A stretch of DNA of 64,000 nucleotides, from NCBI GenBank assembly GCA_023259055.1, contig JAHFQZ010000004.1:62001-126000 (forward strand), given 5' to 3'. The notes under the pieces were generated by a model, which saw nothing but the letters and a program-made list of their open reading frames with translations, was not told the origin of the DNA and ran no database searches. Source of the DNA: Nitrosomonadales bacterium (GTDB taxonomy: Bacteria > Pseudomonadota > Gammaproteobacteria > Burkholderiales > Gallionellaceae). Position numbers and translations under genes: made by a program. Positions 1 through 64,000 of this stretch are shown here, in pieces. Every line of letters begins with the position of its first letter. Within the stretch, counting starts at the first letter, position 1.

Positions 1-1317
1 AGCCAGGGTTACATAGGCCGGGCTGGTGGTGTTGTACGCCGGCGAGCTGAAGTTGCTGTATGTGGCACGGCTGCCATCCCTTGCTATCGCCGCGACGGAA
101 ATCACATTCCTGCAGTTTGCCGGGCTGGCATTGGCCACGTCCTGGTTCTCGTTTCCGGCGGCCACCACTACCACTGCGCCTGCGTTCACTACCGCGTCGA
201 TCGTTGTCTGCTCGGCAACGCTGCATGGCCCGATTCCGCCCAGGCTCAGGTTGATGACCTTGGCCGGGTTGGGGTTCGGAATGGTATGCACGCCGGCTGC
301 CCATGTAACCCCGTCTGTAATATCGGACAAATATCCGCCGCCCTTGCCCAGGACGCGGACCGGCAATATCTTCGCGCCGTACGCTCCGCCGATTACCCCA
401 ATGGGAGTAGGAACATTATTGCCGATCGCTGCGATCGTGCCGGCGACATGGGTGCCGTGCCAGGAACTATCCGACACGGGCAGCCCAGAAAAGAACGTGG
501 TCGCGACATCGGCTGCGGTGAGGTAGTCGCCAGTATCGGTCGCGTCGGCGGAAGGTGGAACTAGAGGACTGGTAGGACTAGATGCAGCACAACCACCGGT
601 TGCCGTGATACCGCGAATCCTGCAGTCGGAAATAAAAGTGTATCCCGGTGAAACCAGATTGCCAGTGGCCGGGGAAACCGTGCCGCCGACGCCGACAATA
701 TCCTCATGCGGGGTGATCCCGGTATCGACTACCGCGACGACTACGCCAGTGCCGGTACGGGTGACCCAAGCCGTCTCGAAATCGGCGCCATAGCTGCCAG
801 TGCCACCGGGTGCAGGCGAAGCAACCGCGCTCACCGGCTGCATGCCCCACAGCCCGGGGGTGCCGGTAGGGGTATAGGTGGTGTAGTAGGGGTCGCTTAT
901 GACTTGGGCAGTCATGATTCTGTCTTCTTCGACATACTCGACATTAGCCAGTCTGCCGATCCCTGCGATCGCCCGGTCCATGGCCTGTCTATTTGGCGTG
1001 CCCGGTATCGAGAGCACGTGCGCCCCGTTGGAAAGCGCACGAATTTCGGCCAGGTTTGCTCCTGCCGCAGCTTGCATCTGGCTGATGGTCTGGGCAGCAA
1101 ACGGTCTGTTCATTTCAGCATTGATTTGCGCGACACTCAGGCCTTTGGACAGGAAATTCGGCCTGAGTTTGACGATCAGCCGGTCGCTGACCCGTGGGAC
1201 GTTGTTTGGAGGTACATAATTTGCCTTGCCGGTTCCAGCTGCCAGTGCGGGCAGGCAATTAACCGCCCCGAATACGGAGAGTGTGAGCAATAACGCGTTT
1301 CTGGTATTTTGTTTCAT
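1..1317 (-). CDS. Subtilisin-like serine protease (S8 family), partial
   Basis: A secreted protease whose reading frame runs open from the ATG at 1317 to the window edge, giving 439 codons without a stop. Residues 1-27 are a Sec signal peptide ending in ALAA. Residues about 40-135 resemble an I9-type propeptide (LIVKLRP near the start, VEYVEEDRIM at the end). The catalytic domain shows the Asp motif VVDTGI (D198), the His motif HGTHVAGTIA (H287) and the oxyanion Asn motif AAGNEN. The catalytic Ser motif (GTSMA in the family) must lie beyond the edge. A Shine-Dalgarno-like AGAGGAAG precedes the ATG. The gene lies 51 nt downstream of a lipoprotein gene on the same strand, probably in one transcript. 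Family assignment is firm; the substrate is unknown. Confidence 0.92.
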   Translation of the reverse strand, partial: MKQNTRNALLLTLSVFGAVNCLPALAAGTGKANYVPPNNVPRVSDRLIVKLRPNFLSKGLSVAQINAEMNRPFAAQTISQMQAAAGANLAEIRALSNGAHVLSIPGTPNRQAMDRAIAGIGRLANVEYVEEDRIMTAQVISDPYYTTYTPTGTPGLWGMQPVSAVASPAPGGTGSYGADFETAWVTRTGTGVVVAVVDTGITPHEDIVGVGGTVSPATGNLVSPGYTFISDCRIRGITATGGCAASSPTSPLVPPSADATDTGDYLTAADVATTFFSGLPVSDSSWHGTHVAGTIAAIGNNVPTPIGVIGGAYGAKILPVRVLGKGGGYLSDITDGVTWAAGVHTIPNPNPAKVINLSLGGIGPCSVAEQTTIDAVVNAGAVVVVAAGNENQDVANASPANCRNVISVAAIARDGSRATYSNFSSPAYNTTSPAYVTLA

Positions 1318-1368
1318 GAAGCTTCCTCTTCTGGAATGGAGCAAATAGTGAATTGTTTGCGGCGAACG

Positions 1369-1725
1369 TTAATGCTGATGCCGCATCAGTTTGTCCTGTT
1401 CGACGGCCTGGATTCCCAGTGATGTGCCGTTCGCCCGCAATGCTTTTTCAAATGATGTGAAGGAATGATTCTCCGGCAGGCTTATTTGGTAGATCAGGGC
1501 GTTATTGCCGAATTGCCGGAAAAAGACCGGGTGGCAACGGCAGGCTTCGGAAATGACGGATAGCAGTTGTTGGCTGTCCGCTGCCGGTGAGTGGGAAAAG
1601 TGAATGATCGCGCGGACAGACGGCTGTGTTGTGCCGGCATGCCCTTCGGAGGGCAGAGCATCTTTTGTCGCATGAGCACAGCCGATCAGCAGACACCCTA
1701 TCAATGAAAACGCCAGCTTATTCAC
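1369..1725 (-). CDS. Small lipoprotein resembling a subtilase propeptide (I9-like)
   Basis: A 118-residue protein with a lipoprotein signal (hydrophobic segment then LIGC, Cys16), so it should be membrane-anchored. The mature part looks like one small alpha/beta domain. By eye it parallels the propeptide region of the adjacent protease: a beta strand (RAIIHF), a helix (QQLLSVIS), a second strand (LIYQISLP), a helix (SFEKALRANG) and a final strand with V-E-x-D-x-x-M, matching VEEDRIM of the protease. This suggests a stand-alone inhibitor or folding helper for the protease encoded 51 nt downstream. That role is inferred from similarity and position; no experimentally known family was recognised with certainty. 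Confidence 0.6.
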   Translation of the reverse strand: MNKLAFSLIGCLLIGCAHATKDALPSEGHAGTTQPSVRAIIHFSHSPAADSQQLLSVISEACRCHPVFFRQFGNNALIYQISLPENHSFTSFEKALRANGTSLGIQAVEQDKLMRHQH

Positions 1726-1926
1726 TATTCAGTAACCGCCGTGCTTTGTTTGTTAAAAATATCCATTTTGTTGCCGTATGCCGGCACCAATTAAATACCA
1801 GGCCGGAAGCGGCACAACGTTATTCGAACCGGGTACCTCCGTCAAGCATCTTGATGTTGAAAGCAAACAGAAATGTTGAATAATCCTGAAGCCAGACCGC
1901 CCGGCAGCCTGTCCCCACAAAAAGAT

Positions 1927-1955
1927 TTGCAAAAGCTCGCTTGAGCCACTAGAAT
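1927..1955 (+). promoter_or_regulatory. Sigma-70-type promoter of rpsT
   Basis: TTGCAA (1927-1932) and TAGAAT (1950-1955) are separated by exactly 17 nt and lie 40 nt upstream of the rpsT start, which also has an AAGGAG ribosome binding site at 1983-1988. The rest of 1726-1926 shows no gene or clear signal. Confidence 0.6.
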
Positions 1956-1994
1956 GCGCGCCTTTCCGTTGTACCGAATTCTCAAGGAGTAGTC

Positions 1995-2258
1995 ATGGCA
2001 AATAGCGCACAAGCCCGCAAGCGTGCACGTCAGGCAGTTAAACAGAATGCTCATAACAGCAGTCTGCGCTCGGAATTGCGCACTGCGGTTAAGAAGGTCG
2101 TCAAAGCGATTGAAGCGGGCGACAAGGCCGCCGCTCAAGCCGTTTACAAAGATTCCGTCAGCGCAGTGGACAGCATCGCCGACAAGAAGATCATCCACAA
2201 GAACAAGGCCGCTCGACACAAGAGCCGCTTGTCTGCGGCAATCAAGGCGATGGCATAA
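1995..2258 (+). CDS. rpsT: 30S ribosomal protein S20
   Basis: An 87-residue basic protein of normal length for S20, which binds 16S rRNA in the small ribosomal subunit. It starts [13 protein letters not shown] and carries the typical helical, Lys/Arg-rich sequence with a conserved [16 protein letters not shown] stretch near the C-terminus. A strong AAGGAG lies 6 nt before the ATG. The gene is monocistronic as far as can be seen, with its own promoter upstream and a hairpin terminator directly after it. Confidence 0.97.
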
Positions 2259-2281
2259 GCGCCAGGCCACTTTGATTTACC

Positions 2282-2318
2282 GCAAACAAGCCGGCAGCAA
2301 TGTCGGCTTGTTTGCTTT
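2282..2318 (+). terminator. Hairpin terminator after rpsT
   Basis: Perfect 12-bp inverted repeat (GCAAACAAGCCG at 2282-2293, CGGCTTGTTTGC at 2304-2315) with a 10-nt loop, followed by a short TTT run. The T-run is weak, so termination may be partial. Confidence 0.65.
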
Positions 2319-2362
2319 GTGGGGCTGTTTGCATCAATATACGCCACTTGAATTTTTTGCAT

Positions 2363-2381
2363 ACGGCGGCTTGTCCGCCGT
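2363..2381 (+). repeat. Short hairpin upstream of argD
   Basis: ACGGCGG (2363-2369) and CCGCCGT (2375-2381) can pair around a 5-nt loop. It lies 19 nt before the argD start, close to where a leader or ribosome binding site would be. No T-run follows, so it is not a typical terminator; an effect on argD translation is possible but unproven. Confidence 0.35.
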
Positions 2382-2400
2382 CTTTGTTTAGGAACTCTGT

Positions 2401-3573
2401 ATGTCACACGTGATGAACACTTATGCACGGCTCCCCGTCACTTTTGTGCGCGGCGAAGGCGCGTGGCTGTGGGATACCGAAGGCAAGCGTTATCTGGACG
2501 CGCTGTCCGGCATCGCCGTGAATACCTTGGGACATGCGCATCCGCGCTTCACCGCCGCGCTGAATGAACAGATCGGCAAGCTGATCCATTGCTCCAATAT
2601 CTATCAAGTGAATGGGCAGGAATTGCTGGCCGACAAGCTGTGCAGCCTGACTGACATGCAGGAGGTGTTTTTCTGCAACTCCGGCTGCGAGGCGAACGAG
2701 GCCGCTATCAAGCTGGCGCGCATGTACGGCCATCAGCAGGGCATCGAATCTCCCGCCATCATCGTGATGGAAAAGGCGTTTCACGGGCGTACGCTGGCGA
2801 CCCTTTCCGCCACCGGCAACCGCAAGGTGCAGGCGGGCTTCGAGCCGCTGGTCAGCGGTTTTGTGCGCGTGCCCTACGACGACCTGGAGGCGATCCGCCA
2901 GGTTGCACAGCACAACAGCAATGTGGTTGCGGTGCTGGTAGAGCCGATTCAAGGCGAAGGCGGCATCCGCATGCTGGACATTGATTATCTCGAACAGCTG
3001 CGGCAAATTTGCGACGAGCATAACTGGCTGTTGATGCTGGACGAGGTGCAGTGCGGCATGGCCCGCACCGGCAAATGGTTTGCCTTCCAGCATACCGACA
3101 TCCTGCCTGACGTAATGACGTTGGCCAAGGGGCTCGGCTCCGGTGTGCCGATCGGCGCGTGCCTCACCGCCGGCAAGGCGGCTGGCTTATTCAAATCTGG
3201 CAATCACGGCTCGACGTTCGGCGGCAATCCGCTGGCTTGTACCGCAGGCCTGACCACGTTGAATATCATCGAGCAGGACAAATTGCTGGCGCATGCCGAC
3301 AGCCTCGGCCGGTTCATATGGCAGGGACTTGTCACCGCATTGCAGGGTGTTAACGGCGTCAAGGAGATTCGCGGGCAGGGGCTGATGATCGGTATCGAGC
3401 TCGAAAAACCTTGCGGCGACCTGGTCAAGCTGGCGCTTGCCAAAGGGCTGTTGACCAACGTCACCGCCGAAAACGTGATCCGCCTGTTGCCGCCGCTGGT
3501 CATGTCGAAAGACGAGGCGCAGCAACTGCTGGATATATTGTGCCCGCTGATAAAAGATTTCATGCAATCCTGA
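2401..3573 (+). CDS. argD: Acetylornithine aminotransferase
   Basis: A 390-residue PLP-dependent class III aminotransferase converting N-acetylglutamate semialdehyde to N-acetylornithine in arginine biosynthesis (ArgD proteins may also act as succinyldiaminopimelate transaminases). Diagnostic features are the N-terminal GxGAWLWDTEGKRYLDALSG region, FCNSGCEANEAAIKLAR for phosphate binding, LDEVQCGMARTGK, and the PLP lysine in TLAKGLGSG (K243). Length is normal. It is followed after 13 nt by argF and then argG, so three arginine steps are clustered and probably cotranscribed. Confidence 0.95.
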   Translation: MSHVMNTYARLPVTFVRGEGAWLWDTEGKRYLDALSGIAVNTLGHAHPRFTAALNEQIGKLIHCSNIYQVNGQELLADKLCSLTDMQEVFFCNSGCEANEAAIKLARMYGHQQGIESPAIIVMEKAFHGRTLATLSATGNRKVQAGFEPLVSGFVRVPYDDLEAIRQVAQHNSNVVAVLVEPIQGEGGIRMLDIDYLEQLRQICDEHNWLLMLDEVQCGMARTGKWFAFQHTDILPDVMTLAKGLGSGVPIGACLTAGKAAGLFKSGNHGSTFGGNPLACTAGLTTLNIIEQDKLLAHADSLGRFIWQGLVTALQGVNGVKEIRGQGLMIGIELEKPCGDLVKLALAKGLLTNVTAENVIRLLPPLVMSKDEAQQLLDILCPLIKDFMQS

Positions 3574-3586
3574 TTGGTAACGAGTC

Positions 3587-4522
3587 ATGTCGACAAAAAA
3601 ACCAGCGCCGGTGAAACACTTTCTGCAGTTCAAGGATTTGACCCGTGAAGAGCTTGAATACCTGTTCGAGCGCACCCGCGTCATCAAGCAGAAATTCAAG
3701 GCCTACCAGCAGTATTGGCCGCTGACTGACCGCACGCTGGTGATGATCTTCGAGAAGGCCAGCACGCGCACGCGCCTGTCTTTCGAGGCCGGGATGCAGC
3801 AGCTCGGCGGTGCGGCGATCTACCTGAACACGCGCGATTCGCAACTGGGGCGCGGCGAGCCGGTGGAAGACGCAGGGCAGGTGATTTCGCGCATGTGCGA
3901 CATCGTGATGATCCGCACTTTCGAGCAGAGCATCATCGAGCGTTTTGCAGCGCATTCGCGCGTGCCGGTGATCAACGGCCTGACCAACGAATACCACCCC
4001 TGCCAGGTGCTGGCGGACATCTACACCTATATCGAGCATCGCGGCAGCATCAAGGGCAAGACCGTGGCATGGATCGGCGATTCCAACAATATGTGCAACA
4101 CCTGGCTGCAAGCGGCCGAGGTGCTGGATTTCAACGTGCATGTCTCGACCCCGCCCGGCTATGAAGTCGAGCCGGAGCGCGCCGGGTTGTTCGGCGAGGA
4201 TCACTACGAGGAATTCGCCGACCCGATGAAAGCCGCGCGCGGCGCCGACCTTGTGACCACCGACGTATGGACCAGCATGGGCTTCGAGGCAGAGAACGAA
4301 GAACGCATGAAGGATTTCGCCGACTGGCAGGTGGATGAGGACATGATGCGCGTGGCAGCAAAAGACGCGCTGTTCATGCACTGCCTGCCCGCGCATCGCG
4401 GCGAGGAAGTTTCCGCCGGAGTTATCGACGGCCCGGAAAGCGTGGTATGGGACGAGGCAGAGAACAGGCTGCATGTGCAGAAAGCGCTGATGGAATATTT
4501 ACTGTTGGGGCGAATCGAGTAG
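3587..4522 (+). CDS. argF: Ornithine carbamoyltransferase
   Basis: A 311-residue cytosolic enzyme making citrulline from ornithine and carbamoyl phosphate. It shows the carbamoyl phosphate motif STRTR, the HPCQVLAD segment, and HCLPAHRG with the catalytic Cys near the C-terminus. It begins 13 nt after argD. Its TAG stop codon (4520-4522) lies inside the left arm of a perfect 24-bp inverted repeat that fills most of the argF-argG gap. Confidence 0.96.
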
Positions 4523-4572
4523 GAGCGGGCCATGCCCGCGAAAAGGTGTTCGCGGGCATGGCCCGCTCCTAC
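4519..4572. repeat. Perfect 24-bp palindromic repeat between argF and argG
   Basis: Arms 4519-4542 and 4549-4572 are exact inverted copies around a 6-nt loop; the core reads GGAGCGGGCCATGCCCGCG. It overlaps the argF stop codon. No T-run follows, so it is more like a REP-type dispersed element than a terminator. In mRNA it would form a very stable hairpin that could protect the argF 3' end or attenuate argG. Confidence 0.85.
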
Positions 4573-4604
4573 CCTGCTGTTTGAAAATTAATCAGGAACT
4601 AATC

Positions 4605-5831
4605 ATGAGTGGAATCAAAAAAGCTGTCCTCGCCTATTCCGGCGGACTCGACACCTCGGTCATCCTTAAATGGCTGCAAGACACGTATAAATGCGAAGTC
4701 ATTACCTTCACTGCCGACATCGGCCAAGGTGAGGAGCTGGAACCGGCACGCGCCAAGGCTTTGAAGATGGGCATCAAGCCGGAAAATATTTTCATCGACG
4801 ATATGCGTGAAGAATTCGTGCGTGATTTTGTGTTCCCGATGTTCCGCGCCAACACCGTGTATGAAGGCGAATACCTGCTCGGCACTTCCATCGCGCGCCC
4901 GCTGATTGCCAAGCGCCTGATCGAGATCGCCGCCAAGACCGGCGCTCAGGCCATCTCGCATGGCGCGACCGGCAAGGGCAACGACCAGGTGCGTTTCGAA
5001 CTGGGCGCTTACGCGCTGAACCCGAACATCAAAGTCATCGCACCGTGGCGCGAATGGGACTTATTGTCGCGCGAGAAACTGATGGCTTACGCCGAGAACG
5101 CCGGCATACCCATCGACATGAAACACAAGCAGGGCGGTTCGCCCTACTCGATGGATGCGAACCTGCTGCACATTTCCTTCGAAGGCCGCCATCTGGAAAA
5201 TCCCGCTGCAGAAGCCGAAGAGAGCATGTGGCGCTGGACGGTTTCGCCGGAGAAAGCGCCGGATGCCGCCGAATATCTGGACATCGAATTCGCGCAGGGC
5301 GACATCGTGGCGCTGAACGGCACGAAGATGACCCCGGCGAAAACGCTTGCCAAACTCAATGAGCTAGGCGGCAAGCACGGTATCGGACGTCTCGACCTGG
5401 TGGAGAACCGCTATGTCGGCATGAAATCTCGCGGCTGCTACGAGACCCCCGGCGGTACGATCATGCTCAAGGCGCACCGCGCCATCGAGTCGATCACGCT
5501 GGACCGGGAAGTGGCGCACCTGAAAGACGACCTGATGCCGCGCTACGCATCGATGATTTACAACGGCTACTGGTGGTCGCCGGAACGCCGCGCATTGCAG
5601 ACCCTGATCGACCATACCCAGCAGAGCGTGAACGGCTGGGTGCGCGTCAAGCTGTACAAGGGCAACGTGATCGTGGTCGGGCGCGACTCCAAAACCGATT
5701 CGCTGTTCGACCCGACCATCGCTACTTTTGAAGATGACAAGGGTGCATACGATCAAAAGGATGCGGCTGGATTTATCAAGCTGAACGCATTGCGCATGCG
5801 CATCGCGGCGAATCTGCACAAGAAAAAATAA
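4605..5831 (+). CDS. argG: Argininosuccinate synthase
   Basis: A 408-residue enzyme joining citrulline and aspartate with ATP. The start at 4605 is chosen because the family begins just before [14 protein letters not shown], the PP-loop ATP site, and because CAGGAA lies at a suitable distance; an in-frame ATG at 4581 would add eight unlikely residues. Other family marks are [24 protein letters not shown] and [17 protein letters not shown]. It follows argF across the palindromic repeat. Confidence 0.96.
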
Positions 5832-5845
5832 AAGCGGAAGACATC

Positions 5846-6337
5846 ATGATCCACGAACTGAGCGGCGACATTTTGTTCAGCGGTGCAAAAGCAATCGCGC
5901 AGGGTGTTGCACCCAACGATGATTTTCATCATGGCTTGGCCCTGCAACTACGCGAACGCATGCCTTCCATGTACAAGGATTTTCGTCACTTCTGCCAGAC
6001 CAAACATCCGAAGGCGGGCGGGGTGTGGAGCTGGATGAGCGCAGACGGCCGTTTCATCGTCAATCTGTTCACCCAGGATGGCGCATACGACCACGGCAGC
6101 AAACCCGGACGCGCCAAGATTAGCCACGTGAATCATTCGCTGCATGCGTTGGGTGACTTCCTGAAGAAAGAAAAAATCAGCAGCCTTGCCTTGCCACGCC
6201 TGGCTTGCGGCATGACAGGTCTGGATTGGGATGAAGTCAAACCGCTGATCGAAAAGCATCTCGGCGATCTCGGCATACCTGTATACATATATGCCAATTA
6301 TCAAAAAGGCGTAAAAGCCGCCGAACCACCAAAATAA
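5846..6337 (+). CDS. Macro-domain protein (TARG1/ALC1-like)
   Basis: A 163-residue single-domain protein. GDILFSGAKAIAQGVAP at the N-terminus is the usual macro-domain beta1-alpha1 region, and LALPRLACGMTGLDWDEVKP near residues 115-135 matches the ADP-ribose-binding loop of the TARG1/ALC1 branch (PRxxCGxxGLDW). Such proteins bind or remove ADP-ribose, including from DNA in the DarG relatives. No DarT-like toxin partner is adjacent. It begins 14 nt after argG and is followed by ppnP, so it may be cotranscribed with the arginine genes. Family is clear; the physiological substrate is not. Confidence 0.8.
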   Translation: MIHELSGDILFSGAKAIAQGVAPNDDFHHGLALQLRERMPSMYKDFRHFCQTKHPKAGGVWSWMSADGRFIVNLFTQDGAYDHGSKPGRAKISHVNHSLHALGDFLKKEKISSLALPRLACGMTGLDWDEVKPLIEKHLGDLGIPVYIYANYQKGVKAAEPPK

Positions 6338-6360
6338 CCAAACATGGGAGAGGAAATAGC

Positions 6361-6672
6361 ATGTCGCAATTCAATGACGTCAGCGTAGTTAAAAAGGGCA
6401 ATGTATTCTTCGACGGCAAGTGTGTGTCGCATTCGGTATTGTTTGCCGATGGCACGCGCAAGACGGTCGGCGTGATTTTGCCCAGTACGCTCACTTTCAA
6501 TGTCAGCACACCAGAGCTGATGGAAATCACCTCGGGGACCTGCCGCGTGAAGATCGGCGATGAGCCTGATTTCAAGACGTATGCTGCGGGTAGCAAGTTC
6601 TCCGTCCCCGCAAACAGCCGCTTTGTGATTGAAGCGAATGAGGTGGTCAACTATGTTTGCAATTTCGGCTAA
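6361..6672 (+). CDS. ppnP: Pyrimidine/purine nucleoside phosphorylase
   Basis: A 103-residue cupin-fold protein of the DUF1255/YaiE family, which phosphorolyses several nucleosides. Recognisable marks are the start (MSQFNDVSVVKKGNVFFDGK), TRKTVGVILPSTLTFN, the EITSGTCRVKI strand pair and FSVPANSRFVI. An AGAGGAAA ribosome binding site precedes the ATG. It is downstream of the macro-domain gene with a 23-nt gap. Pairing of an ADP-ribose-binding protein with a nucleoside phosphorylase hints at nucleotide salvage, but this is only context. Confidence 0.88.
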   Translation: MSQFNDVSVVKKGNVFFDGKCVSHSVLFADGTRKTVGVILPSTLTFNVSTPELMEITSGTCRVKIGDEPDFKTYAAGSKFSVPANSRFVIEANEVVNYVCNFG

Positions 6673-6683
6673 AAGGACTTCTA

Positions 6684-6822
6684 GTCCACGAAAAACACGA
6701 AAGGCACGAAAGACAAGCAATCATTTAAGTCGGTTATATAAGTTGCGTTCTGGATATTAGCCTGACACTTGGCTTCTCTTTAATATTTGGTTTGTTCGTG
6801 TTTTTCGTGCCTTTCGTGGACA
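6684..6822. repeat. Inverted pair of 9-nt-period CACGAAA triplets, locus 1
   Basis: CACGAAA occurs at 6687, 6696 and 6705, exactly 9 nt apart. The complementary heptamer TTTCGTG follows on the same strand at 6803 and 6812, with GTTCGTG at 6794, again 9 nt apart. The two blocks are inverted copies separated by about 82 nt, filling the ppnP-yajQ gap. A transcript could fold into a long stem. A second locus with the same heptamer lies at 27203-27308. Confidence 0.85.
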
Positions 6823-6856
6823 GTGTTTGTTTTTCATTTTCTAGCAGGGATACATC

Positions 6857-7345
6857 ATGCCAACCTTCGATATCGTTTCAGAAGTAGACAAGACAGAAGT
6901 AAAAAATGCGATCGAGCAGACCAACAAGGAAGTCAGTACCCGCTTCGACTTCAAAGGCTCGGATGCGCGCGTGGAGCAGGCCGAACTCAAGCTCACCGTG
7001 TGGGCTGATAACGAATTCCAGCTGGACCAGGTGCAGGACATCCTGAATGCCAAACTGACCAAGCGCGGTGTGGACATCAAGTGCCTGGAGATCAGCGACA
7101 AGATCGAAAAAGTCAGCGGCAACAAGGTGAAACGCGGCTGTGAGGTCAAGGTCGGCGTGGAAATCGAACTGGCGAAAAAAATCGTCAAGCACATCAAGGA
7201 CAGCAAGTTGAAAGTGCAGGCCAGCATTCAGGGCGACACCGTCCGGATCACCGGCAAGAAACGTGATGATCTGCAAGAGGCAATCGCCTTCGTCAAAAAA
7301 ACCATCACCGATTTTCCGTTGCAGTATCAAAACTTCCGCGATTAA
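6857..7345 (+). CDS. yajQ: YajQ-family nucleotide-binding protein
   Basis: A 162-residue protein with the UPF0234/YajQ pattern throughout: [46 protein letters not shown] and [19 protein letters not shown], ending in the conserved [11 protein letters not shown]. YajQ proteins have two ferredoxin-like domains, and members in some bacteria bind cyclic di-GMP. Length is exactly typical. It follows the inverted CACGAAA repeat locus. Confidence 0.95.
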
Positions 7346-7388
7346 ACCCGCGGATAGACAGAACGACACTGCTGATTCCTGTTTACCC

Positions 7389-8192
7389 ATGCGCCTGACA
7401 TCGAACCATCTGCTTTGTGCAGGCGTACTCCTGCTGGGCTTTGCTTGCGCGGCTCGCGCGGCTGACACTGCACCATCCTATCCGGAAATGTTGGTGGATG
7501 ACGTCAAGCACGTCATCACCTCACCCTCACGCTGGCAAGAAAAGGAATGGCAGGATTTTGGGCTCGCAGCGATCAGCATTGTTGGTGTTGCTGCGATAAT
7601 TGACCGTCCTGTGCGTGATGAGATGCTCCGTCGTGCGCCCAATAACAACCGTTTTATGCTCAAGGTGGAACGCTTTGGCGCAGAATATTCGGTTGTCGTG
7701 GTGGGCGGATTTTTCCTGGCCGGGGCGATGGGCAACGAAACAGCAATGGAGGTTGCGCAGGACGGGATCGCCGCAAGCCTTATCGCCAGCGGCTTGATCA
7801 CTCCCGCGATTAAAATTATCGTGGGGCGCGCCCGCCCGCGCGAAGACGTCGGCATCGCGAAATTTCACCCGTTCAGCATTGGGTATTCCTCGAACTCCTC
7901 GTTTCCCTCCGGCCACACCACCGAGGCTTTTGCCATGGCCTCTGTCATCGCCAACCACTATGAAGAAACCTGGGTGACCTGCGCTTCATACTCGGTGGCC
8001 GGTCTGGTCGGCGTGGCGCGCATGTACCACCATGCCCACTTCGCCTCGGATGTATTGGCGGGTGGATTGATCGGAACACTGGTCGGAAAAAGCGTGGTGG
8101 CCCACAACAAACAGATGCGCTCAGGCCAAGTGGCACTGCTGCCGGAAATTACACCGGGCATGGTAGGCGTGCGCGTGGTCGGCAAATTCTAG
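7389..8192 (+). CDS. PAP2-family phosphatase, exported or membrane-bound
   Basis: A 267-residue protein. The start at 7389 is chosen because it yields a clean signal peptide (ending CAARA-A); an in-frame ATG at 7263 would overlap yajQ. The acid phosphatase motifs are complete: KIIVGRARP (KX6RP), SFPSGHT (PSGH) and RMYHHAHFASDV (RX5HX3D with the catalytic His). Hydrophobic segments around residues 45-65, 85-105 and 225-245 suggest membrane association. Likely substrates are lipid phosphates or undecaprenyl pyrophosphate, as in relatives. It is convergent with the TolC-like gene, 26 nt away. Confidence 0.85.
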   Translation: MRLTSNHLLCAGVLLLGFACAARAADTAPSYPEMLVDDVKHVITSPSRWQEKEWQDFGLAAISIVGVAAIIDRPVRDEMLRRAPNNNRFMLKVERFGAEYSVVVVGGFFLAGAMGNETAMEVAQDGIAASLIASGLITPAIKIIVGRARPREDVGIAKFHPFSIGYSSNSSFPSGHTTEAFAMASVIANHYEETWVTCASYSVAGLVGVARMYHHAHFASDVLAGGLIGTLVGKSVVAHNKQMRSGQVALLPEITPGMVGVRVVGKF

Positions 8193-8218
8193 GGGCGCTG
8201 GCAATACGGAGCTTTTTG

Positions 8219-9547
8219 TTAGTACAGCGCCTGATTGACCTTACCCATATCCTCTTCACCCAGCGAGCTCACCGCAGCCTTGAGACGCAATTGGCTGGTC
8301 AAATAATTGTATTGCGCCTGAAACAGGTCCCGCCGGGTGGAAAACAACTGTTGCTGCGCGTTCAGCACATCCAGATTGGTACGCACCCCGACTTCATGGC
8401 CGAGCTTGCTGGCCTCCAGGACGCTTTCGCTGGAGGCTAGCGCTTGCTGCAGCGCCTTGACCTGGGCAATGCCGCTGACCACGCCAAGATAAGCTTGTCT
8501 GGTTTGCTGCGCGACGTTGCGACGGGCATTCTCCAGCTCCTGACTGGCGCGCTCGCGGTTGGCTTCCGCCTCGCGCAATCTGGAATTGACGCCGCCCCCC
8601 TGGAACAGCGGCATGTTCAATTGCATGCCGATGCTCTTGTTGGTACTGTCGGTGCCCACGCCGAAGCTGCCGCCATTGGCAACGCTTTTGGAGAAATTGG
8701 CCACAAGATCCACCGTCGGGTAGTGCCCGCCCCGGTTGCGCGCCACTTCTTTCTCGGCAATCGTGGCGCCCGCCTGCGCGATGGCCAGCTGCAAACTGTT
8801 TAACTGCGCATTGTCCACCCATTTCTCCATGTCGGCGGGTTGCGGGGCTTCCAGCCGGAAGTCCTTGCCGAGCGGCTTGAGGTCCTTGGGTACGGCATTG
8901 ATCAGTTGCTGCAGGGCGCTGCGCTTGATTTCCAGGTTGTTCCTGGCGGCGATTTCCTGCGCGCCGGTCAGGTCATGACGTGCTTGCGCCTCAAGGGTGT
9001 CGGTGATGGTGGCGCTGCCGACCTCGAAATTGCGCCTGGCTTGCTCCAGCTGCTCGGCGATGGCGGTCTTTTGCGCTTCCACCAGCTGTACGCTGTCCTG
9101 CGCGATCAGCACATCGAAGTAGGCCTGTGCGACGCGCAGCATCAAATCCTGTTCGGCAATCTTGAACTGGGCTTCGGCCTGGGCGACCTGTAATTCGGAT
9201 TCGTTATAGGCCAGCCAGTTCTGTTGGCGAAACAGCGGTTGCACCAGGTTTACACCGTAACCATGGCTGTTGTAACGGCTTTCGCCGCCCGTAAACAGGG
9301 GAGGCATGGTCGGGTTATATTGCACCGTCTGATCATTATAGGTGGTGTTGGCGCTGAGATTGACCGACGGCATCAAGGCAGAGCGGCCCTGCGGCAGTTT
9401 TTCCTGTCCGGCCTGCAGCGTGGCGCGCGCCGAGGCAAATACCGGATCGTTTGCCTGGGCGGCGTGGAAGGTTTCCAGCAGGTCGGCAGCGTTTGCCACG
9501 CTGGGCATGACCAGTGCAAGCAGTAAAATGTGCGGTAACTTTTTCAT
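8219..9547 (-). CDS. TolC-family outer membrane channel
   Basis: A 442-residue outer-membrane efflux protein with a signal peptide (MKKLPHILLLALVMPSVANA) and two repeated OEP domains rich in coiled-coil heptads. Marks are DLLETFHAAQANDP at the N-terminus, LMLRVAQAYFDVLIAQD in repeat 1 and RQAYLGVVSGIAQVKALQQA in repeat 2, as in TolC type I secretion channels. Length is normal. It is the last gene of a five-gene minus-strand operon with adaptor, permease, ATPase and TetR regulator, so it probably forms the outer-membrane exit of that tripartite pump. Confidence 0.92.
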   Translation of the reverse strand: MKKLPHILLLALVMPSVANAADLLETFHAAQANDPVFASARATLQAGQEKLPQGRSALMPSVNLSANTTYNDQTVQYNPTMPPLFTGGESRYNSHGYGVNLVQPLFRQQNWLAYNESELQVAQAEAQFKIAEQDLMLRVAQAYFDVLIAQDSVQLVEAQKTAIAEQLEQARRNFEVGSATITDTLEAQARHDLTGAQEIAARNNLEIKRSALQQLINAVPKDLKPLGKDFRLEAPQPADMEKWVDNAQLNSLQLAIAQAGATIAEKEVARNRGGHYPTVDLVANFSKSVANGGSFGVGTDSTNKSIGMQLNMPLFQGGGVNSRLREAEANRERASQELENARRNVAQQTRQAYLGVVSGIAQVKALQQALASSESVLEASKLGHEVGVRTNLDVLNAQQQLFSTRRDLFQAQYNYLTSQLRLKAAVSSLGEEDMGKVNQALY

Positions 9548-9576
9548 GTCTATTTCTTTCCTGGCTGAATTAAAAA

Positions 9577-10200
9577 TTAAACTTCAGTGCCGCGTTTTTT
9601 GATGCCATGCAAAAAAATCGGGAAAGTTTTTTTCGCCTCATCCAGCAACGAACGCTTACCGCCAAAAATCGAAGCCTGCATGACCAGCCCCTGGATCATG
9701 CCGATGTAAAGCACGGCGGCGCTCTTGCTATCGAGATCAGGCGGCGCCAGAGACTGCTTTTTTGCGGTATCGAGCAATCCGGCAATCTTCGCTTCATAGC
9801 CGGAGATGATTTCCTGGATCAGGTCGCGGAGCTTGCTGCTCTTTTTGTGCAGCAACTCTGAGAACAGCAGTCTCGGAATTGCAGGGTGCTTGCTGATGAA
9901 GGCGATGTGCGCAAAAAACATGCGCTCGATTGCATTGATCGGGTCGGTCGCCTCAGACGCAGCTTTTTCCAGCACTTTCATCAGCTGCTCGCGTATCCAC
10001 CTCATGACCGCAACCCAGATGTCATCCTTGGTGGCGAAATGCTTGAAGATGGCGCCTTGGGTCACTTTCATGGCATCCGCCATATTCTGGGTGGTGACGC
10101 TATCGACGCCTTTTTCTGCGGCCAGCTCCACGGCGACACGGATGATCTCGTTTTGCCTTTCTTCGGTAGGCATGCGGCGTTGTATTACTTCATGGCTCAT
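9577..10200 (-). CDS. TetR-family transcriptional regulator
   Basis: A 207-residue regulator. The N-terminal helix-turn-helix reads VTTQNMADAMKVTQGAIFKHFATKDDI (shown here only as its family pattern, residues about 38-65), typical of TetR. The C-terminal ligand domain is helical. It sits inside the export operon, 24 nt after the ATPase gene and 29 nt before the TolC-like gene, so it most likely represses this operon and responds to an exported compound. Candidate palindromes lie upstream of the adaptor gene near 13323-13340. Confidence 0.9.
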   Translation of the reverse strand: MSHEVIQRRMPTEERQNEIIRVAVELAAEKGVDSVTTQNMADAMKVTQGAIFKHFATKDDIWVAVMRWIREQLMKVLEKAASEATDPINAIERMFFAHIAFISKHPAIPRLLFSELLHKKSSKLRDLIQEIISGYEAKIAGLLDTAKKQSLAPPDLDSKSAAVLYIGMIQGLVMQASIFGGKRSLLDEAKKTFPIFLHGIKKRGTEV

Positions 10201-10224
10201 GACTTTCCCTCCAGTAATTTCATG

Positions 10225-10932
10225 TCAAAACTCGCGACCTTCTCCTGCTTCTTCGTAGGTGCGTCCATCGCGGATATGGTAAACGCGTTTGAAGGTCGGG
10301 ATGATCTTTTCATCATGCGTCACGACGATAATGGCCGTTTGATATTGCTGCGCCATCTGGTTCAGGATGCGCACCACGGTTAAAGCGCGTTCGCTGTCCA
10401 ATGGAGCTGTCGGTTCATCGGCAAGAATAATCGGCGGATGATTGGCCAATGCGCGCGCAATCGACACGCGTTGCTGTTCTCCGCCTGATAGCTCCGAAAC
10501 CTGCGCCCTGGAACGATGGCCGACATCGAGCGCATCTAGCAATTCCTTCGCGCGGCTCCGTGCCTGCACGTTTGGCATACCGGCCAGCATCGGAAGCAGG
10601 GCGATGTTGTCGGTCACATCCAGGAACGGGATCAGATATGGCGCCTGAAAAACAAAACCGATGCGGTCGCGCCGCAACGTGCGCAGGTCGTCGATTTTCC
10701 ATTCATGGTCGTAAATCGTTTGTCCGGCGAGCTTCATTTTTCCCGCCGTCGGCTCGATCACCGCACCCAGGCATTTCAGCAACGTAGTTTTGCCCGATCC
10801 GCTCGGCCCGACCAAGCCGACCACTTCGCCCGGCCAGATTGTCATGTCCACGCCCTTCAGCGCATCGACAGCGGTATTGCCTTCGCCATAGCGTTTCTTC
10901 AGGTTCTCGATATGAATTGCGGGTTCGCTCAT
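10225..10932 (-). CDS. ABC transporter ATP-binding protein (MacB/LolD/DevA type)
   Basis: A 235-residue ATPase with Walker A (GPSGSGKTT), Q-loop (FVFQAPYLIPFL), signature (LSGGEQQR), Walker B (IILADEPT) and H-loop (VVTHD). Three ATGs in a row occur at 10938, 10935 and 10932; the last is chosen because GGAGG lies 6 nt before it. The first would overlap the permease stop codon. The ATPase pairs with the FtsX-like permease directly upstream, and the set with adaptor and TolC resembles MacAB-TolC or heterocyst DevBCA-type exporters, which move glycolipids, peptides or antibiotics across the envelope. Confidence 0.92.
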   Translation of the reverse strand: MSEPAIHIENLKKRYGEGNTAVDALKGVDMTIWPGEVVGLVGPSGSGKTTLLKCLGAVIEPTAGKMKLAGQTIYDHEWKIDDLRTLRRDRIGFVFQAPYLIPFLDVTDNIALLPMLAGMPNVQARSRAKELLDALDVGHRSRAQVSELSGGEQQRVSIARALANHPPIILADEPTAPLDSERALTVVRILNQMAQQYQTAIIVVTHDEKIIPTFKRVYHIRDGRTYEEAGEGREF

Positions 10933-10934
10933 CA

Positions 10935-12128
10935 TCATCCTCCAATCGCAGTGGCAGGGTCGATCCGCAAAGCCGCGCGGATCGCGAAAATGCTCGCCAG
11001 GGAGCAAATCAGCATCACCAGAATAAATCCCCTGATCGCGTCTTCCGGGATGAGCAAAACATATCTCGGGAACAGCGGCCCCCACAAGGTCGCTGCTGTC
11101 TTGCCGACTACAAAACCGATCAGCCCCAGTCCGAGCGCTTGCTGCAATATCATTCCGCTGATTGTTTTATTGCCAGCGCCCACCAGCTTGAGCACGGCGA
11201 TTTCGCGTATTTTGTTCATCGTCATCGTGAAGATGATGAAGGCCACGATAGCCGCGCTGACGATGGAAAGAATCACCAGAAACATGAAAATCTGTTTGGC
11301 CGACATCGCAATCAATTTGGCGACCAGGATTTCTTCCATCTGGTCTTTGGTATACGCCTGCAGATGCTGCCAGCGCCGGATCTGCTTCGCGATCTCCTGA
11401 GGGTCCTGACCTGGCTTGATGCGCACCAGCACCGCGTTGACCATGCGGCTCGCGGCCTGGCTTGCCAGAACGGCATCCAGAAGCCCCGGCACGCCGGGGC
11501 GGTTGAAAACCGGGTTTGCCGCCGTCCGCGCGCGCTCATTCATCAGCGCATCGTTGTCTTTCAGGAATTGCACCTCCTGTGCATCCTTGATCGGCACGAA
11601 TACCATCGGATCGCCGCTTGACGAGACCATGCGCTGCGTCAGCCCGACGACGGTATACAGGTGGCGGCGAATCTGGATGCGTTCGCCTAGCGCCAGCCCG
11701 GCCTTGATGTCGGCAAGCGCTTCGTAGTGGGTGCGCGTGATCGGGCGGCCAGCCACTAGATAGGACGGTTCGCCTGGCTTGCCCGGTTCGATGCCCACCA
11801 GCATGACGCGCACCTCCTTGCTGCCTTGCTTGATCTGCATCGTCAGGTACGCCACGTTGCCCGCTTCCATGACACCTTCTTGGCCCAGGATATCCTGTAT
11901 CACATCATCGCGAATACTGGACGGCTCGGCATAAGGGCCGAGCGTGTCTTGCTGAACCACCCAGAGATCCGCCCCGGCATTTTCGATCAGCGCCTTGCCA
12001 TCGTCCACCATGCCGCGGTACACGCCAGCCATCGTCAGCGTGACGCCGATCAGCAGCCCCAGCCCCACACCGGTAAAGACGAACTTGCCCCAGCCATGCA
12101 GGATGTCGCGGCTTGCGAGATTAATCAT
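10935..12128 (-). CDS. ABC transporter permease (FtsX/MacB-like, DevC type)
   Basis: A 397-residue membrane protein: one transmembrane helix near residues 18-38, a periplasmic domain of about 230 residues, then three helices in the C-terminal FtsX domain (IFMFLVILSIVSAAIVAFII, a segment near residues 325-345, and ILVMLICSLASIFAI). This four-helix layout is that of MacB-type mechanotransmission exporters. It starts 2 nt after the adaptor stop and its TGA overlaps the ATG cluster of the ATPase gene, so translation is tightly coupled. The exported substrate cannot be read from sequence. Confidence 0.9.
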   Translation of the reverse strand: MINLASRDILHGWGKFVFTGVGLGLLIGVTLTMAGVYRGMVDDGKALIENAGADLWVVQQDTLGPYAEPSSIRDDVIQDILGQEGVMEAGNVAYLTMQIKQGSKEVRVMLVGIEPGKPGEPSYLVAGRPITRTHYEALADIKAGLALGERIQIRRHLYTVVGLTQRMVSSSGDPMVFVPIKDAQEVQFLKDNDALMNERARTAANPVFNRPGVPGLLDAVLASQAASRMVNAVLVRIKPGQDPQEIAKQIRRWQHLQAYTKDQMEEILVAKLIAMSAKQIFMFLVILSIVSAAIVAFIIFTMTMNKIREIAVLKLVGAGNKTISGMILQQALGLGLIGFVVGKTAATLWGPLFPRYVLLIPEDAIRGFILVMLICSLASIFAIRAALRIDPATAIGG

Positions 12129-12130
12129 GG

Positions 12131-13300
12131 TCAGCTCTTAACAATTTCTGGAACCACTTTTATTTTGAGGTCGTCTTTCATCGCCTTCTGGCTGTAGACG
12201 ATGACCTCATCGCCATCGCCGAGCCCGTCCAGAACCTGTGTCCGACCATCCAGCGTCGCAATGCCGGCTTTGATGGCTTTGAACTTGGCGCGATTATTGA
12301 GCAGCACCCATACGCCTTTTTGCTGGTCGATCTGTTTCACGGCCGCAGTCGGTATCGAACGGGTATTGTCCAAACCGGGAAGCCTGATCGTGACTTCGGA
12401 GTATTCGCCCAGGCTGACATCCGATGCCGGCGCGGCTAAGGTAACATTCACGATGCGTTCTTCGGTGATCGCATCGCTGATCATGTCGACCCTTTTGACC
12501 ACCCCTGCAACGGTTGTCTGCGGCTGCGAGCGCAGCACGAGGCTTGCCTGCTGGCCCGCACGGATCATCCCCGCCTGCTTTTGGTCGATGCGGGTTCTGA
12601 TCCATATATCGGCCGGATCGATGACTTGCAGCACCGTTTGCCCCGGGACAACCGTCACACCCTGTTCAACCATTCTTGCCGTGACGATGCCGCTCACCGG
12701 GCTGAACAGCAAGGTTTGCTCGCGCAGCTTGGCCACGCCCGATGCATCCGACTGCGCCTTTTCCCGGTCATGCATCACTGCCGCCAAAGAAGCGGTAGCG
12801 GCATCCAGCGCGGCTTGTGCCGCATTTTTTTCGTTAAGTTTGGCATCCAGCATTTCCTGGCTGACATAGCCCTTCACATGCAGATCGACAAATCTTTTAT
12901 ATGTAGCCGAAACTGTCTTTTCCTGGCTTTGCGCTTGCGCCAGCTGAGCCTCGGCCATCCTGATCGAGTTGGAGGAGCGCTCTGCCATCAACCGGCTGCT
13001 GGTGAGGCGTTCATTGAGGTCGATCGGATCAAGCCTGGCCACAACTTGTCCGGCTTTCACATAATCGCCCTGATCGACCAGCATGCTACCGACCCGCCCG
13101 GTCATCGTGGAAGAAACGTTATACGTATGCCGCGCCTCGGTGATCCCGACACCGAAGACCTCCGAAGCAAGGCTTCCTGTCTGGATTTTCTCGGTAGTCA
13201 CCTTCACTGGAGCCAGCGGCCCCTGGGTAAGAACCACCCATGCAAAGATCGAAATCAAAAGGGTCGCCGATAAAATAAGCTTGAGTCTAAGTTTTGTCAT
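12131..13300 (-). CDS. Periplasmic adaptor (HlyD/RND membrane fusion protein)
   Basis: A 389-residue membrane fusion protein with an N-terminal anchor (LILSATLLISIFAWVVL), a lipoyl-like half motif (VDQGDYVKAGQVVARLDPIDL), a coiled-coil hairpin around residues 90-185, the second lipoyl half (LFSPVSGIVTARMVEQGVTV) and a beta-barrel domain (GQQASLVL). It bridges inner-membrane transporter and TolC channel. It is the first gene of the five-gene operon; a 321-nt region upstream separates it from the divergent beta-barrel gene and holds possible operators. Confidence 0.9.
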   Translation of the reverse strand: MTKLRLKLILSATLLISIFAWVVLTQGPLAPVKVTTEKIQTGSLASEVFGVGITEARHTYNVSSTMTGRVGSMLVDQGDYVKAGQVVARLDPIDLNERLTSSRLMAERSSNSIRMAEAQLAQAQSQEKTVSATYKRFVDLHVKGYVSQEMLDAKLNEKNAAQAALDAATASLAAVMHDREKAQSDASGVAKLREQTLLFSPVSGIVTARMVEQGVTVVPGQTVLQVIDPADIWIRTRIDQKQAGMIRAGQQASLVLRSQPQTTVAGVVKRVDMISDAITEERIVNVTLAAPASDVSLGEYSEVTIRLPGLDNTRSIPTAAVKQIDQQKGVWVLLNNRAKFKAIKAGIATLDGRTQVLDGLGDGDEVIVYSQKAMKDDLKIKVVPEIVKS

Positions 13301-13621
13301 AAGTCCGTCCGCAAGTAATGCAAGTAAGTATTCAATTACTATCCTACAGGTGTAAAGCCAGTCGTGTCAAGTTAGGTATGCGATCTGTGAGAAACTGCTA
13401 AATAAGCAGCATCATGCTCATGATGCCTAAGGTGTCTCGCCAAATCTGTCGGGGAAACGTGGCTTATCGTTATTGCTTTTGTTAACAATAACTAGTCTGT
13501 TAGTTTTATTGACGGAGCATGAGTGAGCGGATAAGGTGCGTGCACGCGACCATGAAATCATGGGACAAACAATTCGAGCTTGGCACCTTGTAATTGCTTA
13601 TCTAAACTCTGTGAGGAAAAC
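13301..13621. promoter_or_regulatory. Divergent intergenic region with two palindromes
   Basis: This 321-nt gap separates the minus-strand export operon from the plus-strand beta-barrel gene and must contain both promoters. Two dyads stand out: GCATCATG/CATGATGC with a 2-nt spacer at 13409-13426, and GTTATTG/CAATAAC with a 10-nt spacer at 13469-13492. Either could be a regulator site. No small gene was convincing here. Confidence 0.4.
13323..13340. promoter_or_regulatory. Possible TetR operator upstream of the export operon
   Basis: An inverted repeat AGTAA (13323-13327) and TTACT (13336-13340) with an 8-nt spacer lies 23 nt upstream of the adaptor start, in an AT-rich stretch that could overlap the promoter. 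Its position suits autorepression by the TetR protein of the operon. Arms are only 5 bp, so this is a weak call. Confidence 0.3.
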
Positions 13622-14236
13622 ATGAAAAAAATCATTTCAGCAATGTTGTTTTCTGTGTTCTCGGTTTCTGCTGATGCAGCTGATCATGGTTACTACGTGT
13701 CTGTGGATTCCGGGCGGGCAACTTTTAGCCATGCAGAAGACGTGCTTCGCGGGACGTTACCTGATACCCCCGGGTTTTCAAAGGCGGCAACTACCCGCGT
13801 CGGCGGTGGTTTCCATTTCAACGAGTACCTGGGAGTGGATATAGGCTACTTGATGAACCAGGATTCGATTTCCGATAGTTTTCTCATCAAACAGACCCTG
13901 AAATCTTCTTCTCTACTGATTGCTGCATTCGGCACCTATCCTGTCAACGAGGCGTTTGAGCTGTTCGGAAAACTGGGCTTGGCAAACAACAGGTTGACCT
14001 ATTCAGCCCCCTTTCAGACGCAGGTGTCCGGACTTGTTTATGGTAGCGCGACAAAGACAAGCATGATGTTTGGTTTGGGCGCCCAATACAACATCAATAA
14101 GCAATGGAGCATCCGCATGCAATACGAAAACCTCGGCAAGACTAACCTGACGGCTTTAATCAATCTGGGTGGGGTACTGCCGGGGGCGAATATCGGGATG
14201 TCCGCCATCACTGTGGGCAATGTGTACAACTTCTGA
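13622..14236 (+). CDS. Outer membrane beta-barrel protein (OmpA/OmpW-like)
   Basis: A 204-residue protein with a signal peptide (MKKIISAMLFSVFSVSADA) followed by an eight-stranded-barrel pattern: alternating residues, GGGFHFNEYLGVDIGY, LFGKLGLANNRLTY, MFGLGAQYNINKQWSIRMQY, and the terminal aromatic F (NVYNF) needed for BAM recognition. The start at 13622 is supported by GAGGAA 4 nt upstream. A second domain such as peptidoglycan-binding OmpA is absent. Function could be a small porin, adhesin or stress protein; the sequence does not decide. Confidence 0.8.
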   Translation: MKKIISAMLFSVFSVSADAADHGYYVSVDSGRATFSHAEDVLRGTLPDTPGFSKAATTRVGGGFHFNEYLGVDIGYLMNQDSISDSFLIKQTLKSSSLLIAAFGTYPVNEAFELFGKLGLANNRLTYSAPFQTQVSGLVYGSATKTSMMFGLGAQYNINKQWSIRMQYENLGKTNLTALINLGGVLPGANIGMSAITVGNVYNF

Positions 14237-14307
14237 TTTCAAACACTCAGGGTCAGAATGATTCTTTTGGACGAATCGGTTTTTTCAACGACTTGGTCAG
14301 GCCACAT

Positions 14308-15042
14308 ATGAAGGTTAAGAAATTCATCAGTCTTGAATGGGATGCGATCGCAGGAATCGTAGCAGCGGTGGTGGCTATCGTTCTGCATCTTTTGCATGTA
14401 GTGGACGAACAGGTCATCTTGTCTATCGTGCTTGCCCTGATGGCGCTGTTGTTCATCAACTTCATGCGGCATGCAAGAAACAACGAATTGACTGCAGAGC
14501 AGGTAGATCACACAGCGCACGCGGTAAGCAGAATCCAGTCAGCGTTAAAGCATCCTGATGTGGTTCTTGTCGGGCCACTCCACCTGCGTTCCGCGAACGA
14601 GCAATTTGTCAGGCTTATGAGCGGAGACACAATCTGGTTCAATGTCTGCCTGTCGATGTATAAGCCACAGCCGCTATTCGATTCATTGCTGCGTCCGGCG
14701 GTAGATAATCCGATGGTGTCCTCGATTCAGTTCGTTCTCGACGAGAGTCAGAGGGATTTATGGCAACAATTCATACAGCCCAGGATTGCCGCCTGCTCTG
14801 GTGCCGGGAAGGTCAGGGAGCCACGTTGGTGCCGCTTGAGCAAGACTGTTTCCTATATTCTTGCCGATAGCCAACTGAGCGGTGGCACTGAAGCGCTGCT
14901 CAGCTTCTGGGGCGAGCCTTTTATGGCACAGACCACCGAGCGAGACGTGCCGCGTTTCATTTTTCATGTACAAAGGAATGCCGAAATCCTGCCACACTTG
15001 GTCGAATTGGAGCGTGGCTGCATAGGTGTACATCAGGAGTAG
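14308..15042 (+). CDS. Unknown two-helix membrane protein
   Basis: A 244-residue protein not recognised as a known family. Two adjacent transmembrane helices lie at residues about 13-35 and 38-56 (IAGIVAAVVAIVLHLLHVV, VILSIVLALMALLFINFM), followed by a cytosolic domain of about 185 residues. The soluble part contains GDTIWFNVCLSMYK, WQQFIQPRI and LSFWGEPFMA; the last piece is faintly like phospholipase-D-type domains of membrane-tethered proteins, but no HKD motif is visible. ATG at 14308 is chosen; a TTG five codons upstream is also possible. It lies between the beta-barrel gene and yajL, on the same strand. Confidence 0.6.
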   Translation: MKVKKFISLEWDAIAGIVAAVVAIVLHLLHVVDEQVILSIVLALMALLFINFMRHARNNELTAEQVDHTAHAVSRIQSALKHPDVVLVGPLHLRSANEQFVRLMSGDTIWFNVCLSMYKPQPLFDSLLRPAVDNPMVSSIQFVLDESQRDLWQQFIQPRIAACSGAGKVREPRWCRLSKTVSYILADSQLSGGTEALLSFWGEPFMAQTTERDVPRFIFHVQRNAEILPHLVELERGCIGVHQE

Positions 15043-15073
15043 CGGTACATTCACCCGTTAATGGAGGCCACAC

Positions 15074-15616
15074 GTGCCTAAAGTTCTTGTTCCCCTCGCA
15101 CAAGGCTGCGAAGAAATCGAAGCGGTCACGGTCATCGACATCTTGCGACGCGCCGGAATTACGGTGGTCAGCGCGGGGCTGGATAATCAGCCGGTGCGCG
15201 CCAGTCGCGGCGTGATACTGGTGCCTGACACCACGCTGGATGCAGTGCTGAACGATAGCTTCGACATGATCGTGTTGCCCGGCGGACAGCCGGGCACCGA
15301 CAACCTCAATGCTGACAAGCGCATCATTGAGCTGTTGCAGAAGATGGCGCAACAAGGCAAACATGTCGCTGCGATCTGCGCCGCGCCATCGGTGCTGGCG
15401 AGCGCCGGTTTGCTCGACGGTAAAAAAGCCACCAGTTTTCCGACGTGCCTGGACGACTTTCCCAAAGTCAATTTGCAGACTGCTGCGGTTGTCGAAGACG
15501 GTAATGTCATTACCTCGCGCGGGCCGGGCACGGCCATGGATTTTGCGTTGGTGCTGGTGGAACGGCTTGTAGGGAAGGCAAAGCGGCGGGAAGTTGAAGC
15601 GGGGTTGCAGCGTTAG
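15074..15616 (+). CDS. yajL: DJ-1/PfpI-family protein, YajL-like
   Basis: A 180-residue protein of the DJ-1/ThiJ family, with a GTG start (15074) preceded by GGAGG. The nucleophile elbow is AAICAAPSVLASAG with Cys102; the partner Glu region is GCEEIEAVTVID near the N-terminus. These match YajL/DJ-1, associated with protein repair or oxidative stress protection (the deglycase activity reported for the family is debated). It is convergent with the HAD phosphatase gene. Confidence 0.9.
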   Translation: MPKVLVPLAQGCEEIEAVTVIDILRRAGITVVSAGLDNQPVRASRGVILVPDTTLDAVLNDSFDMIVLPGGQPGTDNLNADKRIIELLQKMAQQGKHVAAICAAPSVLASAGLLDGKKATSFPTCLDDFPKVNLQTAAVVEDGNVITSRGPGTAMDFALVLVERLVGKAKRREVEAGLQR

Positions 15617-15642
15617 CACAAATAATCCATTAGCACACGCAT

Positions 15643-15665
15643 CCCCTCCCCCTTGCAGGGGAAGG
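15643..15665. repeat. C-rich/G-rich REP-like hairpin
   Basis: A run CCCCTCCCCCTTGCAGGGG followed by AAGG can fold on itself and resembles the palindromic element found inside cobQ (20149-20172). It sits in the gap between convergent yajL and the HAD gene and could help terminate either transcript. Confidence 0.4.
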
Positions 15666-15696
15666 AGCAGGTTTTGCTTTAATGAACAAGTCGAGG

Positions 15697-16359
15697 CTAG
15701 CGCAGGCTGATGATGCGCCAGCCGTGCTGTTCGGCATGGGCGCGCAGAACGTCGTCGGGATTGGCGGCGACCGGGGTTTTTACCTTGCGCAGCAGCGGCA
15801 GGTCGTTCAGCGAATCGCTGTAAAAGGTGCTGTCGGAGAAGCTGTCGAGCGTCCAGCCGCGCGAGGCCAGCCAGTTTTCCAGTCGGGTGATCTTGCCTTC
15901 GCGGAAACACGGTATATCCGCCACATTCCCGGTGAATTCGCCGTCCTTGTGCTCCGGCTCGGTGGCGATCAGATGCTCGACTCCGAATTCGCGTGCGATC
16001 GGCGCCGTGACAAAACTGTTGGTCGCGGTGATGACGGCGCACACATCGCCCGCCGCAAGATGGCGGTTGACCAGGTCGCGTGCAGGTTGCGTCACCATCG
16101 GCAGCACGCTTTCCCGCATGAATTGCCGGTGCCATTCGTCCAGCGTTTTGCGGGAATGGCGCGACAGCGGCTTCAATTGAAAATCCAGAAACTCGTTGAT
16201 ATCCAGGGTCCCGGCCTTGTAATGTTCATAGAAGAGGAGGTTTTTCGATTCGAACAGCTCACGGTCGAGCACGCCGATGCGTATCAGGAATTGCGACCAC
16301 TCGAAATCGCTGTCGCCGTTGAGCAGGGTGTTGTCTAAATCGAATAAGGCCAGCTTCAC
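15697..16359 (-). CDS. HAD-superfamily phosphatase (subfamily IB, SerB-like)
   Basis: A 220-residue haloacid-dehalogenase-type hydrolase with the nucleophile motif FDLDNTLLNGDSD (D7 and D9), motif II ITATNSF and motif III/IV STFYSDSLNDLPLL. The order and spacing are those of HAD-IB phosphatases related to phosphoserine phosphatase; many betaproteobacterial members are annotated as HAD-IB hydrolases, some acting on histidinol or choline phosphates. It lies 85 nt downstream of cobS on the same strand and could be read through from the cobalamin operon, but it has no known role there. Confidence 0.85.
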   Translation of the reverse strand: MKLALFDLDNTLLNGDSDFEWSQFLIRIGVLDRELFESKNLLFYEHYKAGTLDINEFLDFQLKPLSRHSRKTLDEWHRQFMRESVLPMVTQPARDLVNRHLAAGDVCAVITATNSFVTAPIAREFGVEHLIATEPEHKDGEFTGNVADIPCFREGKITRLENWLASRGWTLDSFSDSTFYSDSLNDLPLLRKVKTPVAANPDDVLRAHAEQHGWRIISLR

Positions 16360-16444
16360 TTCAACTCCAATTTCATGAATTTTTTAACAATGTCGCAACA
16401 TTACACGAGGCTTGGATGATAGCAAACTCATGCCCAGTTTTGAC

Positions 16445-17203
16445 CTAACATTGCGTTTGCGTGTCCATCAGCACCCACAAAATCAGTGCAGCAGTTTCCA
16501 TCACCTCAAGCAGCGCGCCCGCTGTATCGCCGGTGGTGCCGCCGAGGCGTGCCATCATCATTCGTCGCAGCAGCCAGAATACGGCGAGACACCCCAGTAC
16601 CAGCCCGGCACCGCGCATCCCCAGCACAGCCAGTACGCCGAGCAAGGTAGCCAGCAACATCGCGATCACAGCGCCGCGCGGCGCATACTGGGCAAGCGCC
16701 GATCCCAATCCGCCGGGACGAACGTAGGGGGTAGTGAGGAACAGCAAAGGCATGGCACTGCGCGCCAGCAGTAGTGGCCACAATAATGCCCAATTGTTGC
16801 TGCATTGCACCATGGCGACCAGTGCGGAAAATTTCAGCAGCAACACCAGCACCACGGCAACCACCGCAGCGGGGCCAGCATACGGGTCTTTCATGATCGC
16901 CAGCGTGCGCTCGCGATTTCCGATGCCGCCCAGCCAGGCATCCATGCTGTCAGCCAGGCCATCCAGATGCAGCGCTCCGGTCATCACCACCCATGCCGCC
17001 AGCAGCAAGGCGGCATGCAGCAGCACCGGCACGCCATGCAGCAGGCTATGCAGCCCGGCCAGTAATGCGCCCAGCAGTAGCCCTACCAGCGGGTAATACA
17101 GCAGCGACGCGCCGACTTCGCGTTTGCCATACTGCTGTTTGAGTTTGACCGGGATCTGCGTGAGGAACTGGATCGCGAGCAGTAGGGGGTAGAAAGGTTT
17201 CAT
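16445..17203 (-). CDS. cobS: Adenosylcobinamide-GDP ribazoletransferase
   Basis: A 252-residue integral membrane enzyme joining AdoCbi-GDP and alpha-ribazole (phosphate) to make cobalamin (phosphate). It shows the N-terminal FLTQIPV segment, the metal-binding region GALHLDGLADSMDAWLGG and several hydrophobic helices. The start at 17203 overlaps the cobC stop by ATGA, giving translational coupling. It is the last gene of the riboswitch-controlled operon. Confidence 0.95.
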   Translation of the reverse strand: MKPFYPLLLAIQFLTQIPVKLKQQYGKREVGASLLYYPLVGLLLGALLAGLHSLLHGVPVLLHAALLLAAWVVMTGALHLDGLADSMDAWLGGIGNRERTLAIMKDPYAGPAAVVAVVLVLLLKFSALVAMVQCSNNWALLWPLLLARSAMPLLFLTTPYVRPGGLGSALAQYAPRGAVIAMLLATLLGVLAVLGMRGAGLVLGCLAVFWLLRRMMMARLGGTTGDTAGALLEVMETAALILWVLMDTQTQC

Positions 17204-17796
17204 GCTTGAACCTTTGAAATTTGTTGCGGCTCGTGTGCTACGCTGACTTGGTGCAGTGCTCCATGCGGCACCGGGAAGTTGAGCAGTTCGGCCAATGGAA
17301 GTTGTTGCACGTGGCACAGGATGATGCGCATCACCCCGCCGTGCGAGACCAGCAGCACGCGTTGTCCTGGATAGCGTGCGGGTAATTCACGCCAGGCCGA
17401 CAGTACGCGTGCCTGAAACGACAGCAGCGGTTCAGCCTGCGGCGGCGTGAAGGTAACCGGGTCGCGCCAGAAATTTTCCAGCGCATCGGGATTTGTGGCG
17501 GCAATTTCCGCCGCACTCCGCCCGTCCCATGTGCCGAAATCCATCTCCTGAAAACGCGCGTCATGATGCATTGGCAAGCCGTGCTGTTGCGCGTAATCCT
17601 GTGCGAATGCCGCGCAACGTATCAACGGCGAGCTCAGCACCGCATCGTAGCGCGGCGCATCCAGCAAAGCCTCGGCCATCTGACGGTAACCGTGCTCGCT
17701 CAGCGGCGCATCGCTGCGCCCCAGATAGACGCTGCCTGCCAGCGTTTCGCCGTGGCGCAGCAGGTCGATGTGAGTGCTAGCCGTTTGGTCTGACAT
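17200..17796 (-). CDS. cobC: Alpha-ribazole phosphatase (histidine phosphatase family)
   Basis: A 198-residue histidine phosphatase with the catalytic RHG motif in IDLLRHGETLAG and the second His in VSHGGVMRIILCH. In the cobalamin operon it most likely removes phosphate from alpha-ribazole phosphate or cobalamin phosphate, as CobC does in Salmonella. Its ATG overlaps the last base of the cobT stop, and cobS follows with a 4-nt overlap. Confidence 0.9.
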   Translation of the reverse strand: MSDQTASTHIDLLRHGETLAGSVYLGRSDAPLSEHGYRQMAEALLDAPRYDAVLSSPLIRCAAFAQDYAQQHGLPMHHDARFQEMDFGTWDGRSAAEIAATNPDALENFWRDPVTFTPPQAEPLLSFQARVLSAWRELPARYPGQRVLLVSHGGVMRIILCHVQQLPLAELLNFPVPHGALHQVSVAHEPQQISKVQA

Positions 17797-18848
17797 TACA
17801 GTTTGCCCGATACCTGCGCTTCGGCAAAAGTCGCCATGTTGTTGTGCAGCGCGCAGGCTAGTTGCAGCAGCGGTACCGCCGTCGCCGCGCCGCTGCCTTC
17901 TCCCAACCGCATGCCGAGCTGCAATAACGGATGCGCGTCGAGCGCAGAAAGCACGCGCTGATGTCCCGGTTCGGCGGAAGTGTGCGCAAACAACATCCAG
18001 TGGCGCACACCGGGCTGGATACGCACGGCAGTCAGTGCTGCCACCGAACTGATAAAGCCATCCACCAGAACCGCCATGCCGTTTTGCGCGGCAGCCAGAT
18101 ACGCGCCCGTCAGCGCCGCGATTTCAAAGCCGCCCACGTGGCGCAGCACGTCCAGCGGTTTCGTCAGATTGGATTTATGCAAATCCAGCGCGCGCTGGAT
18201 CACCGCAGCCTTGTGCGCCACGCCTTTGCTGTCCAGCCCGGTGCCGGGACCTGCTAGAAACTGTGGCAATTCGTGCAATAGCGCGCAGGCGATGGCGCTT
18301 GCCGAGGTGGTGTTGGCGATGCCCATTTCGCCGCCGATGAACAGTTGCGCGCCAGCCTGTTTTGCTCGCAAAACAGCCGCACGTCCGGATTGCATGGCCG
18401 CAGCCAGCTGCGCTTCGGTCATTGCCGGGCCATGCGCAAAATTGGCCGTGCCGGGAGCGATGTGTTCATCGCGAACATTCGCCATGGAGCCGACAGGAAA
18501 CGCCGTGCCGAGATTGATGACTTCCAGCGTGGCATTTATCTGTTTTGCCAGCACGCTGATCGCTGCACCACCGCGCGCAAAATTCTTCACCATCTCCGCT
18601 GTGACCGCTTGCGGAAAAGCCGATACGCCCTCGGCAGCCACGCCATGATCGGCGGCAAATATGCTGATATGGGCGCTCTCCATTTTCGGCTTGACCGTGC
18701 CCTGCAAGGCGGCCAATTGCACCGCAATGGCTTCCAGTTTACCCAATGAGCCGGGTGGCTTGGTGAGCTGTCCCTGCCGCTCCAATGCCGCTGCGCGTGA
18801 TGATTCGTTCAATGCGGCACAGGGTTGTGCCAGCCAATCAGTATTCAT
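17796..18848 (-). CDS. cobT: Nicotinate-nucleotide:dimethylbenzimidazole phosphoribosyltransferase
   Basis: A 350-residue enzyme activating the lower-ligand base as alpha-ribazole phosphate. Recognised by [10 protein letters not shown] near the N-terminus, [27 protein letters not shown], the [11 protein letters not shown] region and GEGSGAA near the C-terminus with the catalytic Glu. Length is typical. It is separated from cobU by 65 nt containing a perfect 28-nt palindrome. Confidence 0.95.
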
Positions 18849-18878
18849 AATTACTCCTGTTTAATTTATATCAATAAT

Positions 18879-18906
18879 GCAGGGGCACGGCGCGCCGTGC
18901 CCCTGC
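18879..18906. repeat. Perfect 28-nt palindrome between cobU and cobT
   Basis: Two 14-nt halves beginning GCAGGGGCACGGC are exact reverse complements with no loop. In the polycistronic mRNA this forms a very stable hairpin in the only sizeable gap in the downstream half of the cobalamin operon. It looks like a dispersed REP-type element. Confidence 0.8.
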
Positions 18907-18913
18907 GCACCCT

Positions 18914-19423
18914 TCACTTCACCACCAGCGGCAACCCCGCCACCATTAAAATCACACGCTCGCACAATGCAGCCATCTGTTGATGCAGCCGCCCCGCCTC
19001 GTCGCAATAACGGCGCGACAATTCACCCATCGGCACTATGCCCATATTGGTTTCGTTGCTGACCAGAATCACCTGCCCGGGCAGGCGCGGCAGCACTTCC
19101 AGCAGCGCCGCACACTCGCGGCGCAGCTCCTGTTCGGTTGCATCGCACAGCAACTGCGTCAGCCACAACGTCACACAATCCACCAGCACGCAACGCTGCG
19201 CGCTTGTTTCGCGCTGCAAAACTTCGGCAAGGTTCTGGCCGGCTTCGACCGATAACCAGTTATCCGGCCTGCGCACCTGATGTTCGGCTACGCGCCGTTG
19301 CATCTCCGCATCGCGCGCCTGTGCGGTGGCGACATAGACCACCTGCAAACCGGAAGCATGCGCATGCTGTTCAGCCGTGCGGCTTTTGCCGGAGCGGACT
19401 CCGCCGAGAATCAATTCGCGCAT
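18914..19423 (-). CDS. cobU: Adenosylcobinamide kinase / adenosylcobinamide-phosphate guanylyltransferase
   Basis: A 169-residue bifunctional enzyme that phosphorylates adenosylcobinamide and then attaches GMP. The P-loop [12 protein letters not shown] opens the protein, followed by [22 protein letters not shown] with the guanylylated His region, [12 protein letters not shown] and the [11 protein letters not shown] segment. It overlaps the end of cobQ by 13 nt and supplies CobS with its substrate. Confidence 0.95.
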
Positions 19424-20913
19424 GATGTTTCCTCCAAAGAAAATAACTCCCGCAATTGCGCGGTATCCAGATATTGCTCCACTGCATCGGCGAGCCGGTC
19501 GATATCCGCTTCGCGGCGCGCATGATAATCCGTCGTCGCCGCCTCGCTCAGCCCGGCCCAGCGCAACAGCGTGTCAGTCGCGGCGCTTGATTCGAACAGG
19601 CCGTGCAGATAAGTGGCGAGGATTTGCCCGTCGTTGCTGATCGCCCCATCCGCGCCGTGCTCAAGCAGCGTTGCCGGATGTTGCAGCGAGCGGCCCGCCG
19701 AAACCCCGGCGTGGATCTCGTAGCCAGACACCGGCGCGTTTTCGAGCGTCAGCGTGCCGCGCACGTTACGCAGTTGTTTTTCCGCTTGCAGCGTGGTGCT
19801 CAGTTCCAGCAATCCCAGCCCGACACTGCTGCCGGCTTCGCCTTCCAGCCCGAGCGGATCGTGAATCGCCTGCCCCAGCATCTGCAAGCCGCCGCAGATG
19901 CCGATGAGTTTGCCGCCATAGCGCAGATGTCGCTGTATAGCTGCTTCCCAGCCTGCCTCGCGCAAGCTGTCGAGGTCGCTGCGCACCGACTTGCTGCCCG
20001 GCAGGATGATCAGATCGGCAGCGGGAATAGCCTCACCCAGCCCGACAAAACTGAATTCGATTTGCGGATGCAATCGTAGCGGATCGAAGTCGGTGTGATT
20101 GCTGATGTGCGGCAACACTGGCACGATGACGCGCAGCTTGTTTGTACTCCCTCTCCCGCTTGCGGGAGAGGGTTGCTGAGCGGAGATATTGACTGGCACC
20201 GCATCTTCCGCTTCCAGATGCAGGTCGCGCAAATAAGGTAGCACGCCGATTACCGGCTTGCCGGTGTGTTGCTCCAGCCAGTCCAGGCCGGGCTGCAGCA
20301 AGGCCTGGTCGCCGCGAAAGCGGTTGATGACGAAGCCAACTACGCGCGCCTGTTCGCTCTCGCTCAGCAGCGCCAGCGTGCCGACCAGATGGGCGAACAC
20401 GCCACCCTTGTCGATGTCGGCGATCAGGATCACCGGGCAATTCACCGCTTCGGCAAAACCCATGTTAGCGATGTCGCCCACGCGCAGATTGATTTCGGCG
20501 GGGCTGCCTGCGCCTTCCACGACGATTACCGAATATTGTCCGCTCAAGCGGCTATGCGATTCCAGCACCGCCGTACGCGCCGTGCTTTTGTAAACGTGAT
20601 ATTCCAGCGCTTCCATATTGCCGATCGCATGGCCGTGAATAATGACCTGCGCGCCGGTATCGCTGTTCGGCTTGAGCAGTACCGGGTTCATGTCGGTGTG
20701 CGGTTGAAGGCGCGCAGCCTGTGCCTGCACCGCCTGGGCACGCCCGATCTCGCCGCCGTCGCAGGTGACTGCGCTGTTCAGCGCCATGTTCTGCGGCTTG
20801 AACGGAGCTACACGCACGTCCTGCCGCGCCAGCCAGCGGCATAATGCCGCGACCAGCGTGCTCTTGCCGGCATCGGAGGTGGTGCCCTGTACCATCACGG
20901 TTATGGAGTTCAT
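19411..20913 (-). CDS. cobQ: Cobyric acid synthase (with in-frame repeat insert)
   Basis: A 500-residue amidotransferase making cobyric acid from adenosylcobyrinic acid a,c-diamide with glutamine and ATP. The ATPase part starts [14 protein letters not shown]; the glutaminase part has the nucleophile Cys in [11 protein letters not shown] and the His in YLHGLFE. The start at 20913 is chosen from the family N-terminus and overlaps the upstream gene by 4 nt. Near residues 248-262 a stretch reading [15 protein letters not shown] is encoded by a palindromic repeat and looks like an extra piece between the two domains. It sits in a probable linker, so activity may be kept. Confidence 0.94.
20149..20172. 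repeat. Palindromic repeat inserted in frame within cobQ
   Basis: CCCTCTCCCGC (20149-20159) and GCGGGAGAGGG (20162-20172) form a perfect 11-bp stem with a TT loop. It is of the kind found as dispersed intergenic repeats in proteobacteria, and similar sequence lies at the end of livG (34567-34612). Here it is translated as part of CobQ without breaking the frame. Confidence 0.8.
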
Positions 20914-21893
20914 TGTTCGATCCTGCCTAACGCTTCTGCCAGGCGCACCCATTGCGCTTCATCGCACGGCAGGCCGAAACGCACGCTGTGCGGAGCGTCA
21001 TAGAGGCGCGTCAGGATGCACTGCCGTGCAAGCAGATGGTGTATGTGCGCGGCACCCGCGCACCGTATCCACTGGAACAAGCTGCTGCCGCCGCTCGGCG
21101 GCAAAATGTATGCACTCAGCAAGTCAGCCAGACGCTGCGATGCAGGCAGCAAAGCCTTGCGTGTCGCTTGCTGCCAGGCCGTGTCGCGCATCGCCAGCGT
21201 TGCTACATGGCGCGACGGTGCGGCAATTGGCCACGGCCCCAGCAGTTCCGCAAGCGGCTGCAACACAGCTTGTTCCGCCAGCACGAAACCGACCCGCGCA
21301 CCGGCCAGCCCGAAAAATTTTCCCAGCGAACGCAGCACGATCAAACCGGGGCGTGGACAAATGGACGCGAGACTATGTTCGGGCGTGGCATCCATGAACG
21401 CCTCGTCCACCACCAGCCAGCCGCCGCGCGCAGCCAGTTGCGAGTGCAGGCGCAGCAATTCGTCCAGGCCGAAAAATTTACCCGTGGGGTTGTTCGGATT
21501 GACGATGATCACGACTTGCGCGGTCGCACCGGTTTGCAGGATGTCTGTCGCGGCTACGCTGATAACCTGATGGCTGTGCCGCTGCCAGGCATGGGAGTGT
21601 TCCGTGTAACTCGGCGCAACGAGTGCCACCTGTGCAGGCGGGCGCAACATCGGCAGGCACTGAATCGCAGCCTGCGATCCCGCCACTGCAAGCAAGTGTG
21701 GTGTGCCGTAATAGGCTTGCGCTGCGGCATTCAGTTCGTCGTCGTCCTGTGGCAAGCGTTGCCAGATGTCGTCCGGCACGGCGGGAACGGGCCAGCCATT
21801 GGGATTGATGCCGGTTGACAAGTCCAGCCAGTCTCCCTCGGCGATTCCGTACTGTTGTGCTGCCTTGCGCAGCCTGCCTCCATGCTCAAGCAT
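20910..21893 (-). CDS. cobD: L-threonine-O-3-phosphate decarboxylase
   Basis: A 327-residue PLP enzyme of the histidinol-phosphate aminotransferase fold that makes (R)-1-aminopropan-2-ol phosphate for the nucleotide loop; it is called CobD in Salmonella and CobC in Pseudomonas. Marks are [14 protein letters not shown] at the N-terminus, [19 protein letters not shown] and the PLP lysine in [18 protein letters not shown]. It overlaps cbiB by 8 nt and cobQ by 4 nt, so the three are tightly coupled. Confidence 0.92.
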
Positions 21894-22842
21894 GTTGCAA
21901 TCCCGCCACCAGCAGCATCGCCAGTGTAATGACGATCAGCCACGAATATAAAGTATGGCGCACCAATTGCACGGCGCGCGTAATATCCCCTGCGTTTGCT
22001 GCCATGCCGCAGCCGAGCAGCGGACGGTGCTCCAATTTGCCGTGATAGATAGCCGCGCCGCCGAGCCGCACGCGCAACGCGCCCGCCCCTGCAGCCATCA
22101 CCGGTCCGGCATTCGGGCTTTCCCAGGCGGCTGCCTGTTCTTGCCAGCAACGCAGCGCGCCGCGCGTGTGGCCGAGCAGCGCGTAGCTAAGCGCGGTCAT
22201 CCGCGCCGGGAAGAAATTCAGCATGTCGTCGAGGCGTGCCGCCGCCCAGCCGAAATGGTTATAGCGCGCATTGCGGTATCCCCACATCGCATCGAGCGTG
22301 TTAGTCAGGCGATACAGCAGCGCACCCGGCGCACCCGCCACGACAAACCAGAACAGCGCGGCGAAGATTGCGTCGTTGCCGTTTTCCAGCACCGATTCAA
22401 CCGTGGCGCGCGCCACGGCTTCCTCATCCAGCCGGCTCGTATCGCGGCTGACCAGCATGCTCACGGCACGTCGTGCGGCCGGCAAATCGCTGGCAGAAAA
22501 AGCATTGGCTACGCGCTCGGCATGTTCGCGCAGGCTGCGCGGCGCAATCGCGAAATACAACACTACAGTGGAAAAGATCGTTCCGAAAATTCCGGTTTGC
22601 TGCACCAACGCCGCGAGTAATACGAGAGGCATCAGCAATACAGCGACTGCGGCGATGCCGCGCAGGTAGCGCGCGGCAGGAGCCGTATCCGCTGGCCCGT
22701 AAAATATCTTTTCGATCAAGCGCGCCAGCAGGCCGAAACCGGCCAGCGGATGGAAACGGCGCGGCTCGCCCAGCAATCGGTCGAGCAATACAGCCGCCAG
22801 TATCGTCAGCGGCCCTGCCAGTGATGTATTCGAAAAGGTCAC
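21886..22842 (-). CDS. cbiB: Adenosylcobinamide-phosphate synthase
   Basis: A membrane enzyme attaching aminopropanol (phosphate) to adenosylcobyric acid. The frame reads LLDRLLGEPRRFHPLAGFG at the N-terminus, then SRDTSRLDEEAVARATVESVLEN with the family's conserved E/N-rich core, and WGYRNARYNHFGWAAARLDD, with several hydrophobic helices. No ATG fits without a long overlap with cobO, so GTG at 22842 (VTFSNTSLAGPL) is preferred, giving 318 residues; an ATG at 22896 would overlap cobO by 38 nt. A second CbiB-family gene lies at 61248-62201. Confidence 0.9.
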   Translation of the reverse strand: MTFSNTSLAGPLTILAAVLLDRLLGEPRRFHPLAGFGLLARLIEKIFYGPADTAPAARYLRGIAAVAVLLMPLVLLAALVQQTGIFGTIFSTVVLYFAIAPRSLREHAERVANAFSASDLPAARRAVSMLVSRDTSRLDEEAVARATVESVLENGNDAIFAALFWFVVAGAPGALLYRLTNTLDAMWGYRNARYNHFGWAAARLDDMLNFFPARMTALSYALLGHTRGALRCWQEQAAAWESPNAGPVMAAGAGALRVRLGGAAIYHGKLEHRPLLGCGMAANAGDITRAVQLVRHTLYSWLIVITLAMLLVAGLQHA

Positions 22843-22858
22843 GGAGAATTCGCCGGTG

Positions 22859-23467
22859 TCACATCTCGACGCCCGGCTGCGCGCCGACGCCTGCATCGTA
22901 CGCGTGCTTGATCGGACGCATGTCGGTGACGGTGTCGGCGTATTCGATCAATGCGTCGGGAGCGCCGCGCCCGGTCAACACCACGTGCTGCATCGGTGGA
23001 CGGTTGCGCAGCACCTCCAGCACCCCTGCGGTATCCAGATAATGCAGCTTCAGCACGATGTTGATCTCGTCCAGTACCACTATGGCAATCGCGGGATTGC
23101 GCAACATGCCGCAGGCCACATTCCACGCGGCCTGCGCCGATGCGATGTCGCGTTGTTTATCCTGCGTATCCCAGGTGAAGCCTTCGCCGATCACGTGATA
23201 TTCGACTTCGGGGAAGCGCCGGAAAAAAGTTTCTTCGCCGGTGGAAGACACGCCCTTGATGAATTGCACCACGCCGACGCGCATGTCGTGCCCGAGAGCG
23301 CGCGCCACCATGCCAAAGGCTGCGGAACTCTTACCCTTGCCGTTGCCGGTGTTGACCAGGACGATGCCGCGCTTTTCCGTGGCGCGTGCTATCCCCGCAT
23401 CCACCACGGTTTTCTTGCGCGCCATTTGCTGCTTGTGGCGTGCATCGCGTTCGACTTCCCAGGTCAT
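22859..23467 (-). CDS. cobO: Cob(I)alamin adenosyltransferase (CobO/BtuR type)
   Basis: A 202-residue ATP:corrinoid adenosyltransferase with the P-loop VNTGNGKGKSSAAFGM, the VVQFIKG segment and VVLDEINIVLKL. It adenosylates incoming corrinoids before amide and nucleotide-loop steps. An N-terminal basic helix (residues 1-30) precedes the fold, as is usual for the group. It overlaps btuM by 4 nt, linking corrinoid transport to adenosylation. Confidence 0.94.
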   Translation of the reverse strand: MTWEVERDARHKQQMARKKTVVDAGIARATEKRGIVLVNTGNGKGKSSAAFGMVARALGHDMRVGVVQFIKGVSSTGEETFFRRFPEVEYHVIGEGFTWDTQDKQRDIASAQAAWNVACGMLRNPAIAIVVLDEINIVLKLHYLDTAGVLEVLRNRPPMQHVVLTGRGAPDALIEYADTVTDMRPIKHAYDAGVGAQPGVEM

Positions 23468-24033
23468 TGAGCAGGGGATGCGGAATGTTGCGCGTTTGTG
23501 ATCAGCACATGTATCAGCGCGGCAACGCCCAGGTACAGCGCAACATTCGCAAGGTTGCCGGGAAAGTATTGCGCCAGGCGGGATGCAAATTCCGTCAGGC
23601 TGGTATCGGCAAAACGCCCGCCGAGAAAATAGAAGCTGCCGCTGGAGATCAGTTCACATGCTGCGGCTCCGGTTGCAACCGCCGTTGCAAACAGCGGCAA
23701 ACTGCGCGCATGAAACTGGTGGTGCGCGGCGTACCAGCGCCCGGCCATCCACAGCGAGAAGTAGGCCGGTATCAGGAATGGGTAGGCGGCAGTCACGCAA
23801 TAGTCGTCGACGCCAAATTGAGTGATTGCGACATAGTCGGCCAATGCGGCCTGTGCGAGGAACACCGGCAACATCATGCGCTGCCGGAAATAGAACCCCA
23901 GCAAAAAGAAAATCGCCCATGACGCATCAGGCAGGTGGGTAAGGGTGGCGACATGATGGTCGCGCGTTAGCCACATGAGGATGGACAGGGCAACCGCGAG
24001 AATGACGGCGTTGCGTTTGGACAGAATGTACAT
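23464..24033 (-). CDS. btuM: BtuM-type solitary cobalamin transporter
   Basis: A 189-residue protein with about six transmembrane helices, placed between btuB and cobO under a cobalamin riboswitch. It fits BtuM, a solitary ECF-type S component thought to carry cobalamin across the inner membrane without an ECF module. The start at 24033 (MYILSKRN) has GGAG 6 nt upstream; four residues could be added from 24045. With this start, H27, D66, C79, Y84 and R152 fall one position before the residues recalled as conserved in Thiobacillus denitrificans BtuM (H28, D67, C80, Y85, R153). The Cys there ligates cobalt and removes cyanide. The residue numbers are from memory. No BtuCDF genes are near. Confidence 0.82.
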   Translation of the reverse strand: MYILSKRNAVILAVALSILMWLTRDHHVATLTHLPDASWAIFFLLGFYFRQRMMLPVFLAQAALADYVAITQFGVDDYCVTAAYPFLIPAYFSLWMAGRWYAAHHQFHARSLPLFATAVATGAAACELISSGSFYFLGGRFADTSLTEFASRLAQYFPGNLANVALYLGVAALIHVLITNAQHSASPAQ

Positions 24034-24078
24034 GACGGTCTCCATGGAGTTAAAAAAAGGGTTTGCTATTTTTCTCGT

Positions 24079-25938
24079 CTATTTGGCTGACGGCTGGTAA
24101 TTGATGCCGGCAAACAGGCGCCGGCCCAATGGGGTATAGCCGTAGGCGTTGCTGTCGTTCTGGTTGGTGAGGTTGTCGGCGCGCAATGTCAATTTCGTTT
24201 CCTTGCTGATCGCATAACTGGCAGTTAGGTTGAACACGTTGTAGGCGGCAAGGGTTTGGGTGTTGCTACCATCCGGGCGTGTCCCGCTGTATTGCCACTC
24301 GCCGCCCACCTGCCATTGACCGAGTTGCTGCGTCACACCGAGGCTGCTGTGCAGCTTGGCGCGGCGATCCAGCTGGACTCCGGTAGCCTCGTTGCGCGGA
24401 TTTTGCGAAGTCAGCGCTGCCTTCACACCGGTGTCGCCGAACCGCCCGGCATAACTGAACTCGAGTCCGTTCATATGTGCACGGTCAACATTCTGCGGCT
24501 GATATACAAAATTTACCGGATCAACAAGCACCGTATTTATCAGGTCGCGTATCCGGTTGTCGAAATAAACCGCATCGAATTGCTGGCCACCGGACACAAG
24601 GTAATGCATCCCTGCCTCGATATTGCGTGAGCGTTCAGGGTTGAGCGCGGGGTTGCCATAGCCCGGATAATACAATTCGTTGAAGGTGGGTGCCTTGAAT
24701 GCCGTGCTATAGCTGGCGGTTGCGCGCCATGCATCGTTCAGCGCGTAGCCATAGCCGAGCAACCAGGTGTTGGCATTGCCGTATTGCGAATTGCGATCCT
24801 GGCGCAGGTTGAGTTGCAGCTGATGCGCATCATAGCCCCCGGTATATCCTGCAAAGAGGCTGTTTACATTGCGGGAACGTTGCACGTAACCGGGATTGAT
24901 ATCGCTGGACACCTTCTGCCGTAGCGATTCCGCGCCAAGCAAAAGCCGCTTGCTGTCGTCGAGATGCAGCGTGTTTTGCCAAGATATCTGGTTGTCATTC
25001 GTTTGGTACAGCGAACCCCAGGGAACGGGCTGTCCGTTCAAAAAATCGCGATACTGATCGACGCCGTTCGCCAACTGCAGCTTGCTGTGCCACGTCTCGC
25101 TGATCTGGTCATCCGAGGCCAGCGAGTATTTCCACACCTGGGCCCGATTGCTGTTTACATCGGACTGATTCAAATTAAATGCGTTGTCGTACTGATTGTT
25201 GCCATTGCTGCCGAACAGCGTAGCCGAAATGCGATGGTCTGCATTGAAAGCATGTCCTGCACTTGCGGACAAACTGTTGTTGCGGTAACCATCGCGATCC
25301 GGGTTGGCGTTAGGTATCAATGCCGGATTCAGTGCCGATACACCGTCGGTTCTGAAAGCGGAAAGCTGCACGCTGAAGTCCGTGGCATCCACCACGCCGC
25401 CAACACCTGCGGAAAGCCGCTTTGTCCCCTGACTACCCATGCCCACGCTTACATTGGCGGCGGGTGCGCCGTGCCCGCGCTTGGTAAAAATCTGAACTAC
25501 ACCGCCAATGGCTTCTGAGCCATACAGGCTGCTGACGTTGCCGCGCACTACTTCAATGCGCTCGATCTGGTCCAGCATCAACTGGTCCAGTGCGGTGGTG
25601 CCGGTGGTGGCGGAATTGATGCGCACGCCGTCGAGCAGCACCAGTACATGCGTGCTGTCCGTGCCGCGCAAATACATAAAGGACGGTTTGCCGGGCCCGC
25701 CGTTTTGTGACAGCTCCACCCCCGCCACGGTGCGCAAAATGGTCGGCACGTCGGGAGCGCCGGATTTGCGAATGTCCTCTTCATTCAGCACCGTTGTGTC
25801 GGCGATGGTTTTTTCCAGCAACTGGGGCATGCGCGATGCCGTCACGACCACTTCATCAAGGCTCGGTGTTTCAGCATAAGCAGCAACGGAAAAAGAGATC
25901 GCACCGGACAGCGCAATCGTGAGTATGTTTCGTTTCAT
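24079..25938 (-). CDS. btuB: TonB-dependent vitamin B12 receptor
   Basis: A 619-residue outer membrane receptor with signal peptide (MKRNILTIALSGAISFSVAAYA), TonB box (DEVVVTASR), plug domain (ISKSGAPDVP-like start; VLVLLDGVRINSATTGTTAL; IERIEVVRGNVSSLYGSEAIGGVVQIFTK in the conserved plug end) and a 22-strand barrel with sequence such as APTFNELYYPGYGNPALNPE. Length is close to BtuB. It is the first gene after the riboswitch and feeds BtuM and the salvage enzymes. Confidence 0.94.
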   Translation of the reverse strand: MKRNILTIALSGAISFSVAAYAETPSLDEVVVTASRMPQLLEKTIADTTVLNEEDIRKSGAPDVPTILRTVAGVELSQNGGPGKPSFMYLRGTDSTHVLVLLDGVRINSATTGTTALDQLMLDQIERIEVVRGNVSSLYGSEAIGGVVQIFTKRGHGAPAANVSVGMGSQGTKRLSAGVGGVVDATDFSVQLSAFRTDGVSALNPALIPNANPDRDGYRNNSLSASAGHAFNADHRISATLFGSNGNNQYDNAFNLNQSDVNSNRAQVWKYSLASDDQISETWHSKLQLANGVDQYRDFLNGQPVPWGSLYQTNDNQISWQNTLHLDDSKRLLLGAESLRQKVSSDINPGYVQRSRNVNSLFAGYTGGYDAHQLQLNLRQDRNSQYGNANTWLLGYGYALNDAWRATASYSTAFKAPTFNELYYPGYGNPALNPERSRNIEAGMHYLVSGGQQFDAVYFDNRIRDLINTVLVDPVNFVYQPQNVDRAHMNGLEFSYAGRFGDTGVKAALTSQNPRNEATGVQLDRRAKLHSSLGVTQQLGQWQVGGEWQYSGTRPDGSNTQTLAAYNVFNLTASYAISKETKLTLRADNLTNQNDSNAYGYTPLGRRLFAGINYQPSAK

Positions 25939-26117
25939 TATTATTTCCTGAGTAAGTTCCGAGCGGCCCCGCTGGAACGTTAAAATTCAGGAAATGTGAA
26001 GGGAAGAAAAACCAGAATACGAACTGCGATACCGTTCATGTGTATCCTGATGCGCCCACCCGCAGCATCTCCTGTTACGTTTGGAAACCTCTAAAAATCT
26101 GAATTATTAGAGATACC

Positions 26118-26335
26118 CATTTGCTTTCAGGCCGGTCTCCGGGCTCACAAGTCTTGATCTGCCGCCTTCCCATAAGATCCCCTTCCTACATATCTTTTGG
26201 GGGATTACTCACAGTGGCATTTTGGCAAATCCGCACTCGCTTACCGTTGCGGGGGCAGCACAGGCATAGAGAACAAAAGTTCCCGCACCTGTTTCCCGTT
26301 TAACCCGTCTGCATGCAGACGGGAACCTCAAAGCG
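26118..26335 (-). ncRNA. Cobalamin riboswitch
   Basis: On the minus strand the conserved core can be read in order: a 5' GGTTCCCGT/ACGGGAAAC stem with an inner CCCGTCTGCATGCAGACGGG hairpin (26304-26323), CAGGTGCGGGA, TGCCCCCGCAACGGTAAGCG, GCCACTG, GGGAAGGCGGC and the 3' GAGCCCGGAGACCGGCCTG. This is the classic adenosylcobalamin aptamer. A following stem CTCTAA/TTAGAG near 26090-26112 may belong to the expression platform. It lies 180 nt before btuB and should shut down the ten-gene operon when cobalamin is plentiful. Ends are approximate. Confidence 0.95.
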
Positions 26336-26424
26336 GAGCGAACTTTACCACAAACTTATCGCGCATCACCAAATCAAAAAAAGCAGTAAAGTTACAAACC
26401 GCTTGCACAACGCCACCTTACCAT

Positions 26425-26453
26425 TTGACTTAACAGCACTTTTCAAATTATAG
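26425..26453 (+). promoter_or_regulatory. Promoter of zapB-like/zapA, apparently giving a leaderless mRNA
   Basis: TTGACT (26425-26430) and TTATAG (26448-26453) are spaced by 17 nt. Transcription would begin 6-8 nt after the -10 box, at or next to the ATG at 26461, and no Shine-Dalgarno sequence is visible before that ATG. Confidence 0.55.
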
Positions 26454-26460
26454 TCAACGA

Positions 26461-26661
26461 ATGGAAAACGAACTGAATGCTCTGGAAGCAAAACTCGCGC
26501 AGCTGATACAGATGAGCGGCAAGTTGCGTTCGGATAATCACCAGTTGCGCCAAGAGTTAGCGCACGCTCTCAGCACCAATCGCCAATACGGTGACAAGAT
26601 GGAAAGCGCGAAAGCCCGGCTGAATAAGCTGCTCACTACTCTGCCGGAAGATCAAATGTGA
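26461..26661 (+). CDS. Small coiled-coil protein, ZapB-like (TIGR02449-type)
   Basis: A 66-residue protein that is almost wholly a heptad-patterned helix (LNALEAKLAQLIQMSGKLRSDNHQLRQEL). A gene of this kind regularly precedes zapA in beta- and gammaproteobacteria and is often annotated as a cell division or ZapB-like protein. It overlaps zapA by 4 nt (ATGTGAGCG junction). A role at the division ring is inferred from the partner gene. Confidence 0.75.
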   Translation: MENELNALEAKLAQLIQMSGKLRSDNHQLRQELAHALSTNRQYGDKMESAKARLNKLLTTLPEDQM

Positions 26662-26969
26662 GCGAAAAAACCAAAACTCTGGATATCAAGCTTCTCGACC
26701 GGGAGCTGCGCATCGCGTGCCCCGAAGAAGAGCGCGCCGAACTGCTTGATGCAGTGGCCTATCTGGATAAAAGAATGCGCGAAATACGCGATGCCGGCAA
26801 GGTCGTCAGCGTCGAGCGTATCGCCCTGATGGCAGCACTGAATATCACCCACGAACTGCTCACCACAAAAGTGGGGCGAGGCGTTGACCTCTCCGACTTT
26901 AAGCGTAGAATGGATTCCATGCAGGCAGCGATTGACCAGGCATTAGCCGAGCAAGATACGCTGTTCTAG
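26658..26969 (+). CDS. zapA: Cell division protein ZapA
   Basis: A 103-residue Z-ring-associated protein that bundles FtsZ filaments. The N-terminal domain begins KTLDIKLLDRELRIACPEEERAELLDAVAYLDKRM (family pattern), then VVSVERIALMAALNITHELL, and the C-terminus is a coiled coil. GTG at 26658 is the start (overlapping the upstream gene). The 6S RNA gene begins directly after its stop codon, an arrangement common in proteobacteria. Confidence 0.92.
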   Translation: MSEKTKTLDIKLLDRELRIACPEEERAELLDAVAYLDKRMREIRDAGKVVSVERIALMAALNITHELLTTKVGRGVDLSDFKRRMDSMQAAIDQALAEQDTLF

Positions 26970-27151
26970 TTTGTCCCCTGCGGTGTTCGTCAGGCTCATA
27001 TATTCTTTGAACCAATAAGCTTTGCTTAAGGCCGTAACCTTTAATGCCACTGTTGTGCGCGTTCCTAGCGGATGTACCTGATGTGACTTGGAAACGGCCC
27101 TCTTGAACCCAGGTTCAAGATGCTGGGCCAACGGCACAGGCGGGGGACTCC
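26970..27151 (+). ncRNA. ssrS: 6S RNA
   Basis: The gene follows zapA directly. The 5' end GTCCCCTGCGGTGTTCG pairs with the 3' end GGCACAGGCGGGGGACTCC to form the closing stem, and the segment CTTGAACCCAGGTTCAAG followed by GGGCCAACGGCAC is the conserved 3' half seen in proteobacterial 6S RNA. About 182 nt, a normal size. 6S RNA mimics an open promoter and binds sigma-70 RNA polymerase in stationary phase. Ends are approximate. Confidence 0.88.
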
Positions 27152-27157
27152 TATTTT

Positions 27158-27183
27158 AAATGCGGCTTAGGCCGCATTTTTTT
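27158..27183 (+). terminator. Intrinsic terminator after 6S RNA
   Basis: AAATGCGGC (27158-27166) and GCCGCATTT (27171-27179) pair around a TTAG loop and run into a stretch of eight T residues (27176-27183). Confidence 0.9.
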
Positions 27184-27202
27184 ATCACAAAAAAACTTTG
27201 TC

Positions 27203-27308
27203 CACGAAATACACGAAAAGCACGAAACGATGTATACGGCGATATTCAATGTGTGAATTTTTTCGACAAAAATAGTAGTTTGATTTCATGCTTTTCGTGT
27301 ATTTCGTG
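27203..27308. repeat. Inverted pair of 9-nt-period CACGAAA triplets, locus 2
   Basis: CACGAAA at 27203, 27212 and 27221 (period 9), then TTTCATG at 27284 and TTTCGTG at 27293 and 27302 (period 9). The blocks are inverted relative to each other with about 56 nt between. It fills the gap between the 6S terminator and the EVE-domain gene, and is the same heptamer family as 6684-6822. Confidence 0.85.
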
Positions 27309-27333
27309 GACTTGCTTGTTTGTGGGGTAAACC

Positions 27334-27798
27334 ATGCGTTATTGGCTGATGAAATCCGAGCCGTCCGATTGCAGCGTCGATGACCTCGCCGCGATGCCGG
27401 AGCAAACTGTGGCTTGGTACGGCGTGCGTAACTACCAAGCGCGCAACTTCATGCGTGACCAGATGAATGTCGGCGATGGCGTGTTGTTCTATCACTCCAA
27501 CTGCAAAGAACCGGGCATCGCCGGCATTGCCAGAGTTATCAGCATCGCCTATCCCGACGCCACACAATTCAAACGCACCGGAAAATACTTCGATCCCAAG
27601 GCTACGCAGGAACAGCCGCGATGGTTCAATGTGGATGTGCAACTGGTAAAGAAAATACAGCTCATCACCATCAAGGAATTGCGACTGCATCCCGAGCTGG
27701 CGCGGATGCGCACGCTGCAGCGCGGCAACCGCCTGTCAATCACTCCGCTTGATCCGGCGGAGTGGAAATTTATTACACAGAAACTGGTACAGAACTGA
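27334..27798 (+). CDS. EVE-domain protein (thymocyte nuclear protein 1-like)
   Basis: A 154-residue single-domain protein. MRYWLMKSEPSDCSVDDL opens the PUA-like EVE fold; WYGVRNYQARNFMRDQMNVGDGVLFYHSN and GIAGIARVIS continue it, and PRWFNVDVQLV closes the core. EVE proteins bind modified bases such as 5-methylcytosine derivatives in DNA or RNA. It stands alone, without an attached nuclease. The TSUP gene starts 1 nt after its stop. Confidence 0.85.
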   Translation: MRYWLMKSEPSDCSVDDLAAMPEQTVAWYGVRNYQARNFMRDQMNVGDGVLFYHSNCKEPGIAGIARVISIAYPDATQFKRTGKYFDPKATQEQPRWFNVDVQLVKKIQLITIKELRLHPELARMRTLQRGNRLSITPLDPAEWKFITQKLVQN

Positions 27799-27799
27799 T

Positions 27800-28597
27800 A
27801 TGGACTGGTATTTAGCCTATCTCCTGCTTGGTGCATTCGTCGGCATTTTTGCCGGCATGTTCGGCATCGGCGGCGGGGCGATACTCGTGCCGGTGCTACT
27901 GTTCCTGTTCGATGCGCAACACTTCCCCGCTGATAATCTGCTGCATCTCGCGCTCGGCACGTCGATGGCAACCATCATTTTTACCTCTCTTGCCAGTTTG
28001 CGTAAACATCACCAGCACGGCGCGGTTAACTGGCGCGTGGTGCGCGACATCACGCCGGGCATCCTGATCGGCACTGCCATTGGTGCGCTGTCCGCCACCA
28101 GCGCTTCGCCGCGTTTCATGGGGATATTTTTCGCGCTGTTTGTGTATTTTGCGGCAACGCAAATCCTGCTCGACAAGCGCCCGCACGCATCGCGCCAGCT
28201 TCCCGGTGTCGCAGGCATGACGGCAACCGGAATATTTACCGGCTGGCTGAGCAGCATGGTATCCATCGGCGGCGGCACGGTAGTGGTTCCCTTCCTGTTG
28301 TGGTGCAATGTTGCGCTCAGGAATGCAATCGGCACCTCCGCCGCAATCGGTTTTCCGGTCGCGATCGGCGGTACGGCGGGCTACATCTTTACCGGCATGA
28401 ACATATCTGCTTTGCCTGACCACACCCTCGGCTTTGTCTACCTGCCCGCATTGTTCTGGGTCGCGCTCGCCAGCGTCATCACCGCGCCGCTCGGCGCGAA
28501 AGCAACGCATCGCATGAAGGTCAGCGTGCTGCGCAAGATGTTCGCCTTGCTGATGATTGCATTGGCGACCAAGTTGCTGTTCAAAGTGCTGGGTTGA
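27800..28597 (+). CDS. TSUP/TauE-SafE family membrane transporter
   Basis: A 265-residue protein with eight predicted transmembrane helices in two homologous halves: GAFVGIFAGMFGIGGGAILVPVL in half 1 and GIFTGWLSSMVSIGGGTVVVPFLL in half 2, each with the TSUP GIGGG/SIGGG motif. The start at 27800 lies directly after the EVE gene stop. Members export sulfite, sulfoacetate or other organosulfur anions; the substrate here is not evident. A second TSUP gene, more clearly linked to sulfur, lies at 52995-53777. Confidence 0.88.
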   Translation: MDWYLAYLLLGAFVGIFAGMFGIGGGAILVPVLLFLFDAQHFPADNLLHLALGTSMATIIFTSLASLRKHHQHGAVNWRVVRDITPGILIGTAIGALSATSASPRFMGIFFALFVYFAATQILLDKRPHASRQLPGVAGMTATGIFTGWLSSMVSIGGGTVVVPFLLWCNVALRNAIGTSAAIGFPVAIGGTAGYIFTGMNISALPDHTLGFVYLPALFWVALASVITAPLGAKATHRMKVSVLRKMFALLMIALATKLLFKVLG

Positions 28598-28668
28598 TTC
28601 GCAGAAACCACATAGCTTGTCTGTTCTGATCTCGCCGGTTACTAACCAGATAGATGACATAATTCGCC

Positions 28669-30672
28669 ATGGTTTCCATTTCACAAAAAGATTCCTTGCT
28701 GTCCGGCAAGGAACACGAGAGCACGCAATCATGGCTTGCTGCGCTGGCGGCGACCTTTGCACCCGCAGAAGTCGAGGTGATACGCCAGGCCTGTGAATTG
28801 GCCGAACCTCTCTACGCCGGGCAAGTCGAGCTGACGGGCACACCGCTGATGCGCCACGCACTCGGCGCAGCTTCGATCCTGGCCGACATGAACATGGATT
28901 ACGAGACGGTTGCCGCTACCGTCCTGCACGCAGTGCCCGAGTATCTGGGTGACTGGGCTGAAACACTGGAAACGCGTTTCGGCTCCAATGTGAAGATGCT
29001 GGTTGAAGGCATTTCGCGCATGGAACAGATCCAGCAATTCAGCGAGATGCCCAGCCATGGCAAAAAGGATAAGGACGAAGCCGCGCAGCAGATCGAAAGC
29101 CTGCGCAAGATGTTGCTGGCGATGGTGCAGGATATCCGCGTGGTGCTGATCAAGCTGGCCGAGCGCACCCAGACCCTGCGTTGCCTTTCGGGCGCGGACG
29201 AAGACCAGCAGAAGCTGATCGCGCGTGAGACCCACAGCATCTTTGCTCCGCTCGCCAACCGCCTTGGCGTGTGGCAACTCAAGTGGGAACTGGAAGACCT
29301 TTCCGTGCGCTATCTGGAGCCGGAGCTGTACAAAAAAGTCGCAAAGCTGCTGGATGAGCGCAGGGTAGACCGCGAGCAATATATCGCCGATGTGGTGTCC
29401 CGATTGAAGCAGGCGCTGAGTGCGGCTGGTGTCCCCGCCGAAGTGACAGGACGGCCCAAACACATCTACAGCATCATCAACAAGATGAAGCGCAAGCAGG
29501 TGGAGTTCGGCGAGCTCTACGACGTGCGCGCGGTACGGATACTCGTTGACGACAGCTTGGCCGATGGCAGCTCGGTTGATGGCATCAGGGCCTGCTACAC
29601 CGCGCTCGGGCTGGTGCATGAGTTATGGCCGCCGATCGAAAGCGAGTTCGACGATTACATCGCGCACCCCAAGAGCAACAACTACCGCTCGCTGCATACC
29701 GCCGTGATCGGCCCGCGCGGTTTGGCGCTCGAAGTACAGATACGCACCCGTGAGATGCATCAGCATTCCGAACTCGGCGTCGCTGCGCACTGGCGCTACA
29801 AGGAAGGCAGAAAGACTGACACCGGATTCGACGAAAAGATCGCTTGGCTGCGCCAGATACTGGAATGGAAAGAAGAGTTGGCCGGCAAGGGTGAACTGCA
29901 GGAACAATTCAAGAATGAATTGTTCCACGACCAGGTCTACGTGCTCACCCCGCAAGGCAAAGTGATCGACCTGCCTAAGGGCGCGACCCCGGTAGATTTC
30001 GCCTACTCGCTGCATACCGATCTGGGGCACCGCACGCGCGGCGCGAAGGTAGACGGCAGCATCGTCCCGCTCAACTACAAATTGCAGAACGGCCAGCGCG
30101 TCGAAATCCTCACCGTCAAACAAGGCACGCCGAGCCGCGACTGGATCAATCCTTCGCTCGGTTTTCTGCAAAGCTCGAGCGCCCGCGCCAAGGTACGCGC
30201 CTGGTTCAGAAGCCAGAACTATGACGAAAGCGTCACTCAGGGGAGGGGGCAACTGGACCGAGAACTGCACCGGCTGGGCATCACCTCGATCAATCAGGAA
30301 AAGCTCGCTCAGCGGATGCACTTCAACAAGCTGGACGACCTACTCGCCGCAATCGGGCGCAACGAAATCACGCTGCATCGCATTGCCGTCGCGATCCAGG
30401 AAGAGCTGCCCACCAAGGTGATAGAACTCGCAAAACCAAAGGCATTCCGCCCCCCGGCCGAACGCACCACAAAGGCAGACATCACCGTCGGCGGCGTGAA
30501 CAACCTGATGACCCGGCTCGCCAAATGCTGTAACCCGGTGCAGGGGGATGCGATCGTCGGCTACGTCACGCGCGACCGGGGCATCACGATACATCGCGAA
30601 GATTGTGCGTTCATGCTGCACCTGACGGAGAGCAGACGTGACCGCATACTGACTGCCCAGTGGGGTGAATAA
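28669..30672 (+). CDS. relA: (p)ppGpp synthetase RelA, lacking a C-terminal ACT domain
   Basis: A 667-residue RelA/SpoT homologue. The N-terminal HD hydrolase region has lost its metal motif (LHAVPEYL where SpoT has LHDTxED), marking it as synthetase-only. The synthetase domain has KHIYSIINKMKRK, YDVRAVRILV and the RelA-type acidic signature EFDDYIAHPKSNNYRSLHT. TGS domain at about 405-465 (VYVLTPQGKVIDLPKGATPVDFAY). The zinc-finger/CC region (AKCCNPVQGDAIVGYVTRDRGITIHR) is present, but the protein stops about 20 residues later, where E. coli RelA continues with an ACT/RRM domain. No continuation is seen in the next 100 nt. Confidence 0.93.
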   Translation: MVSISQKDSLLSGKEHESTQSWLAALAATFAPAEVEVIRQACELAEPLYAGQVELTGTPLMRHALGAASILADMNMDYETVAATVLHAVPEYLGDWAETLETRFGSNVKMLVEGISRMEQIQQFSEMPSHGKKDKDEAAQQIESLRKMLLAMVQDIRVVLIKLAERTQTLRCLSGADEDQQKLIARETHSIFAPLANRLGVWQLKWELEDLSVRYLEPELYKKVAKLLDERRVDREQYIADVVSRLKQALSAAGVPAEVTGRPKHIYSIINKMKRKQVEFGELYDVRAVRILVDDSLADGSSVDGIRACYTALGLVHELWPPIESEFDDYIAHPKSNNYRSLHTAVIGPRGLALEVQIRTREMHQHSELGVAAHWRYKEGRKTDTGFDEKIAWLRQILEWKEELAGKGELQEQFKNELFHDQVYVLTPQGKVIDLPKGATPVDFAYSLHTDLGHRTRGAKVDGSIVPLNYKLQNGQRVEILTVKQGTPSRDWINPSLGFLQSSSARAKVRAWFRSQNYDESVTQGRGQLDRELHRLGITSINQEKLAQRMHFNKLDDLLAAIGRNEITLHRIAVAIQEELPTKVIELAKPKAFRPPAERTTKADITVGGVNNLMTRLAKCCNPVQGDAIVGYVTRDRGITIHREDCAFMLHLTESRRDRILTAQWGE

Positions 30673-30772
30673 AATGTAGTAGCAGTGAGCGAACCAAAAA
30701 GTGCCCCGGATTCCATTGCATTCCATCCGGGCTACGCACTATTAACGTCGACAAAAATCAGGAAGGATTTTT

Positions 30773-31285
30773 ATGCGTAAAATATTTTGTGTGCTGTTGT
30801 CTGTAACTATGGTTCTGAGTGGCGATGCCTTGGGCGGCACACCGACCGCGACTGCCAAAGTGGCGAAGGCAAAAAAGTGCTTGTTCCCGAAGTCCAGGAA
30901 ACGCGCTCCAACCTGGGTCTGTGATGCAAAAGTCGATGGCCTGGCGGTGACGGCAGTGGGTTCGGCTGCCAAGTCCGGTGCGGGTATTTCGTTTATGGAG
31001 CAGATGGCCGCTGCCGATGCGCGCACCCATCTTGCCCAGAATCTGAGCGGATCAGTTCAGAAAAATATTGCCGGAAGCACAAACGCGGCTAACAAGGGCA
31101 CGGCTGACCGTGATAGCGCTTTGATAACCAGGATAACCAATGAATCGTTGCAGGGCACAAAGGTTATGAAAAAGGCCTACAGCCCGAATGGCACACTGTA
31201 TGTGCTGGTTGGCCTTGATGAAGCAAGCGCGAAAAAGCTGAATGAGTCCATTGCTGCGGATTATCTGCAACAAAAGAGCAAGTGA
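30773..31285 (+). CDS. LPP20-like secreted protein
   Basis: A 170-residue protein with a signal peptide (MRKIFCVLLSVTMVLSGDALGG) but no lipobox. The mature part contains APTWVCDAKVDGLAVTAVGSAAKSGAG followed by MEQMAAADARTHLAQNLSGSVQ, the pattern of LPP20-family envelope proteins (PxWV, GxA, AxxxAR). Two cysteines (KKCLFP and WVCD) could form a disulfide. Expression signals: GGAAGGA before the ATG. It precedes an FGE-like gene by 200 nt; function is unknown. Confidence 0.65.
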   Translation: MRKIFCVLLSVTMVLSGDALGGTPTATAKVAKAKKCLFPKSRKRAPTWVCDAKVDGLAVTAVGSAAKSGAGISFMEQMAAADARTHLAQNLSGSVQKNIAGSTNAANKGTADRDSALITRITNESLQGTKVMKKAYSPNGTLYVLVGLDEASAKKLNESIAADYLQQKSK

Positions 31286-31485
31286 ACATCGTTAAAATAT
31301 ATACAATCCACGGCCTGCCCTAATCTTAATGTGTGTGCGACGTGGCATGGTTGTTCACAAGTAAGGCGAAGCCGACCATGAGGTCGAGGTCACGGGCTAG
31401 TTGTTTTGGACTATATCTATTTTATTGGACAGGGTGTAGCTTTTCTCAGATACGCGGATACGGTTGTTAACTTGGGGAGGGTGAA

Positions 31486-32424
31486 ATGCACATATTTATT
31501 TTGATGACGCTTCTGGCAGCGATGAGCAGTAGTGCATTGGCGGAGCAGGCCGGAGACGAAATGATTCCGGGTGATTTGTTTAAGGACTGCGCGGACTGCC
31601 CCGAGATGGTCATCATTCCCTCTGGAACCTACAAGAGGGGTTGGTCGAAGAACCCCGTCACCATCAGCCACGCCTTTGCATTGAGCAAGACCGAAGTCAC
31701 GCAAGGCCAATGGCGTTCGGTGATGGGCAACAACCCCAGCGACTCTAGAAATTGCGGCGACGATTGTCCGATGGAGAATGTGAGTTGGAATGATGCCCAG
31801 GAATTCATTCATAAACTCAACGCCAAGACCGGCAAACAATACCGGCTGCCGAGTGAAGCTGAATGGGAATACGCATGTCGCGCAGGAGTGCGGCAGGAAT
31901 ACTGCGGCAGCGACAATCTGGACAGCGTTGGCTGGTCTGAAAGCAACAGCGGACGTTCTACACACCCAGTAGGCCGCAAACAAGCGAATGCATGGGGTTT
32001 GTACGACATGAGTGGCAACGTGTGGGAATTGGTAGAGGACACATATTCCGAGAACGAGTTCGGCGCACCGACGGATGGAAGTGCTAGACAAGGGAAAGAC
32101 GATAGGCGCGCGGCGCGCGGCGGCTCGTGGAACGTCCATCCAAAAAACATGACTCCGAACAAAAGCAAGGCGGTTAAACCTGCGAGCCGGGACGATGACG
32201 TCGGTTTTCGCATCGCTAGGATGCTAGGCGCACCCTCAACTGAACCGGCATCATATGCTCCCTCAACTGTGCCGGTTGTTGCTTTGCCATCATCAAATAC
32301 ATTACCTACCCAAAGCGAAAGTGCGGCCAACAAATTAAGGACTTTGGATAAGCTCTATAGGGAAGGCGTTATCAATCAAAAGGATTTTGAAACCAAGAAG
32401 CAAGAGATTCTAAAATCAATGTGA
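31486..32424 (+). CDS. Formylglycine-generating-enzyme-like protein with C-terminal SHOCT domain
   Basis: A 312-residue exported protein: signal peptide (residues 1-20), SUMF1/FGE fold at about 35-245 with MVIIPSGTYKRG, SKTEVTQGQWRSVMG, PMENVSWNDAQEFIHKLN, YRLPSEAEWEYACRAG, GLYDMSGNVWELVEDTY, RGGSW and VGFRIAR, then a Pro/Ser-rich linker and a SHOCT motif (LRTLDKLYREGVINQKDFE) at the end. The paired copper-binding cysteines of true FGE are not evident, so it may be a carbohydrate- or peptide-binding relative rather than a sulfatase activator. No sulfatase gene is nearby. Confidence 0.82.
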   Translation: MHIFILMTLLAAMSSSALAEQAGDEMIPGDLFKDCADCPEMVIIPSGTYKRGWSKNPVTISHAFALSKTEVTQGQWRSVMGNNPSDSRNCGDDCPMENVSWNDAQEFIHKLNAKTGKQYRLPSEAEWEYACRAGVRQEYCGSDNLDSVGWSESNSGRSTHPVGRKQANAWGLYDMSGNVWELVEDTYSENEFGAPTDGSARQGKDDRRAARGGSWNVHPKNMTPNKSKAVKPASRDDDVGFRIARMLGAPSTEPASYAPSTVPVVALPSSNTLPTQSESAANKLRTLDKLYREGVINQKDFETKKQEILKSM

Positions 32425-32475
32425 TCTAAACATAGGTAATGCAGAAGCCGTAGGGCCCAATCGTTATTGCGCCAA

Positions 32476-33030
32476 ATGAAAACATCTCACATGAGCTGGA
32501 ACATGGTTACTTACGAGGAAATTCGGCAGCTACCTGTGCCTGAAAAGTTGTTCTCTTATGCAGATTCCTACTTGACTGCGGCAACCACTTTTTGTCGGCA
32601 GATGGCAATGGATAATAATTCTTGCACTTGGTCAAATGGGGCGGTAGTCCTGATGCTCTCAGCACATTCTGTTGAACTATTTCTTAAGGCCGCAATTCTT
32701 CAAAGGAACCCAACCGCAGATGTCTGGGCGCGCAAACACAACCTTGAGAATCTTGTATCAGACTTCTATTCATGTTTTGTTGACCCGGCATTTGAATGGG
32801 ATATTCCATTCAAAACGGAGTACCCGTTAGACTTGGACGAGGCGGAAATTTCTGCACTTAAAGCAGGAAAGACACAGCCCAGCATCCTATATCGCTACCC
32901 CGTAGGAAAGGAAGGTACAGAATGGCAGGGAGCATATGGCTTCGAGCCGAATTCCTTTCTACTGCTGCTTGACGGCGTAAAGACTGATTTCGCTAGAATC
33001 CGCTCACTGCTGGCGGCCTCAGCAAGGTAG
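32476..33030 (+). CDS. HEPN-like protein of unknown function
   Basis: About 184 residues. It is not a firmly recognised family, but AHSVELFLKAAIL followed some 25 residues later by KHNLENLVSDFYSCF has the helical layout of HEPN domains (ELxLKA...HxL). HEPN proteins are often RNases or substrate-binding partners in toxin-antitoxin or defence loci; the RX4-6H catalytic motif is not clear here. Starts at 32476, 32491 and 32503 are all possible. It seems to be a lone gene with a lower GC look than its neighbours, which could indicate transfer. Confidence 0.5.
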   Translation: MKTSHMSWNMVTYEEIRQLPVPEKLFSYADSYLTAATTFCRQMAMDNNSCTWSNGAVVLMLSAHSVELFLKAAILQRNPTADVWARKHNLENLVSDFYSCFVDPAFEWDIPFKTEYPLDLDEAEISALKAGKTQPSILYRYPVGKEGTEWQGAYGFEPNSFLLLLDGVKTDFARIRSLLAASAR

Positions 33031-33185
33031 GAAGGGTATCGCTTCGCTCGGCCCGATCTGCGAACTTTGTAGCGCGCGACGAATTTGACGATGGAGGATG
33101 AACAGGGACGTCCCGAAACTTACCGGATACGTTCGCGCCTCGAATTTTTTAATTGCGCAGTAGAAAGATTAATTGATTCGTAACC

Positions 33186-33728
33186 TCACGCCCGCACCGG
33201 TTCGAAGATCGCATCCAGGTTCAGGTCGTCGCAGTAATCGAGGAAATTGCCTCTCAGGGTAGAGATATGCGTGCCAGCCGGGATGCCCACCGTCATGGTG
33301 ACGGAGAACATGGGCGTGCCGGTGTGCGGTGCCGGATAGGTATCGGTCTCCAGTTCTTCGATGTTGATGCCGTTGCGGGAGAAGAAAGCGGACAGGCTGT
33401 GCACGATGCCGGGATGATCCATGGCCACCACTTCCACGCTGTAAGGAGCCGCCTGTGTCCGCCCCCGTTTGCGGGTCCGATTGTGGATGATGGTCAGGCC
33501 AAGCTTGCCGCCCAGGGCATCCATCTGCCCTTCGAGTTTGGACAGTGCATTCCACGGCCCGGAGATCAGCATGATGAGGGCGAACTGCCCACCCAGTACG
33601 GCCATGCGACTTTCCTCAATATTGCATCCGCTCTCGCTGATCTTGCTGGAAAGCTGGTCGACAAGACCGACTTTGTCTTCACCCGAGGCGGTGATCATCA
33701 GGTATTCGCTTTGGGAATCTGTATTCAT
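33186..33728 (-). CDS. Tandem ACT-domain protein, GcvR-like
   Basis: A 180-residue protein made of two ACT domains: YLMITASGEDKVGLVDQLSSKI at residues 9-80 and YSVEVVAMDHPGIVHSLSAFF at about 95-175. This is the layout of GcvR, the glycine cleavage system repressor that works through protein contacts, not by binding DNA itself. It lies 106 nt downstream of livF on the same strand. A role in amino-acid sensing is likely, but no gcv gene is in the window. Confidence 0.82.
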   Translation of the reverse strand: MNTDSQSEYLMITASGEDKVGLVDQLSSKISESGCNIEESRMAVLGGQFALIMLISGPWNALSKLEGQMDALGGKLGLTIIHNRTRKRGRTQAAPYSVEVVAMDHPGIVHSLSAFFSRNGINIEELETDTYPAPHTGTPMFSVTMTVGIPAGTHISTLRGNFLDYCDDLNLDAIFEPVRA

Positions 33729-33834
33729 GGTTCGTTGAAGTTCAGGAGTTATGTCAGATTGCAGTTCGGTTCATCGGCATTGTAGCGGAAGCGGGATCGT
33801 ATTGCGGAAAAGCGAAGTGCCTCCCGCTATATGC

Positions 33835-34563
33835 CTAACCCCCAAGATACGCCCGCTGTACCGCATCGCTGCCCAGCAGTTCGTTCGCAGCACCCGACAA
33901 GGTGATCGCGCCGCTTTCCATCACGTAGCCACGCTGTGCAGCTTGAAGGGCGAGCCTGGCGTTTTGTTCGACCAGCAGGATGCTCATGCCTTGTGCGGCG
34001 ATATCGCGGATGGTTTCGAATATCTTTTGCACCATCAGCGGCGCGAGTCCCATGCTTGGTTCGTCGAGCATCAGCAGGCGAGGGCGGCTCATCAGCGCGC
34101 GCGCCATCGCGACCATTTGCTGTTCGCCGCCGGAGAGCGTTCCGGCCAGCTGGCCTTTCCGTTCGGCGAGGCGCGGGAAGAGTTCGTACATGCGCGCAAG
34201 GTCGGCGGCGATTTCGTTTTTGTTGCTGCGGCTGTATGCGCCCATTTGCAGATTTTCTGTCACCGTCATGCGCGCAAATACGCCGCGCCCTTCCGGCACG
34301 AGGGCGATGCCCATGGCGGCACGCTGGTGAGCCGCAACATCTTTCAGGTTTTTTCCGTCGTAGTGGATTTGTCCGCTTGCGGGATGGTGTAGCCCTGCCA
34401 GGGTTTTCAACATGGTGGTTTTGCCAGCGCCGTTGCTCCCGATCAGCGCGACCAGTTCGCCCGGGGCGATGTGCAGGGCTATGCCTTTTATGGCCTGGAT
34501 GCCGCCGTAGGAGACTTTCAGGTCGCGGACTTCGAGCAATGGAGTAGGGTTGATTTTATACAT
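33835..34563 (-). CDS. livF: Branched-chain amino acid ABC transporter ATPase LivF
   Basis: A 242-residue ATPase with Walker A GSNGAGKTT, the LivF-type ALVPEGRGVFARMTVTENL, signature LSGGEQQMVAMARAL, Walker B LLMLDEPSMGLAP and H-loop LLVEQNA. ATG at 34563 is preferred over 34572. It overlaps the 3' end of livG by 8 nt and is the last gene of the liv operon. Confidence 0.95.
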   Translation of the reverse strand: MYKINPTPLLEVRDLKVSYGGIQAIKGIALHIAPGELVALIGSNGAGKTTMLKTLAGLHHPASGQIHYDGKNLKDVAAHQRAAMGIALVPEGRGVFARMTVTENLQMGAYSRSNKNEIAADLARMYELFPRLAERKGQLAGTLSGGEQQMVAMARALMSRPRLLMLDEPSMGLAPLMVQKIFETIRDIAAQGMSILLVEQNARLALQAAQRGYVMESGAITLSGAANELLGSDAVQRAYLGG

Positions 34564-35416
34564 TGTCCACAACCCTCTCCCCCGGATCCTCTCCCGCCAG
34601 CGGGGAGAGCGAAGCGAGGGGGGCGAAGCCGGAGGTGTGTGCTTCCGGTTCAGCGCCGAGATAGGCGGCGATCACGGCGGGATCTTTGCGGACTTCTTCC
34701 GGCACGCCCTCGGCGATCTTCTTGCCGTAATCGAGCACCGCGACGCGGTCGCACAGCCCCATGATGAGTTTGACGTCGTGTTCGATTAGCAGCACGGTGA
34801 TGCCGCTGTTGCGGATGGTTTGCAGCAGCGTTTTCAGGCTTGCCGTTTCGGTGGCGTTCATGCCGGCAGCGGGCTCGTCGAGCGCCAACAGCAGCGGATC
34901 TGTGGCCAGTGCGCGGGCGATCTCCAGGCGGCGTTGTTCACCGTAGGATAGATGCTTGGCAAGCGTCCGCGCGGGTTTTTCTATTCCGACGTAATACAGT
35001 AATTCGCGCGCGCGTTCGGTAATGGCCCGTTCCTCGTTACGAGTCGTGCGGTCATGCAGCAATGCGCCGAACACGCCCGCACGGGTGCGTACATGGCGGC
35101 CTATCATCACGTTTTCCAGCGCGGTGAGGTTGGCGAACAGGCGGATGTTCTGGAAGGTGCGCGCGATACCGGCCTTTGCCAGGACATGCGGTTTGCATGT
35201 CTGGTAGCTTTTGCCATCGAACTGGAATTCGCCCGCGCTCGGTTGGTACAGCCCGGTGATGACGTTGAACAAGGTGGTCTTGCCCGCGCCATTCGGTCCG
35301 ATCAGGCCGTAAATTTCTCTGTGCTGGATGTGCAATGACACATCGGACAGCGCGCTCAATCCGCCGAACTGTTTGCCGATGGAGGAGAGTTGCAGTAAGT
35401 GTGCAGTGTTTGTCAT
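34556..35416 (-). CDS. livG: Branched-chain amino acid ABC transporter ATPase LivG (repeat-derived tail)
   Basis: A 286-residue ATPase with Walker A GPNGAGKTTLFNVITG, signature LSYGEQRRLEIARAL, Walker B LLALDEPAAGMN and H-loop LLIEHDVKLIMGLCDRVAVLDYG. The family normally ends near VRKDPAVIAAYLG. Here about 30 more residues follow, including LASLSPLAGEDPGERVVDN, encoded by a palindromic repeat at 34567-34612. It overlaps livM by 4 nt. The extra tail lies after the ATPase fold, so function is probably retained. Confidence 0.95.
   Translation of the reverse strand: MTNTAHLLQLSSIGKQFGGLSALSDVSLHIQHREIYGLIGPNGAGKTTLFNVITGLYQPSAGEFQFDGKSYQTCKPHVLAKAGIARTFQNIRLFANLTALENVMIGRHVRTRAGVFGALLHDRTTRNEERAITERARELLYYVGIEKPARTLAKHLSYGEQRRLEIARALATDPLLLALDEPAAGMNATETASLKTLLQTIRNSGITVLLIEHDVKLIMGLCDRVAVLDYGKKIAEGVPEEVRKDPAVIAAYLGAEPEAHTSGFAPLASLSPLAGEDPGERVVDNV
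34567..34612. repeat. Palindromic repeat forming the livG 3' end
   Basis: The stretch begins AACCCTCTCCCCCGGATCC and continues CTCTCCCGCCAGCGGGGAGAG, with CTCTCCCGC pairing to GCGGGGAGAG. It resembles the element inside cobQ. It supplies the last codons of livG and lies just upstream of the livF start. Confidence 0.7.
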
Positions 35417-36513
35417 ACCGTCTCCACCACCTCATCGGTATCCAGCTCGCGGCGGCGAACGCGCGACGGTAGCAGCCCGGCAGGGCGATACAGCATCATC
35501 ACGATCAGCGCGCCGCCGAACAGCAGCATGCGCAGGCTTTCGGGGTCGACGATCATTTTGCCGAACAGTGCCTGTTGCAGCGGCACGACGCTGTGGCGCA
35601 ACACTTCCGGCAACACGGCCAGCAGCACGCCGCCAAGGATTACACCGGCGATGTTGCCCATGCCGCCCAGCACTACCATGCACAGCACCATGATGGATTC
35701 CATCAGGCTGAAGCTTTCCGGGCTGACGAAGCCCTGGAACCCGGCGAACAGCGCGCCGGATGCGCCGCCGAACATCGCGCCCATCGCGAACGCCAGCAGC
35801 TTGAGGTTGCGCGTATTGATGCCCATCGCCGAGGCGGCGACCTCGTCCTCGCGTATCGCCATCCATGCCCTTCCGATACGGGATTTTTCCAGCCGCTGCG
35901 AGGCGAATATCACCAGCACGGTGAACGCCAGGAACAAATAGAAATACAAATGCACCGAGGGTAGCGAGATACCAAAGATTTCCTGCGTGACACTCAGCCG
36001 CACATCCGCCAAACTGACTGGGTCGATGCGGCTGATGCCCTGCGGGCCGTTGGTCAGGTTGACCGGCGCATTCAGGTTATTCAAAAAGATGCGGATGATC
36101 TCGCCGAAACCCAGCGTGACGATGGCGAGGTAGTCGCCGCGCAGCCGCAACGTCGGTGCGCCGAGTAACACCCCGAAGCCTCCGGCCAATAAAGCTGCCA
36201 GCGGCAGGATTACCCAGAATGACAGATGTACTCCATTGGGAAATATCATCGGAAAGGCCAGTGCCAGATGCGGTGAACCGGCTAACGCGTAGCAATATGC
36301 GCCCACCCCGAAGAATGCAATGTAGCCGAGGTCCAGCAGGCCCGCGAAGCCGACCACGATATTCAGGCCGAGCGCCAGCATGATGTAGAGCATCGCGAAA
36401 TCCACTATGCGCACCCAGCCGCGCCCGAGCAGCGTATCGGTGACGAACGGAATGAGCAGCAGTCCGATGGCGAGTGCGACGAGCAGCGACTTGGATTTTG
36501 AATTTAATTTCAT
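35413..36513 (-). CDS. livM: Branched-chain amino acid ABC transporter permease LivM
   Basis: A 366-residue inner membrane permease with about ten helices. Marks are YIMLALGLNIVVGFAGLLDLGYIAFFGVGAY, TLRLRGDYLAIVTLGFGEIIRI and the EAA-like SRIGRAWMAIREDEVAASAMGIN that contacts the ATPases. The start is 184 nt downstream of livH, a gap filled by a repeat pair; at its other end it overlaps livG by 4 nt. Confidence 0.94.
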   Translation of the reverse strand: MKLNSKSKSLLVALAIGLLLIPFVTDTLLGRGWVRIVDFAMLYIMLALGLNIVVGFAGLLDLGYIAFFGVGAYCYALAGSPHLALAFPMIFPNGVHLSFWVILPLAALLAGGFGVLLGAPTLRLRGDYLAIVTLGFGEIIRIFLNNLNAPVNLTNGPQGISRIDPVSLADVRLSVTQEIFGISLPSVHLYFYLFLAFTVLVIFASQRLEKSRIGRAWMAIREDEVAASAMGINTRNLKLLAFAMGAMFGGASGALFAGFQGFVSPESFSLMESIMVLCMVVLGGMGNIAGVILGGVLLAVLPEVLRHSVVPLQQALFGKMIVDPESLRMLLFGGALIVMMLYRPAGLLPSRVRRRELDTDEVVETV

Positions 36514-36532
36514 TCTGGAAAAATCAGTTAGC

Positions 36533-36681
36533 CACAGAGTACACAGAGATCACAGAGAAGCCTCTGGCACACCACGATGAGTTGCTTGTCACCCGACTCG
36601 CGAATCCCGCCGATTACCGATCCATCAGCCACGAAGCGTAAAGGCACCTGCGCGATCTCTGTGTCCTCTGTGATCTCTGTG
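36533..36681. repeat. Inverted pair of 9-nt-period CACAGAG triplets
   Basis: CACAGAG at 36533, 36542 and 36551 (period 9) and CTCTGTG at 36657, 36666 and 36675 (period 9), separated by about 99 nt. Same architecture as the CACGAAA loci but another heptamer. It occupies the livH-livM gap inside an operon, so it is transcribed and could fold into a long hairpin. Confidence 0.85.
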
Positions 36682-36697
36682 GCAAATTTTGTTTTTG

Positions 36698-37621
36698 TCA
36701 TGCGCGCTCCGCCAGTTTTTCGCCGAGTAACCCGGACGGGCGAAAGACCAGCACCGCGATCAACACAAAGAATGCGAACACGTCCTGGTAGTTACTGCCA
36801 AAAACACCGCCGCTCAAAGCGCCGATGTAGCCCGCGCCCAGACTTTCGATCAAGCCGAGCAACAGCCCGCCCAGCATCGCGCCGCGCAGATTTCCGATGC
36901 CGCCCAGCACTGCGGCGGTGAACGCTTTCAGGCCGAGCAGAAAACCCATGTAGTAATGCGCCAACCCGTAGTTGGCGCTGATCATCATTCCAGCGACTGC
37001 GGCGAGCGCAGAACCCAACATGAAGGTGACCGAAATCACCCGGTTGATATCCACGCCCATCAGCTGTGCGGCGTGCTGGTTCTCGGCCACCGCGCGCATC
37101 GCGCGACCCAGTCTGGTTCTGTGTACCAGCAGCATCAGCCCGGCCATGATCGCAAGCGCCAGAACGAAAATAATGATCTGGATATCGTTGATGATCGCAC
37201 CGCCGATGTTGTGCGGATCATTGGCGATCAGTTGCGGGAAGGAGTGGTATTCGCGCCCCCAGATCATCATCGCCAGGTTCTGCAATACGATGGATACGCC
37301 AATCGCGGTGATCAACGGAGCGAGGCGCGGCGCGTGGCGCAACGGGCGGTAGGCGATGCGCTCGATGCTGTAACCCAGCGCCATGCAGCCCAGCATCGCC
37401 AATCCGATGCTGAGCGGCAATGCCAACAGCGGCGGCGTACCGATACCCAGCAATGCGGTCAGTGAGGAGATTGCCAGCATCGCGCCTATCATCACTATTT
37501 CGCCATGCGCAAAGTTGATCAGGCCGAGAATGCCGTACACCATCGTGTAGCCAAGCGCGACCAGCGCATAGACACTGCCTTGCACGAGGCCGTTGATTAT
37601 CTGTTGTAGGAAAATTTCCAT
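36698..37621 (-). CDS. livH: Branched-chain amino acid ABC transporter permease LivH
   Basis: A 307-residue permease: MEIFLQQIINGLVQGSVYALVALGYTMVYG opens it (family pattern), followed by FAHGEIVMIGAM, RTRLGRAMRAVAENQHAAQLMGVD (ATPase-coupling loop) and GLKAFTAAVLGGIGNLRGAMLGG. The ATG at 37621 is chosen from the family N-terminus. It follows livK with a 57-nt gap that contains a hairpin with a T-run. Confidence 0.94.
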   Translation of the reverse strand: MEIFLQQIINGLVQGSVYALVALGYTMVYGILGLINFAHGEIVMIGAMLAISSLTALLGIGTPPLLALPLSIGLAMLGCMALGYSIERIAYRPLRHAPRLAPLITAIGVSIVLQNLAMMIWGREYHSFPQLIANDPHNIGGAIINDIQIIIFVLALAIMAGLMLLVHRTRLGRAMRAVAENQHAAQLMGVDINRVISVTFMLGSALAAVAGMMISANYGLAHYYMGFLLGLKAFTAAVLGGIGNLRGAMLGGLLLGLIESLGAGYIGALSGGVFGSNYQDVFAFFVLIAVLVFRPSGLLGEKLAERA

Positions 37622-37634
37622 AGTTTGCAAACAA

Positions 37635-37658
37635 AAACGACACGCGGGCGTGTCGTTT
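37635..37658 (-). terminator. Attenuator-like hairpin between livK and livH
   Basis: A perfect 11-bp inverted repeat, arms 37635-37645 and 37648-37658 (AAACGACACGC and its complement). On the transcribed minus strand the stem ends in TTTTTGTTT. It probably terminates some transcripts after livK, giving more binding protein than permease, or protects the livK 3' end. Confidence 0.7.
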
Positions 37659-37678
37659 AATGTTTTATCGACGCGGCA

Positions 37679-38857
37679 TTAATGTGCCGCCGTTGTGGCT
37701 GCACCCAGTGTTTCCAGCGGCTGCCACTTGCCCTGTTGCACTTGGTACAGGGTGATGGCGCCGCCCTTCAGGTCGCCTTTTTCATCGAACTGTATTCTTG
37801 CCGTTGCTCCGTCATGCGAAATGCCGGCGAGGGCGGGCAGGTATTTTGCAGGCTCCACCGAATCGGCTTTCTGCATTGCGGCGATCATCACATTTACCGC
37901 ATCGTAACAATACGGCGCATATAACTGGATAGGCTGATACTTTGCGACAAAACGCTTTTCGAAATCCTTTCCGCCCGGCATTTTGTCCAGTGGCACGCCA
38001 GGCAGCGAGGCATAGCTGCCTTCTGCGGCATCGCCCGCCAGCTTGATGAATTGCGGGGTATAACCGCCGTCACCCATCATGAAATTCAGTTTCATCGCGA
38101 GGGTTTTGATCTGCTTTGCCATCGGCCCCGCCTGCGGATCCATCCCGGCGTAAAACAACAGATCGGGCTGCTTGCCCTTTACCGCAGTCAGCACTGCTGT
38201 GAAGTCATATGCCTTGTCGTTGGTGTATTCATGCGCCACGATTTGTGCACCATTGGCCTGTGCGGATTTGATGAATTCGTCCGCCAAACCTTGCCCGTAC
38301 CCGGTACGGTCATCAATTACCGCAATTTTTTTTGCGCCAAGATTCTTCGTTGCGTATTCGCCCAGCACGCGGCCTTGCTGCGCGTCATTCGCCATCACAC
38401 GGAATGCAGTTTTGAAGCCCTGCGCGGTATAGGCGGTGGCGGTGGCCGAAGGCGAAATCTGCACGATGCCGTTGTCGTTGTAGATTCTCGATGCGGGAAT
38501 CGTCGTGCCGGAATTGAGGTGCCCGATCACCCCGCTGACTTTGTTGTCCACCAGCTTCTGCGCGACGATGGTGGCGGTCCTGGGGTCGGCCTGGTCATCT
38601 TCGCTGATCAGTTCGAAATGTATCTTACGCCCGCCGATCACAATGCCCTTGGAGTTGGCGTCGTCTACCGCCATGCGCGTGCCGCTTTCATTGTCCTTGC
38701 CGATGTGTGCCTGTGGCCCGGTCAGGGGTGCCGATGCACCGATGCGCACGATCAGTTCCCCTGAGATGTTTTGGCCCGGTGTGGCTGGTTTCTCACATCC
38801 TAGTAGGGCCATTGTGATAGCGGCAAACAATAACGAACGAGCAGAATAAAATGACAT
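37679..38857 (-). CDS. livK: Branched-chain amino acid substrate-binding lipoprotein
   Basis: A 392-residue periplasmic binding protein (type 1, Leu/Ile/Val family). The start at 38857 gives a lipoprotein signal ending LLGC (MSFYSARSLLFAAITMALLGC); an upstream ATG at 38914 would spoil it. Conserved stretches are IGASAPLTGPQAHIGKDNESGTRMAVDDAN, VIGHLNSGTTIPASRIY and VAVIDDRTGYGQGL-like. It heads the livKHMGF operon. Substrate could include other amino acids or amides. Confidence 0.92.
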   Translation of the reverse strand: MSFYSARSLLFAAITMALLGCEKPATPGQNISGELIVRIGASAPLTGPQAHIGKDNESGTRMAVDDANSKGIVIGGRKIHFELISEDDQADPRTATIVAQKLVDNKVSGVIGHLNSGTTIPASRIYNDNGIVQISPSATATAYTAQGFKTAFRVMANDAQQGRVLGEYATKNLGAKKIAVIDDRTGYGQGLADEFIKSAQANGAQIVAHEYTNDKAYDFTAVLTAVKGKQPDLLFYAGMDPQAGPMAKQIKTLAMKLNFMMGDGGYTPQFIKLAGDAAEGSYASLPGVPLDKMPGGKDFEKRFVAKYQPIQLYAPYCYDAVNVMIAAMQKADSVEPAKYLPALAGISHDGATARIQFDEKGDLKGGAITLYQVQQGKWQPLETLGAATTAAH

Positions 38858-38932
38858 GGTTAATCCCTTCAGGAAAGCGCGCAGATTATGCAGAGGCGGC
38901 TCGTGGCTTGTCAATTTTACGTGCGATCAAAC

Positions 38933-38960
38933 AAAAAAGCCGGCTCACGCCGGCTTTTTT
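38933..38960. terminator. Terminator downstream of the cytochrome c gene
   Basis: GCCGGC (38939-38944) and GCCGGC (38949-38954) form a stem around TCAC, flanked by six A and six T residues, so it can act in both directions. On the minus strand it ends the cytochrome transcript before livK. Confidence 0.85.
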
Positions 38961-38991
38961 GAGGATTTCTCCAGATGCTCTTGGGTCAAGC

Positions 38992-39312
38992 TTACTTTGC
39001 CAAGCCCAGAACGAAGTCTGCCAATGCAGCACGATCAGCATCGCTGATCTTTGGGTTAGCTGGCATAGGCATCGTACCCCAGTTGCCGCTGCCGCCTTTT
39101 AATATCTTGGCAGACAATTTATCCTTAGCGCTTGCGTCGCCCTTATATTTTTTTGAAACTTCCATCCAAGCCGGGCCAACCAGCTTCTTGTCAATTGCAT
39201 GGCAAGCCACGCAGCTATTCTTCTTGGCAAGATCAGGCATATCGACTGCCAACGCGCTACCTGCGACCATCAAACCTGCTGCTGCAACCATGCTAACGAT
39301 AATAGACTTCAT
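38992..39312 (-). CDS. Class I cytochrome c (c-551/c-552 type)
   Basis: A 106-residue periplasmic protein with a signal peptide ending SALA, the heme-binding CVACH (C34, C37, H38) and the distal Met ligand in WGTMPMPAN. C-terminal helix DADRAALADFVLGLAK is typical of small soluble electron carriers of the c-551/c-552 group. AAGGAG precedes the ATG. It is monocistronic with its own terminator. In a Gallionella-like host it could serve respiration with nitrate or an iron oxidation chain; this is inference. Confidence 0.92.
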   Translation of the reverse strand: MKSIIVSMVAAAGLMVAGSALAVDMPDLAKKNSCVACHAIDKKLVGPAWMEVSKKYKGDASAKDKLSAKILKGGSGNWGTMPMPANPKISDADRAALADFVLGLAK

Positions 39313-39341
39313 GTTTTCTCCTTGATTCGTGATTAATAAAT

Positions 39342-39347
39342 ATTATA
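39342..39347 (-). promoter_or_regulatory. Probable -10 box of the cytochrome c gene
   Basis: On the minus strand TATAAT occurs 30 nt before the ATG in an AT-rich segment (AATATTATAATATT, itself a dyad). A -35 box is not clear. The remaining part of the 265-nt gap up to 39578 shows no gene. Confidence 0.4.
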
Positions 39348-39578
39348 ATATTCGAAGGTCCAGCCTCCATTGGCGATTCTAAACAACTCTACCTACTTTG
39401 CATAGCCACTCGACCAAGTCGCCGGTTTGCTATGCAATCAACTTGTAGACAGCCAGGCAATAACGCAATCATGCTGCGTGGCGTTGACAGTTTATTACGA
39501 AGACAACACAAATCTTGCCAGAATCTTACGATTCGCCTCACTAACTTTTGGGCTGGCGGCTTGTTGACTTTTTAAGGG

Positions 39579-40490
39579 CTACAAGGGTTCGGCGCGATAT
39601 TCGACTATGAGGGTATGTTTGGCGCCCGCCGCGACCTTGACGGCATTTTCAAATGCATTGGCCGATTCCACGCACACCATTTCGCGCCAGCCGTCCGGCT
39701 GCCCCAGGTCGCCCATCTTGTCGGCCTTTACCGTCCACGGTGTCCATACCACGGTGGAAATACTGCCGGATTTCGCGATACGAATGCGCCGCTTCAGCTT
39801 GACGTCTTCGATGACGCATTCCGCGTCGGTGTTGATGTACACACGATCGGTCTCACCCGCAAATTGAATTGTGCCACCCTGCTTTTTGAGCGTCGAGCCG
39901 CCCACTTTGTCCCAGTAATCGCAGCCTGCCAAACCGGACACACGCACTGCGCCGATGTCGCCGATCCGGAAATAAGCATGCAAGGCCTCGCTGATCACAA
40001 AATCGGAATCCCCGGTGTTTTCGGTGGATAGTTCCATGCGCAGCATTTCGCCAACGATTACGGTCAGTTCAAGTTTGCAGGAATGTGGCCACTGTGCCCG
40101 GGTTTTTTCGCTTTCGACAAGGCGCAATGTCAGGCGCGTTGCGCCGTCCGACTCAGTGCCGGATTCGATCACTTGCCAGGGCACAGTACGCGCGTAGCCG
40201 TGGCCAGGAAAAGTTGCTTCGGAAGCATGTGCGCCGAACCAAGGCCAGCATACCGGCACACCGCCGCGTATCGATTTCCCAGCCGCCAGTTTGGCATCGC
40301 GAGATAGCCATATCACCGGCACGGCCTGGCCCCTGGGCTGCCATGTCATCAGGTGCGCGCCCTGCAAGCACAGCGAAGCCGTTGCCTGTGCATTGCCGAT
40401 TTCCGCGATGACCAGCCCGCTGGCATCCTCACGGAAAACCAATTGCCCGTCGATGCCGAAGTGCGCGTTCAATGGCTGTGCAGCAGTCAT
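39579..40490 (-). CDS. D-hexose-6-phosphate mutarotase
   Basis: A 303-residue aldose-1-epimerase-fold protein of the YeaD group, interconverting anomers of glucose-6-phosphate. Marks are [42 protein letters not shown] with a catalytic-region His, [11 protein letters not shown] and [15 protein letters not shown]. It overlaps ilvD by 4 nt on the same strand, so the two are translationally coupled although they belong to different pathways. Confidence 0.92.
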
Positions 40491-42343
40491 GCCGATCTCT
40501 TCTCGATTTGTGTCACATCGCGTACCGCGCCCTTGTCGGCAGATGTAGTCATCGCGGCGTAGGCGCGCAGCGCGGCGGACACCTGCCGTTGGCGGTTAAC
40601 CGGCTGCCAGGCCTTGCCGCCTTTCGCCTCCATCGTGGTGCGGCGGCGCTGCATTTCCGCATCGGACACCGCCAGCGTGATGCTGCGTTGCGGAATGTCG
40701 ATGACGATGGTGTCGCCCTCTTCCACCAGGCCGATGGCACCGCCCTGCGCGGCTTCCGGCGAAACATGGCCGATGCTCAGACCCGAGGTGCCGCCTGAAA
40801 AACGCCCGTCGGTAAGCAGGGCGCACACCTTGCCCAACTCTTTCGATTTCAGGTAGCTGGTGGGATAGAGCATTTCCTGCATTCCCGGCCCGCCCTTCGG
40901 TCCTTCATAGCGGATCACCACCACGTCGCCCGCCACGACCCGGTCGGCAAGAATGCCCGCCACCGCATCGTCCTGGCTTTCGAACACGCGCGCACGTCCG
41001 GTGAATTTCATGATGCTTTCGTCTACACCGGCGGTTTTCACGATGCAGCCATCCATGGCGATGTTGCCGTGCAGCACTGCCAATCCGCCGTCCTGCGAGT
41101 AGGCATGCGCCTTGTCGCGGATGCAGCCATTACTGCGGTCGGCATCCAGTTCCGGGTAGTGCACGGACTGCGAGAACGCGATGGTGGTGCTGATGCCGCC
41201 GGGCGCCGCGCGGAAGAATTGCTTCACTTCTTCGTCGCCGGTCTGAGCGATGTCCCACTGTTTGAGCGCATCGCGCAGGGTCGGGCTGTGTATCGTTCTG
41301 GCGCCGGCATGCAGCAGCCCGGCGCGGTCCAGCTCGCCGAGGATCGCCGCAATGCCACCGGCGCGATGCACGTCTTCCATGTGGTATTCGGAGGAGGGTG
41401 CAACCTTGCACAGGGTTGGCACATGGCGCGACAGGCGATCCATGTCTTTCATGGTAAAGGCTACTTCCGCTTCCTGCGCGATCGCCAGCAGATGCAGCAC
41501 GGTATTGGTCGAGCCGCCCATCGAAATATCCAGCGTCATCGCATTCTCGAACGCATCGAAAGTGGCGATGGAACGCGGCAGGACACTGGTGTCATCCTGC
41601 TCGTAGTAACGTCGGCACAGCTCGACAATCAGGCGCCCGGCGCGCAGGAACAGCTGCTTGCGCTCTGCGTGCGTCGCCACCAGCGAGCCGTTGCCGGGTA
41701 GCGCCAATCCCAGCGCCTCGGCCAGGCAGTTCATCGAATTGGCGGTGAACATGCCGGAGCAGGAGCCGCAGGTCGGGCAGGCTGAGCGCTCGATCGCTTC
41801 GCATTCTGCGGCGCTGACTTTGTCGTCCGCCGCTGCGACCATCGCATCCACCAAGTCCAGCCCGATGGTCTTGCCCTGCCAATTGACCTTGCCGGCCTCC
41901 ATCGGTCCGCCGGAGACAAACACCACCGGAATGTTTAACCGCATCGCTGCCATCAGCATGCCCGGCGTGATCTTGTCGCAGTTGGAAATGCACACCAGCG
42001 CGTCGGCGCAATGCGCGTTGACCATGTATTCCACGCTGTCGGCGATAAGTTCGCGGCTCGGCAGTGAATACAGCATCCCGGCATGTCCCATCGCGATGCC
42101 GTCATCCACCGCAATGGTATTGAATTCCTTGGCGATGCCGCCCGCCTTTTCGATCTCGCGCGCCACCAGTTGTCCCATGTCCTTGAGGTGTACGTGGCCG
42201 GGCACGAACTGGGTGAACGAGTTGGCGATGGCGATGATCGGTTTGCCGAAGTCGCCTTCGGTCATGCCGGTGGCGCGCCACAGGGCGCGGGCGCCGGCCA
42301 TGTTGCGGCCATGGGTTGAGGTGCGGGAACGGTATGCGGGCAT
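40487..42343 (-). CDS. ilvD: Dihydroxy-acid dehydratase
   Basis: A 618-residue Fe-S enzyme of valine and isoleucine biosynthesis. The start at 42343 ([26 protein letters not shown] in family pattern) fits; a longer frame to 42487 would cross the MITE-like element. Cluster cysteines lie in [11 protein letters not shown] and [11 protein letters not shown]. Other marks: [27 protein letters not shown] and [13 protein letters not shown]. With the liv transporter close by, the region is enriched in branched-chain amino-acid functions. Confidence 0.96.
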
Positions 42344-42408
42344 GATGTCTCTCTTTAAAAGTAAAAGCGCACGTATAATTGAGCAGTTAATTCTAACCGA
42401 TCCCACCA

Positions 42409-42549
42409 TAAAACCTCTGCACAACGTAGCGAGCGCAGTTGAGGCAAGGCAAAAAATGGTGAGAAACCGGAATGTACTTTTGTACATGAGAATTTTGAAC
42501 CATTTTTTAACGCAGCATCAACAAGCGCAGTAGTTGTGCAGAGGTTTTA
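42409..42549. mobile_element. MITE-like 141-bp element with perfect 17-bp terminal inverted repeats
   Basis: TAAAACCTCTGCACAAC (42409-42425) is repeated exactly inverted at 42533-42549. Inside are nested dyads: AAAAAATGGT/ACCATTTTTT (42451-42460, 42499-42508) and TGTAC/GTACA around TTTT (42473-42486). No coding capacity. The outer arm ends 3 nt before the lgt start codon, and its AGAGG lies at ribosome-binding distance. This looks like a non-autonomous transposable element; the mobilising transposase is not in the window. Confidence 0.8.
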
Positions 42550-42552
42550 TCC

Positions 42553-43413
42553 ATGCTCATTCATCCACAATTCAACCCTGTCGCCCTGCAACTCGGCCCG
42601 CTTGCCATACACTGGTATGGCCTGATGTACCTTGCCGGTTTTATGACTTTTCTGTGGCTGGGGCGCAAACGCATCGCCATGTTAAACAAGGTGCAAGCCC
42701 CAAAACTCAAGACTCAAGGCGCCAAGGGGAAAGCGCATAACAATTCCACAGCCCATCTTTCCATTGTCGATAATAAACTGCTCGACGACATGCTGTTCTA
42801 TGGCGTGCTTGGTGTGATTATTGGGGGGCGTTTGGGCGAGGTGCTGTTCTACAGCCCCGGCTACTACTTCTCACATCCGCTCAAAATTTTTGCGGTCTGG
42901 GAAGGAGGCATGTCGTTTCACGGCGGCTTTCTCGGTGCGCTGATAGCAATGGCATGGTTCGCGCAGAAGCATCAATTACGTTTGCTGCAACTGACCGACT
43001 TCATCGCACCGCTGGTGCCTCCCGGGCTAGCCTTTGGACGTATCGGCAATTTTATCAACGGCGAATTGTGGGGAAGGCCGTCCGATGTGCCTTGGGCGAT
43101 GATTTTTCCTAAAGTGGACAACCTGCCGCGCCATCCTTCGCAGCTTTACGAGTTCGCATTGGAAGGCGTTCTGCTGTTCGTCCTGCTGTGGTTGTATGCG
43201 CGCAAGCCGCGCCCTGTCGGCGCAGTATCCGGATTATTCCTGATCGGCTATGGCTGCTTCCGTTTTCTCGGCGAATTCACGCGCAACCCCGATGACGGCA
43301 TCTTCGGCCTGATGACCTTTGGTATCAGCATGGGGCAATGGTTGAGTTTGCCGATGGTAGCCGCTGGAGTCGCCATGTTGCTGTGGAGCTACCGCAAGGG
43401 GCAGTATGCATAA
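42553..43413 (+). CDS. lgt: Prolipoprotein diacylglyceryl transferase
   Basis: A 286-residue inner membrane enzyme attaching diacylglycerol to lipoprotein cysteines. It has the N-terminal [14 protein letters not shown], the catalytic-region SFHGGFLGA and the Lgt signature [13 protein letters not shown]. Between the first helix and [12 protein letters not shown] lies an unusual hydrophilic stretch of about 25 residues ([20 protein letters not shown]) encoded by a small direct repeat (ACTCAAG twice). The ribosome binding site is provided by the terminal repeat of the MITE-like element upstream. Confidence 0.95.
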
Positions 43414-43475
43414 TGCCTTGACACCTGTGGCTGCCCTCTATGATACTCAAATACCGCATAAGACCATAAAATAAC

Positions 43476-44756
43476 TTGAACGAGTTTTCACTGCTGACGC
43501 TGTTTGGCTTACTGGTGCTAATGCTTATTTTTAGCGGATTTTTTTCCGGTTCGGAAACCAGCATGATGGCAATTAACCGCCATCGCCTCAATCATCTGGT
43601 GCGCAAGGGCAACAAAAGTGCCAAGCTCACCGCCGAATTATTGGGCAAAGTAGACAAGCTGCTCGGCTCCATTCTGCTTGGCAATACGCTGCTTAATGTG
43701 GCAGCCGCCACGCTGACTGAAATTATCATCCTGCGCCTGTTCGGACATAACGAACTGGCCATGCTGATCGGCACACTCGTTATCGCTTTTGTGTTGCTGG
43801 TGTTCAGCGAAATCATGCCCAAGATTGTTGCTGCCAGCCACCCCGAGCGTATCGCGCTGCCTTCCAGTTATTTGCTTTCCCCGCTGGTCAAGCTGTTTCA
43901 CCCGGTCGTTTCGGTTGCCACCGCGATTGTGCGCGGGCTGCTTTGGTTGCTGCGGATAAAGATACAGACCGATCAGAGCAAGCAAAAAATGACGATAGAG
44001 GAATTGCGTGGATTGGTGCTGGATGCCGAGCATTTCCTGCCGCGCAAGCATCAGAAGATGCTGCTCAACCTTGTTGATCTGGAGCGCATCACCGTGAACG
44101 ACGTGATGATCCCGAGGAACCTTATTGAGGCGCTGAACATCAATGCTGGCGCAAACGAACTGCGCCAGCAAATCATTACTTGCCACCATACGTTGTTGCC
44201 GGTTTATGCAGACATACAAAGCAACATAATCGGCATCCTGCATATCAAGCGGGCGCCGGCACTGCTGCAAGAACCAACGCTCGACCTGGCGCAGTTGCGT
44301 GATGCGCTTAACGAACCGTATTTCATTCCATCCGACACGCCGCTGCTCAAGCAACTCCAGCAGTTCCAGGAGCGCCATACGCGCCTGGGCTTGGTGGTGG
44401 ATGAATATGGCGAGTTGCTTGGATTGGTGACGCTGGAGAACATTCTGGAGGAAATTGTCGGAGAGTTCACCACGCAATCCCCATCTCACACCGGCAAGTT
44501 TTTACGCCACGAGGATGGCAGTTTGTTGCTGGAGGGCGGTAGCAGCTTGCGCGAGCTGAACCGTAAACTGGGATTGAATCTTCCGCTGGATAACGCCAAG
44601 ACACTCAATGGTTTGATTCTGGAACATCTCGAAGACATACCCGAGGCCGGCACCAGCCTGAAAATTGCAGGCTACCCGATAGAAATCATTCAGATGCAGG
44701 ATCGAACCGTGAAGGTGGCGCGCATTTTTCCGGCGCAACCAAAAAATCAACCATAG
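43476..44756 (+). CDS. CNNM/CorC-HlyC-type transmembrane protein with CBS domains
   Basis: A 426-residue protein with an N-terminal DUF21/CNNM membrane domain (LIFSGFFSGSETSMMAINRHRL), two CBS domains (MIPRNLIEALN and RLGLVVDEYGELLGLVTLENILEEIVGE) and a C-terminal CorC_HlyC domain (EDGSLLLEGGSSLRELNRKLG). Members transport or sense Mg2+ or confer cobalt tolerance. A TTG start at 43476 fits the family N-terminus (NEFSLLTLFGLLVLML); no ATG occurs before the first helix. Confidence 0.9.
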   Translation: MNEFSLLTLFGLLVLMLIFSGFFSGSETSMMAINRHRLNHLVRKGNKSAKLTAELLGKVDKLLGSILLGNTLLNVAAATLTEIIILRLFGHNELAMLIGTLVIAFVLLVFSEIMPKIVAASHPERIALPSSYLLSPLVKLFHPVVSVATAIVRGLLWLLRIKIQTDQSKQKMTIEELRGLVLDAEHFLPRKHQKMLLNLVDLERITVNDVMIPRNLIEALNINAGANELRQQIITCHHTLLPVYADIQSNIIGILHIKRAPALLQEPTLDLAQLRDALNEPYFIPSDTPLLKQLQQFQERHTRLGLVVDEYGELLGLVTLENILEEIVGEFTTQSPSHTGKFLRHEDGSLLLEGGSSLRELNRKLGLNLPLDNAKTLNGLILEHLEDIPEAGTSLKIAGYPIEIIQMQDRTVKVARIFPAQPKNQP

Positions 44757-44832
44757 AAAACATACCTTTACAAGAGACGTAAAGCTCGGCATCATGCCTG
44801 CCAGCATTAGATAGTGACGCAAGGGGGGCTCA

Positions 44833-46062
44833 ATGGCTGTCGCACCAAAAGATCAAAAAGCAAAAGCAAAAGTAAAAGAATATTCTTATGCGTGGGTAGG
44901 GACTGACAAAACCGGCAAGCCGGCCAAAGGTGTTATGCGAGCGCCTGGCGAGTCAATCGTATCCACCAATCTGCGTCGCCAAGGGATTAACGTCACAAAA
45001 ATAAAACGCGAGAAAACCAGCGGCAAGGCCATTACTCCCAAAGATATTACGCTATTTACCCGCCAACTTGCCGTCATGATGAAATCGGGGGTACCTTTGC
45101 TGCAAGCTTTCGATATCGTGGGCAAAGGGCATGACAATCCCTCCGTGGCAAAACTGCTGATGGATATCAAAACCGACGTAGAAACCGGCAGCAGCCTGCA
45201 ACAGGCCTTCTTGAAATTCCCACTGTATTTCAATGCCCTGTATTGCAACCTGATTGGAGCGGGTGAGGCGGCGGGTATTCTTGATGCGCTGCTGGAGCGT
45301 CTGGCATCCTACATGGAAAAAACTGAGGCTCTCAAAAGCAAGATTAAAGGAGCTCTGACCTATCCAATTTCCATTATTGTGATAGCGTTCATCATCACCG
45401 CCGTAATCATGATTTTCGTGATCCCTGCGTTCAAGGAATTGTTCGAAGGCTTTGGCGCGAAGTTGCCGACGCCGACATTGGTGCTCATGAAAATTTCCGA
45501 TGTTTTCGTGGCTTATTGGTGGCTGATTTTCAGTGTGGTCGGCGGAGGCCTTTACACTTTCCTGTATTTCTGGAAACGCAGCAAAAAAGTTCAGGATGCC
45601 ATGGACAGGTTGATGCTGAAAATGCCAATTTTTGGCGGGCTAATCCGCAAAGCCGTTATTGCCCGCTGGACCCGTACGCTATCCACCATGTTTGCTGCCG
45701 GTGTGCCTTTGGTCGATGCACTTGAGTCGGTTGCCGGTGCGGCAGGCAATGTGGTGTATTTTAATGCTACCAAGGAAATTCAACGCGATGTCAGCTCTGG
45801 AAGCGGCTTGACCGTAGCAATGGAAAAAACCGGGCTATTCCCGAGCATGGTGCTGCAAATGTGCTCAATCGGTGAAGAGGCTGGCTCGCTGGACGGCATG
45901 CTCAGCAAAGTGGCCGACTTCTTTGAGGCCGAGGTGGATGAAGCGGTTGCAGCCATATCAAGTTTGATGGAACCAGTCATTATGGTCGTGCTAGGCACGC
46001 TGATCGGCGGCATGGTGATCGCGATGTATCTGCCAATCTTCATGATGGGCCAGGCGATTTAA
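44833..46062 (+). CDS. pilC: Type IV pilus inner membrane protein PilC
   Basis: A 409-residue platform protein for pilus assembly with two T2SSF domains: DITLFTRQLAVMMKSGVPLLQAFDIVGKG at about residues 75-195 and ARWTRTLSTMFAAGVPLVDALESVAGAAGN at about 275-400. Three helices include IVIAFIITAVIMIFVIPAF and PVIMVVLGTLIGGMVIAMYLPIF. It is followed by pilD, coaE, zapD and yacG, a conserved proteobacterial order. The pilB ATPase that usually precedes it is not here; a CorC gene is instead. Confidence 0.95.
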   Translation: MAVAPKDQKAKAKVKEYSYAWVGTDKTGKPAKGVMRAPGESIVSTNLRRQGINVTKIKREKTSGKAITPKDITLFTRQLAVMMKSGVPLLQAFDIVGKGHDNPSVAKLLMDIKTDVETGSSLQQAFLKFPLYFNALYCNLIGAGEAAGILDALLERLASYMEKTEALKSKIKGALTYPISIIVIAFIITAVIMIFVIPAFKELFEGFGAKLPTPTLVLMKISDVFVAYWWLIFSVVGGGLYTFLYFWKRSKKVQDAMDRLMLKMPIFGGLIRKAVIARWTRTLSTMFAAGVPLVDALESVAGAAGNVVYFNATKEIQRDVSSGSGLTVAMEKTGLFPSMVLQMCSIGEEAGSLDGMLSKVADFFEAEVDEAVAAISSLMEPVIMVVLGTLIGGMVIAMYLPIFMMGQAI

Positions 46063-46174
46063 TGGGAGCTCAGGTGAAAAGTACTAGTTACAGGGTGCAA
46101 GGTATGAGATATAGAAGCATTGTTCGGAATATTACTCTGCGTCACTCTCTCACCAGCCCTCAACCACTGACCCA

Positions 46175-47044
46175 ATGAGTTTTTTCGGGTTGTTGCAGGA
46201 TATTCCCGCCGCATTTGTTGTTGCGAGCCTGATCCTTGGGCTTATGGTCGGCAGTTTTCTCAACGTGGTGATTCATCGTTTGCCGAAAATGCTGGAAATC
46301 GGCTGGCAGCAACAATGCGCCGAATTGCGTGGGGAAGAGCCTGCACCTACCTCGCCTTACAACCTCATGGTTCCGGGCTCAGCCTGTCCGCATTGCAATC
46401 ACGCTATCAGCGCTTGGGAAAATATTCCGGTTGTCAGTTACCTGCTGTTGCGCGGCAAATGCAAGGGTTGTGGAACGGCAATATCGCCGCGCTATCCGAT
46501 AATTGAGACGATCAGCGGACTTCTGTGCGCCTATGCGGCATGGCGCTTTGGTTTTGGGATGACTGCAGCCGGGGCGCTGTTGCTTATCTGGGCATTGCTG
46601 GCACTTACGGCAATCGACTTCGATACGCAATTGCTGCCGGATGACATCACCCTGCCGCTGCTCTGGGTGGGCTTGCTGCTCAACCTGTTCGGAACTTTTA
46701 CCGATATGAATAGCGCGGTGCTGGGCGCAATGATAGGTTACCTTGCGTTGTGGAGCGTGTACTGGCTGTTCAAGCTCATCACCGGCAAGGAAGGTATGGG
46801 CTACGGCGATTTCAAGCTGCTCGCCGCGCTGGGTGCCTGGATGGGTTGGCAAATGTTGCCACTGATCATCATGTTGTCCTCCCTGGTTGGCGCAGTAGTT
46901 GGCATCACCTTGATTGTGGTGCTCAAGCATGGCCGCAACATCCCTATTCCTTTTGGCCCGTATCTGGCAGGCGGAGGACTGATCGCTCTATTCTGGGGGC
47001 AAACACTGACACAGGGTTACCTGAAATTGCTCGCCGTCCCATGA
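46175..47044 (+). CDS. pilD: Prepilin peptidase / N-methyltransferase
   Basis: A 289-residue polytopic aspartic protease that cleaves and methylates type IV prepilins. The N-terminal DUF domain has the zinc tetracysteine pattern CPHCNHAIS and CKGCG, and the protease Asp residues are in TAIDFDTQLLPDDITLP and GMGYGDFKLLAALGAWMGW. Length is typical. It overlaps coaE by 4 nt. Confidence 0.95.
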   Translation: MSFFGLLQDIPAAFVVASLILGLMVGSFLNVVIHRLPKMLEIGWQQQCAELRGEEPAPTSPYNLMVPGSACPHCNHAISAWENIPVVSYLLLRGKCKGCGTAISPRYPIIETISGLLCAYAAWRFGFGMTAAGALLLIWALLALTAIDFDTQLLPDDITLPLLWVGLLLNLFGTFTDMNSAVLGAMIGYLALWSVYWLFKLITGKEGMGYGDFKLLAALGAWMGWQMLPLIIMLSSLVGAVVGITLIVVLKHGRNIPIPFGPYLAGGGLIALFWGQTLTQGYLKLLAVP

Positions 47045-47649
47045 ACCTGGTTGTTGGACTCACCGGAGGAATAGGCAGCGGCAAAAGTACCGTAGCCGCG
47101 CTGTTCGCGGAACACGGCGCCGGCATCGTAGATACGGACGCTATCTCCCACCTCTTGACGCAACCCGGCGGCGGGGCCATTGCGGCGATCCGTGCCGGCT
47201 TCGGCAACGATTACCTCACGGATGATGGGGCATTGGACCGCGTAAGAATGCGCGGGCTGGTTTTTTCGGACGCCGCCGCCAAACAGCGTCTGGAACAGAT
47301 TCTGCACCCCCTGATACTCGAGCAGGCCAAAACACAGTTGCGGCAATTGCAGGCCAAACCCTACATCCTCGTTGTCGTGCCGCTGCTGCCGGAAAGCCCA
47401 GCCTACCGGCAACTGGTGCAGCGCGTACTGGTGGTGGATTGCGAAGAAAATACCCAGATTGCCCGAGTCATCGGGCGCAGCCGCATGAAAGAAGGGGAAG
47501 TGCGCGCCATCATTGCCCTGCAAACCCTGCGCGCCGACCGGCTGCGTCTGGCTGACGACGTAATACGCAACGATACCACCCTGGAAAACCTGGCAGGGCA
47601 GGTCGCCGTTCTTCATGAGCGCTACACAAAAATGCAAAACAGTAATTGA
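47041..47649 (+). CDS. coaE: Dephospho-CoA kinase
   Basis: A 202-residue kinase for the last step of coenzyme A synthesis. MNLVVGLTGGIGSGKSTVA carries the P-loop, DTDAISHLL binds CoA, and RMRGLVFSDAAAKQRLEQILHPLI and VVVPLLPES are family marks. ATG overlaps the pilD stop by 4 nt. Confidence 0.95.
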   Translation: MNLVVGLTGGIGSGKSTVAALFAEHGAGIVDTDAISHLLTQPGGGAIAAIRAGFGNDYLTDDGALDRVRMRGLVFSDAAAKQRLEQILHPLILEQAKTQLRQLQAKPYILVVVPLLPESPAYRQLVQRVLVVDCEENTQIARVIGRSRMKEGEVRAIIALQTLRADRLRLADDVIRNDTTLENLAGQVAVLHERYTKMQNSN

Positions 47650-47705
47650 CGGCACAAGGAAATCCCATATATCTTTCGTAATTATATTTACTCAACCTTA
47701 CCGCA

Positions 47706-48464
47706 GTGATCGACTATGAATTTCCTCTCAACGAAAAAGTGCGCACCATGTTGCGCCTTGAGGGCTTGTTCGCACGCATGGCGCACTTTACCGTGCATGA
47801 TCAATGCATGGATCACCATGCCGCGTTGCTTACCATGTTCGAGATACTTGAAGTGGCCAGCCGCGCCGACTTGAAATCCGAACTATTACAGGAACTGGAG
47901 CGCCAGAAACGCGTGCTTTCCAACCTGCATAACAATCCAGATATTATTGAAGACGCGCTTGAAGCTGTCCTTGCTGATATTGACAGAGCTTCCGCAGACC
48001 TGCATTCCACAACAGGCAAAACCGGCCAGCGTCTGCGCGAAAACGAATGGCTGATGGGCATCAAGCAGCGCGCCAACATGCCTGGCGGAACCTGCGAATT
48101 TGACCTGCCTTCCTATCACTATTGGCAGCAGCAGGATGCCAGCTTGCGGCGTGAAAGCCTGCAAACATGGTTGGCCCCGCTCGAGCCTATACATGCCGGG
48201 GTAAAAATCATCCTGCGGTTAATCCGCGAGAACTGCAAGGGCTTTCATTTCACTGCACATCACGGTGCCTTCCAGCAAATGCAGGGGGGGCGTGTTGCAC
48301 AGATATTGCGTGTCCGCCTGGATAACGAGTTGGCCTGCACGCCCGAAGTCAGTGCAAACAAATACGCGCTGAATATCCGATTCATTGCGGCGGACTATGC
48401 CGCAAAATCAACGCAGGTCGAATATGACGTGCCATTCGACATGATCTTTTGCAGCCTCCCCTGA
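47706..48464 (+). CDS. zapD: Cell division protein ZapD
   Basis: A 252-residue FtsZ-bundling protein. It begins with GTG at 47706 (MIDYEFPLNEKVRTMLRLEGLF), matching the E. coli ZapD start FEHPLNEKMRTWLRIE, and has CEFDLPSYHYWQQQ and the C-terminal beta domain. Together with zapA at 26658 the window holds two Z-ring-associated genes. yacG follows at once. Confidence 0.93.
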   Translation: MIDYEFPLNEKVRTMLRLEGLFARMAHFTVHDQCMDHHAALLTMFEILEVASRADLKSELLQELERQKRVLSNLHNNPDIIEDALEAVLADIDRASADLHSTTGKTGQRLRENEWLMGIKQRANMPGGTCEFDLPSYHYWQQQDASLRRESLQTWLAPLEPIHAGVKIILRLIRENCKGFHFTAHHGAFQQMQGGRVAQILRVRLDNELACTPEVSANKYALNIRFIAADYAAKSTQVEYDVPFDMIFCSLP

Positions 48465-48466
48465 TA

Positions 48467-48664
48467 ATGCCAAACAAATCCCCGCCGGTTGTATCCTGTC
48501 CGCATTGCGGTATTGAACATCAATGGGATACCAACAATCGTTATCGTCCGTTTTGCAGCGAACGCTGCAAGCTGATCGACCTGGGAAAATGGGCCAGCGA
48601 AGAATATCGCGTTGCGCAGCCAACAGAAGAACAAGAATTTTCCGAGCCGCCTTACCAGGCTTGA
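48467..48664 (+). CDS. yacG: DNA gyrase inhibitor YacG (zinc-binding)
   Basis: A 65-residue protein with the zinc tetracysteine motif CPHCGIEH and FCSERCKLIDLGKWASEEY, exactly the YacG pattern; E. coli YacG binds GyrB and inhibits gyrase. The ATG lies 2 nt after zapD. Its 3' end overlaps the convergent Nudix/ThiE gene by 13 nt. Confidence 0.93.
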   Translation: MPNKSPPVVSCPHCGIEHQWDTNNRYRPFCSERCKLIDLGKWASEEYRVAQPTEEQEFSEPPYQA

Positions 48665-49701
48665 CGTAATAGCGCCACGCCATGCGCGCCGTGCTGCCAG
48701 GCGGTCTGCATGTCAGCGGGGGTCAGGCCACCCAGCGCATACACCGGAATGGATGAGCCGGTCGCGATTGCAGCGAAACCCTCCCAGCCCAGATGCGGCG
48801 CACCCGGATGAGATTTGGTCGGCAGCACCGGACTCAATAACGCGAAGTCGCAACCCAATACCTCGGCACGGCGCAACTCTTCCGCGCTGTGGCAGGAAGC
48901 CGCGCACCAATCCACTTCCGGCCTGTGCCGGAAATCCGCCAATTGGGCGCCGGTAAGCTGCACTCCGTCCGCCCCGATTTCATGGGCTAGTTCGATGTCG
49001 GCATTGATCAGCAGGTGCGCACCATGTTGCCGCACCAGCGGCAGCATTTTCAGCGCCAGCTCCCTCATCGCCTCGCGCGAAAGATTCTTCTCGCGCAACT
49101 GCACCAGCCGCAAACCGTTATGCAGCGCGGCCTCCAGCCGCCGCAGGAATTCCTCCTCGCCCAGTTCGGCGGCATTGCTGATCGCGTACAACGCAGGCAA
49201 CTCCAGCGCGCGAAGGATCGGCGCGTTGGCAGGCAGTAAAGGAGAAACCGTAATGCCGTCATTCCCGCGCAGGCGGGAATCCAGCGATTTAATTAAACTG
49301 GGTTTTCGCTTTTGAGGGAACGACGAAACCGAAGTATCCTGCGTTGGATAAATATCCGGGGGGCGTTGCCACGCAAACTCCTGCCCCTCATGCGGATGCA
49401 GCTCGCCGTTCCATGCCGTCACGCGGAAAAAATTCAGCCGCACGGTTGCATGGGGATAAGTGAACACCCGGGTAATCCAAGGGTAGGCGGTCTGCACCTC
49501 GATGCCCAGCTCCTCGCGCAACTCGCGCACCAGAGCATGGTAGGGCGTTTCGCCAGGTTCGATCTTGCCGCCGGGAAATTCCCAGTAGCCGGCCCAGATT
49601 TTGCCGGGGGGGCGTTGGGCGAGGAGGAAGGAGTTGTCGGGGCGTTGCAGGACAGCGGCGGCGACTTCGACGATTTTTGTATTTTCAATCGGGTTGTTCA
49701 A
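48652..49701 (-). CDS. Nudix hydrolase / ThiE-like fusion with repeat-encoded linker
   Basis: A 349-residue two-domain protein. Residues about 8-130 are a MutT-type Nudix domain (AAVLQRPDNSFLLAQRPPGK, the Nudix box from GGKIEPGE to REELGI). Residues about 175-349 are ThiE/TenI-like (LVQLREKNLSREAM, LLINADIELAHEIGADGVQL, VYALGGLTPADM). Such MutT-ThiE fusions are known in proteobacteria and may hydrolyse oxidised nucleotides or toxic thiamine intermediates. Unusually, about 23 residues between the domains, including KSLDSRLRGNDG, are encoded by a dispersed repeat (49258-49326). Confidence 0.92.
   Translation of the reverse strand: MNNPIENTKIVEVAAAVLQRPDNSFLLAQRPPGKIWAGYWEFPGGKIEPGETPYHALVRELREELGIEVQTAYPWITRVFTYPHATVRLNFFRVTAWNGELHPHEGQEFAWQRPPDIYPTQDTSVSSFPQKRKPSLIKSLDSRLRGNDGITVSPLLPANAPILRALELPALYAISNAAELGEEEFLRRLEAALHNGLRLVQLREKNLSREAMRELALKMLPLVRQHGAHLLINADIELAHEIGADGVQLTGAQLADFRHRPEVDWCAASCHSAEELRRAEVLGCDFALLSPVLPTKSHPGAPHLGWEGFAAIATGSSIPVYALGGLTPADMQTAWQHGAHGVALLRQAW
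49258..49326. repeat. dRS3-like palindromic repeat inserted in the Nudix/ThiE gene
   Basis: The core ATTCCCGC gcag GCGGGAAT (49261-49280) matches the ATTCCC-N8-GGGAAT type of repeat known from Neisseria (dRS3). The ends CGTCATTCCC and GGGAACGACG are near-perfect inverted copies. The 69-nt unit is a multiple of three and is translated in frame as the interdomain linker. Confidence 0.8.
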
Positions 49702-49780
49702 TCAAACCTCATACTTAATTAAGCCGCTCGCCCTGAGCTTGTCGAAGGGTGTAGTGAGCTCAACAATCAAAATCAACGTC

Positions 49781-49993
49781 GCCGGGGGTAGCCCGGCAGC
49801 TAGTCACTTTTTCTTGCTTCGCCAAGATAAAGTAACCAAAAAGAAGGCGACCCCGGTTTGCCGCCGCTTCGCGGTTCCCTGCGTTGCTCGACTGGTCAGG
49901 CGGCTGCGGAACTCGCGCTACGCGCTCAGACAGTCCTCGCCGAAACCCCCTGACCAGCCTGCGCTACTCGGCGGCGCTCAGGGGAGGAAAAGC
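49781..49993 (+). repeat. Left 213-bp arm of the long inverted repeat
   Basis: Runs from GCCGGGGGTAGCCCGGCAGC to GGGGAGGAAAAGC and contains its own GC-rich dyads. Near-identical to the reverse complement of 50896-51109. Open frames through it are repeat sequence, not genes. Confidence 0.88.
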
Positions 49994-50020
49994 GGAAACC
50001 CAAAACCGTAAAGCAGCGAA

Positions 50021-50087
50021 GTAGGGTGGGCAACAAGTTGCCCACCAACTCTTGAACTGCTGCGTGGGCACAGGGTGCCCACCCTAC
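50021..50087. repeat. Nested hairpins overlapping the GIY-YIG stop codon
   Basis: GTAGGGTGGGCA (50021-50032) and TGCCCACCCTAC (50076-50087) pair as an outer stem; GGGCAACAAGTTGCCC forms an inner one. The outer arm contains the TAG stop of the minus-strand gene. Confidence 0.75.
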
Positions 50088-50752
50088 CGTGCTTGTTGAA
50101 TGAAATTAAGGATAGACTCAACTTCGATAACAGTCGTGTCAAACCATTCAGTTCCAGGTGCTTTGCGCTTGGAACCACGAGCTTCTAGGATTGAGTGAAT
50201 TGCGTCTTCTATTACCGCGACTCGTTGAACTTCCCACGTTTTGAGAATGACCGGATACTCAAAGCAGCAGGTTTGCTTACACTGCTGCGTGACCCTAGCT
50301 TCGGCATCTCCGGTGGTAGTAAGGCCTACCTTGATGGGAAATTTAATCTCGGCCTTGATGATAGATGGAAAGCTATACGCGTAGATGATACCGGAGTCAT
50401 TCGACGTAACGTCAGTAGCTACTGCGTCAGCTTCAGCAAGCTCTTCGTCCAGAGAATAATTCTTAAAAAGTCCGCCTCCAACGTTCTCAAAAACACGCAG
50501 GTTCTCCGCAAGGAACGGAACATAGAATCCAAAGATGGTACTTATTTTCTCAGTTGCATCAGATTTGGCCTTCTTGACGCGGGTATCGAGTTGCTCCTGT
50601 GTGTATGTTTCAGCCAACAGTCGTTTAGTAATATCGCGAAGAAGAAATGGTTCATCTCCAAAGTCGTGAGCAATTTCCTCAATTTTTGGAAGCAGCTCGT
50701 AACGAGCCGCGTTGTAGACATAGGATCGTGTTGGTTCAAATGGGATTGTCAT
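50084..50752 (-). CDS. GIY-YIG/T5orf172-like nuclease-domain protein
   Basis: A 222-residue protein lying wholly between the long inverted repeats. The C-terminal half reads GIIYAYSFPSI, then FPIKVGLTTTGDAEARVTQQ and the acidic VAVIEDAIHSILEA, with WFDTTVIEVESIL at the end: the GIY-YIG/T5orf172 layout (GIxY, KVGxTxxxxxRV, catalytic Glu). The N-terminal 95 residues are of unknown type. Its stop codon lies in a repeated hairpin (50021-50087). It may be a passenger, homing-type or defence nuclease; that is inference from domain and context. Confidence 0.65.
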   Translation of the reverse strand: MTIPFEPTRSYVYNAARYELLPKIEEIAHDFGDEPFLLRDITKRLLAETYTQEQLDTRVKKAKSDATEKISTIFGFYVPFLAENLRVFENVGGGLFKNYSLDEELAEADAVATDVTSNDSGIIYAYSFPSIIKAEIKFPIKVGLTTTGDAEARVTQQCKQTCCFEYPVILKTWEVQRVAVIEDAIHSILEARGSKRKAPGTEWFDTTVIEVESILNFIQQAR

Positions 50753-50847
50753 GGCGAGTTCTCTTATTCCATACAGAAATCAAATAGATTATGTGAGGCG
50801 TCAATGTACCGGAGTCGAATTGTTTTGGCTATCTACAAATAGCCCGG

Positions 50848-50875
50848 TCGGATGGGCAACTTGTTGCCCATCCGA
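50848..50875. repeat. Short perfect hairpin upstream of the GIY-YIG gene
   Basis: TCGGATGGGCAAC (50848-50860) and GTTGCCCATCCGA (50863-50875) pair with a 2-nt loop. A related GGGCAACAAGTTGCCC dyad lies within 50021-50087 at the other end of the gene. Confidence 0.75.
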
Positions 50876-50895
50876 ATTTACGCTTTTAGGATTTT

Positions 50896-51109
50896 GCTTT
50901 TCATCCCCTGTGCGCCGCCGAGTAGCGCAGGCTGGTCAGGGGGTTTCGGTGAGGACTGTTTGAGCGCGTAGCGCGAGTTCCGCAGCCGCCTGACCAGTCG
51001 AGCAACGCAGGGAACCGCGAAGCGGCGGCAAACCGGGGTCGCCTTCTTTTTGGTTACTTTTTCTTTGGCGAAGCAAGAAAAAGTGACTAGCTGCCGGGCT
51101 ACCCCCGGC
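50896..51109 (-). repeat. Right arm of the long inverted repeat
   Basis: Reverse-complement copy of 49781-49993 with a handful of substitutions and one single-base length difference. It lies between the GIY-YIG gene and the YceI-like gene. Confidence 0.88.
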
Positions 51110-51174
51110 GGTTTTGACTTTGTTTTTGCGTTGTCTTAAAGCGCCAGCCGCTTTGCGGCGACCCTTCGACAAGC

Positions 51175-51939
51175 TCAGGGCGAACGGCCTTTGTTGAGTA
51201 CGCTATCGCGCACTCTGCCGCCAGACCAATTACCTTGCGCAACAATATGAAATCGCAAATCCAGTTTATCCTGAACCTGAATCGCCCCTCCGAGTACCGA
51301 GAGCGGAGCAATACCAAAATCGGTTTGATTCAACAACATCTTTCCATCAACGGCGATCCCATCGCGAACGGTTTCCATTTGCACCGGAACTTCAAAGCTG
51401 CGCGTTACGCCATGCAGCGTGATCGACACGTTCAACGTGCGGCGATTGGCATCTGCCCAAGTGGCGTGTATCAGCGCATAAGGAAAATGTTCGGCGTCGA
51501 GAGTTTGTTTCAACATGTTGTGGCGAGTGCCTTCGATCGCTTCCGGTGAAGGTTGCGTGTCGAACCCCGCCTCGGTACGCAACCTCGGCTCATCCACGAC
51601 CAGTTGTTCGAGTGGAACGTAAAAGTCTGCCATCCCTTCTTCTGCAGAGACATAGCCGCTCACATGGTGGCTTGCGACGATATGGTCATGTCCAAGGCGA
51701 GCAAACGTACCGGCGCGACGCACCTCGATGACAACCAGTGAGTTCGCGGAATCCACGCGCAGTATCTTTTTGCCCAGCGCCTTGGCCTGGAGGTAATGGG
51801 CTTCGGGAAAACCCGCAGGTGCGTGCGTGATCTCCGCCGGCATTTGCGGGGGAATGCCCGGAGCGCAGGCCGCTAACATGCCGGCAAGCAGCATACTCAT
51901 GCATAAGCTTTTATTTTTTGCCAGCATCAAGAAATTCAT
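51175..51939 (-). CDS. YceI-like lipoprotein
   Basis: A 254-residue lipoprotein with the signal MNFLMLAKNKSLCMSMLLAG and a lipobox LAAC. The body follows the YceI pattern of a lipocalin-like barrel: VDSANSLVVIEVRRAGTFARLGHDH, FPYALIHATWAD, LNVSITLHGVTRSFEVPV and NQTDFGIAPLSVLGGAIQVQDKLDLRF. YceI proteins bind isoprenoid-type lipids in the periplasm. The start at 51939 is chosen for the signal. The last codons end in GRSP and the TGA stop, both from the GCCCTGAGC repeat at 51161-51182. It is downstream of cysB by 7 nt. Confidence 0.85.
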   Translation of the reverse strand: MNFLMLAKNKSLCMSMLLAGMLAACAPGIPPQMPAEITHAPAGFPEAHYLQAKALGKKILRVDSANSLVVIEVRRAGTFARLGHDHIVASHHVSGYVSAEEGMADFYVPLEQLVVDEPRLRTEAGFDTQPSPEAIEGTRHNMLKQTLDAEHFPYALIHATWADANRRTLNVSITLHGVTRSFEVPVQMETVRDGIAVDGKMLLNQTDFGIAPLSVLGGAIQVQDKLDLRFHIVAQGNWSGGRVRDSVLNKGRSP

Positions 51940-51946
51940 TTGCGTT

Positions 51947-52882
51947 TTACTCGGCCACAGGTGAAACGTGCATCGCTTTGGCAACCACTTCGCGGGTCAG
52001 GTGCGGCGCGAATAACTCGATGAAGTCGTAGGTGTAGCCGCGCAGGTATTCGTTCTTGCGTATCGCAATCCGCGTGGTGCTGGGCTTGAACAGGTGCCCG
52101 GCATCCATCATGCGCAGGTGCTTGTCGCGCTCCGGGATGAAGGCCATTTTCGCCAGGATGCCGATGCCCAACCCCAATTCCACATAGGTCTTGATCACGT
52201 CCGCATCAATTGCGGTCAGCGCGATATTGGGCTGGATATTCGCGGCTTCGAACGCGGCATTGATCTTGCCGCGTCCGCTGAATGCAAAATCGTAAGTGAT
52301 GATCGGGTATTGCGCTATCTTCGCCAGCGTCAGCTTCTTCTCCTCCAGCAACGGGTGATGCAGCGGTGTAATGACGCAATGGTTCCATTCGTAGCACGGC
52401 AGCGTCACGAGGTCGTCATATAGCGACAGGCTTTCGGTGGCGATTCCGATATCCGCCTCGCCGCTCAATACCTGCTCGGCAATCTGGGTCGGGTTGCCCT
52501 GATGCAGCCCCAGCAACACGCCGGGATAGCGTTTGATGAATTGCTTGACGGTCGGCGGTAAGGCGTAGCGCGCCTGGGTGTGGGTGGTGGCGATGGTCAG
52601 GTGGCCGCTGTCCTGCGAGTGAAATTCCTGCGCTACCTGTTTAAGATTTCCAGCGTCGTGCAGCATGCGCTGGGCGATGGCCAGCACGGCTTTGCCGGGT
52701 TCGGTGATGGCAACGATGCGCTTGCCGTTGCGCACAAAGATCTCGATGCCCAGTTCTTCTTCCAGCAGCTTGATCTGCTTGCTGATGCCGGGCTGAGAGG
52801 TATACAGCGCAGCCGCGGCGTCGGATATTTTCAGCCCCTGCCGCACGATTTCATTCAGATAACGCAGTTGCTGTAAATTCAT
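51947..52882 (-). CDS. cysB: LysR-type regulator CysB
   Basis: A 311-residue activator of sulfate assimilation. The helix-turn-helix lies in MNLQQLRYLNEIVRQGLKIS and AAALYTSQPGISKQIKLLEEELG (CysB pattern), and the ligand domain contains TTHTQARYALPPTVKQFIKRYP and YDFAFSGRGKI. It is divergent from the TSUP-cys operon, the usual arrangement for its target. N-acetylserine or similar is the expected inducer. Confidence 0.94.
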   Translation of the reverse strand: MNLQQLRYLNEIVRQGLKISDAAAALYTSQPGISKQIKLLEEELGIEIFVRNGKRIVAITEPGKAVLAIAQRMLHDAGNLKQVAQEFHSQDSGHLTIATTHTQARYALPPTVKQFIKRYPGVLLGLHQGNPTQIAEQVLSGEADIGIATESLSLYDDLVTLPCYEWNHCVITPLHHPLLEEKKLTLAKIAQYPIITYDFAFSGRGKINAAFEAANIQPNIALTAIDADVIKTYVELGLGIGILAKMAFIPERDKHLRMMDAGHLFKPSTTRIAIRKNEYLRGYTYDFIELFAPHLTREVVAKAMHVSPVAE

Positions 52883-52896
52883 GGCAATCTCCTCTA

Positions 52897-52944
52897 TATA
52901 TTCTAAGGTTATAAAATTCTAACATAAAAGTATTTAGGAATATA
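52897..52944. promoter_or_regulatory. Divergent AT-rich cysB/cys operon control region
   Basis: TATATTCTAA (52897-52906) is imperfectly repeated inverted as TTAGGAATATA (52934-52944), with AAATTCTAACATAAAAG between. This AT-rich stretch with ATTC half-sites lies between cysB and the sulfate genes and is a reasonable CysB binding site. Confidence 0.4.
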
Positions 52945-52994
52945 AGGCCGGCAAACTAGAATGCGCGCCATCGATGTATTGAAAGGTGGCGCAA

Positions 52995-53777
52995 GTGGAT
53001 TGGATGTACACATTATCCGGTTTTTTAGTCGGATTTGTTGTCGGGATTACAGGCGTTGGCGGAGGCTCGCTGATGACGCCGCTGCTGGTGCTGGTCTTCG
53101 GCGTTTCCCCGGCGACCGCAGTCGGTACCGACCTGCTGTATGCGTCGCTGACCAAGTCGCTGGGCGGCTGGGTGCATGGCAGGCGCGGCTCGGTGGACTG
53201 GAAAGTGGTTGGGCTGCTCGGTTTGGGCAGTTTGCCCGCTGCTGTGGTCACGATAGCCCTGTTGAAATATCTGGCGCTGGACGAGAAGACATTGCGCAGC
53301 CTGGTGACCAGCATGTTGAGCGTAGCGCTGTTGCTGACAGCCGCCGCGCTGTTGCTGAAAGAACAGATCAAGAAAATTGCCCGGCGCAAGGATGGCACGG
53401 TGTACGAATTGCATCACCGCTACCTGCCCGCCGCGACGATTGCGACGGGCCTTGTCGTCGGGGTGCTGGTGACGATTTCTTCGGTTGGCGCGGGCGTGCT
53501 GGGAACAGTCGCATTGTTGTTCCTGTATCCGCGCATGCCGGCGGTGAAGGTGGTGGGTACCGACATTGTCCATGCTGTTCCGCTGACCGCGTTGGCCGGT
53601 ATGGGGCACATGGCATTGGGCACCGTGGATATGGTGCTGCTGGGCAGTTTGCTGCTTGGCTCGTTGCCGGGAATATATTTCGGAAGTCATCTGAGTGCAA
53701 AGGTGCCGGAAAAAGTATTACGTCCTCTGCTGGCGACCATGCTGCTAATTATCGGCGCCAGGATGGCGCTGCATTAA
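52995..53777 (+). CDS. TSUP-family transporter of the sulfate assimilation operon
   Basis: A 260-residue membrane protein with the TSUP motifs VVGITGVGGGSLMTPLLVL and VLVTISSVGAGVLGTVALLF and about eight helices. GTG at 52995 is preferred (AAGG 8 nt upstream; protein starts VDWMYTLSGFLVG); a GTG at 52986 would add three residues. It is first in the operon before cysI, so it probably carries sulfate into, or sulfite out of, the cell. TauE/SafE members export sulfite or sulfonates; the direction cannot be read here. Confidence 0.85.
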   Translation: MDWMYTLSGFLVGFVVGITGVGGGSLMTPLLVLVFGVSPATAVGTDLLYASLTKSLGGWVHGRRGSVDWKVVGLLGLGSLPAAVVTIALLKYLALDEKTLRSLVTSMLSVALLLTAAALLLKEQIKKIARRKDGTVYELHHRYLPAATIATGLVVGVLVTISSVGAGVLGTVALLFLYPRMPAVKVVGTDIVHAVPLTALAGMGHMALGTVDMVLLGSLLLGSLPGIYFGSHLSAKVPEKVLRPLLATMLLIIGARMALH

Positions 53778-53810
53778 CCAATATAAAGCTGAAATTAAAG
53801 GAAAAGCACG

Positions 53811-55865
53811 ATGAGTATAAATATGCAAAATTTATCCGACCTGGAAGAAATTAACCGCTTCGAACACGACCTTCAAACCTTCAACAAAGGTGGCATGGAC
53901 GTTGATCGCCTGACAGCGGCACGTTTGCAGCATGGCGTCTATGGACAGCGCCAGCCGGATTTGTACATGCTGCGCATCAAGGTGCCCGGCGGACGTTTGT
54001 CGGCAGAGCAACTGGATGCAGTTGCGGATGTCACCGAGACTTACTCGGAAAGGGGAATTGCGCATGTCACCACGCGCCAATCCATCCAGATTCATTTCAT
54101 CCCGCTCGACAGCACACCCGCTGCGATGCGCCGCCTGGCCAAGGTCGGCATGACCACGCGCGAGGCGTGCAGCAATACCGTGCGCAATATTACGGCTTGC
54201 AGCATGTCCGGTGTATGCCCGCGTGAACATGTCGATGTGACTAAACATCTCGATGGTGTGGTGAAGCACTTTTTGCGCAACCCGCTGAACCAGCAAATGC
54301 CGCGCAAATTCAAGATCAGTTTCTCGGCTTGCGAAACGGATTGCGCGCAAGCCATGCTGCACGATTGCGGCGTGGTTGCGGTCAATAAAAACGGTCAGCA
54401 CGGCTTTATGGTCAGGGCTGCCGGCGGGTTGGGGCACAAGCCGCGCGAGGCGATCGTGGTCGAGGAATTTATTCAGGAACATGAGCTGTTGTTCGCGATC
54501 GAGGCTTTGGTGACGCTGCACAACAAATACTCCGACCGGACCAAGCGCGCGAAATCACGCATCAAGTTCCTGGTCGAGCGTTTCGGCGTGGACGGCTTCC
54601 GGGAAAAGTACCGCGAAGAATACGAGCGCACCAGACAGGCACTCGCCGATCAACCGTATCCGAAAGGTGAGTGGCGTGCGCAAACAGGCGGCCAGGCTCC
54701 CGGGCAGGGCGCGCCGCGCAAGCTGTTGGCGCAACGTCAGGCTGGTCTGTCCGTGTTCCCGATTGCTTTGCCGATAGGCGATATCAAACCGGCGCAGTTG
54801 CGCGGGATTGCCGCGTTGTTACGCGCACATGGCTTGAACGAGATTCGCACTTCGCAGGACCAGAACCTGACCATTTTCAATGTGCCGCAAGATAAAGTGA
54901 CCGTGCTGCGCATGGGCTTGGCCGCACTCGGACTGCGCGAGCCGAAAGCAGGCGACAACATAGTGGCTTGCCCCGGCGCATCGACTTGCCGCCTCGGCAT
55001 CACTGCCAGCATGGTGGCAGCACCCGAGCTTTCCGGCGGGCGCGCCGATTTGAACATACGTGTTTCCGGCTGCCACAACGGTTGCGCGCAACCCGAAACC
55101 GGCGATATCGGCATTTACGGCGAAGGCAAACGTCTGCACGGCAAACTGGTGCCGCACTATCAGATGTATTTTGCCGGCAGCGGTATGGCCAGCGGTAACG
55201 CGCATGGCGGGGCGCTGGCGTTGAAAGGCCCTGCGATCCCGGTAGTGCGCATCAAGAAGGCTATCGAGCGTGTACAGGAGGCACATATTGCCAGTGGTGA
55301 GACGAGCTTCTTTGCGTGGGCGCGCGCGCAGGAGGAGGGCTATTTCAAGCAACTGCTGGCCGATTTTTCGGAAGTGAAGGCGGGAGATCTGGATTCGGTT
55401 ATGCGCGATTACGGCGACTCAACGGACTTCCGCGTGTTGAACCTGGGGGGCGGCGAATGCGCGGGAGTGTCGCAAGTAATGATCGGAGGGAATTTCTTCG
55501 AGGCCGCTCATGAGCGCGAATACCGCAATGCGCTGGTATTCCAGCGCAAATTCGGCGAGGCGGCGCAGTGCAACGAAGCGATTCTGCGTTTGCTCGGTTC
55601 GGGCGTGGCGCAATTGCTGGGCGGTATTCGCCAGGACGATTTGGGCCAGCTCGCCGTGCAATTGCAGCAACTGTTGCCCGGTGCTATTGCCGATGAATTT
55701 GCCAAGGCAGCTACTGCCCTGGCGGATGCGGATGAGATCAGCGGTGAAGAGCTTGCGCCGATCAGTGCGGCGGTTGATAGCTGGACAGTGAAGGTGGCGG
55801 CATTCGCGGCGGAGCAAGACGCGCAACTTGATTTAAATGAAGCGCTAACAGGCCTGACGGTCTAG
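53811..55865 (+). CDS. cysI: Assimilatory sulfite (nitrite/sulfite) reductase hemoprotein
   Basis: A 684-residue siroheme/4Fe-4S reductase turning sulfite into sulfide. The two-fold repeat is visible (YMLRIKVPGGRLSAEQLDAV and IRTSQDQNLTIFNVP). Cluster cysteines lie in CPGASTCRLG and SGCHNGCAQPETGDIG. About 140 residues follow the usual end, largely helical (AHEREYRNALVFQRKFGEAAQCNEAILRLL), and are not part of classical CysI. No cysJ flavoprotein is present, so ferredoxin is the likely electron donor. It begins 33 nt after the TSUP gene. Confidence 0.92.
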   Translation: MSINMQNLSDLEEINRFEHDLQTFNKGGMDVDRLTAARLQHGVYGQRQPDLYMLRIKVPGGRLSAEQLDAVADVTETYSERGIAHVTTRQSIQIHFIPLDSTPAAMRRLAKVGMTTREACSNTVRNITACSMSGVCPREHVDVTKHLDGVVKHFLRNPLNQQMPRKFKISFSACETDCAQAMLHDCGVVAVNKNGQHGFMVRAAGGLGHKPREAIVVEEFIQEHELLFAIEALVTLHNKYSDRTKRAKSRIKFLVERFGVDGFREKYREEYERTRQALADQPYPKGEWRAQTGGQAPGQGAPRKLLAQRQAGLSVFPIALPIGDIKPAQLRGIAALLRAHGLNEIRTSQDQNLTIFNVPQDKVTVLRMGLAALGLREPKAGDNIVACPGASTCRLGITASMVAAPELSGGRADLNIRVSGCHNGCAQPETGDIGIYGEGKRLHGKLVPHYQMYFAGSGMASGNAHGGALALKGPAIPVVRIKKAIERVQEAHIASGETSFFAWARAQEEGYFKQLLADFSEVKAGDLDSVMRDYGDSTDFRVLNLGGGECAGVSQVMIGGNFFEAAHEREYRNALVFQRKFGEAAQCNEAILRLLGSGVAQLLGGIRQDDLGQLAVQLQQLLPGAIADEFAKAATALADADEISGEELAPISAAVDSWTVKVAAFAAEQDAQLDLNEALTGLTV

Positions 55866-55890
55866 AAGCTGTCTGGCAGGTATAGGAGGT

Positions 55891-56592
55891 ATGGACATGC
55901 AGGAAAAAATTGATCGGGTGGTTGAGGTGCTGCAAAAAGCAGTGCGTGATTTTTCGCCGGTTTGTTTTGCCAACAGTCTGGGTGCGGAAGATATGGTGCT
56001 GACAGACCTGATTGCCAAACACCAGTTGGACATTGAAATGTTCAGCCTTGATACCGGCCGTCTGCCGCAAGCAACCTACGACCTGATGCAAGAAGTTGTT
56101 GACCGCTATAGCGTGCCGTTGAAAGTGTATTTTCCGGACAACGCGGCGGTGGAAAAATACGTCGCCCAAAACGGGGTGAATGGCTTTTACGGCAGCGTGG
56201 AATTGCGCAAAAGCTGCTGTTTTGTGCGCAAGGTTGAACCGTTGCGCCGTGCTTTGCGGGGCAAGAGGGCGTGGGTTACCGGATTGCGCCGCGATCAGGC
56301 GGTCACGCGCGGAAGCATGGAGGTGTCGTCGTTCGATGCCGATTTCGGCTTGCAGAAATTCAATCCGTTGCTGGACTGGACAAATAAAGACGTATGGGCC
56401 TACATCAGGCAGAATGATGTGCCTTACAACAAGCTGCACGACCAGTTCTATCCCAGCCTCGGTTGCGCACCGTGCACCCGTTCCATTACGCCGGGCGAAG
56501 ACATCCGCGCCGGCAGATGGTGGTGGGAAAACCCGGAAGACAAGGAGTGTGGTTTGCACGTAGTCAAGCCCGCTCTTTTGAAGCGTGCGTAG
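55891..56592 (+). CDS. cysH: Adenylylsulfate (APS) reductase, assimilatory
   Basis: A 233-residue reductase. It has four Fe-S cysteines, in KSCCFVRK and GCAPCTRS, which mark the APS-reducing branch, unlike the cluster-free PAPS reductases. The catalytic Cys is in KECGLH near the end. SLGAEDMVLTDLIAK opens the PP-loop fold. The absence of cysC in the operon agrees with direct use of APS. Confidence 0.94.
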   Translation: MDMQEKIDRVVEVLQKAVRDFSPVCFANSLGAEDMVLTDLIAKHQLDIEMFSLDTGRLPQATYDLMQEVVDRYSVPLKVYFPDNAAVEKYVAQNGVNGFYGSVELRKSCCFVRKVEPLRRALRGKRAWVTGLRRDQAVTRGSMEVSSFDADFGLQKFNPLLDWTNKDVWAYIRQNDVPYNKLHDQFYPSLGCAPCTRSITPGEDIRAGRWWWENPEDKECGLHVVKPALLKRA

Positions 56593-56675
56593 AGCGGCGT
56601 TATCCGGTAGGGTGTGTGAAACGCACCCTACTTGAACTGAATTTTACGATTGAAAGAAGCGAAAGAAAATTGAAG

Positions 56676-57581
56676 ATGACTGCTCACATATTCACCCACC
56701 TGGATGCGCTGGAAAGCGAATCCATCCACATCATGCGCGAGGTCGCGGCGGAGTGCAAAAATCCCGCGCTGCTGTTTTCCGGCGGCAAGGATTCCATCGT
56801 GATGCTGCGTCTGGCGGAAAAGGCCTTTCGCCCGGCGAAATTTCCTTTCCCGCTGGTGCATATCGACACCGAGCATAATTTTCCGGAAGTGATCGCCACC
56901 CGTGACAAGCTGGCTGCTGATCTGGGCGAGAGGCTGATCGTGCGTTCGCTGGAAGACTCCATCAAGCGCGGCACCATCGTCATCAAAGACCTGGATAAGC
57001 CGCGCAACCCTTACCAGTCCGTGACCCTGCTGGAGACCATCAACGAGTTCGGCTTCGACGCCTGCATGGGCGGCGCGCGGCGCGACGAGGAAAAGGCGCG
57101 AGCCAAAGAGCGCATCTTCTCGTTCCGCGACGAGTTCGGCCAGTGGGACCCGAAAAATCAACGCCCGGAGCTGTGGGACATTTACAACACCAGAGTGCAT
57201 CCAGGCGAAAACATTCGCGTGTTCCCGATCAGCAACTGGACCGAAATGGACATCTGGCAATACATCGAGCGCGAGGAACTGCACATCCCGGAAATCTACT
57301 ACGCACACGAGCGCGAAGTGATTCGCCGAGGCAATTCGGTAATACCGGTGTCGCGCCTTGTGCAGCCCAAACCGGGTGAAAAAGTGGAAGTGCTCTCGGT
57401 GCGCTTTCGTACCGTGGGCGACATGACCTGTACCGCGCCGGTGGAATCACACGCGCGCAACGCGCTGGAGATCATCGAAGAAACGGCCGCCACACGCATC
57501 ACCGAACGCGGTGCGACGCGCATGGACGACCAGACTTCGGATGCTTCGATGGAGCTGCGCAAGAAGGAAGGGTACTTTTAA
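56676..57581 (+). CDS. cysD: Sulfate adenylyltransferase subunit 2
   Basis: A 301-residue ATP sulfurylase catalytic subunit. The PP-loop is LLFSGGKDSIVMLRLA, followed by FPLVHIDTEHNFPEVI, ACMGGARRDEEKARAKERIFS and NWTEMDIWQYIEREEL. ATG at 56676 is chosen over an in-frame upstream ATG that would overlap cysH by 130 nt. It is followed by a repeat pair and cysN. Confidence 0.95.
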   Translation: MTAHIFTHLDALESESIHIMREVAAECKNPALLFSGGKDSIVMLRLAEKAFRPAKFPFPLVHIDTEHNFPEVIATRDKLAADLGERLIVRSLEDSIKRGTIVIKDLDKPRNPYQSVTLLETINEFGFDACMGGARRDEEKARAKERIFSFRDEFGQWDPKNQRPELWDIYNTRVHPGENIRVFPISNWTEMDIWQYIEREELHIPEIYYAHEREVIRRGNSVIPVSRLVQPKPGEKVEVLSVRFRTVGDMTCTAPVESHARNALEIIEETAATRITERGATRMDDQTSDASMELRKKEGYF

Positions 57582-57594
57582 AAAACTTTTTGTC

Positions 57595-57661
57595 CGCAGA
57601 TTACGAAGATTAGACGGATTAAAACCAAAACAAAAATCTGCGTGAATCTGCGTAATCTGCG
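57595..57661. repeat. Inverted pair of 9-nt-period CGCAGAT-like triplets
   Basis: CGCAGAT (57595), CGAAGAT (57604) and GACGGAT (57613) are 9 nt apart. ATCTGCG occurs at 57636, 57646 and 57655 as the inverted block (steps 10 and 9). The first block is degenerate but the layout equals the CACGAAA and CACAGAG loci. It lies between cysD and cysN within an operon. Confidence 0.78.
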
Positions 57662-57692
57662 GATAAACGCCTTTGACTTTACAGGTTATATT

Positions 57693-58943
57693 ATGAGTAA
57701 CGCTACACAACTATTACGTTTCATCACCGCAGGCAGCGTCGACGACGGCAAGAGCACGCTGATCGGGCGCCTGCTGCACGACTCGAAATCGATTTTCGAG
57801 GACCAGCTTTCGGCGATCTCCAAGACCAGCGAGAAGCGCGGCATGGCAGCCGTCGATCTGTCTCTGCTGACCGACGGCCTGCAGGCAGAGCGCGAACAGG
57901 GTATCACCATCGACGTGGCGTACCGTTATTTCGCCACACCGAAACGCAAGTTCATTATCGGCGACACGCCGGGGCACGAACAATACACCCGCAACATGGT
58001 CACTGCCGCCAGCACCGCCAATCTCGTAGTCATCCTCGTCGATGCACGCAAGGGCGTGCTGGTGCAGACACGCCGCCATACCTATCTGGCCAGCCTGGTC
58101 GGCATCCCGCATATTGTGCTTGCGGTGAACAAGATGGATATGGTGGATTACTCCGAAGCTCGCTTCAACGAAATCTGCACAGAGTATCTGGCGTTCGCAG
58201 CCCAGCTCGGCTTGCACAACGTCACTTGCGTTCCCTTGTCGGCGCTGATCGGCGATATGCTCGTGGATCGCGGCAATAATTTGAACTGGTATCAGGGCGC
58301 GACGCTGATGGAAATTCTTGAAAACGTGGAGATCGACCACGACCTGAATACCACCGATTTTCGCTTCCCTGTGCAATGGGTATGCCGCCCCCAAACAGAG
58401 GAGTTTCATGACTTCAGGGGCTACATGGGGCGTATCGAGTCGGGCGAAATCGCGGTCGGCGAAGAGATTACCATCCTGCCCAGCGGGCGCAAGACACGCA
58501 TCAAGGAAATCGTCACCTACGACGGCGACCTGCAGCGTGCCTATGCGCCACAATCGGTGGCGCTGACACTGGAAGACGAGATCGATATTTCGCGCGGCGA
58601 CATGTTCGTAAAATCAGATTCGCTGCCGACTGTCGCCAAGGAATTCGAGGCAATGTTGTGCTGGCTGTCCGAAACCCCGCTGGACAAGAACCGCAAGTAT
58701 CTCGTCAAGCACACGACACGCACGGCGAAGTGCCTGTTCTCGCGGATCGATTACCGCGTGGACGTCAACACGCTGGAGCAGCATCCTGTTGCCGCGCTGA
58801 ACATGAACGACATCGCGCGCGTTGCCCTGAAAGTTCAGCAACCGCTGGTGATCGACAAGTACTTGATCGATCACGGTACCGGCAGTTTCATCGTGATCGA
58901 CGAGGCCACGAATAATACGGTTGCGGCGGGGATGATTGCCTGA
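57693..58943 (+). CDS. cysN: Sulfate adenylyltransferase subunit 1 (GTPase)
   Basis: A 416-residue GTPase subunit driving APS formation. GTP motifs are GSVDDGKSTLIGRLL, DTPGHEQYTRNM and NKMDMVDY, followed by the beta-barrel domains (VCRPQTEEFHDFRGYMGRIESG). ATG at 57693 is chosen from the family N-terminus (SNATQLLRFITAG). There is no fused CysC kinase domain, consistent with APS reductase use. Confidence 0.95.
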   Translation: MSNATQLLRFITAGSVDDGKSTLIGRLLHDSKSIFEDQLSAISKTSEKRGMAAVDLSLLTDGLQAEREQGITIDVAYRYFATPKRKFIIGDTPGHEQYTRNMVTAASTANLVVILVDARKGVLVQTRRHTYLASLVGIPHIVLAVNKMDMVDYSEARFNEICTEYLAFAAQLGLHNVTCVPLSALIGDMLVDRGNNLNWYQGATLMEILENVEIDHDLNTTDFRFPVQWVCRPQTEEFHDFRGYMGRIESGEIAVGEEITILPSGRKTRIKEIVTYDGDLQRAYAPQSVALTLEDEIDISRGDMFVKSDSLPTVAKEFEAMLCWLSETPLDKNRKYLVKHTTRTAKCLFSRIDYRVDVNTLEQHPVAALNMNDIARVALKVQQPLVIDKYLIDHGTGSFIVIDEATNNTVAAGMIA

Positions 58944-58982
58944 AGTTTTTGGATCCATGATGGTGCAATGGCATAATAGCCA

Positions 58983-59054
58983 CCTGATTTTCTGGCTCCG
59001 GCTGCGTTCGTGAGATGTCATTTCGAGCGGACAAACTGAGCCAGATAAATCAGG
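58983..59054. repeat. Stem-loop after cysN
   Basis: CCTGATTTTCTGGCTC (58983-58998) pairs with GAGCCAGATAAATCAGG (59039-59054) with one bulged base across a 40-nt loop. No T-run follows. It could stabilise the 3' end of the cys mRNA or act in the leader of the next gene. Confidence 0.6.
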
Positions 59055-59100
59055 GGCGATTCATTTATTTCAAAATTCATACAGGATCAGGATACATTTC

Positions 59101-59637
59101 ATGGCAGAAGAAAAAAAGGAAGCATGGCTAAATTACTTGGCGTTGACGACTGTGATATTCGCAGTTTGCGCGACATTATCCACGTTCAAGGGAGGCGGAT
59201 TCTCTACCCGTTCCGTGATGAGCCAGTCGCAGGCATCCGACCAATGGGCTTTTTACCAGGCCAAATCCATCAAGTCATATATGTACCAAATGCAAAAGGA
59301 AACACTGGAGTTGAAGCTGATGGATTTACCCAGATCAACGCCTGAAGAAGTGGCAAATACCCTCAAAGATAAAATAGCCGACTATAAAAAGAAGGTTGAG
59401 AAATACGAACAGGAAAAATCCGAAATCCAGGAAAAAGCCAAGCAATTGGAAAGCGTTCGTGACGAATCCCAGAAGCATTCCCAGGCATTCGGTATGGCGA
59501 TTATTTTCCTGCAAATTTCCATCCTGCTGTCCTCTATTGCGGGGCTGCTGAAAAAGAAAATGGTTTGGTACGGCGGTATGGTGACTGGTTTATTTGGGCT
59601 GTTCTACTTCGTGGATGGTTTCTTATTAATACTGTAA
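59101..59637 (+). CDS. DUF4337-like coiled-coil membrane protein
   Basis: A 178-residue protein with one N-terminal helix (LNYLALTTVIFAVCATLSTFKGG), the conserved SQASDQWAFYQAKSIKSYMYQ, a charged coiled coil (residues about 85-125) and a C-terminal pair of helices (SILLSSIAGLL, MVTGLFGLFYFVDGFLLI). This matches DUF4337. Function is unknown. It stands alone, with an AGGATCAGGAT region before the ATG. Confidence 0.75.
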   Translation: MAEEKKEAWLNYLALTTVIFAVCATLSTFKGGGFSTRSVMSQSQASDQWAFYQAKSIKSYMYQMQKETLELKLMDLPRSTPEEVANTLKDKIADYKKKVEKYEQEKSEIQEKAKQLESVRDESQKHSQAFGMAIIFLQISILLSSIAGLLKKKMVWYGGMVTGLFGLFYFVDGFLLIL

Positions 59638-59677
59638 TCAGGAAACGCGACTTGGTTCGCATAGCGCAGCCGTTATC

Positions 59678-60232
59678 ATGACGCTCACCGCACTGATTGC
59701 CAGCTACGGTTACTATGCCTTGTTTGTCGGCACTTTTCTGGAAGGCGAAACGGTACTGATTGCGGCCGGTTTCGCCGCACACCGCGGATTGTTGAACTTA
59801 TCCTGGGTAATCGCGATCGCCTTTATCGCCAGTACGCTGGGGGATCAGTTGGCGTTCCTCCTTGGGCGGAGGCATGGCGAGAGGCTGATGCAGCGGTTTC
59901 CCATTCTTCGCCGCAAGGCGCCAATCGTTCAGGCAATGCTGGATCGTTACCATGTCCCACTCATCCTCGGAGTGCGATTCTTATATGGAATGCGTATTGC
60001 TGGACCATTCGTGATCGGCATGAGCAACATCCCATTTCTGGTGTTCGCCTCACTTAATATGGCTGGTGCCCTGATTTGGGCTTTAGTTGTGGCATCAGCA
60101 GGGTACTATTTCGGCATGGCGTTGGAAATGTGGTTTTCCGACCTTCAACAATTTGAGGAAACGGTGCTGGTCATTATCCTAGTTGTCGGAGCCGGCATAT
60201 GGATATGGAGGCGTATGCGCAGATCAAAATAG
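59678..60232 (+). CDS. DedA-family membrane protein
   Basis: A 184-residue protein with about five helices and the DedA/SNARE-associated pattern: YYALFVGTFLEGETVLIAAG, TLGDQLAFLLGRRHGERL and GVRFLYGMRIAGPFVIGMSNIP. DedA proteins are undecaprenyl-phosphate or lipid flippase-like and support envelope integrity. Starts 41 nt after the DUF4337 gene. Confidence 0.88.
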   Translation: MTLTALIASYGYYALFVGTFLEGETVLIAAGFAAHRGLLNLSWVIAIAFIASTLGDQLAFLLGRRHGERLMQRFPILRRKAPIVQAMLDRYHVPLILGVRFLYGMRIAGPFVIGMSNIPFLVFASLNMAGALIWALVVASAGYYFGMALEMWFSDLQQFEETVLVIILVVGAGIWIWRRMRRSK

Positions 60233-60339
60233 ACTCATGAATATCACGTTTGATAGAAGTATTCCGATAAGAAAATCGCGACAAAATCCAGCTGACCATG
60301 AAACAGTCAGGATACTTTGCGGACGAATCCTTTAATAAA

Positions 60340-61104
60340 ATGAAACCGCTACGCTATGTAATTCTGGTAATGATGCTTGCCACTCTATCGGTAGGCGCCG
60401 AACAGCACACTGTCGAAATTCATGATCAGTTGGCTCCTCAAACTCAATCCAACCTGAGGGTTGCGCTGACTCTTGATGCTTGCTCCGGCAAATACGACGG
60501 AGACCTCATCAATTTTTTAATCCTTAATCAGATCCCGGCAACAATCTTTGCCACAAAAAAATGGCTGGATAAAAATCCGTTCGGACTCTCAGTCATAAAG
60601 GCGCACCTCGACTTGTTCGATGTCGAGGATCATGGCGAAAACCATATCCCGGCGGTAATCGGTGCAGGCAGGAAGGTATATGGCATTCCCGGAGAGCCGG
60701 ATGTCATCCACCTCCGGCGCGAAGTTATCGAGGGAGCGCGTGCCATAGAAGAAGCCACCGGCGTTGCGCCCCATTGGTACAGGGGCGCCACAGCCGAATA
60801 CAATCAGCAGGCAATTGAGGAAATCGGCAGGCTGGGCTACAAGATTGCAGGTTTTTCAGTGAACGCGGATACAGGTGCTACCTTGAAAAAAGTTGCCATT
60901 GAGCAAAGACTCAAGCACGTTAAAGGAGGTGACGTCATCATAGCCCACATGAACAGACCTGCTTCTGACTCGGCTGAGGGACTTTCTGTCGGATTAACTC
61001 ATTTGCTTAAAAAAGGGTTCGTCTTCGTCCGTCTGGATCAAGTCGAACTAATGGTGATTCCCGAAAAGATAGATAAAAAATCGCAGCGGCGGGATGATCG
61101 CTAA
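60340..61104 (+). CDS. Polysaccharide deacetylase-like protein (NodB fold), exported
   Basis: A 254-residue protein with signal peptide (MKPLRYVILVMMLATLSVGA). It belongs to a NodB subgroup whose motif 1 is LTLDACSGKYDGDLINFL (D retained, second D replaced) and motif 2 is VEDHGENHIP. WYRGATAEYN and KIAGFSVNADTGATL follow as motifs 3 and 4, and VIIAHMNRP supplies a later His. The start at 60340 is preferred for the signal; 60298 is possible. Substrate (peptidoglycan, chitin or other) is unknown. Confidence 0.78.
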   Translation: MKPLRYVILVMMLATLSVGAEQHTVEIHDQLAPQTQSNLRVALTLDACSGKYDGDLINFLILNQIPATIFATKKWLDKNPFGLSVIKAHLDLFDVEDHGENHIPAVIGAGRKVYGIPGEPDVIHLRREVIEGARAIEEATGVAPHWYRGATAEYNQQAIEEIGRLGYKIAGFSVNADTGATLKKVAIEQRLKHVKGGDVIIAHMNRPASDSAEGLSVGLTHLLKKGFVFVRLDQVELMVIPEKIDKKSQRRDDR

Positions 61105-61247
61105 GAACCGCGTGAAAAGCAGAAAGATGCCGCTTCGCTTTGGCCATGAGCCCGAAACTTTGTTGTGCACGTATTCCGCTCTACGCAAGCGGCAGGGTTG
61201 TGTGTTATCTTTCGTGCCATGTAAATCGTTGATGCTTTCCCGATGCC

Positions 61248-62201
61248 ATGAGCCTGTTTGCCCTGATCGCCGCATTGTTGCTGGAGCAGCTTCACCCGCT
61301 CTCCTCGCGTAAATACCTGTATGGTTGGCTGTCCAACTACGTCGATTTTTTTCAGCTTCATTTCAATGCCGGTGCATACAAGCACGGCAAGATCGCCTGG
61401 ACATTGGCGGTGTTGCCGCTGTTGGCCGGTGTGTTGGTGCTGTTCTGGATACTGAACAGCGTGCACCCTGTGTTTGCCTGGGCGTTCGACGTGCTGGTGC
61501 TGTATCTCACGATGGGCTTTCGCCAGTTCAGCCATTATTTCACCGATATCCATCAGGCGCTGCGTGAGGGAAAACTGGATGAGGCGCGCGCGTTGCTGAC
61601 CAAGTGGCGCGGCATCCCTTCGCATGAACTGAGTGCCGAAGAAGTAGCGCGCATTACCATCGAAGAGGCGCTGATCGCATCGCATCGCAACGTGTTCGGC
61701 GTAATCGTATGGTTCGTGCTGTTCAGCGCAATCGGCTTGGGCGGCGCGGCGGGCGCGTTGCTGTATCGCCTTGGACAATTCCTGCGCAAGCGCTGGACTG
61801 ATGAAGAGACAAGCGAACCGGATGAGTTGTTTGGTGGCGCGTTTGGCGGCTTTGCGCGCAAAGCGTTTTATGTGCTGGAATGGCTGCCGATCCGCCTGAC
61901 CGCGTTGACTTTCGCCATCGTCGGCAATTTTGAGGACACGGCTTATTGCTGGCGCACCCAGGCCGCAAGCTGGCCTGATCCCGAAGCGGGAATATTGCTA
62001 GCCAGCGGTGCGGGTGCGTTGGGCGTGCGCCTCGGCATGACGATACCGCAAGGCGGTTTGCCGTTCGACAGGCCGGAACTGGGTGTCGGCGACGATGCCG
62101 ATGCCGACTTCATGCAAAGCGCCGTCGGGCTGGTGTGGCGCTCGGTGGTGTTCTGGCTGATCCTGTTACTGCTGATGACGCTGGCGAGTTTGCTGGGCTG
62201 A
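61248..62201 (+). CDS. CobD/CbiB-family membrane protein (AmpE-like paralogue)
   Basis: A 317-residue polytopic protein related to CbiB and AmpE: LIAALLLEQLHPL, VFAWAFDVLVLYLTMGFRQFSHYF, EEVARITIEEALIASHRNVFGVIVWF and GGAAGALLYRLGQFL align with CbiB positions but much of the substrate core differs. Betaproteobacteria often carry such a copy outside the cobalamin genes. It is therefore more likely an AmpE-type protein than a second adenosylcobinamide-phosphate synthase. Confidence 0.82.
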   Translation: MSLFALIAALLLEQLHPLSSRKYLYGWLSNYVDFFQLHFNAGAYKHGKIAWTLAVLPLLAGVLVLFWILNSVHPVFAWAFDVLVLYLTMGFRQFSHYFTDIHQALREGKLDEARALLTKWRGIPSHELSAEEVARITIEEALIASHRNVFGVIVWFVLFSAIGLGGAAGALLYRLGQFLRKRWTDEETSEPDELFGGAFGGFARKAFYVLEWLPIRLTALTFAIVGNFEDTAYCWRTQAASWPDPEAGILLASGAGALGVRLGMTIPQGGLPFDRPELGVGDDADADFMQSAVGLVWRSVVFWLILLLLMTLASLLG

Positions 62202-62220
62202 CCTATAGGCAGGCTGGTAC

Positions 62221-62736
62221 ATGAAAGCAATTTTTCTGGTTTTTTTCTGGGCATCGGCAATATCTGCGACTGCGTTTGCGGGCACCCCCGGAGAGGTCGA
62301 AATTGGCGGCTATCTTCGCGACGCGACGTTGCATGGGTTTTCCGGCAATACAAAAAAATTCTCTGACTACCGTGGGAAGCCCCTGATCATCAATGTCTGG
62401 GCCAGTTGGTGCGGTCCCTGCCGGTCAGAAATGGGTTCGCTGGACCGGCTTGCCCGACGGTATAACGGGAAGCAGTTCAATGTTATCGGCATCTCAACCG
62501 ACGACGACGGCAACGATGCTAAGGCATTTATCAGGCAGTCGAAAATCTCGTTTGTTAACTTCCTCGATAGCCATGTGTTACTGGAAAACATGCTGGGCGC
62601 CGACACGATTCCATTGACCGTTCTGGTAGATGCCAATGGCCGCGTGCTCGAGAAAGTTCGCGGGGCCTACGAGTGGGATAGCCCGGAAACCATAGGCGCG
62701 ATAGAAAAAACGTTTCAGATAAAGCTGCAACGTTGA
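62221..62736 (+). CDS. TlpA/ResA-like exported thioredoxin
   Basis: A 171-residue protein with signal peptide (ISATAFAG cleavage region), a redox site WCGPC in NVWASWCGPCRSEMG, and the cis-Pro region DTIPLTVLVD. The fold and AhpC/TSA-like opening (LHGFSGNTKKFSDYRGKPLIINVW) fit periplasmic disulfide reductases that serve cytochrome c maturation. It follows the CbiB-like gene by 19 nt. Confidence 0.9.
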   Translation: MKAIFLVFFWASAISATAFAGTPGEVEIGGYLRDATLHGFSGNTKKFSDYRGKPLIINVWASWCGPCRSEMGSLDRLARRYNGKQFNVIGISTDDDGNDAKAFIRQSKISFVNFLDSHVLLENMLGADTIPLTVLVDANGRVLEKVRGAYEWDSPETIGAIEKTFQIKLQR

Positions 62737-62768
62737 TTTGGGCAAAACCGGCAACTGGACCTCACGGT

Positions 62769-63962
62769 CTACGGTGCCGGTGGAATGATTGAGTACACCG
62801 CGTTTCGCAGCGCTAGGTCCCGCGGGTCTCCTGTGAGGGCTGTACCCATCCGGTTGGTGATGTATGCGTAGCCGATGCCGGCCTTCGGATCGGCGAAGCC
62901 AAGCGAACCGCCTGATCCGGGGAATCCGAACGAGCCCTCGTTTCCGAACGACCACACCGGGCAGTGCTTCATGAAGCCCAGAGAAAACTGCACACCGTCG
63001 CCCATAAAACACTCGTCGTAGAAGCCATGCGCCGCAGGGATTGCCGGTGCCGTCAGCGCCTGCAGCGTTGCCGGGCGGAGCTGCAATTCCCGTCCGCCGG
63101 TCGCGAAAACGCTGTAGGCGTGAGCTATCGCGCGCGCCGTGCCGACGCCCCCGCCGGACGGCACTTCGAAGTTGCGGGCATAGATGTGCTGCTCATCGTG
63201 CGGCAACTGGGAACCGATGAGCGCGCGAGTGATGTTCGAGCGGCGACTGAGCGCAGCGAAAAAAAAGCGGAACCCGAACCCGCGAAGCATCGCGAGCAGG
63301 CTTGGCCTCGTAAGCGTTGCCAGTCTGGAGTTCCGGATCGATTCGGGCAAACGGATGTAGAACTCGAGTCCAAGGGGCGAGGCGATTTCATCCTGAAAGA
63401 ATTGCCCCAGGCTGCGATGATGCGGATCGATGCGGCGCAACAGCTCGCTCTCGTAGTAGCCCAGGGTAATTGCATGATAGGCCTGCCGCGTGCCCGGCTC
63501 CCAGGCTGGCTTCTGGCGTGCAAGGACGGTGGCCAGATGATCAAGGTCGGCCACGAGGCTGCGGTCCCCCTGCTCATCGAAGGTGAACAAGCCCGCCTGA
63601 TGCGCCAGCAGTTGGCGGACGGTGATGGTTTCTTTTCCGTTCTGGGCAAACTCCGTCCAGTATGTGCAGACGCGCTCCTCGTAGTCGAGCAGGCCCCGGG
63701 AGTGGGCGAGTGCGAGAGTCATCGCAGCCAGTCCCTTGGTTGCCGAGTACACGATGACCATGGTGTCCTCTTGCCAAGGCTCACCGGTCGCCTTGTTCCG
63801 TACACCGCCCCACAGGTCGACGACCTTCTCGCCCCGGTGGTACACGCAACAGGCGCCGCCCAGCTCGTTGCGCCGGGAGAAATTTTCGGCGAATGCATCT
63901 CGCACGGCCTCGAAGCCCGAGCTGACATGCCCCTCAATACGGACGCGTTGTGATGCTTTCAT
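62769..63962 (-). CDS. Beta-lactamase-fold serine hydrolase (EstB-like esterase)
   Basis: A 397-residue class C-type hydrolase without a signal peptide. The nucleophile motif is YSATKG (SxxK, S73 and K76) and a tyrosine motif is present in QAYHAITLGYYESELLRR. The C-terminal region has GSFGFPGSGGSLGFADP, the analogue of the KTG motif. This pattern is that of EstB-type carboxylesterases that do not hydrolyse beta-lactams. A good AAGGAGGGAG precedes the ATG. It is convergent with the TlpA-like gene. Confidence 0.85.
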   Translation of the reverse strand: MKASQRVRIEGHVSSGFEAVRDAFAENFSRRNELGGACCVYHRGEKVVDLWGGVRNKATGEPWQEDTMVIVYSATKGLAAMTLALAHSRGLLDYEERVCTYWTEFAQNGKETITVRQLLAHQAGLFTFDEQGDRSLVADLDHLATVLARQKPAWEPGTRQAYHAITLGYYESELLRRIDPHHRSLGQFFQDEIASPLGLEFYIRLPESIRNSRLATLTRPSLLAMLRGFGFRFFFAALSRRSNITRALIGSQLPHDEQHIYARNFEVPSGGGVGTARAIAHAYSVFATGGRELQLRPATLQALTAPAIPAAHGFYDECFMGDGVQFSLGFMKHCPVWSFGNEGSFGFPGSGGSLGFADPKAGIGYAYITNRMGTALTGDPRDLALRNAVYSIIPPAP

Positions 63963-64000
63963 GTCTGGCTCCCTCCTTTCCGGTCAAGCTCGCGCAAGAG

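Follow-up and report, generated by a model that had tools for sequence, protein, structure and literature searches.

The window analyzed here, a 64-kb stretch of bacterial DNA, contains four pairs of heptamer arrays. The first pair, locus 1, is intergenic and occupies the ppnp-yajQ junction, where both host genes lie on the + strand. The downstream gene, annotated as DUF520, is presumably yajQ (YajQ). The features at this junction are as follows.

6361-6672, + strand: Ppnp (PF06865), host gene upstream of locus 1
6684-6711, + strand: locus 1 left array, GTC followed by CACGAAA AA CACGAAA GG CACGAAA
6712-6793, no strand: locus 1 spacer, 82 nt, lacking a GxxExxY gene or any clear trace of one
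6794-6821, - strand: locus 1 right array, GTTCGTG TT TTTCGTG CC TTTCGTG followed by GAC
6857-7345, + strand: DUF520 (PF04461), host gene downstream of locus 1

The initial annotation described three CACGAAA heptamers followed by three complementary heptamers, all 9 nt apart. This is exact for the left arm (6687-6711), with CACGAAA at 6687, 6696, and 6705 at a step of 9 nt; the right arm (6794-6818) has two exact units (TTTCGTG at 6803 and 6812), and its innermost unit, GTTCGTG at 6794, carries one mismatch. Outward, the arms close with GTC (6684-6686) on the left and its complement GAC (6819-6821) on the right. The other three pairs in the window are the following.

27203-27227, + strand: locus 2 left array, three exact CACGAAA units, 3' of the 6S RNA gene
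27284-27308, - strand: locus 2 right array, two exact units plus CATGAAA (one mismatch)
36533-36557, + strand: locus 3 left array, three exact CACAGAG units
36657-36681, - strand: locus 3 right array, three exact CACAGAG units
57595-57621, + strand: locus 4 left array, CGCAGAT type, degenerate
57636-57661, - strand: locus 4 right array, CGCAGAT type, spacing 9 and 10

Locus 2 starts about 50 nt past the 6S RNA gene. Two transporter-permease-like ORFs, both on the minus strand and read as livM/livH by inspection only, flank locus 3, and locus 4 (about 57595-57661), absent from the initial annotation, lies between genes read in the same way as cysD and cysN. With neighboring ORFs assigned by inspection, each of the four loci is flanked either by two genes on the same strand or by an RNA gene on one side and a gene on the other. 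An RNA-family scan of the window detects only 6S RNA (26972-27150, +) and a cobalamin riboswitch (26113-26345, -), both at gathering score, and no rRNA at that score.

Conservation of the architecture rather than of the heptamer, as first proposed from the window, is borne out: CACGAAA, CACAGAG, CGCAGAT, CACGAAT, CGCGAAT, CACGGAA, and other units have a common geometry and a CRCRRA core. The strict 9-nt step gives way to a spacing of 9 or 10, and the equation of 9 nt with three codons carries no weight, since locus 1 is intergenic; a coding explanation of the step is rejected on the same ground. In the window, chains of at least three CRCRRA units number seven at spacing 9 or 10 and zero at spacings 7, 8, 11, and 12. 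One of the seven, at 28129-28153 on the minus strand, lies inside an ORF and is probably a chance occurrence.

A genome-wide search for triplets, as the initial annotation proposed, returns 38 matches (21 + 17) of CACGAAANNCACGAAANNCACGAA in the 2.6-Mb genome from which the window comes, versus none (0 + 0) for a reversed-pattern control; five of the 38 overlap inside one 7-unit array. In the same genome, a two-unit pattern of the CGCAGAT type matches 37 times and the CACAGAG pattern 5 times, each against a control of 0. The CACGAAA pattern is present in 37 of 61 congeneric genomes (own included), with 0 to 81 matches each. Over this genus sample, the reversed control yields three CACGAAA matches in two genomes and none for CACAGAG or the CGCAGAT type. 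At 43 array ends of the own genome, the letters of GTC occupy positions -3 to -1 in 34, 41, and 40 of 43; positions -5/-4 are T-rich and an A-run spans -14 to -10 (26-29 of 43 each), with little signal farther out.

The array architecture seen in the window therefore stands, but a GxxExxY gene bracketed by such arrays was missed, as it lies outside the window. GxxExxY (PF13366) is an orphan PD-(D/E)XK nuclease family of roughly 120-140 residues. Its only match in the own genome, G000:C2:142586-142933(-), sits between CACGAAA arrays at 142545-142568 and 142964-142987, so that a nuclease flanked by CACGAAA arrays accompanies the CACGAAA loci; for the window loci of the CACAGAG and CGCAGAT types, the PF13366 search of this genome found no matching nuclease.

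PF13366 occurs in 19 of 61 genus genomes. Twelve genus loci and 29 loci from a 150-genome phylum sample were fetched, of 22 and 43, respectively, among the matches listed. At six of the 12 genus loci, the gene is bracketed by triplets with no more than one base of difference between units: CACGAAA at L052, L054, L059, and L062 and CACAGAG at L057 and L058. L061 has period-9 ACAGGAT-type arrays on both sides, and L053, L055, L056, L060, and L063 are of CGCGGAG or CGCAGAT types by eye.

A wider scan of named genomes took the best 80 of at least 555 loci, which are hence near the query; those resolved carry 21 phylum names. Strict autocorrelation (15 of 18) detects period 9 in 25 of 80 named loci and period 10 in 7 of 80, and in the phylum set period 9 in 0 of 29 and period 10 in 2 of 29. 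Because this measure misses arrays of mixed units, a chain test for the CRCRRA motif was chosen. The motif was read off the 80 named loci, on which the test was designed; the 29 phylum loci form a separate test. Of the 80 named loci, 72 have chains of at least two units at 9 or 10 nt close to the gene (at least three units in 51, both sides in 43), versus 0, 0, 2, 1, 2, 2, and 1 of 80 at spacings 5, 6, 7, 8, 11, 12, and 13. Farther than 600 bp from the gene, 46 chains occur in 191 kb, the near DNA amounting to 51 kb. In the phylum sample, 23 of 29 loci have chains, versus 0 at spacings 7 and 12, 1 at 11, and 3 at 8; 20 chains lie far from the gene. Eight of the 80 named and 6 of the 29 phylum loci fail the chain test.

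The arrays around the gene are laid out in inverted orientation. In both sets together, 69 of 76 outermost upstream arrays face inward (+), and 71 of 77 outermost downstream arrays are on the - strand. In the named set, the median distance from the upstream array end to the matched domain is 42.5 nt (n = 60) and from the stop codon to the first downstream array 6 nt (n = 56). Arrays that hug the start and stop of the gene leave little room for a promoter. Where both neighbors run the same way, the GxxExxY gene is co-oriented with them at 44 of the 52 such named loci and at all 24 such phylum loci, with ORFs called mechanically, which fits read-through expression from host operons. Neighbors are opposed at 17 of 80 named and 5 of 29 phylum loci, and a neighbor is uncalled at 11 and 0. 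Within family f22, one operon junction, trpD-trpC by eye, carries the GxxExxY element repeatedly (L188, L194, L203, L213, and others); L154 and L155 each resemble a gmd-fcl junction.

PF05635 (23S_rRNA_IVP, a four helix bundle) was taken as a control because it is also a small orphan family. Its 44 loci comprise 14 from the genus and 30 from the phylum sample, of which two score below the Pfam cut-off and four are fragmentary. Twelve of the 14 genus loci and 18 of the 30 phylum loci have strict period-7 arrays. None of the 44 has an array of period 9 or 10, and none has CRCRRA chains at 9 or 10 nt near the gene. At a looser threshold, period-7 arrays are present at 36 of 44 loci, on both sides at 15, and inverted in 14 of those 15. 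The PF05635 gene is co-oriented with same-way neighbors at 32 of 34 loci; neighbors are opposed at 7 of 44 and uncalled at 3. In these samples, then, the period goes with the protein family. The period-7 units themselves are diverse (L064-L077 and L217-L246), including GTTAGTC, GGCAGTA, and GAGTGGG.

The predicted structure of the GxxExxY protein at L079 (pLDDT 95.9) is a compact nuclease domain. Its nearest solved fold is SSO0001, which we take to be a Cas4 protein, with a Foldseek E-value of 1.2e-4, TM 0.59, and rmsd 12.1 for the top chain; by VIA the match has Z 9.8 and rmsd 3.3 over 98 aligned residues. Rows at Z below 8 (Hjc, restriction enzymes, Cas4-like) are inseparable, and a profile search of solved structures gives only a weak match, to T7 endonuclease I (E 0.034). 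All 58 sequences of alignment A2, which covers 58 of the 80 named loci, retain the D, E, and K of the PD-(D/E)XK core; L058 was left out of alignment A1.

Unit and nuclease co-vary. The nuclease tree holds 115 sequences, 99 with a unit; 6 of 121 were dropped for a stop in the matched stretch, and 16 unitless rows were left uncounted. On this quick tree, whose 116 columns leave many open forks and make change counts indicative, unit class (positions 4, 5, and 7) requires 30 changes versus 63.8 when shuffled (minimum 56) and unit position 7 alone 13 versus 41.8 (minimum 36); host phylum requires 40 versus 49.5 (minimum 43) over 65 rows. Moreover, in 40 of 65 cases (13.7 expected), a nuclease shares its unit class with the nearest protein found outside its own phylum. 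This co-variation with a nuclease of roughly 120 residues makes specificity directly testable by unit swaps.

Carriers of each nuclease type can be ranked among the 61 genus genomes by matches of their own unit. Carriers of the CACGAAA type (G050, G010, G042, and the own genome, G000) rank 1, 3, 4, and 5; those of the CACAGAG type (G019 and G049) rank 1 and 2, with 19 of the 38 G049 matches in one long array; and those of the CGCAGAT type rank only 3, 8, 16, and 18. The one-sided p values are 0.0004, 0.003, and 0.01, respectively, from statistics that ignore kinship and rest on 12 typed genus loci, with the CGCAGAT-type gene of G050 assigned from array places and possible carriers among the others. 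In the phylum sample, the generic pattern occurs in 18 of 24 genomes with PF13366, 20 of which are one family (f22), versus 13 of 126 others; the reversed control matches 8 of 150. The CACAGAG-type GxxExxY gene of G019 (L058, 1501-1848) has an in-frame TAA, and this genome has the most CACAGAG matches.

Arrays also occur in genomes where the PF13366 search gives no matching nuclease. The own genome has its 37 CGCAGAT-type matches, yet only a CACGAAA-type nuclease. G016, which is 100% complete, has 8 CACGAAA, 51 CGCAGAT, and 20 CACAGAG matches and no PF13366 match; its arrays might be relics, or might have moved although no gene resides there. Other genus genomes with no PF13366 match have 21 (G036), 54 (G037, 73% complete), 19 (G025), 11 (G023), and 10 (G053) CACGAAA matches, and two such genomes of the phylum sample have 22 (G097) and 9 (G168) matches.

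Comparison of congeners at orthologous loci, a check that the initial annotation suggested for strains, reveals filled and short empty junctions at both ppnp-yajQ and cysD-cysN, and hence insertion polymorphism. At ppnp-yajQ, 29 congener loci were examined, of 59 genomes with a match, the own locus (L158) standing outside this count. Four of the 29 (L175, L184, L170, and L186) are empty, with junctions of 25-44 bp. G042 and G037 have the same element as locus 1, and G027 and G036 have degraded or divergent ones; by eye, the junction otherwise holds CGCAGAT-type elements (e.g. L164, L166, and L173), period-7 types (L177 and L180), or other sequences. The cysD-cysN junction, named by inspection, was obtained in 8 of 10 genomes searched. 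It is empty in two of the eight, with gaps of 3 bp in G027 and 31 bp in G010. The gap is 63 bp in G036, an element is present in G020 and G050 as it is in the window, and three genomes have other repeats. No target-site duplication could be established, as the empty-site flanks of the congeners are too diverged to define one. The absence of arrays at some congener junctions calls for a step of insertion or loss.

In one orthologous trio, heptamers are conserved over the spacer. Relative to locus 1, the heptamers agree at 41 of 41 positions in both G042 and G037, and the spacer at 64 of 83 and 57 of 83, respectively. In G027, the heptamers agree at 28 of 41 positions, and the one PF13366 gene found in that genome sits in CGCAGAT-type arrays. 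At L176 and L185, the ppnp-yajQ junction has a collapsed GTCCAC-GA-GTGGAC form, TTTTGTCCACGAGTGGACAGTTTTAG, in which the left end is fused to the right end, perhaps as the footprint of an excision or a hairpin deletion. Other inverted repeat families occur at the same junctions, at L249, L251, and L250 (cysD-cysN) and at L165, L162, and L179 (ppnp-yajQ), exemplified by the CATTCCCGCGCAGGCGGGAATCCAGT and GTAGGTTGGGTTAGC types.

With its inverted CRCRRA arrays at 9 or 10 nt and a GTC/ATC/AAC boundary, locus 1 is probably a gene-free copy of a small operon-dwelling mobile element whose ends are unit arrays recognized by GxxExxY. The ends of such an element would be inverted arrays of about three units each, with core CRCRRA, a step of 9 or 10, and a boundary of mostly GTC, ATC, or AAC. 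Full copies would contain one gene, for the PD-(D/E)XK protein GxxExxY, whose start and stop codons would each have an array nearby. The element would sit between host genes, mostly in the direction of both, and would probably be expressed by read-through. Each GxxExxY lineage may recognize and bind its own unit; the protein would bind the arrays at both ends and cut there, and through repair or joining the element could then be moved or copied to intergenic sites that are transcribed. A nuclease of matching specificity would act in trans to mobilize gene-free pairs. An array 5' of the start codon could additionally let the protein limit its own synthesis. Counting against this reading are the array-rich genomes with no PF13366 match, the low ranks of the CGCAGAT-type carriers, the own genome's CGCAGAT-type matches beside a CACGAAA-type nuclease only, the in-frame TAA of L058, the GxxExxY loci that fail the chain test, and the chains that lie far from the gene.

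Homing or gene conversion differs from this reading in that the nuclease would cut pre-existing arrays, repair would copy arrays and gene, and the units would thereby be kept uniform. There are 24 gene-free pairs, and among the 18 whose spacers exceed 25 nt and were compared, 5 share sequence with another and 13 do not. It is because these 13 spacers are unrelated to others, with uniform heptamers, that homing is a serious alternative to transposition. The PD-(D/E)XK family and the variable array length, from 7 units in L013 to about 21 in L057, are also in line with it. The long array, of the CACAGAG type, is in tandem beside the gene (L057, 1845-2040, in G049); a run of overlapping matches at G059:C58 from 55423 resembles it. 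The array-free junctions in congeners weigh against homing, which we consider rather unlikely as the account of these loci.

At the level of RNA, the arrays could matter as a stem, i.e. as an RNase III site, a processing or stability hairpin, or RNA-binding sites, much as in a 23S rRNA intervening sequence (IVS), with GxxExxY acting on RNA or being a passenger. The strand bias relative to host neighbors (44/52 and 24/24, and 32/34 for PF05635) suits such an element. So do the stable stems predicted; the initial annotation suggested that a transcript could form one of about 25 bp, and RNAs of these arrays are predicted to fold, with z from -3.6 to -7.9. They fold because the arrays are inverted, however, and the stem does not hold up as a conserved feature. 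With heptamers kept, the 2-nt linkers agree between arms at 53 of 132 positions versus 60.0 +/- 5.5 when shuffled, over 33 array pairs chosen by hand among the matches listed from the own genome and the genus. Linkers unmatched across the arms indicate that pairing is not what is kept, and each heptamer looks like a protein-read unit rather than half of a stem. The nearest solved fold, SSO0001, a PD-(D/E)XK-type nuclease at Z 9.8, likewise argues against an RNA-level role, as does the lack of any Rfam or rRNA match at the 20 PF05635 loci scanned of the 44. In the parts of a Coxiella study drawn on here, the 23S IVS has as a rule three tandem heptamers (two in some strains) before an S23p ORF and a terminal stem of 28 bp that RNase III cuts, which favors the RNA-level account, and a hypothesis is cited that the IVS ORF served mobility (PMC4990558). 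The tandem heptamers are in line with period 7 at PF05635. Overall, the RNA-level account appears quite improbable.

Least likely, and very improbable, is that the arrays bind a host regulator, as proposed for TAACTGA repeats just 5' of start codons in the sections cited of PMC4679880, and that GxxExxY genes came among them: heptamer conservation across three species at one locus with a drifting spacer and the array-rich genomes lacking the gene fit this account, but across phyla the unit tracks the lineage of the nuclease, and one junction holds arrays, other repeats, or nothing among congeners, so that the two junctions examined give no sign of a conserved regulon.

On the mobile-element reading, the gene-free pairs differ from classic deletion-derived MITEs, as their spacers lack a clear remnant of the L052 gene. 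No clear remnant was found in any of the 18 spacers (longest exact match 11 nt, E 0.005), and the longest exact match of the locus 1 spacer to that gene is 7 nt. Locus 1 has the MITE-like form in its inverted ends, shortness, lack of coding capacity, and multicopy state; like MITEs, the array pairs are short, gene-free, intergenic, and present in many copies with inverted ends. Unlike in MITEs, the ends are arrays of units and not one repeat, most compared spacers are unrelated, and there is no transposase of a known kind.

Unlike REPINs, the elements described here have non-palindromic units in direct arrays, a PD-(D/E)XK protein (RAYT is an HUH protein), and the gene inside full copies. They resemble REPIN/RAYT (TnpA-REP) in their short inverted pairs between genes, gene-free copies, and nuclease family (cf. 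excerpts of PMC3116915). REPs are palindromes tagged GTAG or CGTC, according to excerpts of PMC3733652; membership in this class is rejected, as CACGAAA-like units are not tagged imperfect palindromes. A MITE linked to PD-(D/E)XK_2 has been suggested in Thiomargarita, in the portion consulted of PMC4853749.

The TAACTGA repeats of Beggiatoaceae and others are similar in being heptamer direct repeats between genes. As described in the same partial text (PMC4679880), they lie just 5' of start codons, are patchy across phyla, have period 7 with a single inverted set out of 170 in that genome, and are read as translation regulators; that text proposes no linked gene and calls the way of spread not evident. 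The array elements differ in being inverted, nuclease-linked, and of period 9 or 10, and the TAACTGA repeats might belong to the period-7 class.

23S rRNA IVSs share with the elements a small, selfish-looking form, one small ORF, and terminal inverted repeats (PMC4990558, in the parts drawn on above). The PF05635 loci have IVS-like period-7 arrays, with co-orientation as in GxxExxY loci. The terminal inverted repeats of locus 1 can form a stem, as in an IVS, and the locus is not inside 23S rRNA and has no S23p (PF05635) ORF in its 82-nt spacer. GxxExxY elements differ from IVSs in protein family, in a period of 9 or 10 rather than 7, and in lying between genes rather than in rRNA.

It is possible, and we put it forward tentatively, that these loci represent a general and undescribed kind of mobile element that is operon-dwelling and promoterless, with inverted periodic-array ends whose period is fixed by a small protein (9 or 10 for GxxExxY, 7 for PF05635). 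A lone Cas4/RecB-like nuclease would read an evolving unit code and spread both itself and gene-free copies, and the 23S rRNA IVS would be one branch noticed before. The association described here places an orphan family annotated by motif alone (GxxExxY, TIGR04256) in a context and points to a likely role for it, links the S23p four-helix family to a parallel architecture, and supplies a candidate origin for a class of repeats found here between genes in genomes from many phyla. The initial annotation knew of no described family with the 9-nt rule. In agreement, the open-licence literature contains, among the matches listed, no 9-nt class and no repeats flanking GxxExxY genes; the one listed paper with one of the 16-nt heptamer strings is on phage holins.

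Membership in a defense or phage family was also considered and rejected. PADLOC gives no match for the one GxxExxY or the one PF05635 protein examined. PHROGs gives no match for one GxxExxY protein and an Avd-like match for one PF05635 protein. As a check of phage as vectors, one scan of viral_contigs found only two relatives. In one of them (L267, a contig in a viral collection), a GxxExxY gene lies, by eye, between inverted period-9 arrays of the ACGGAAT type.
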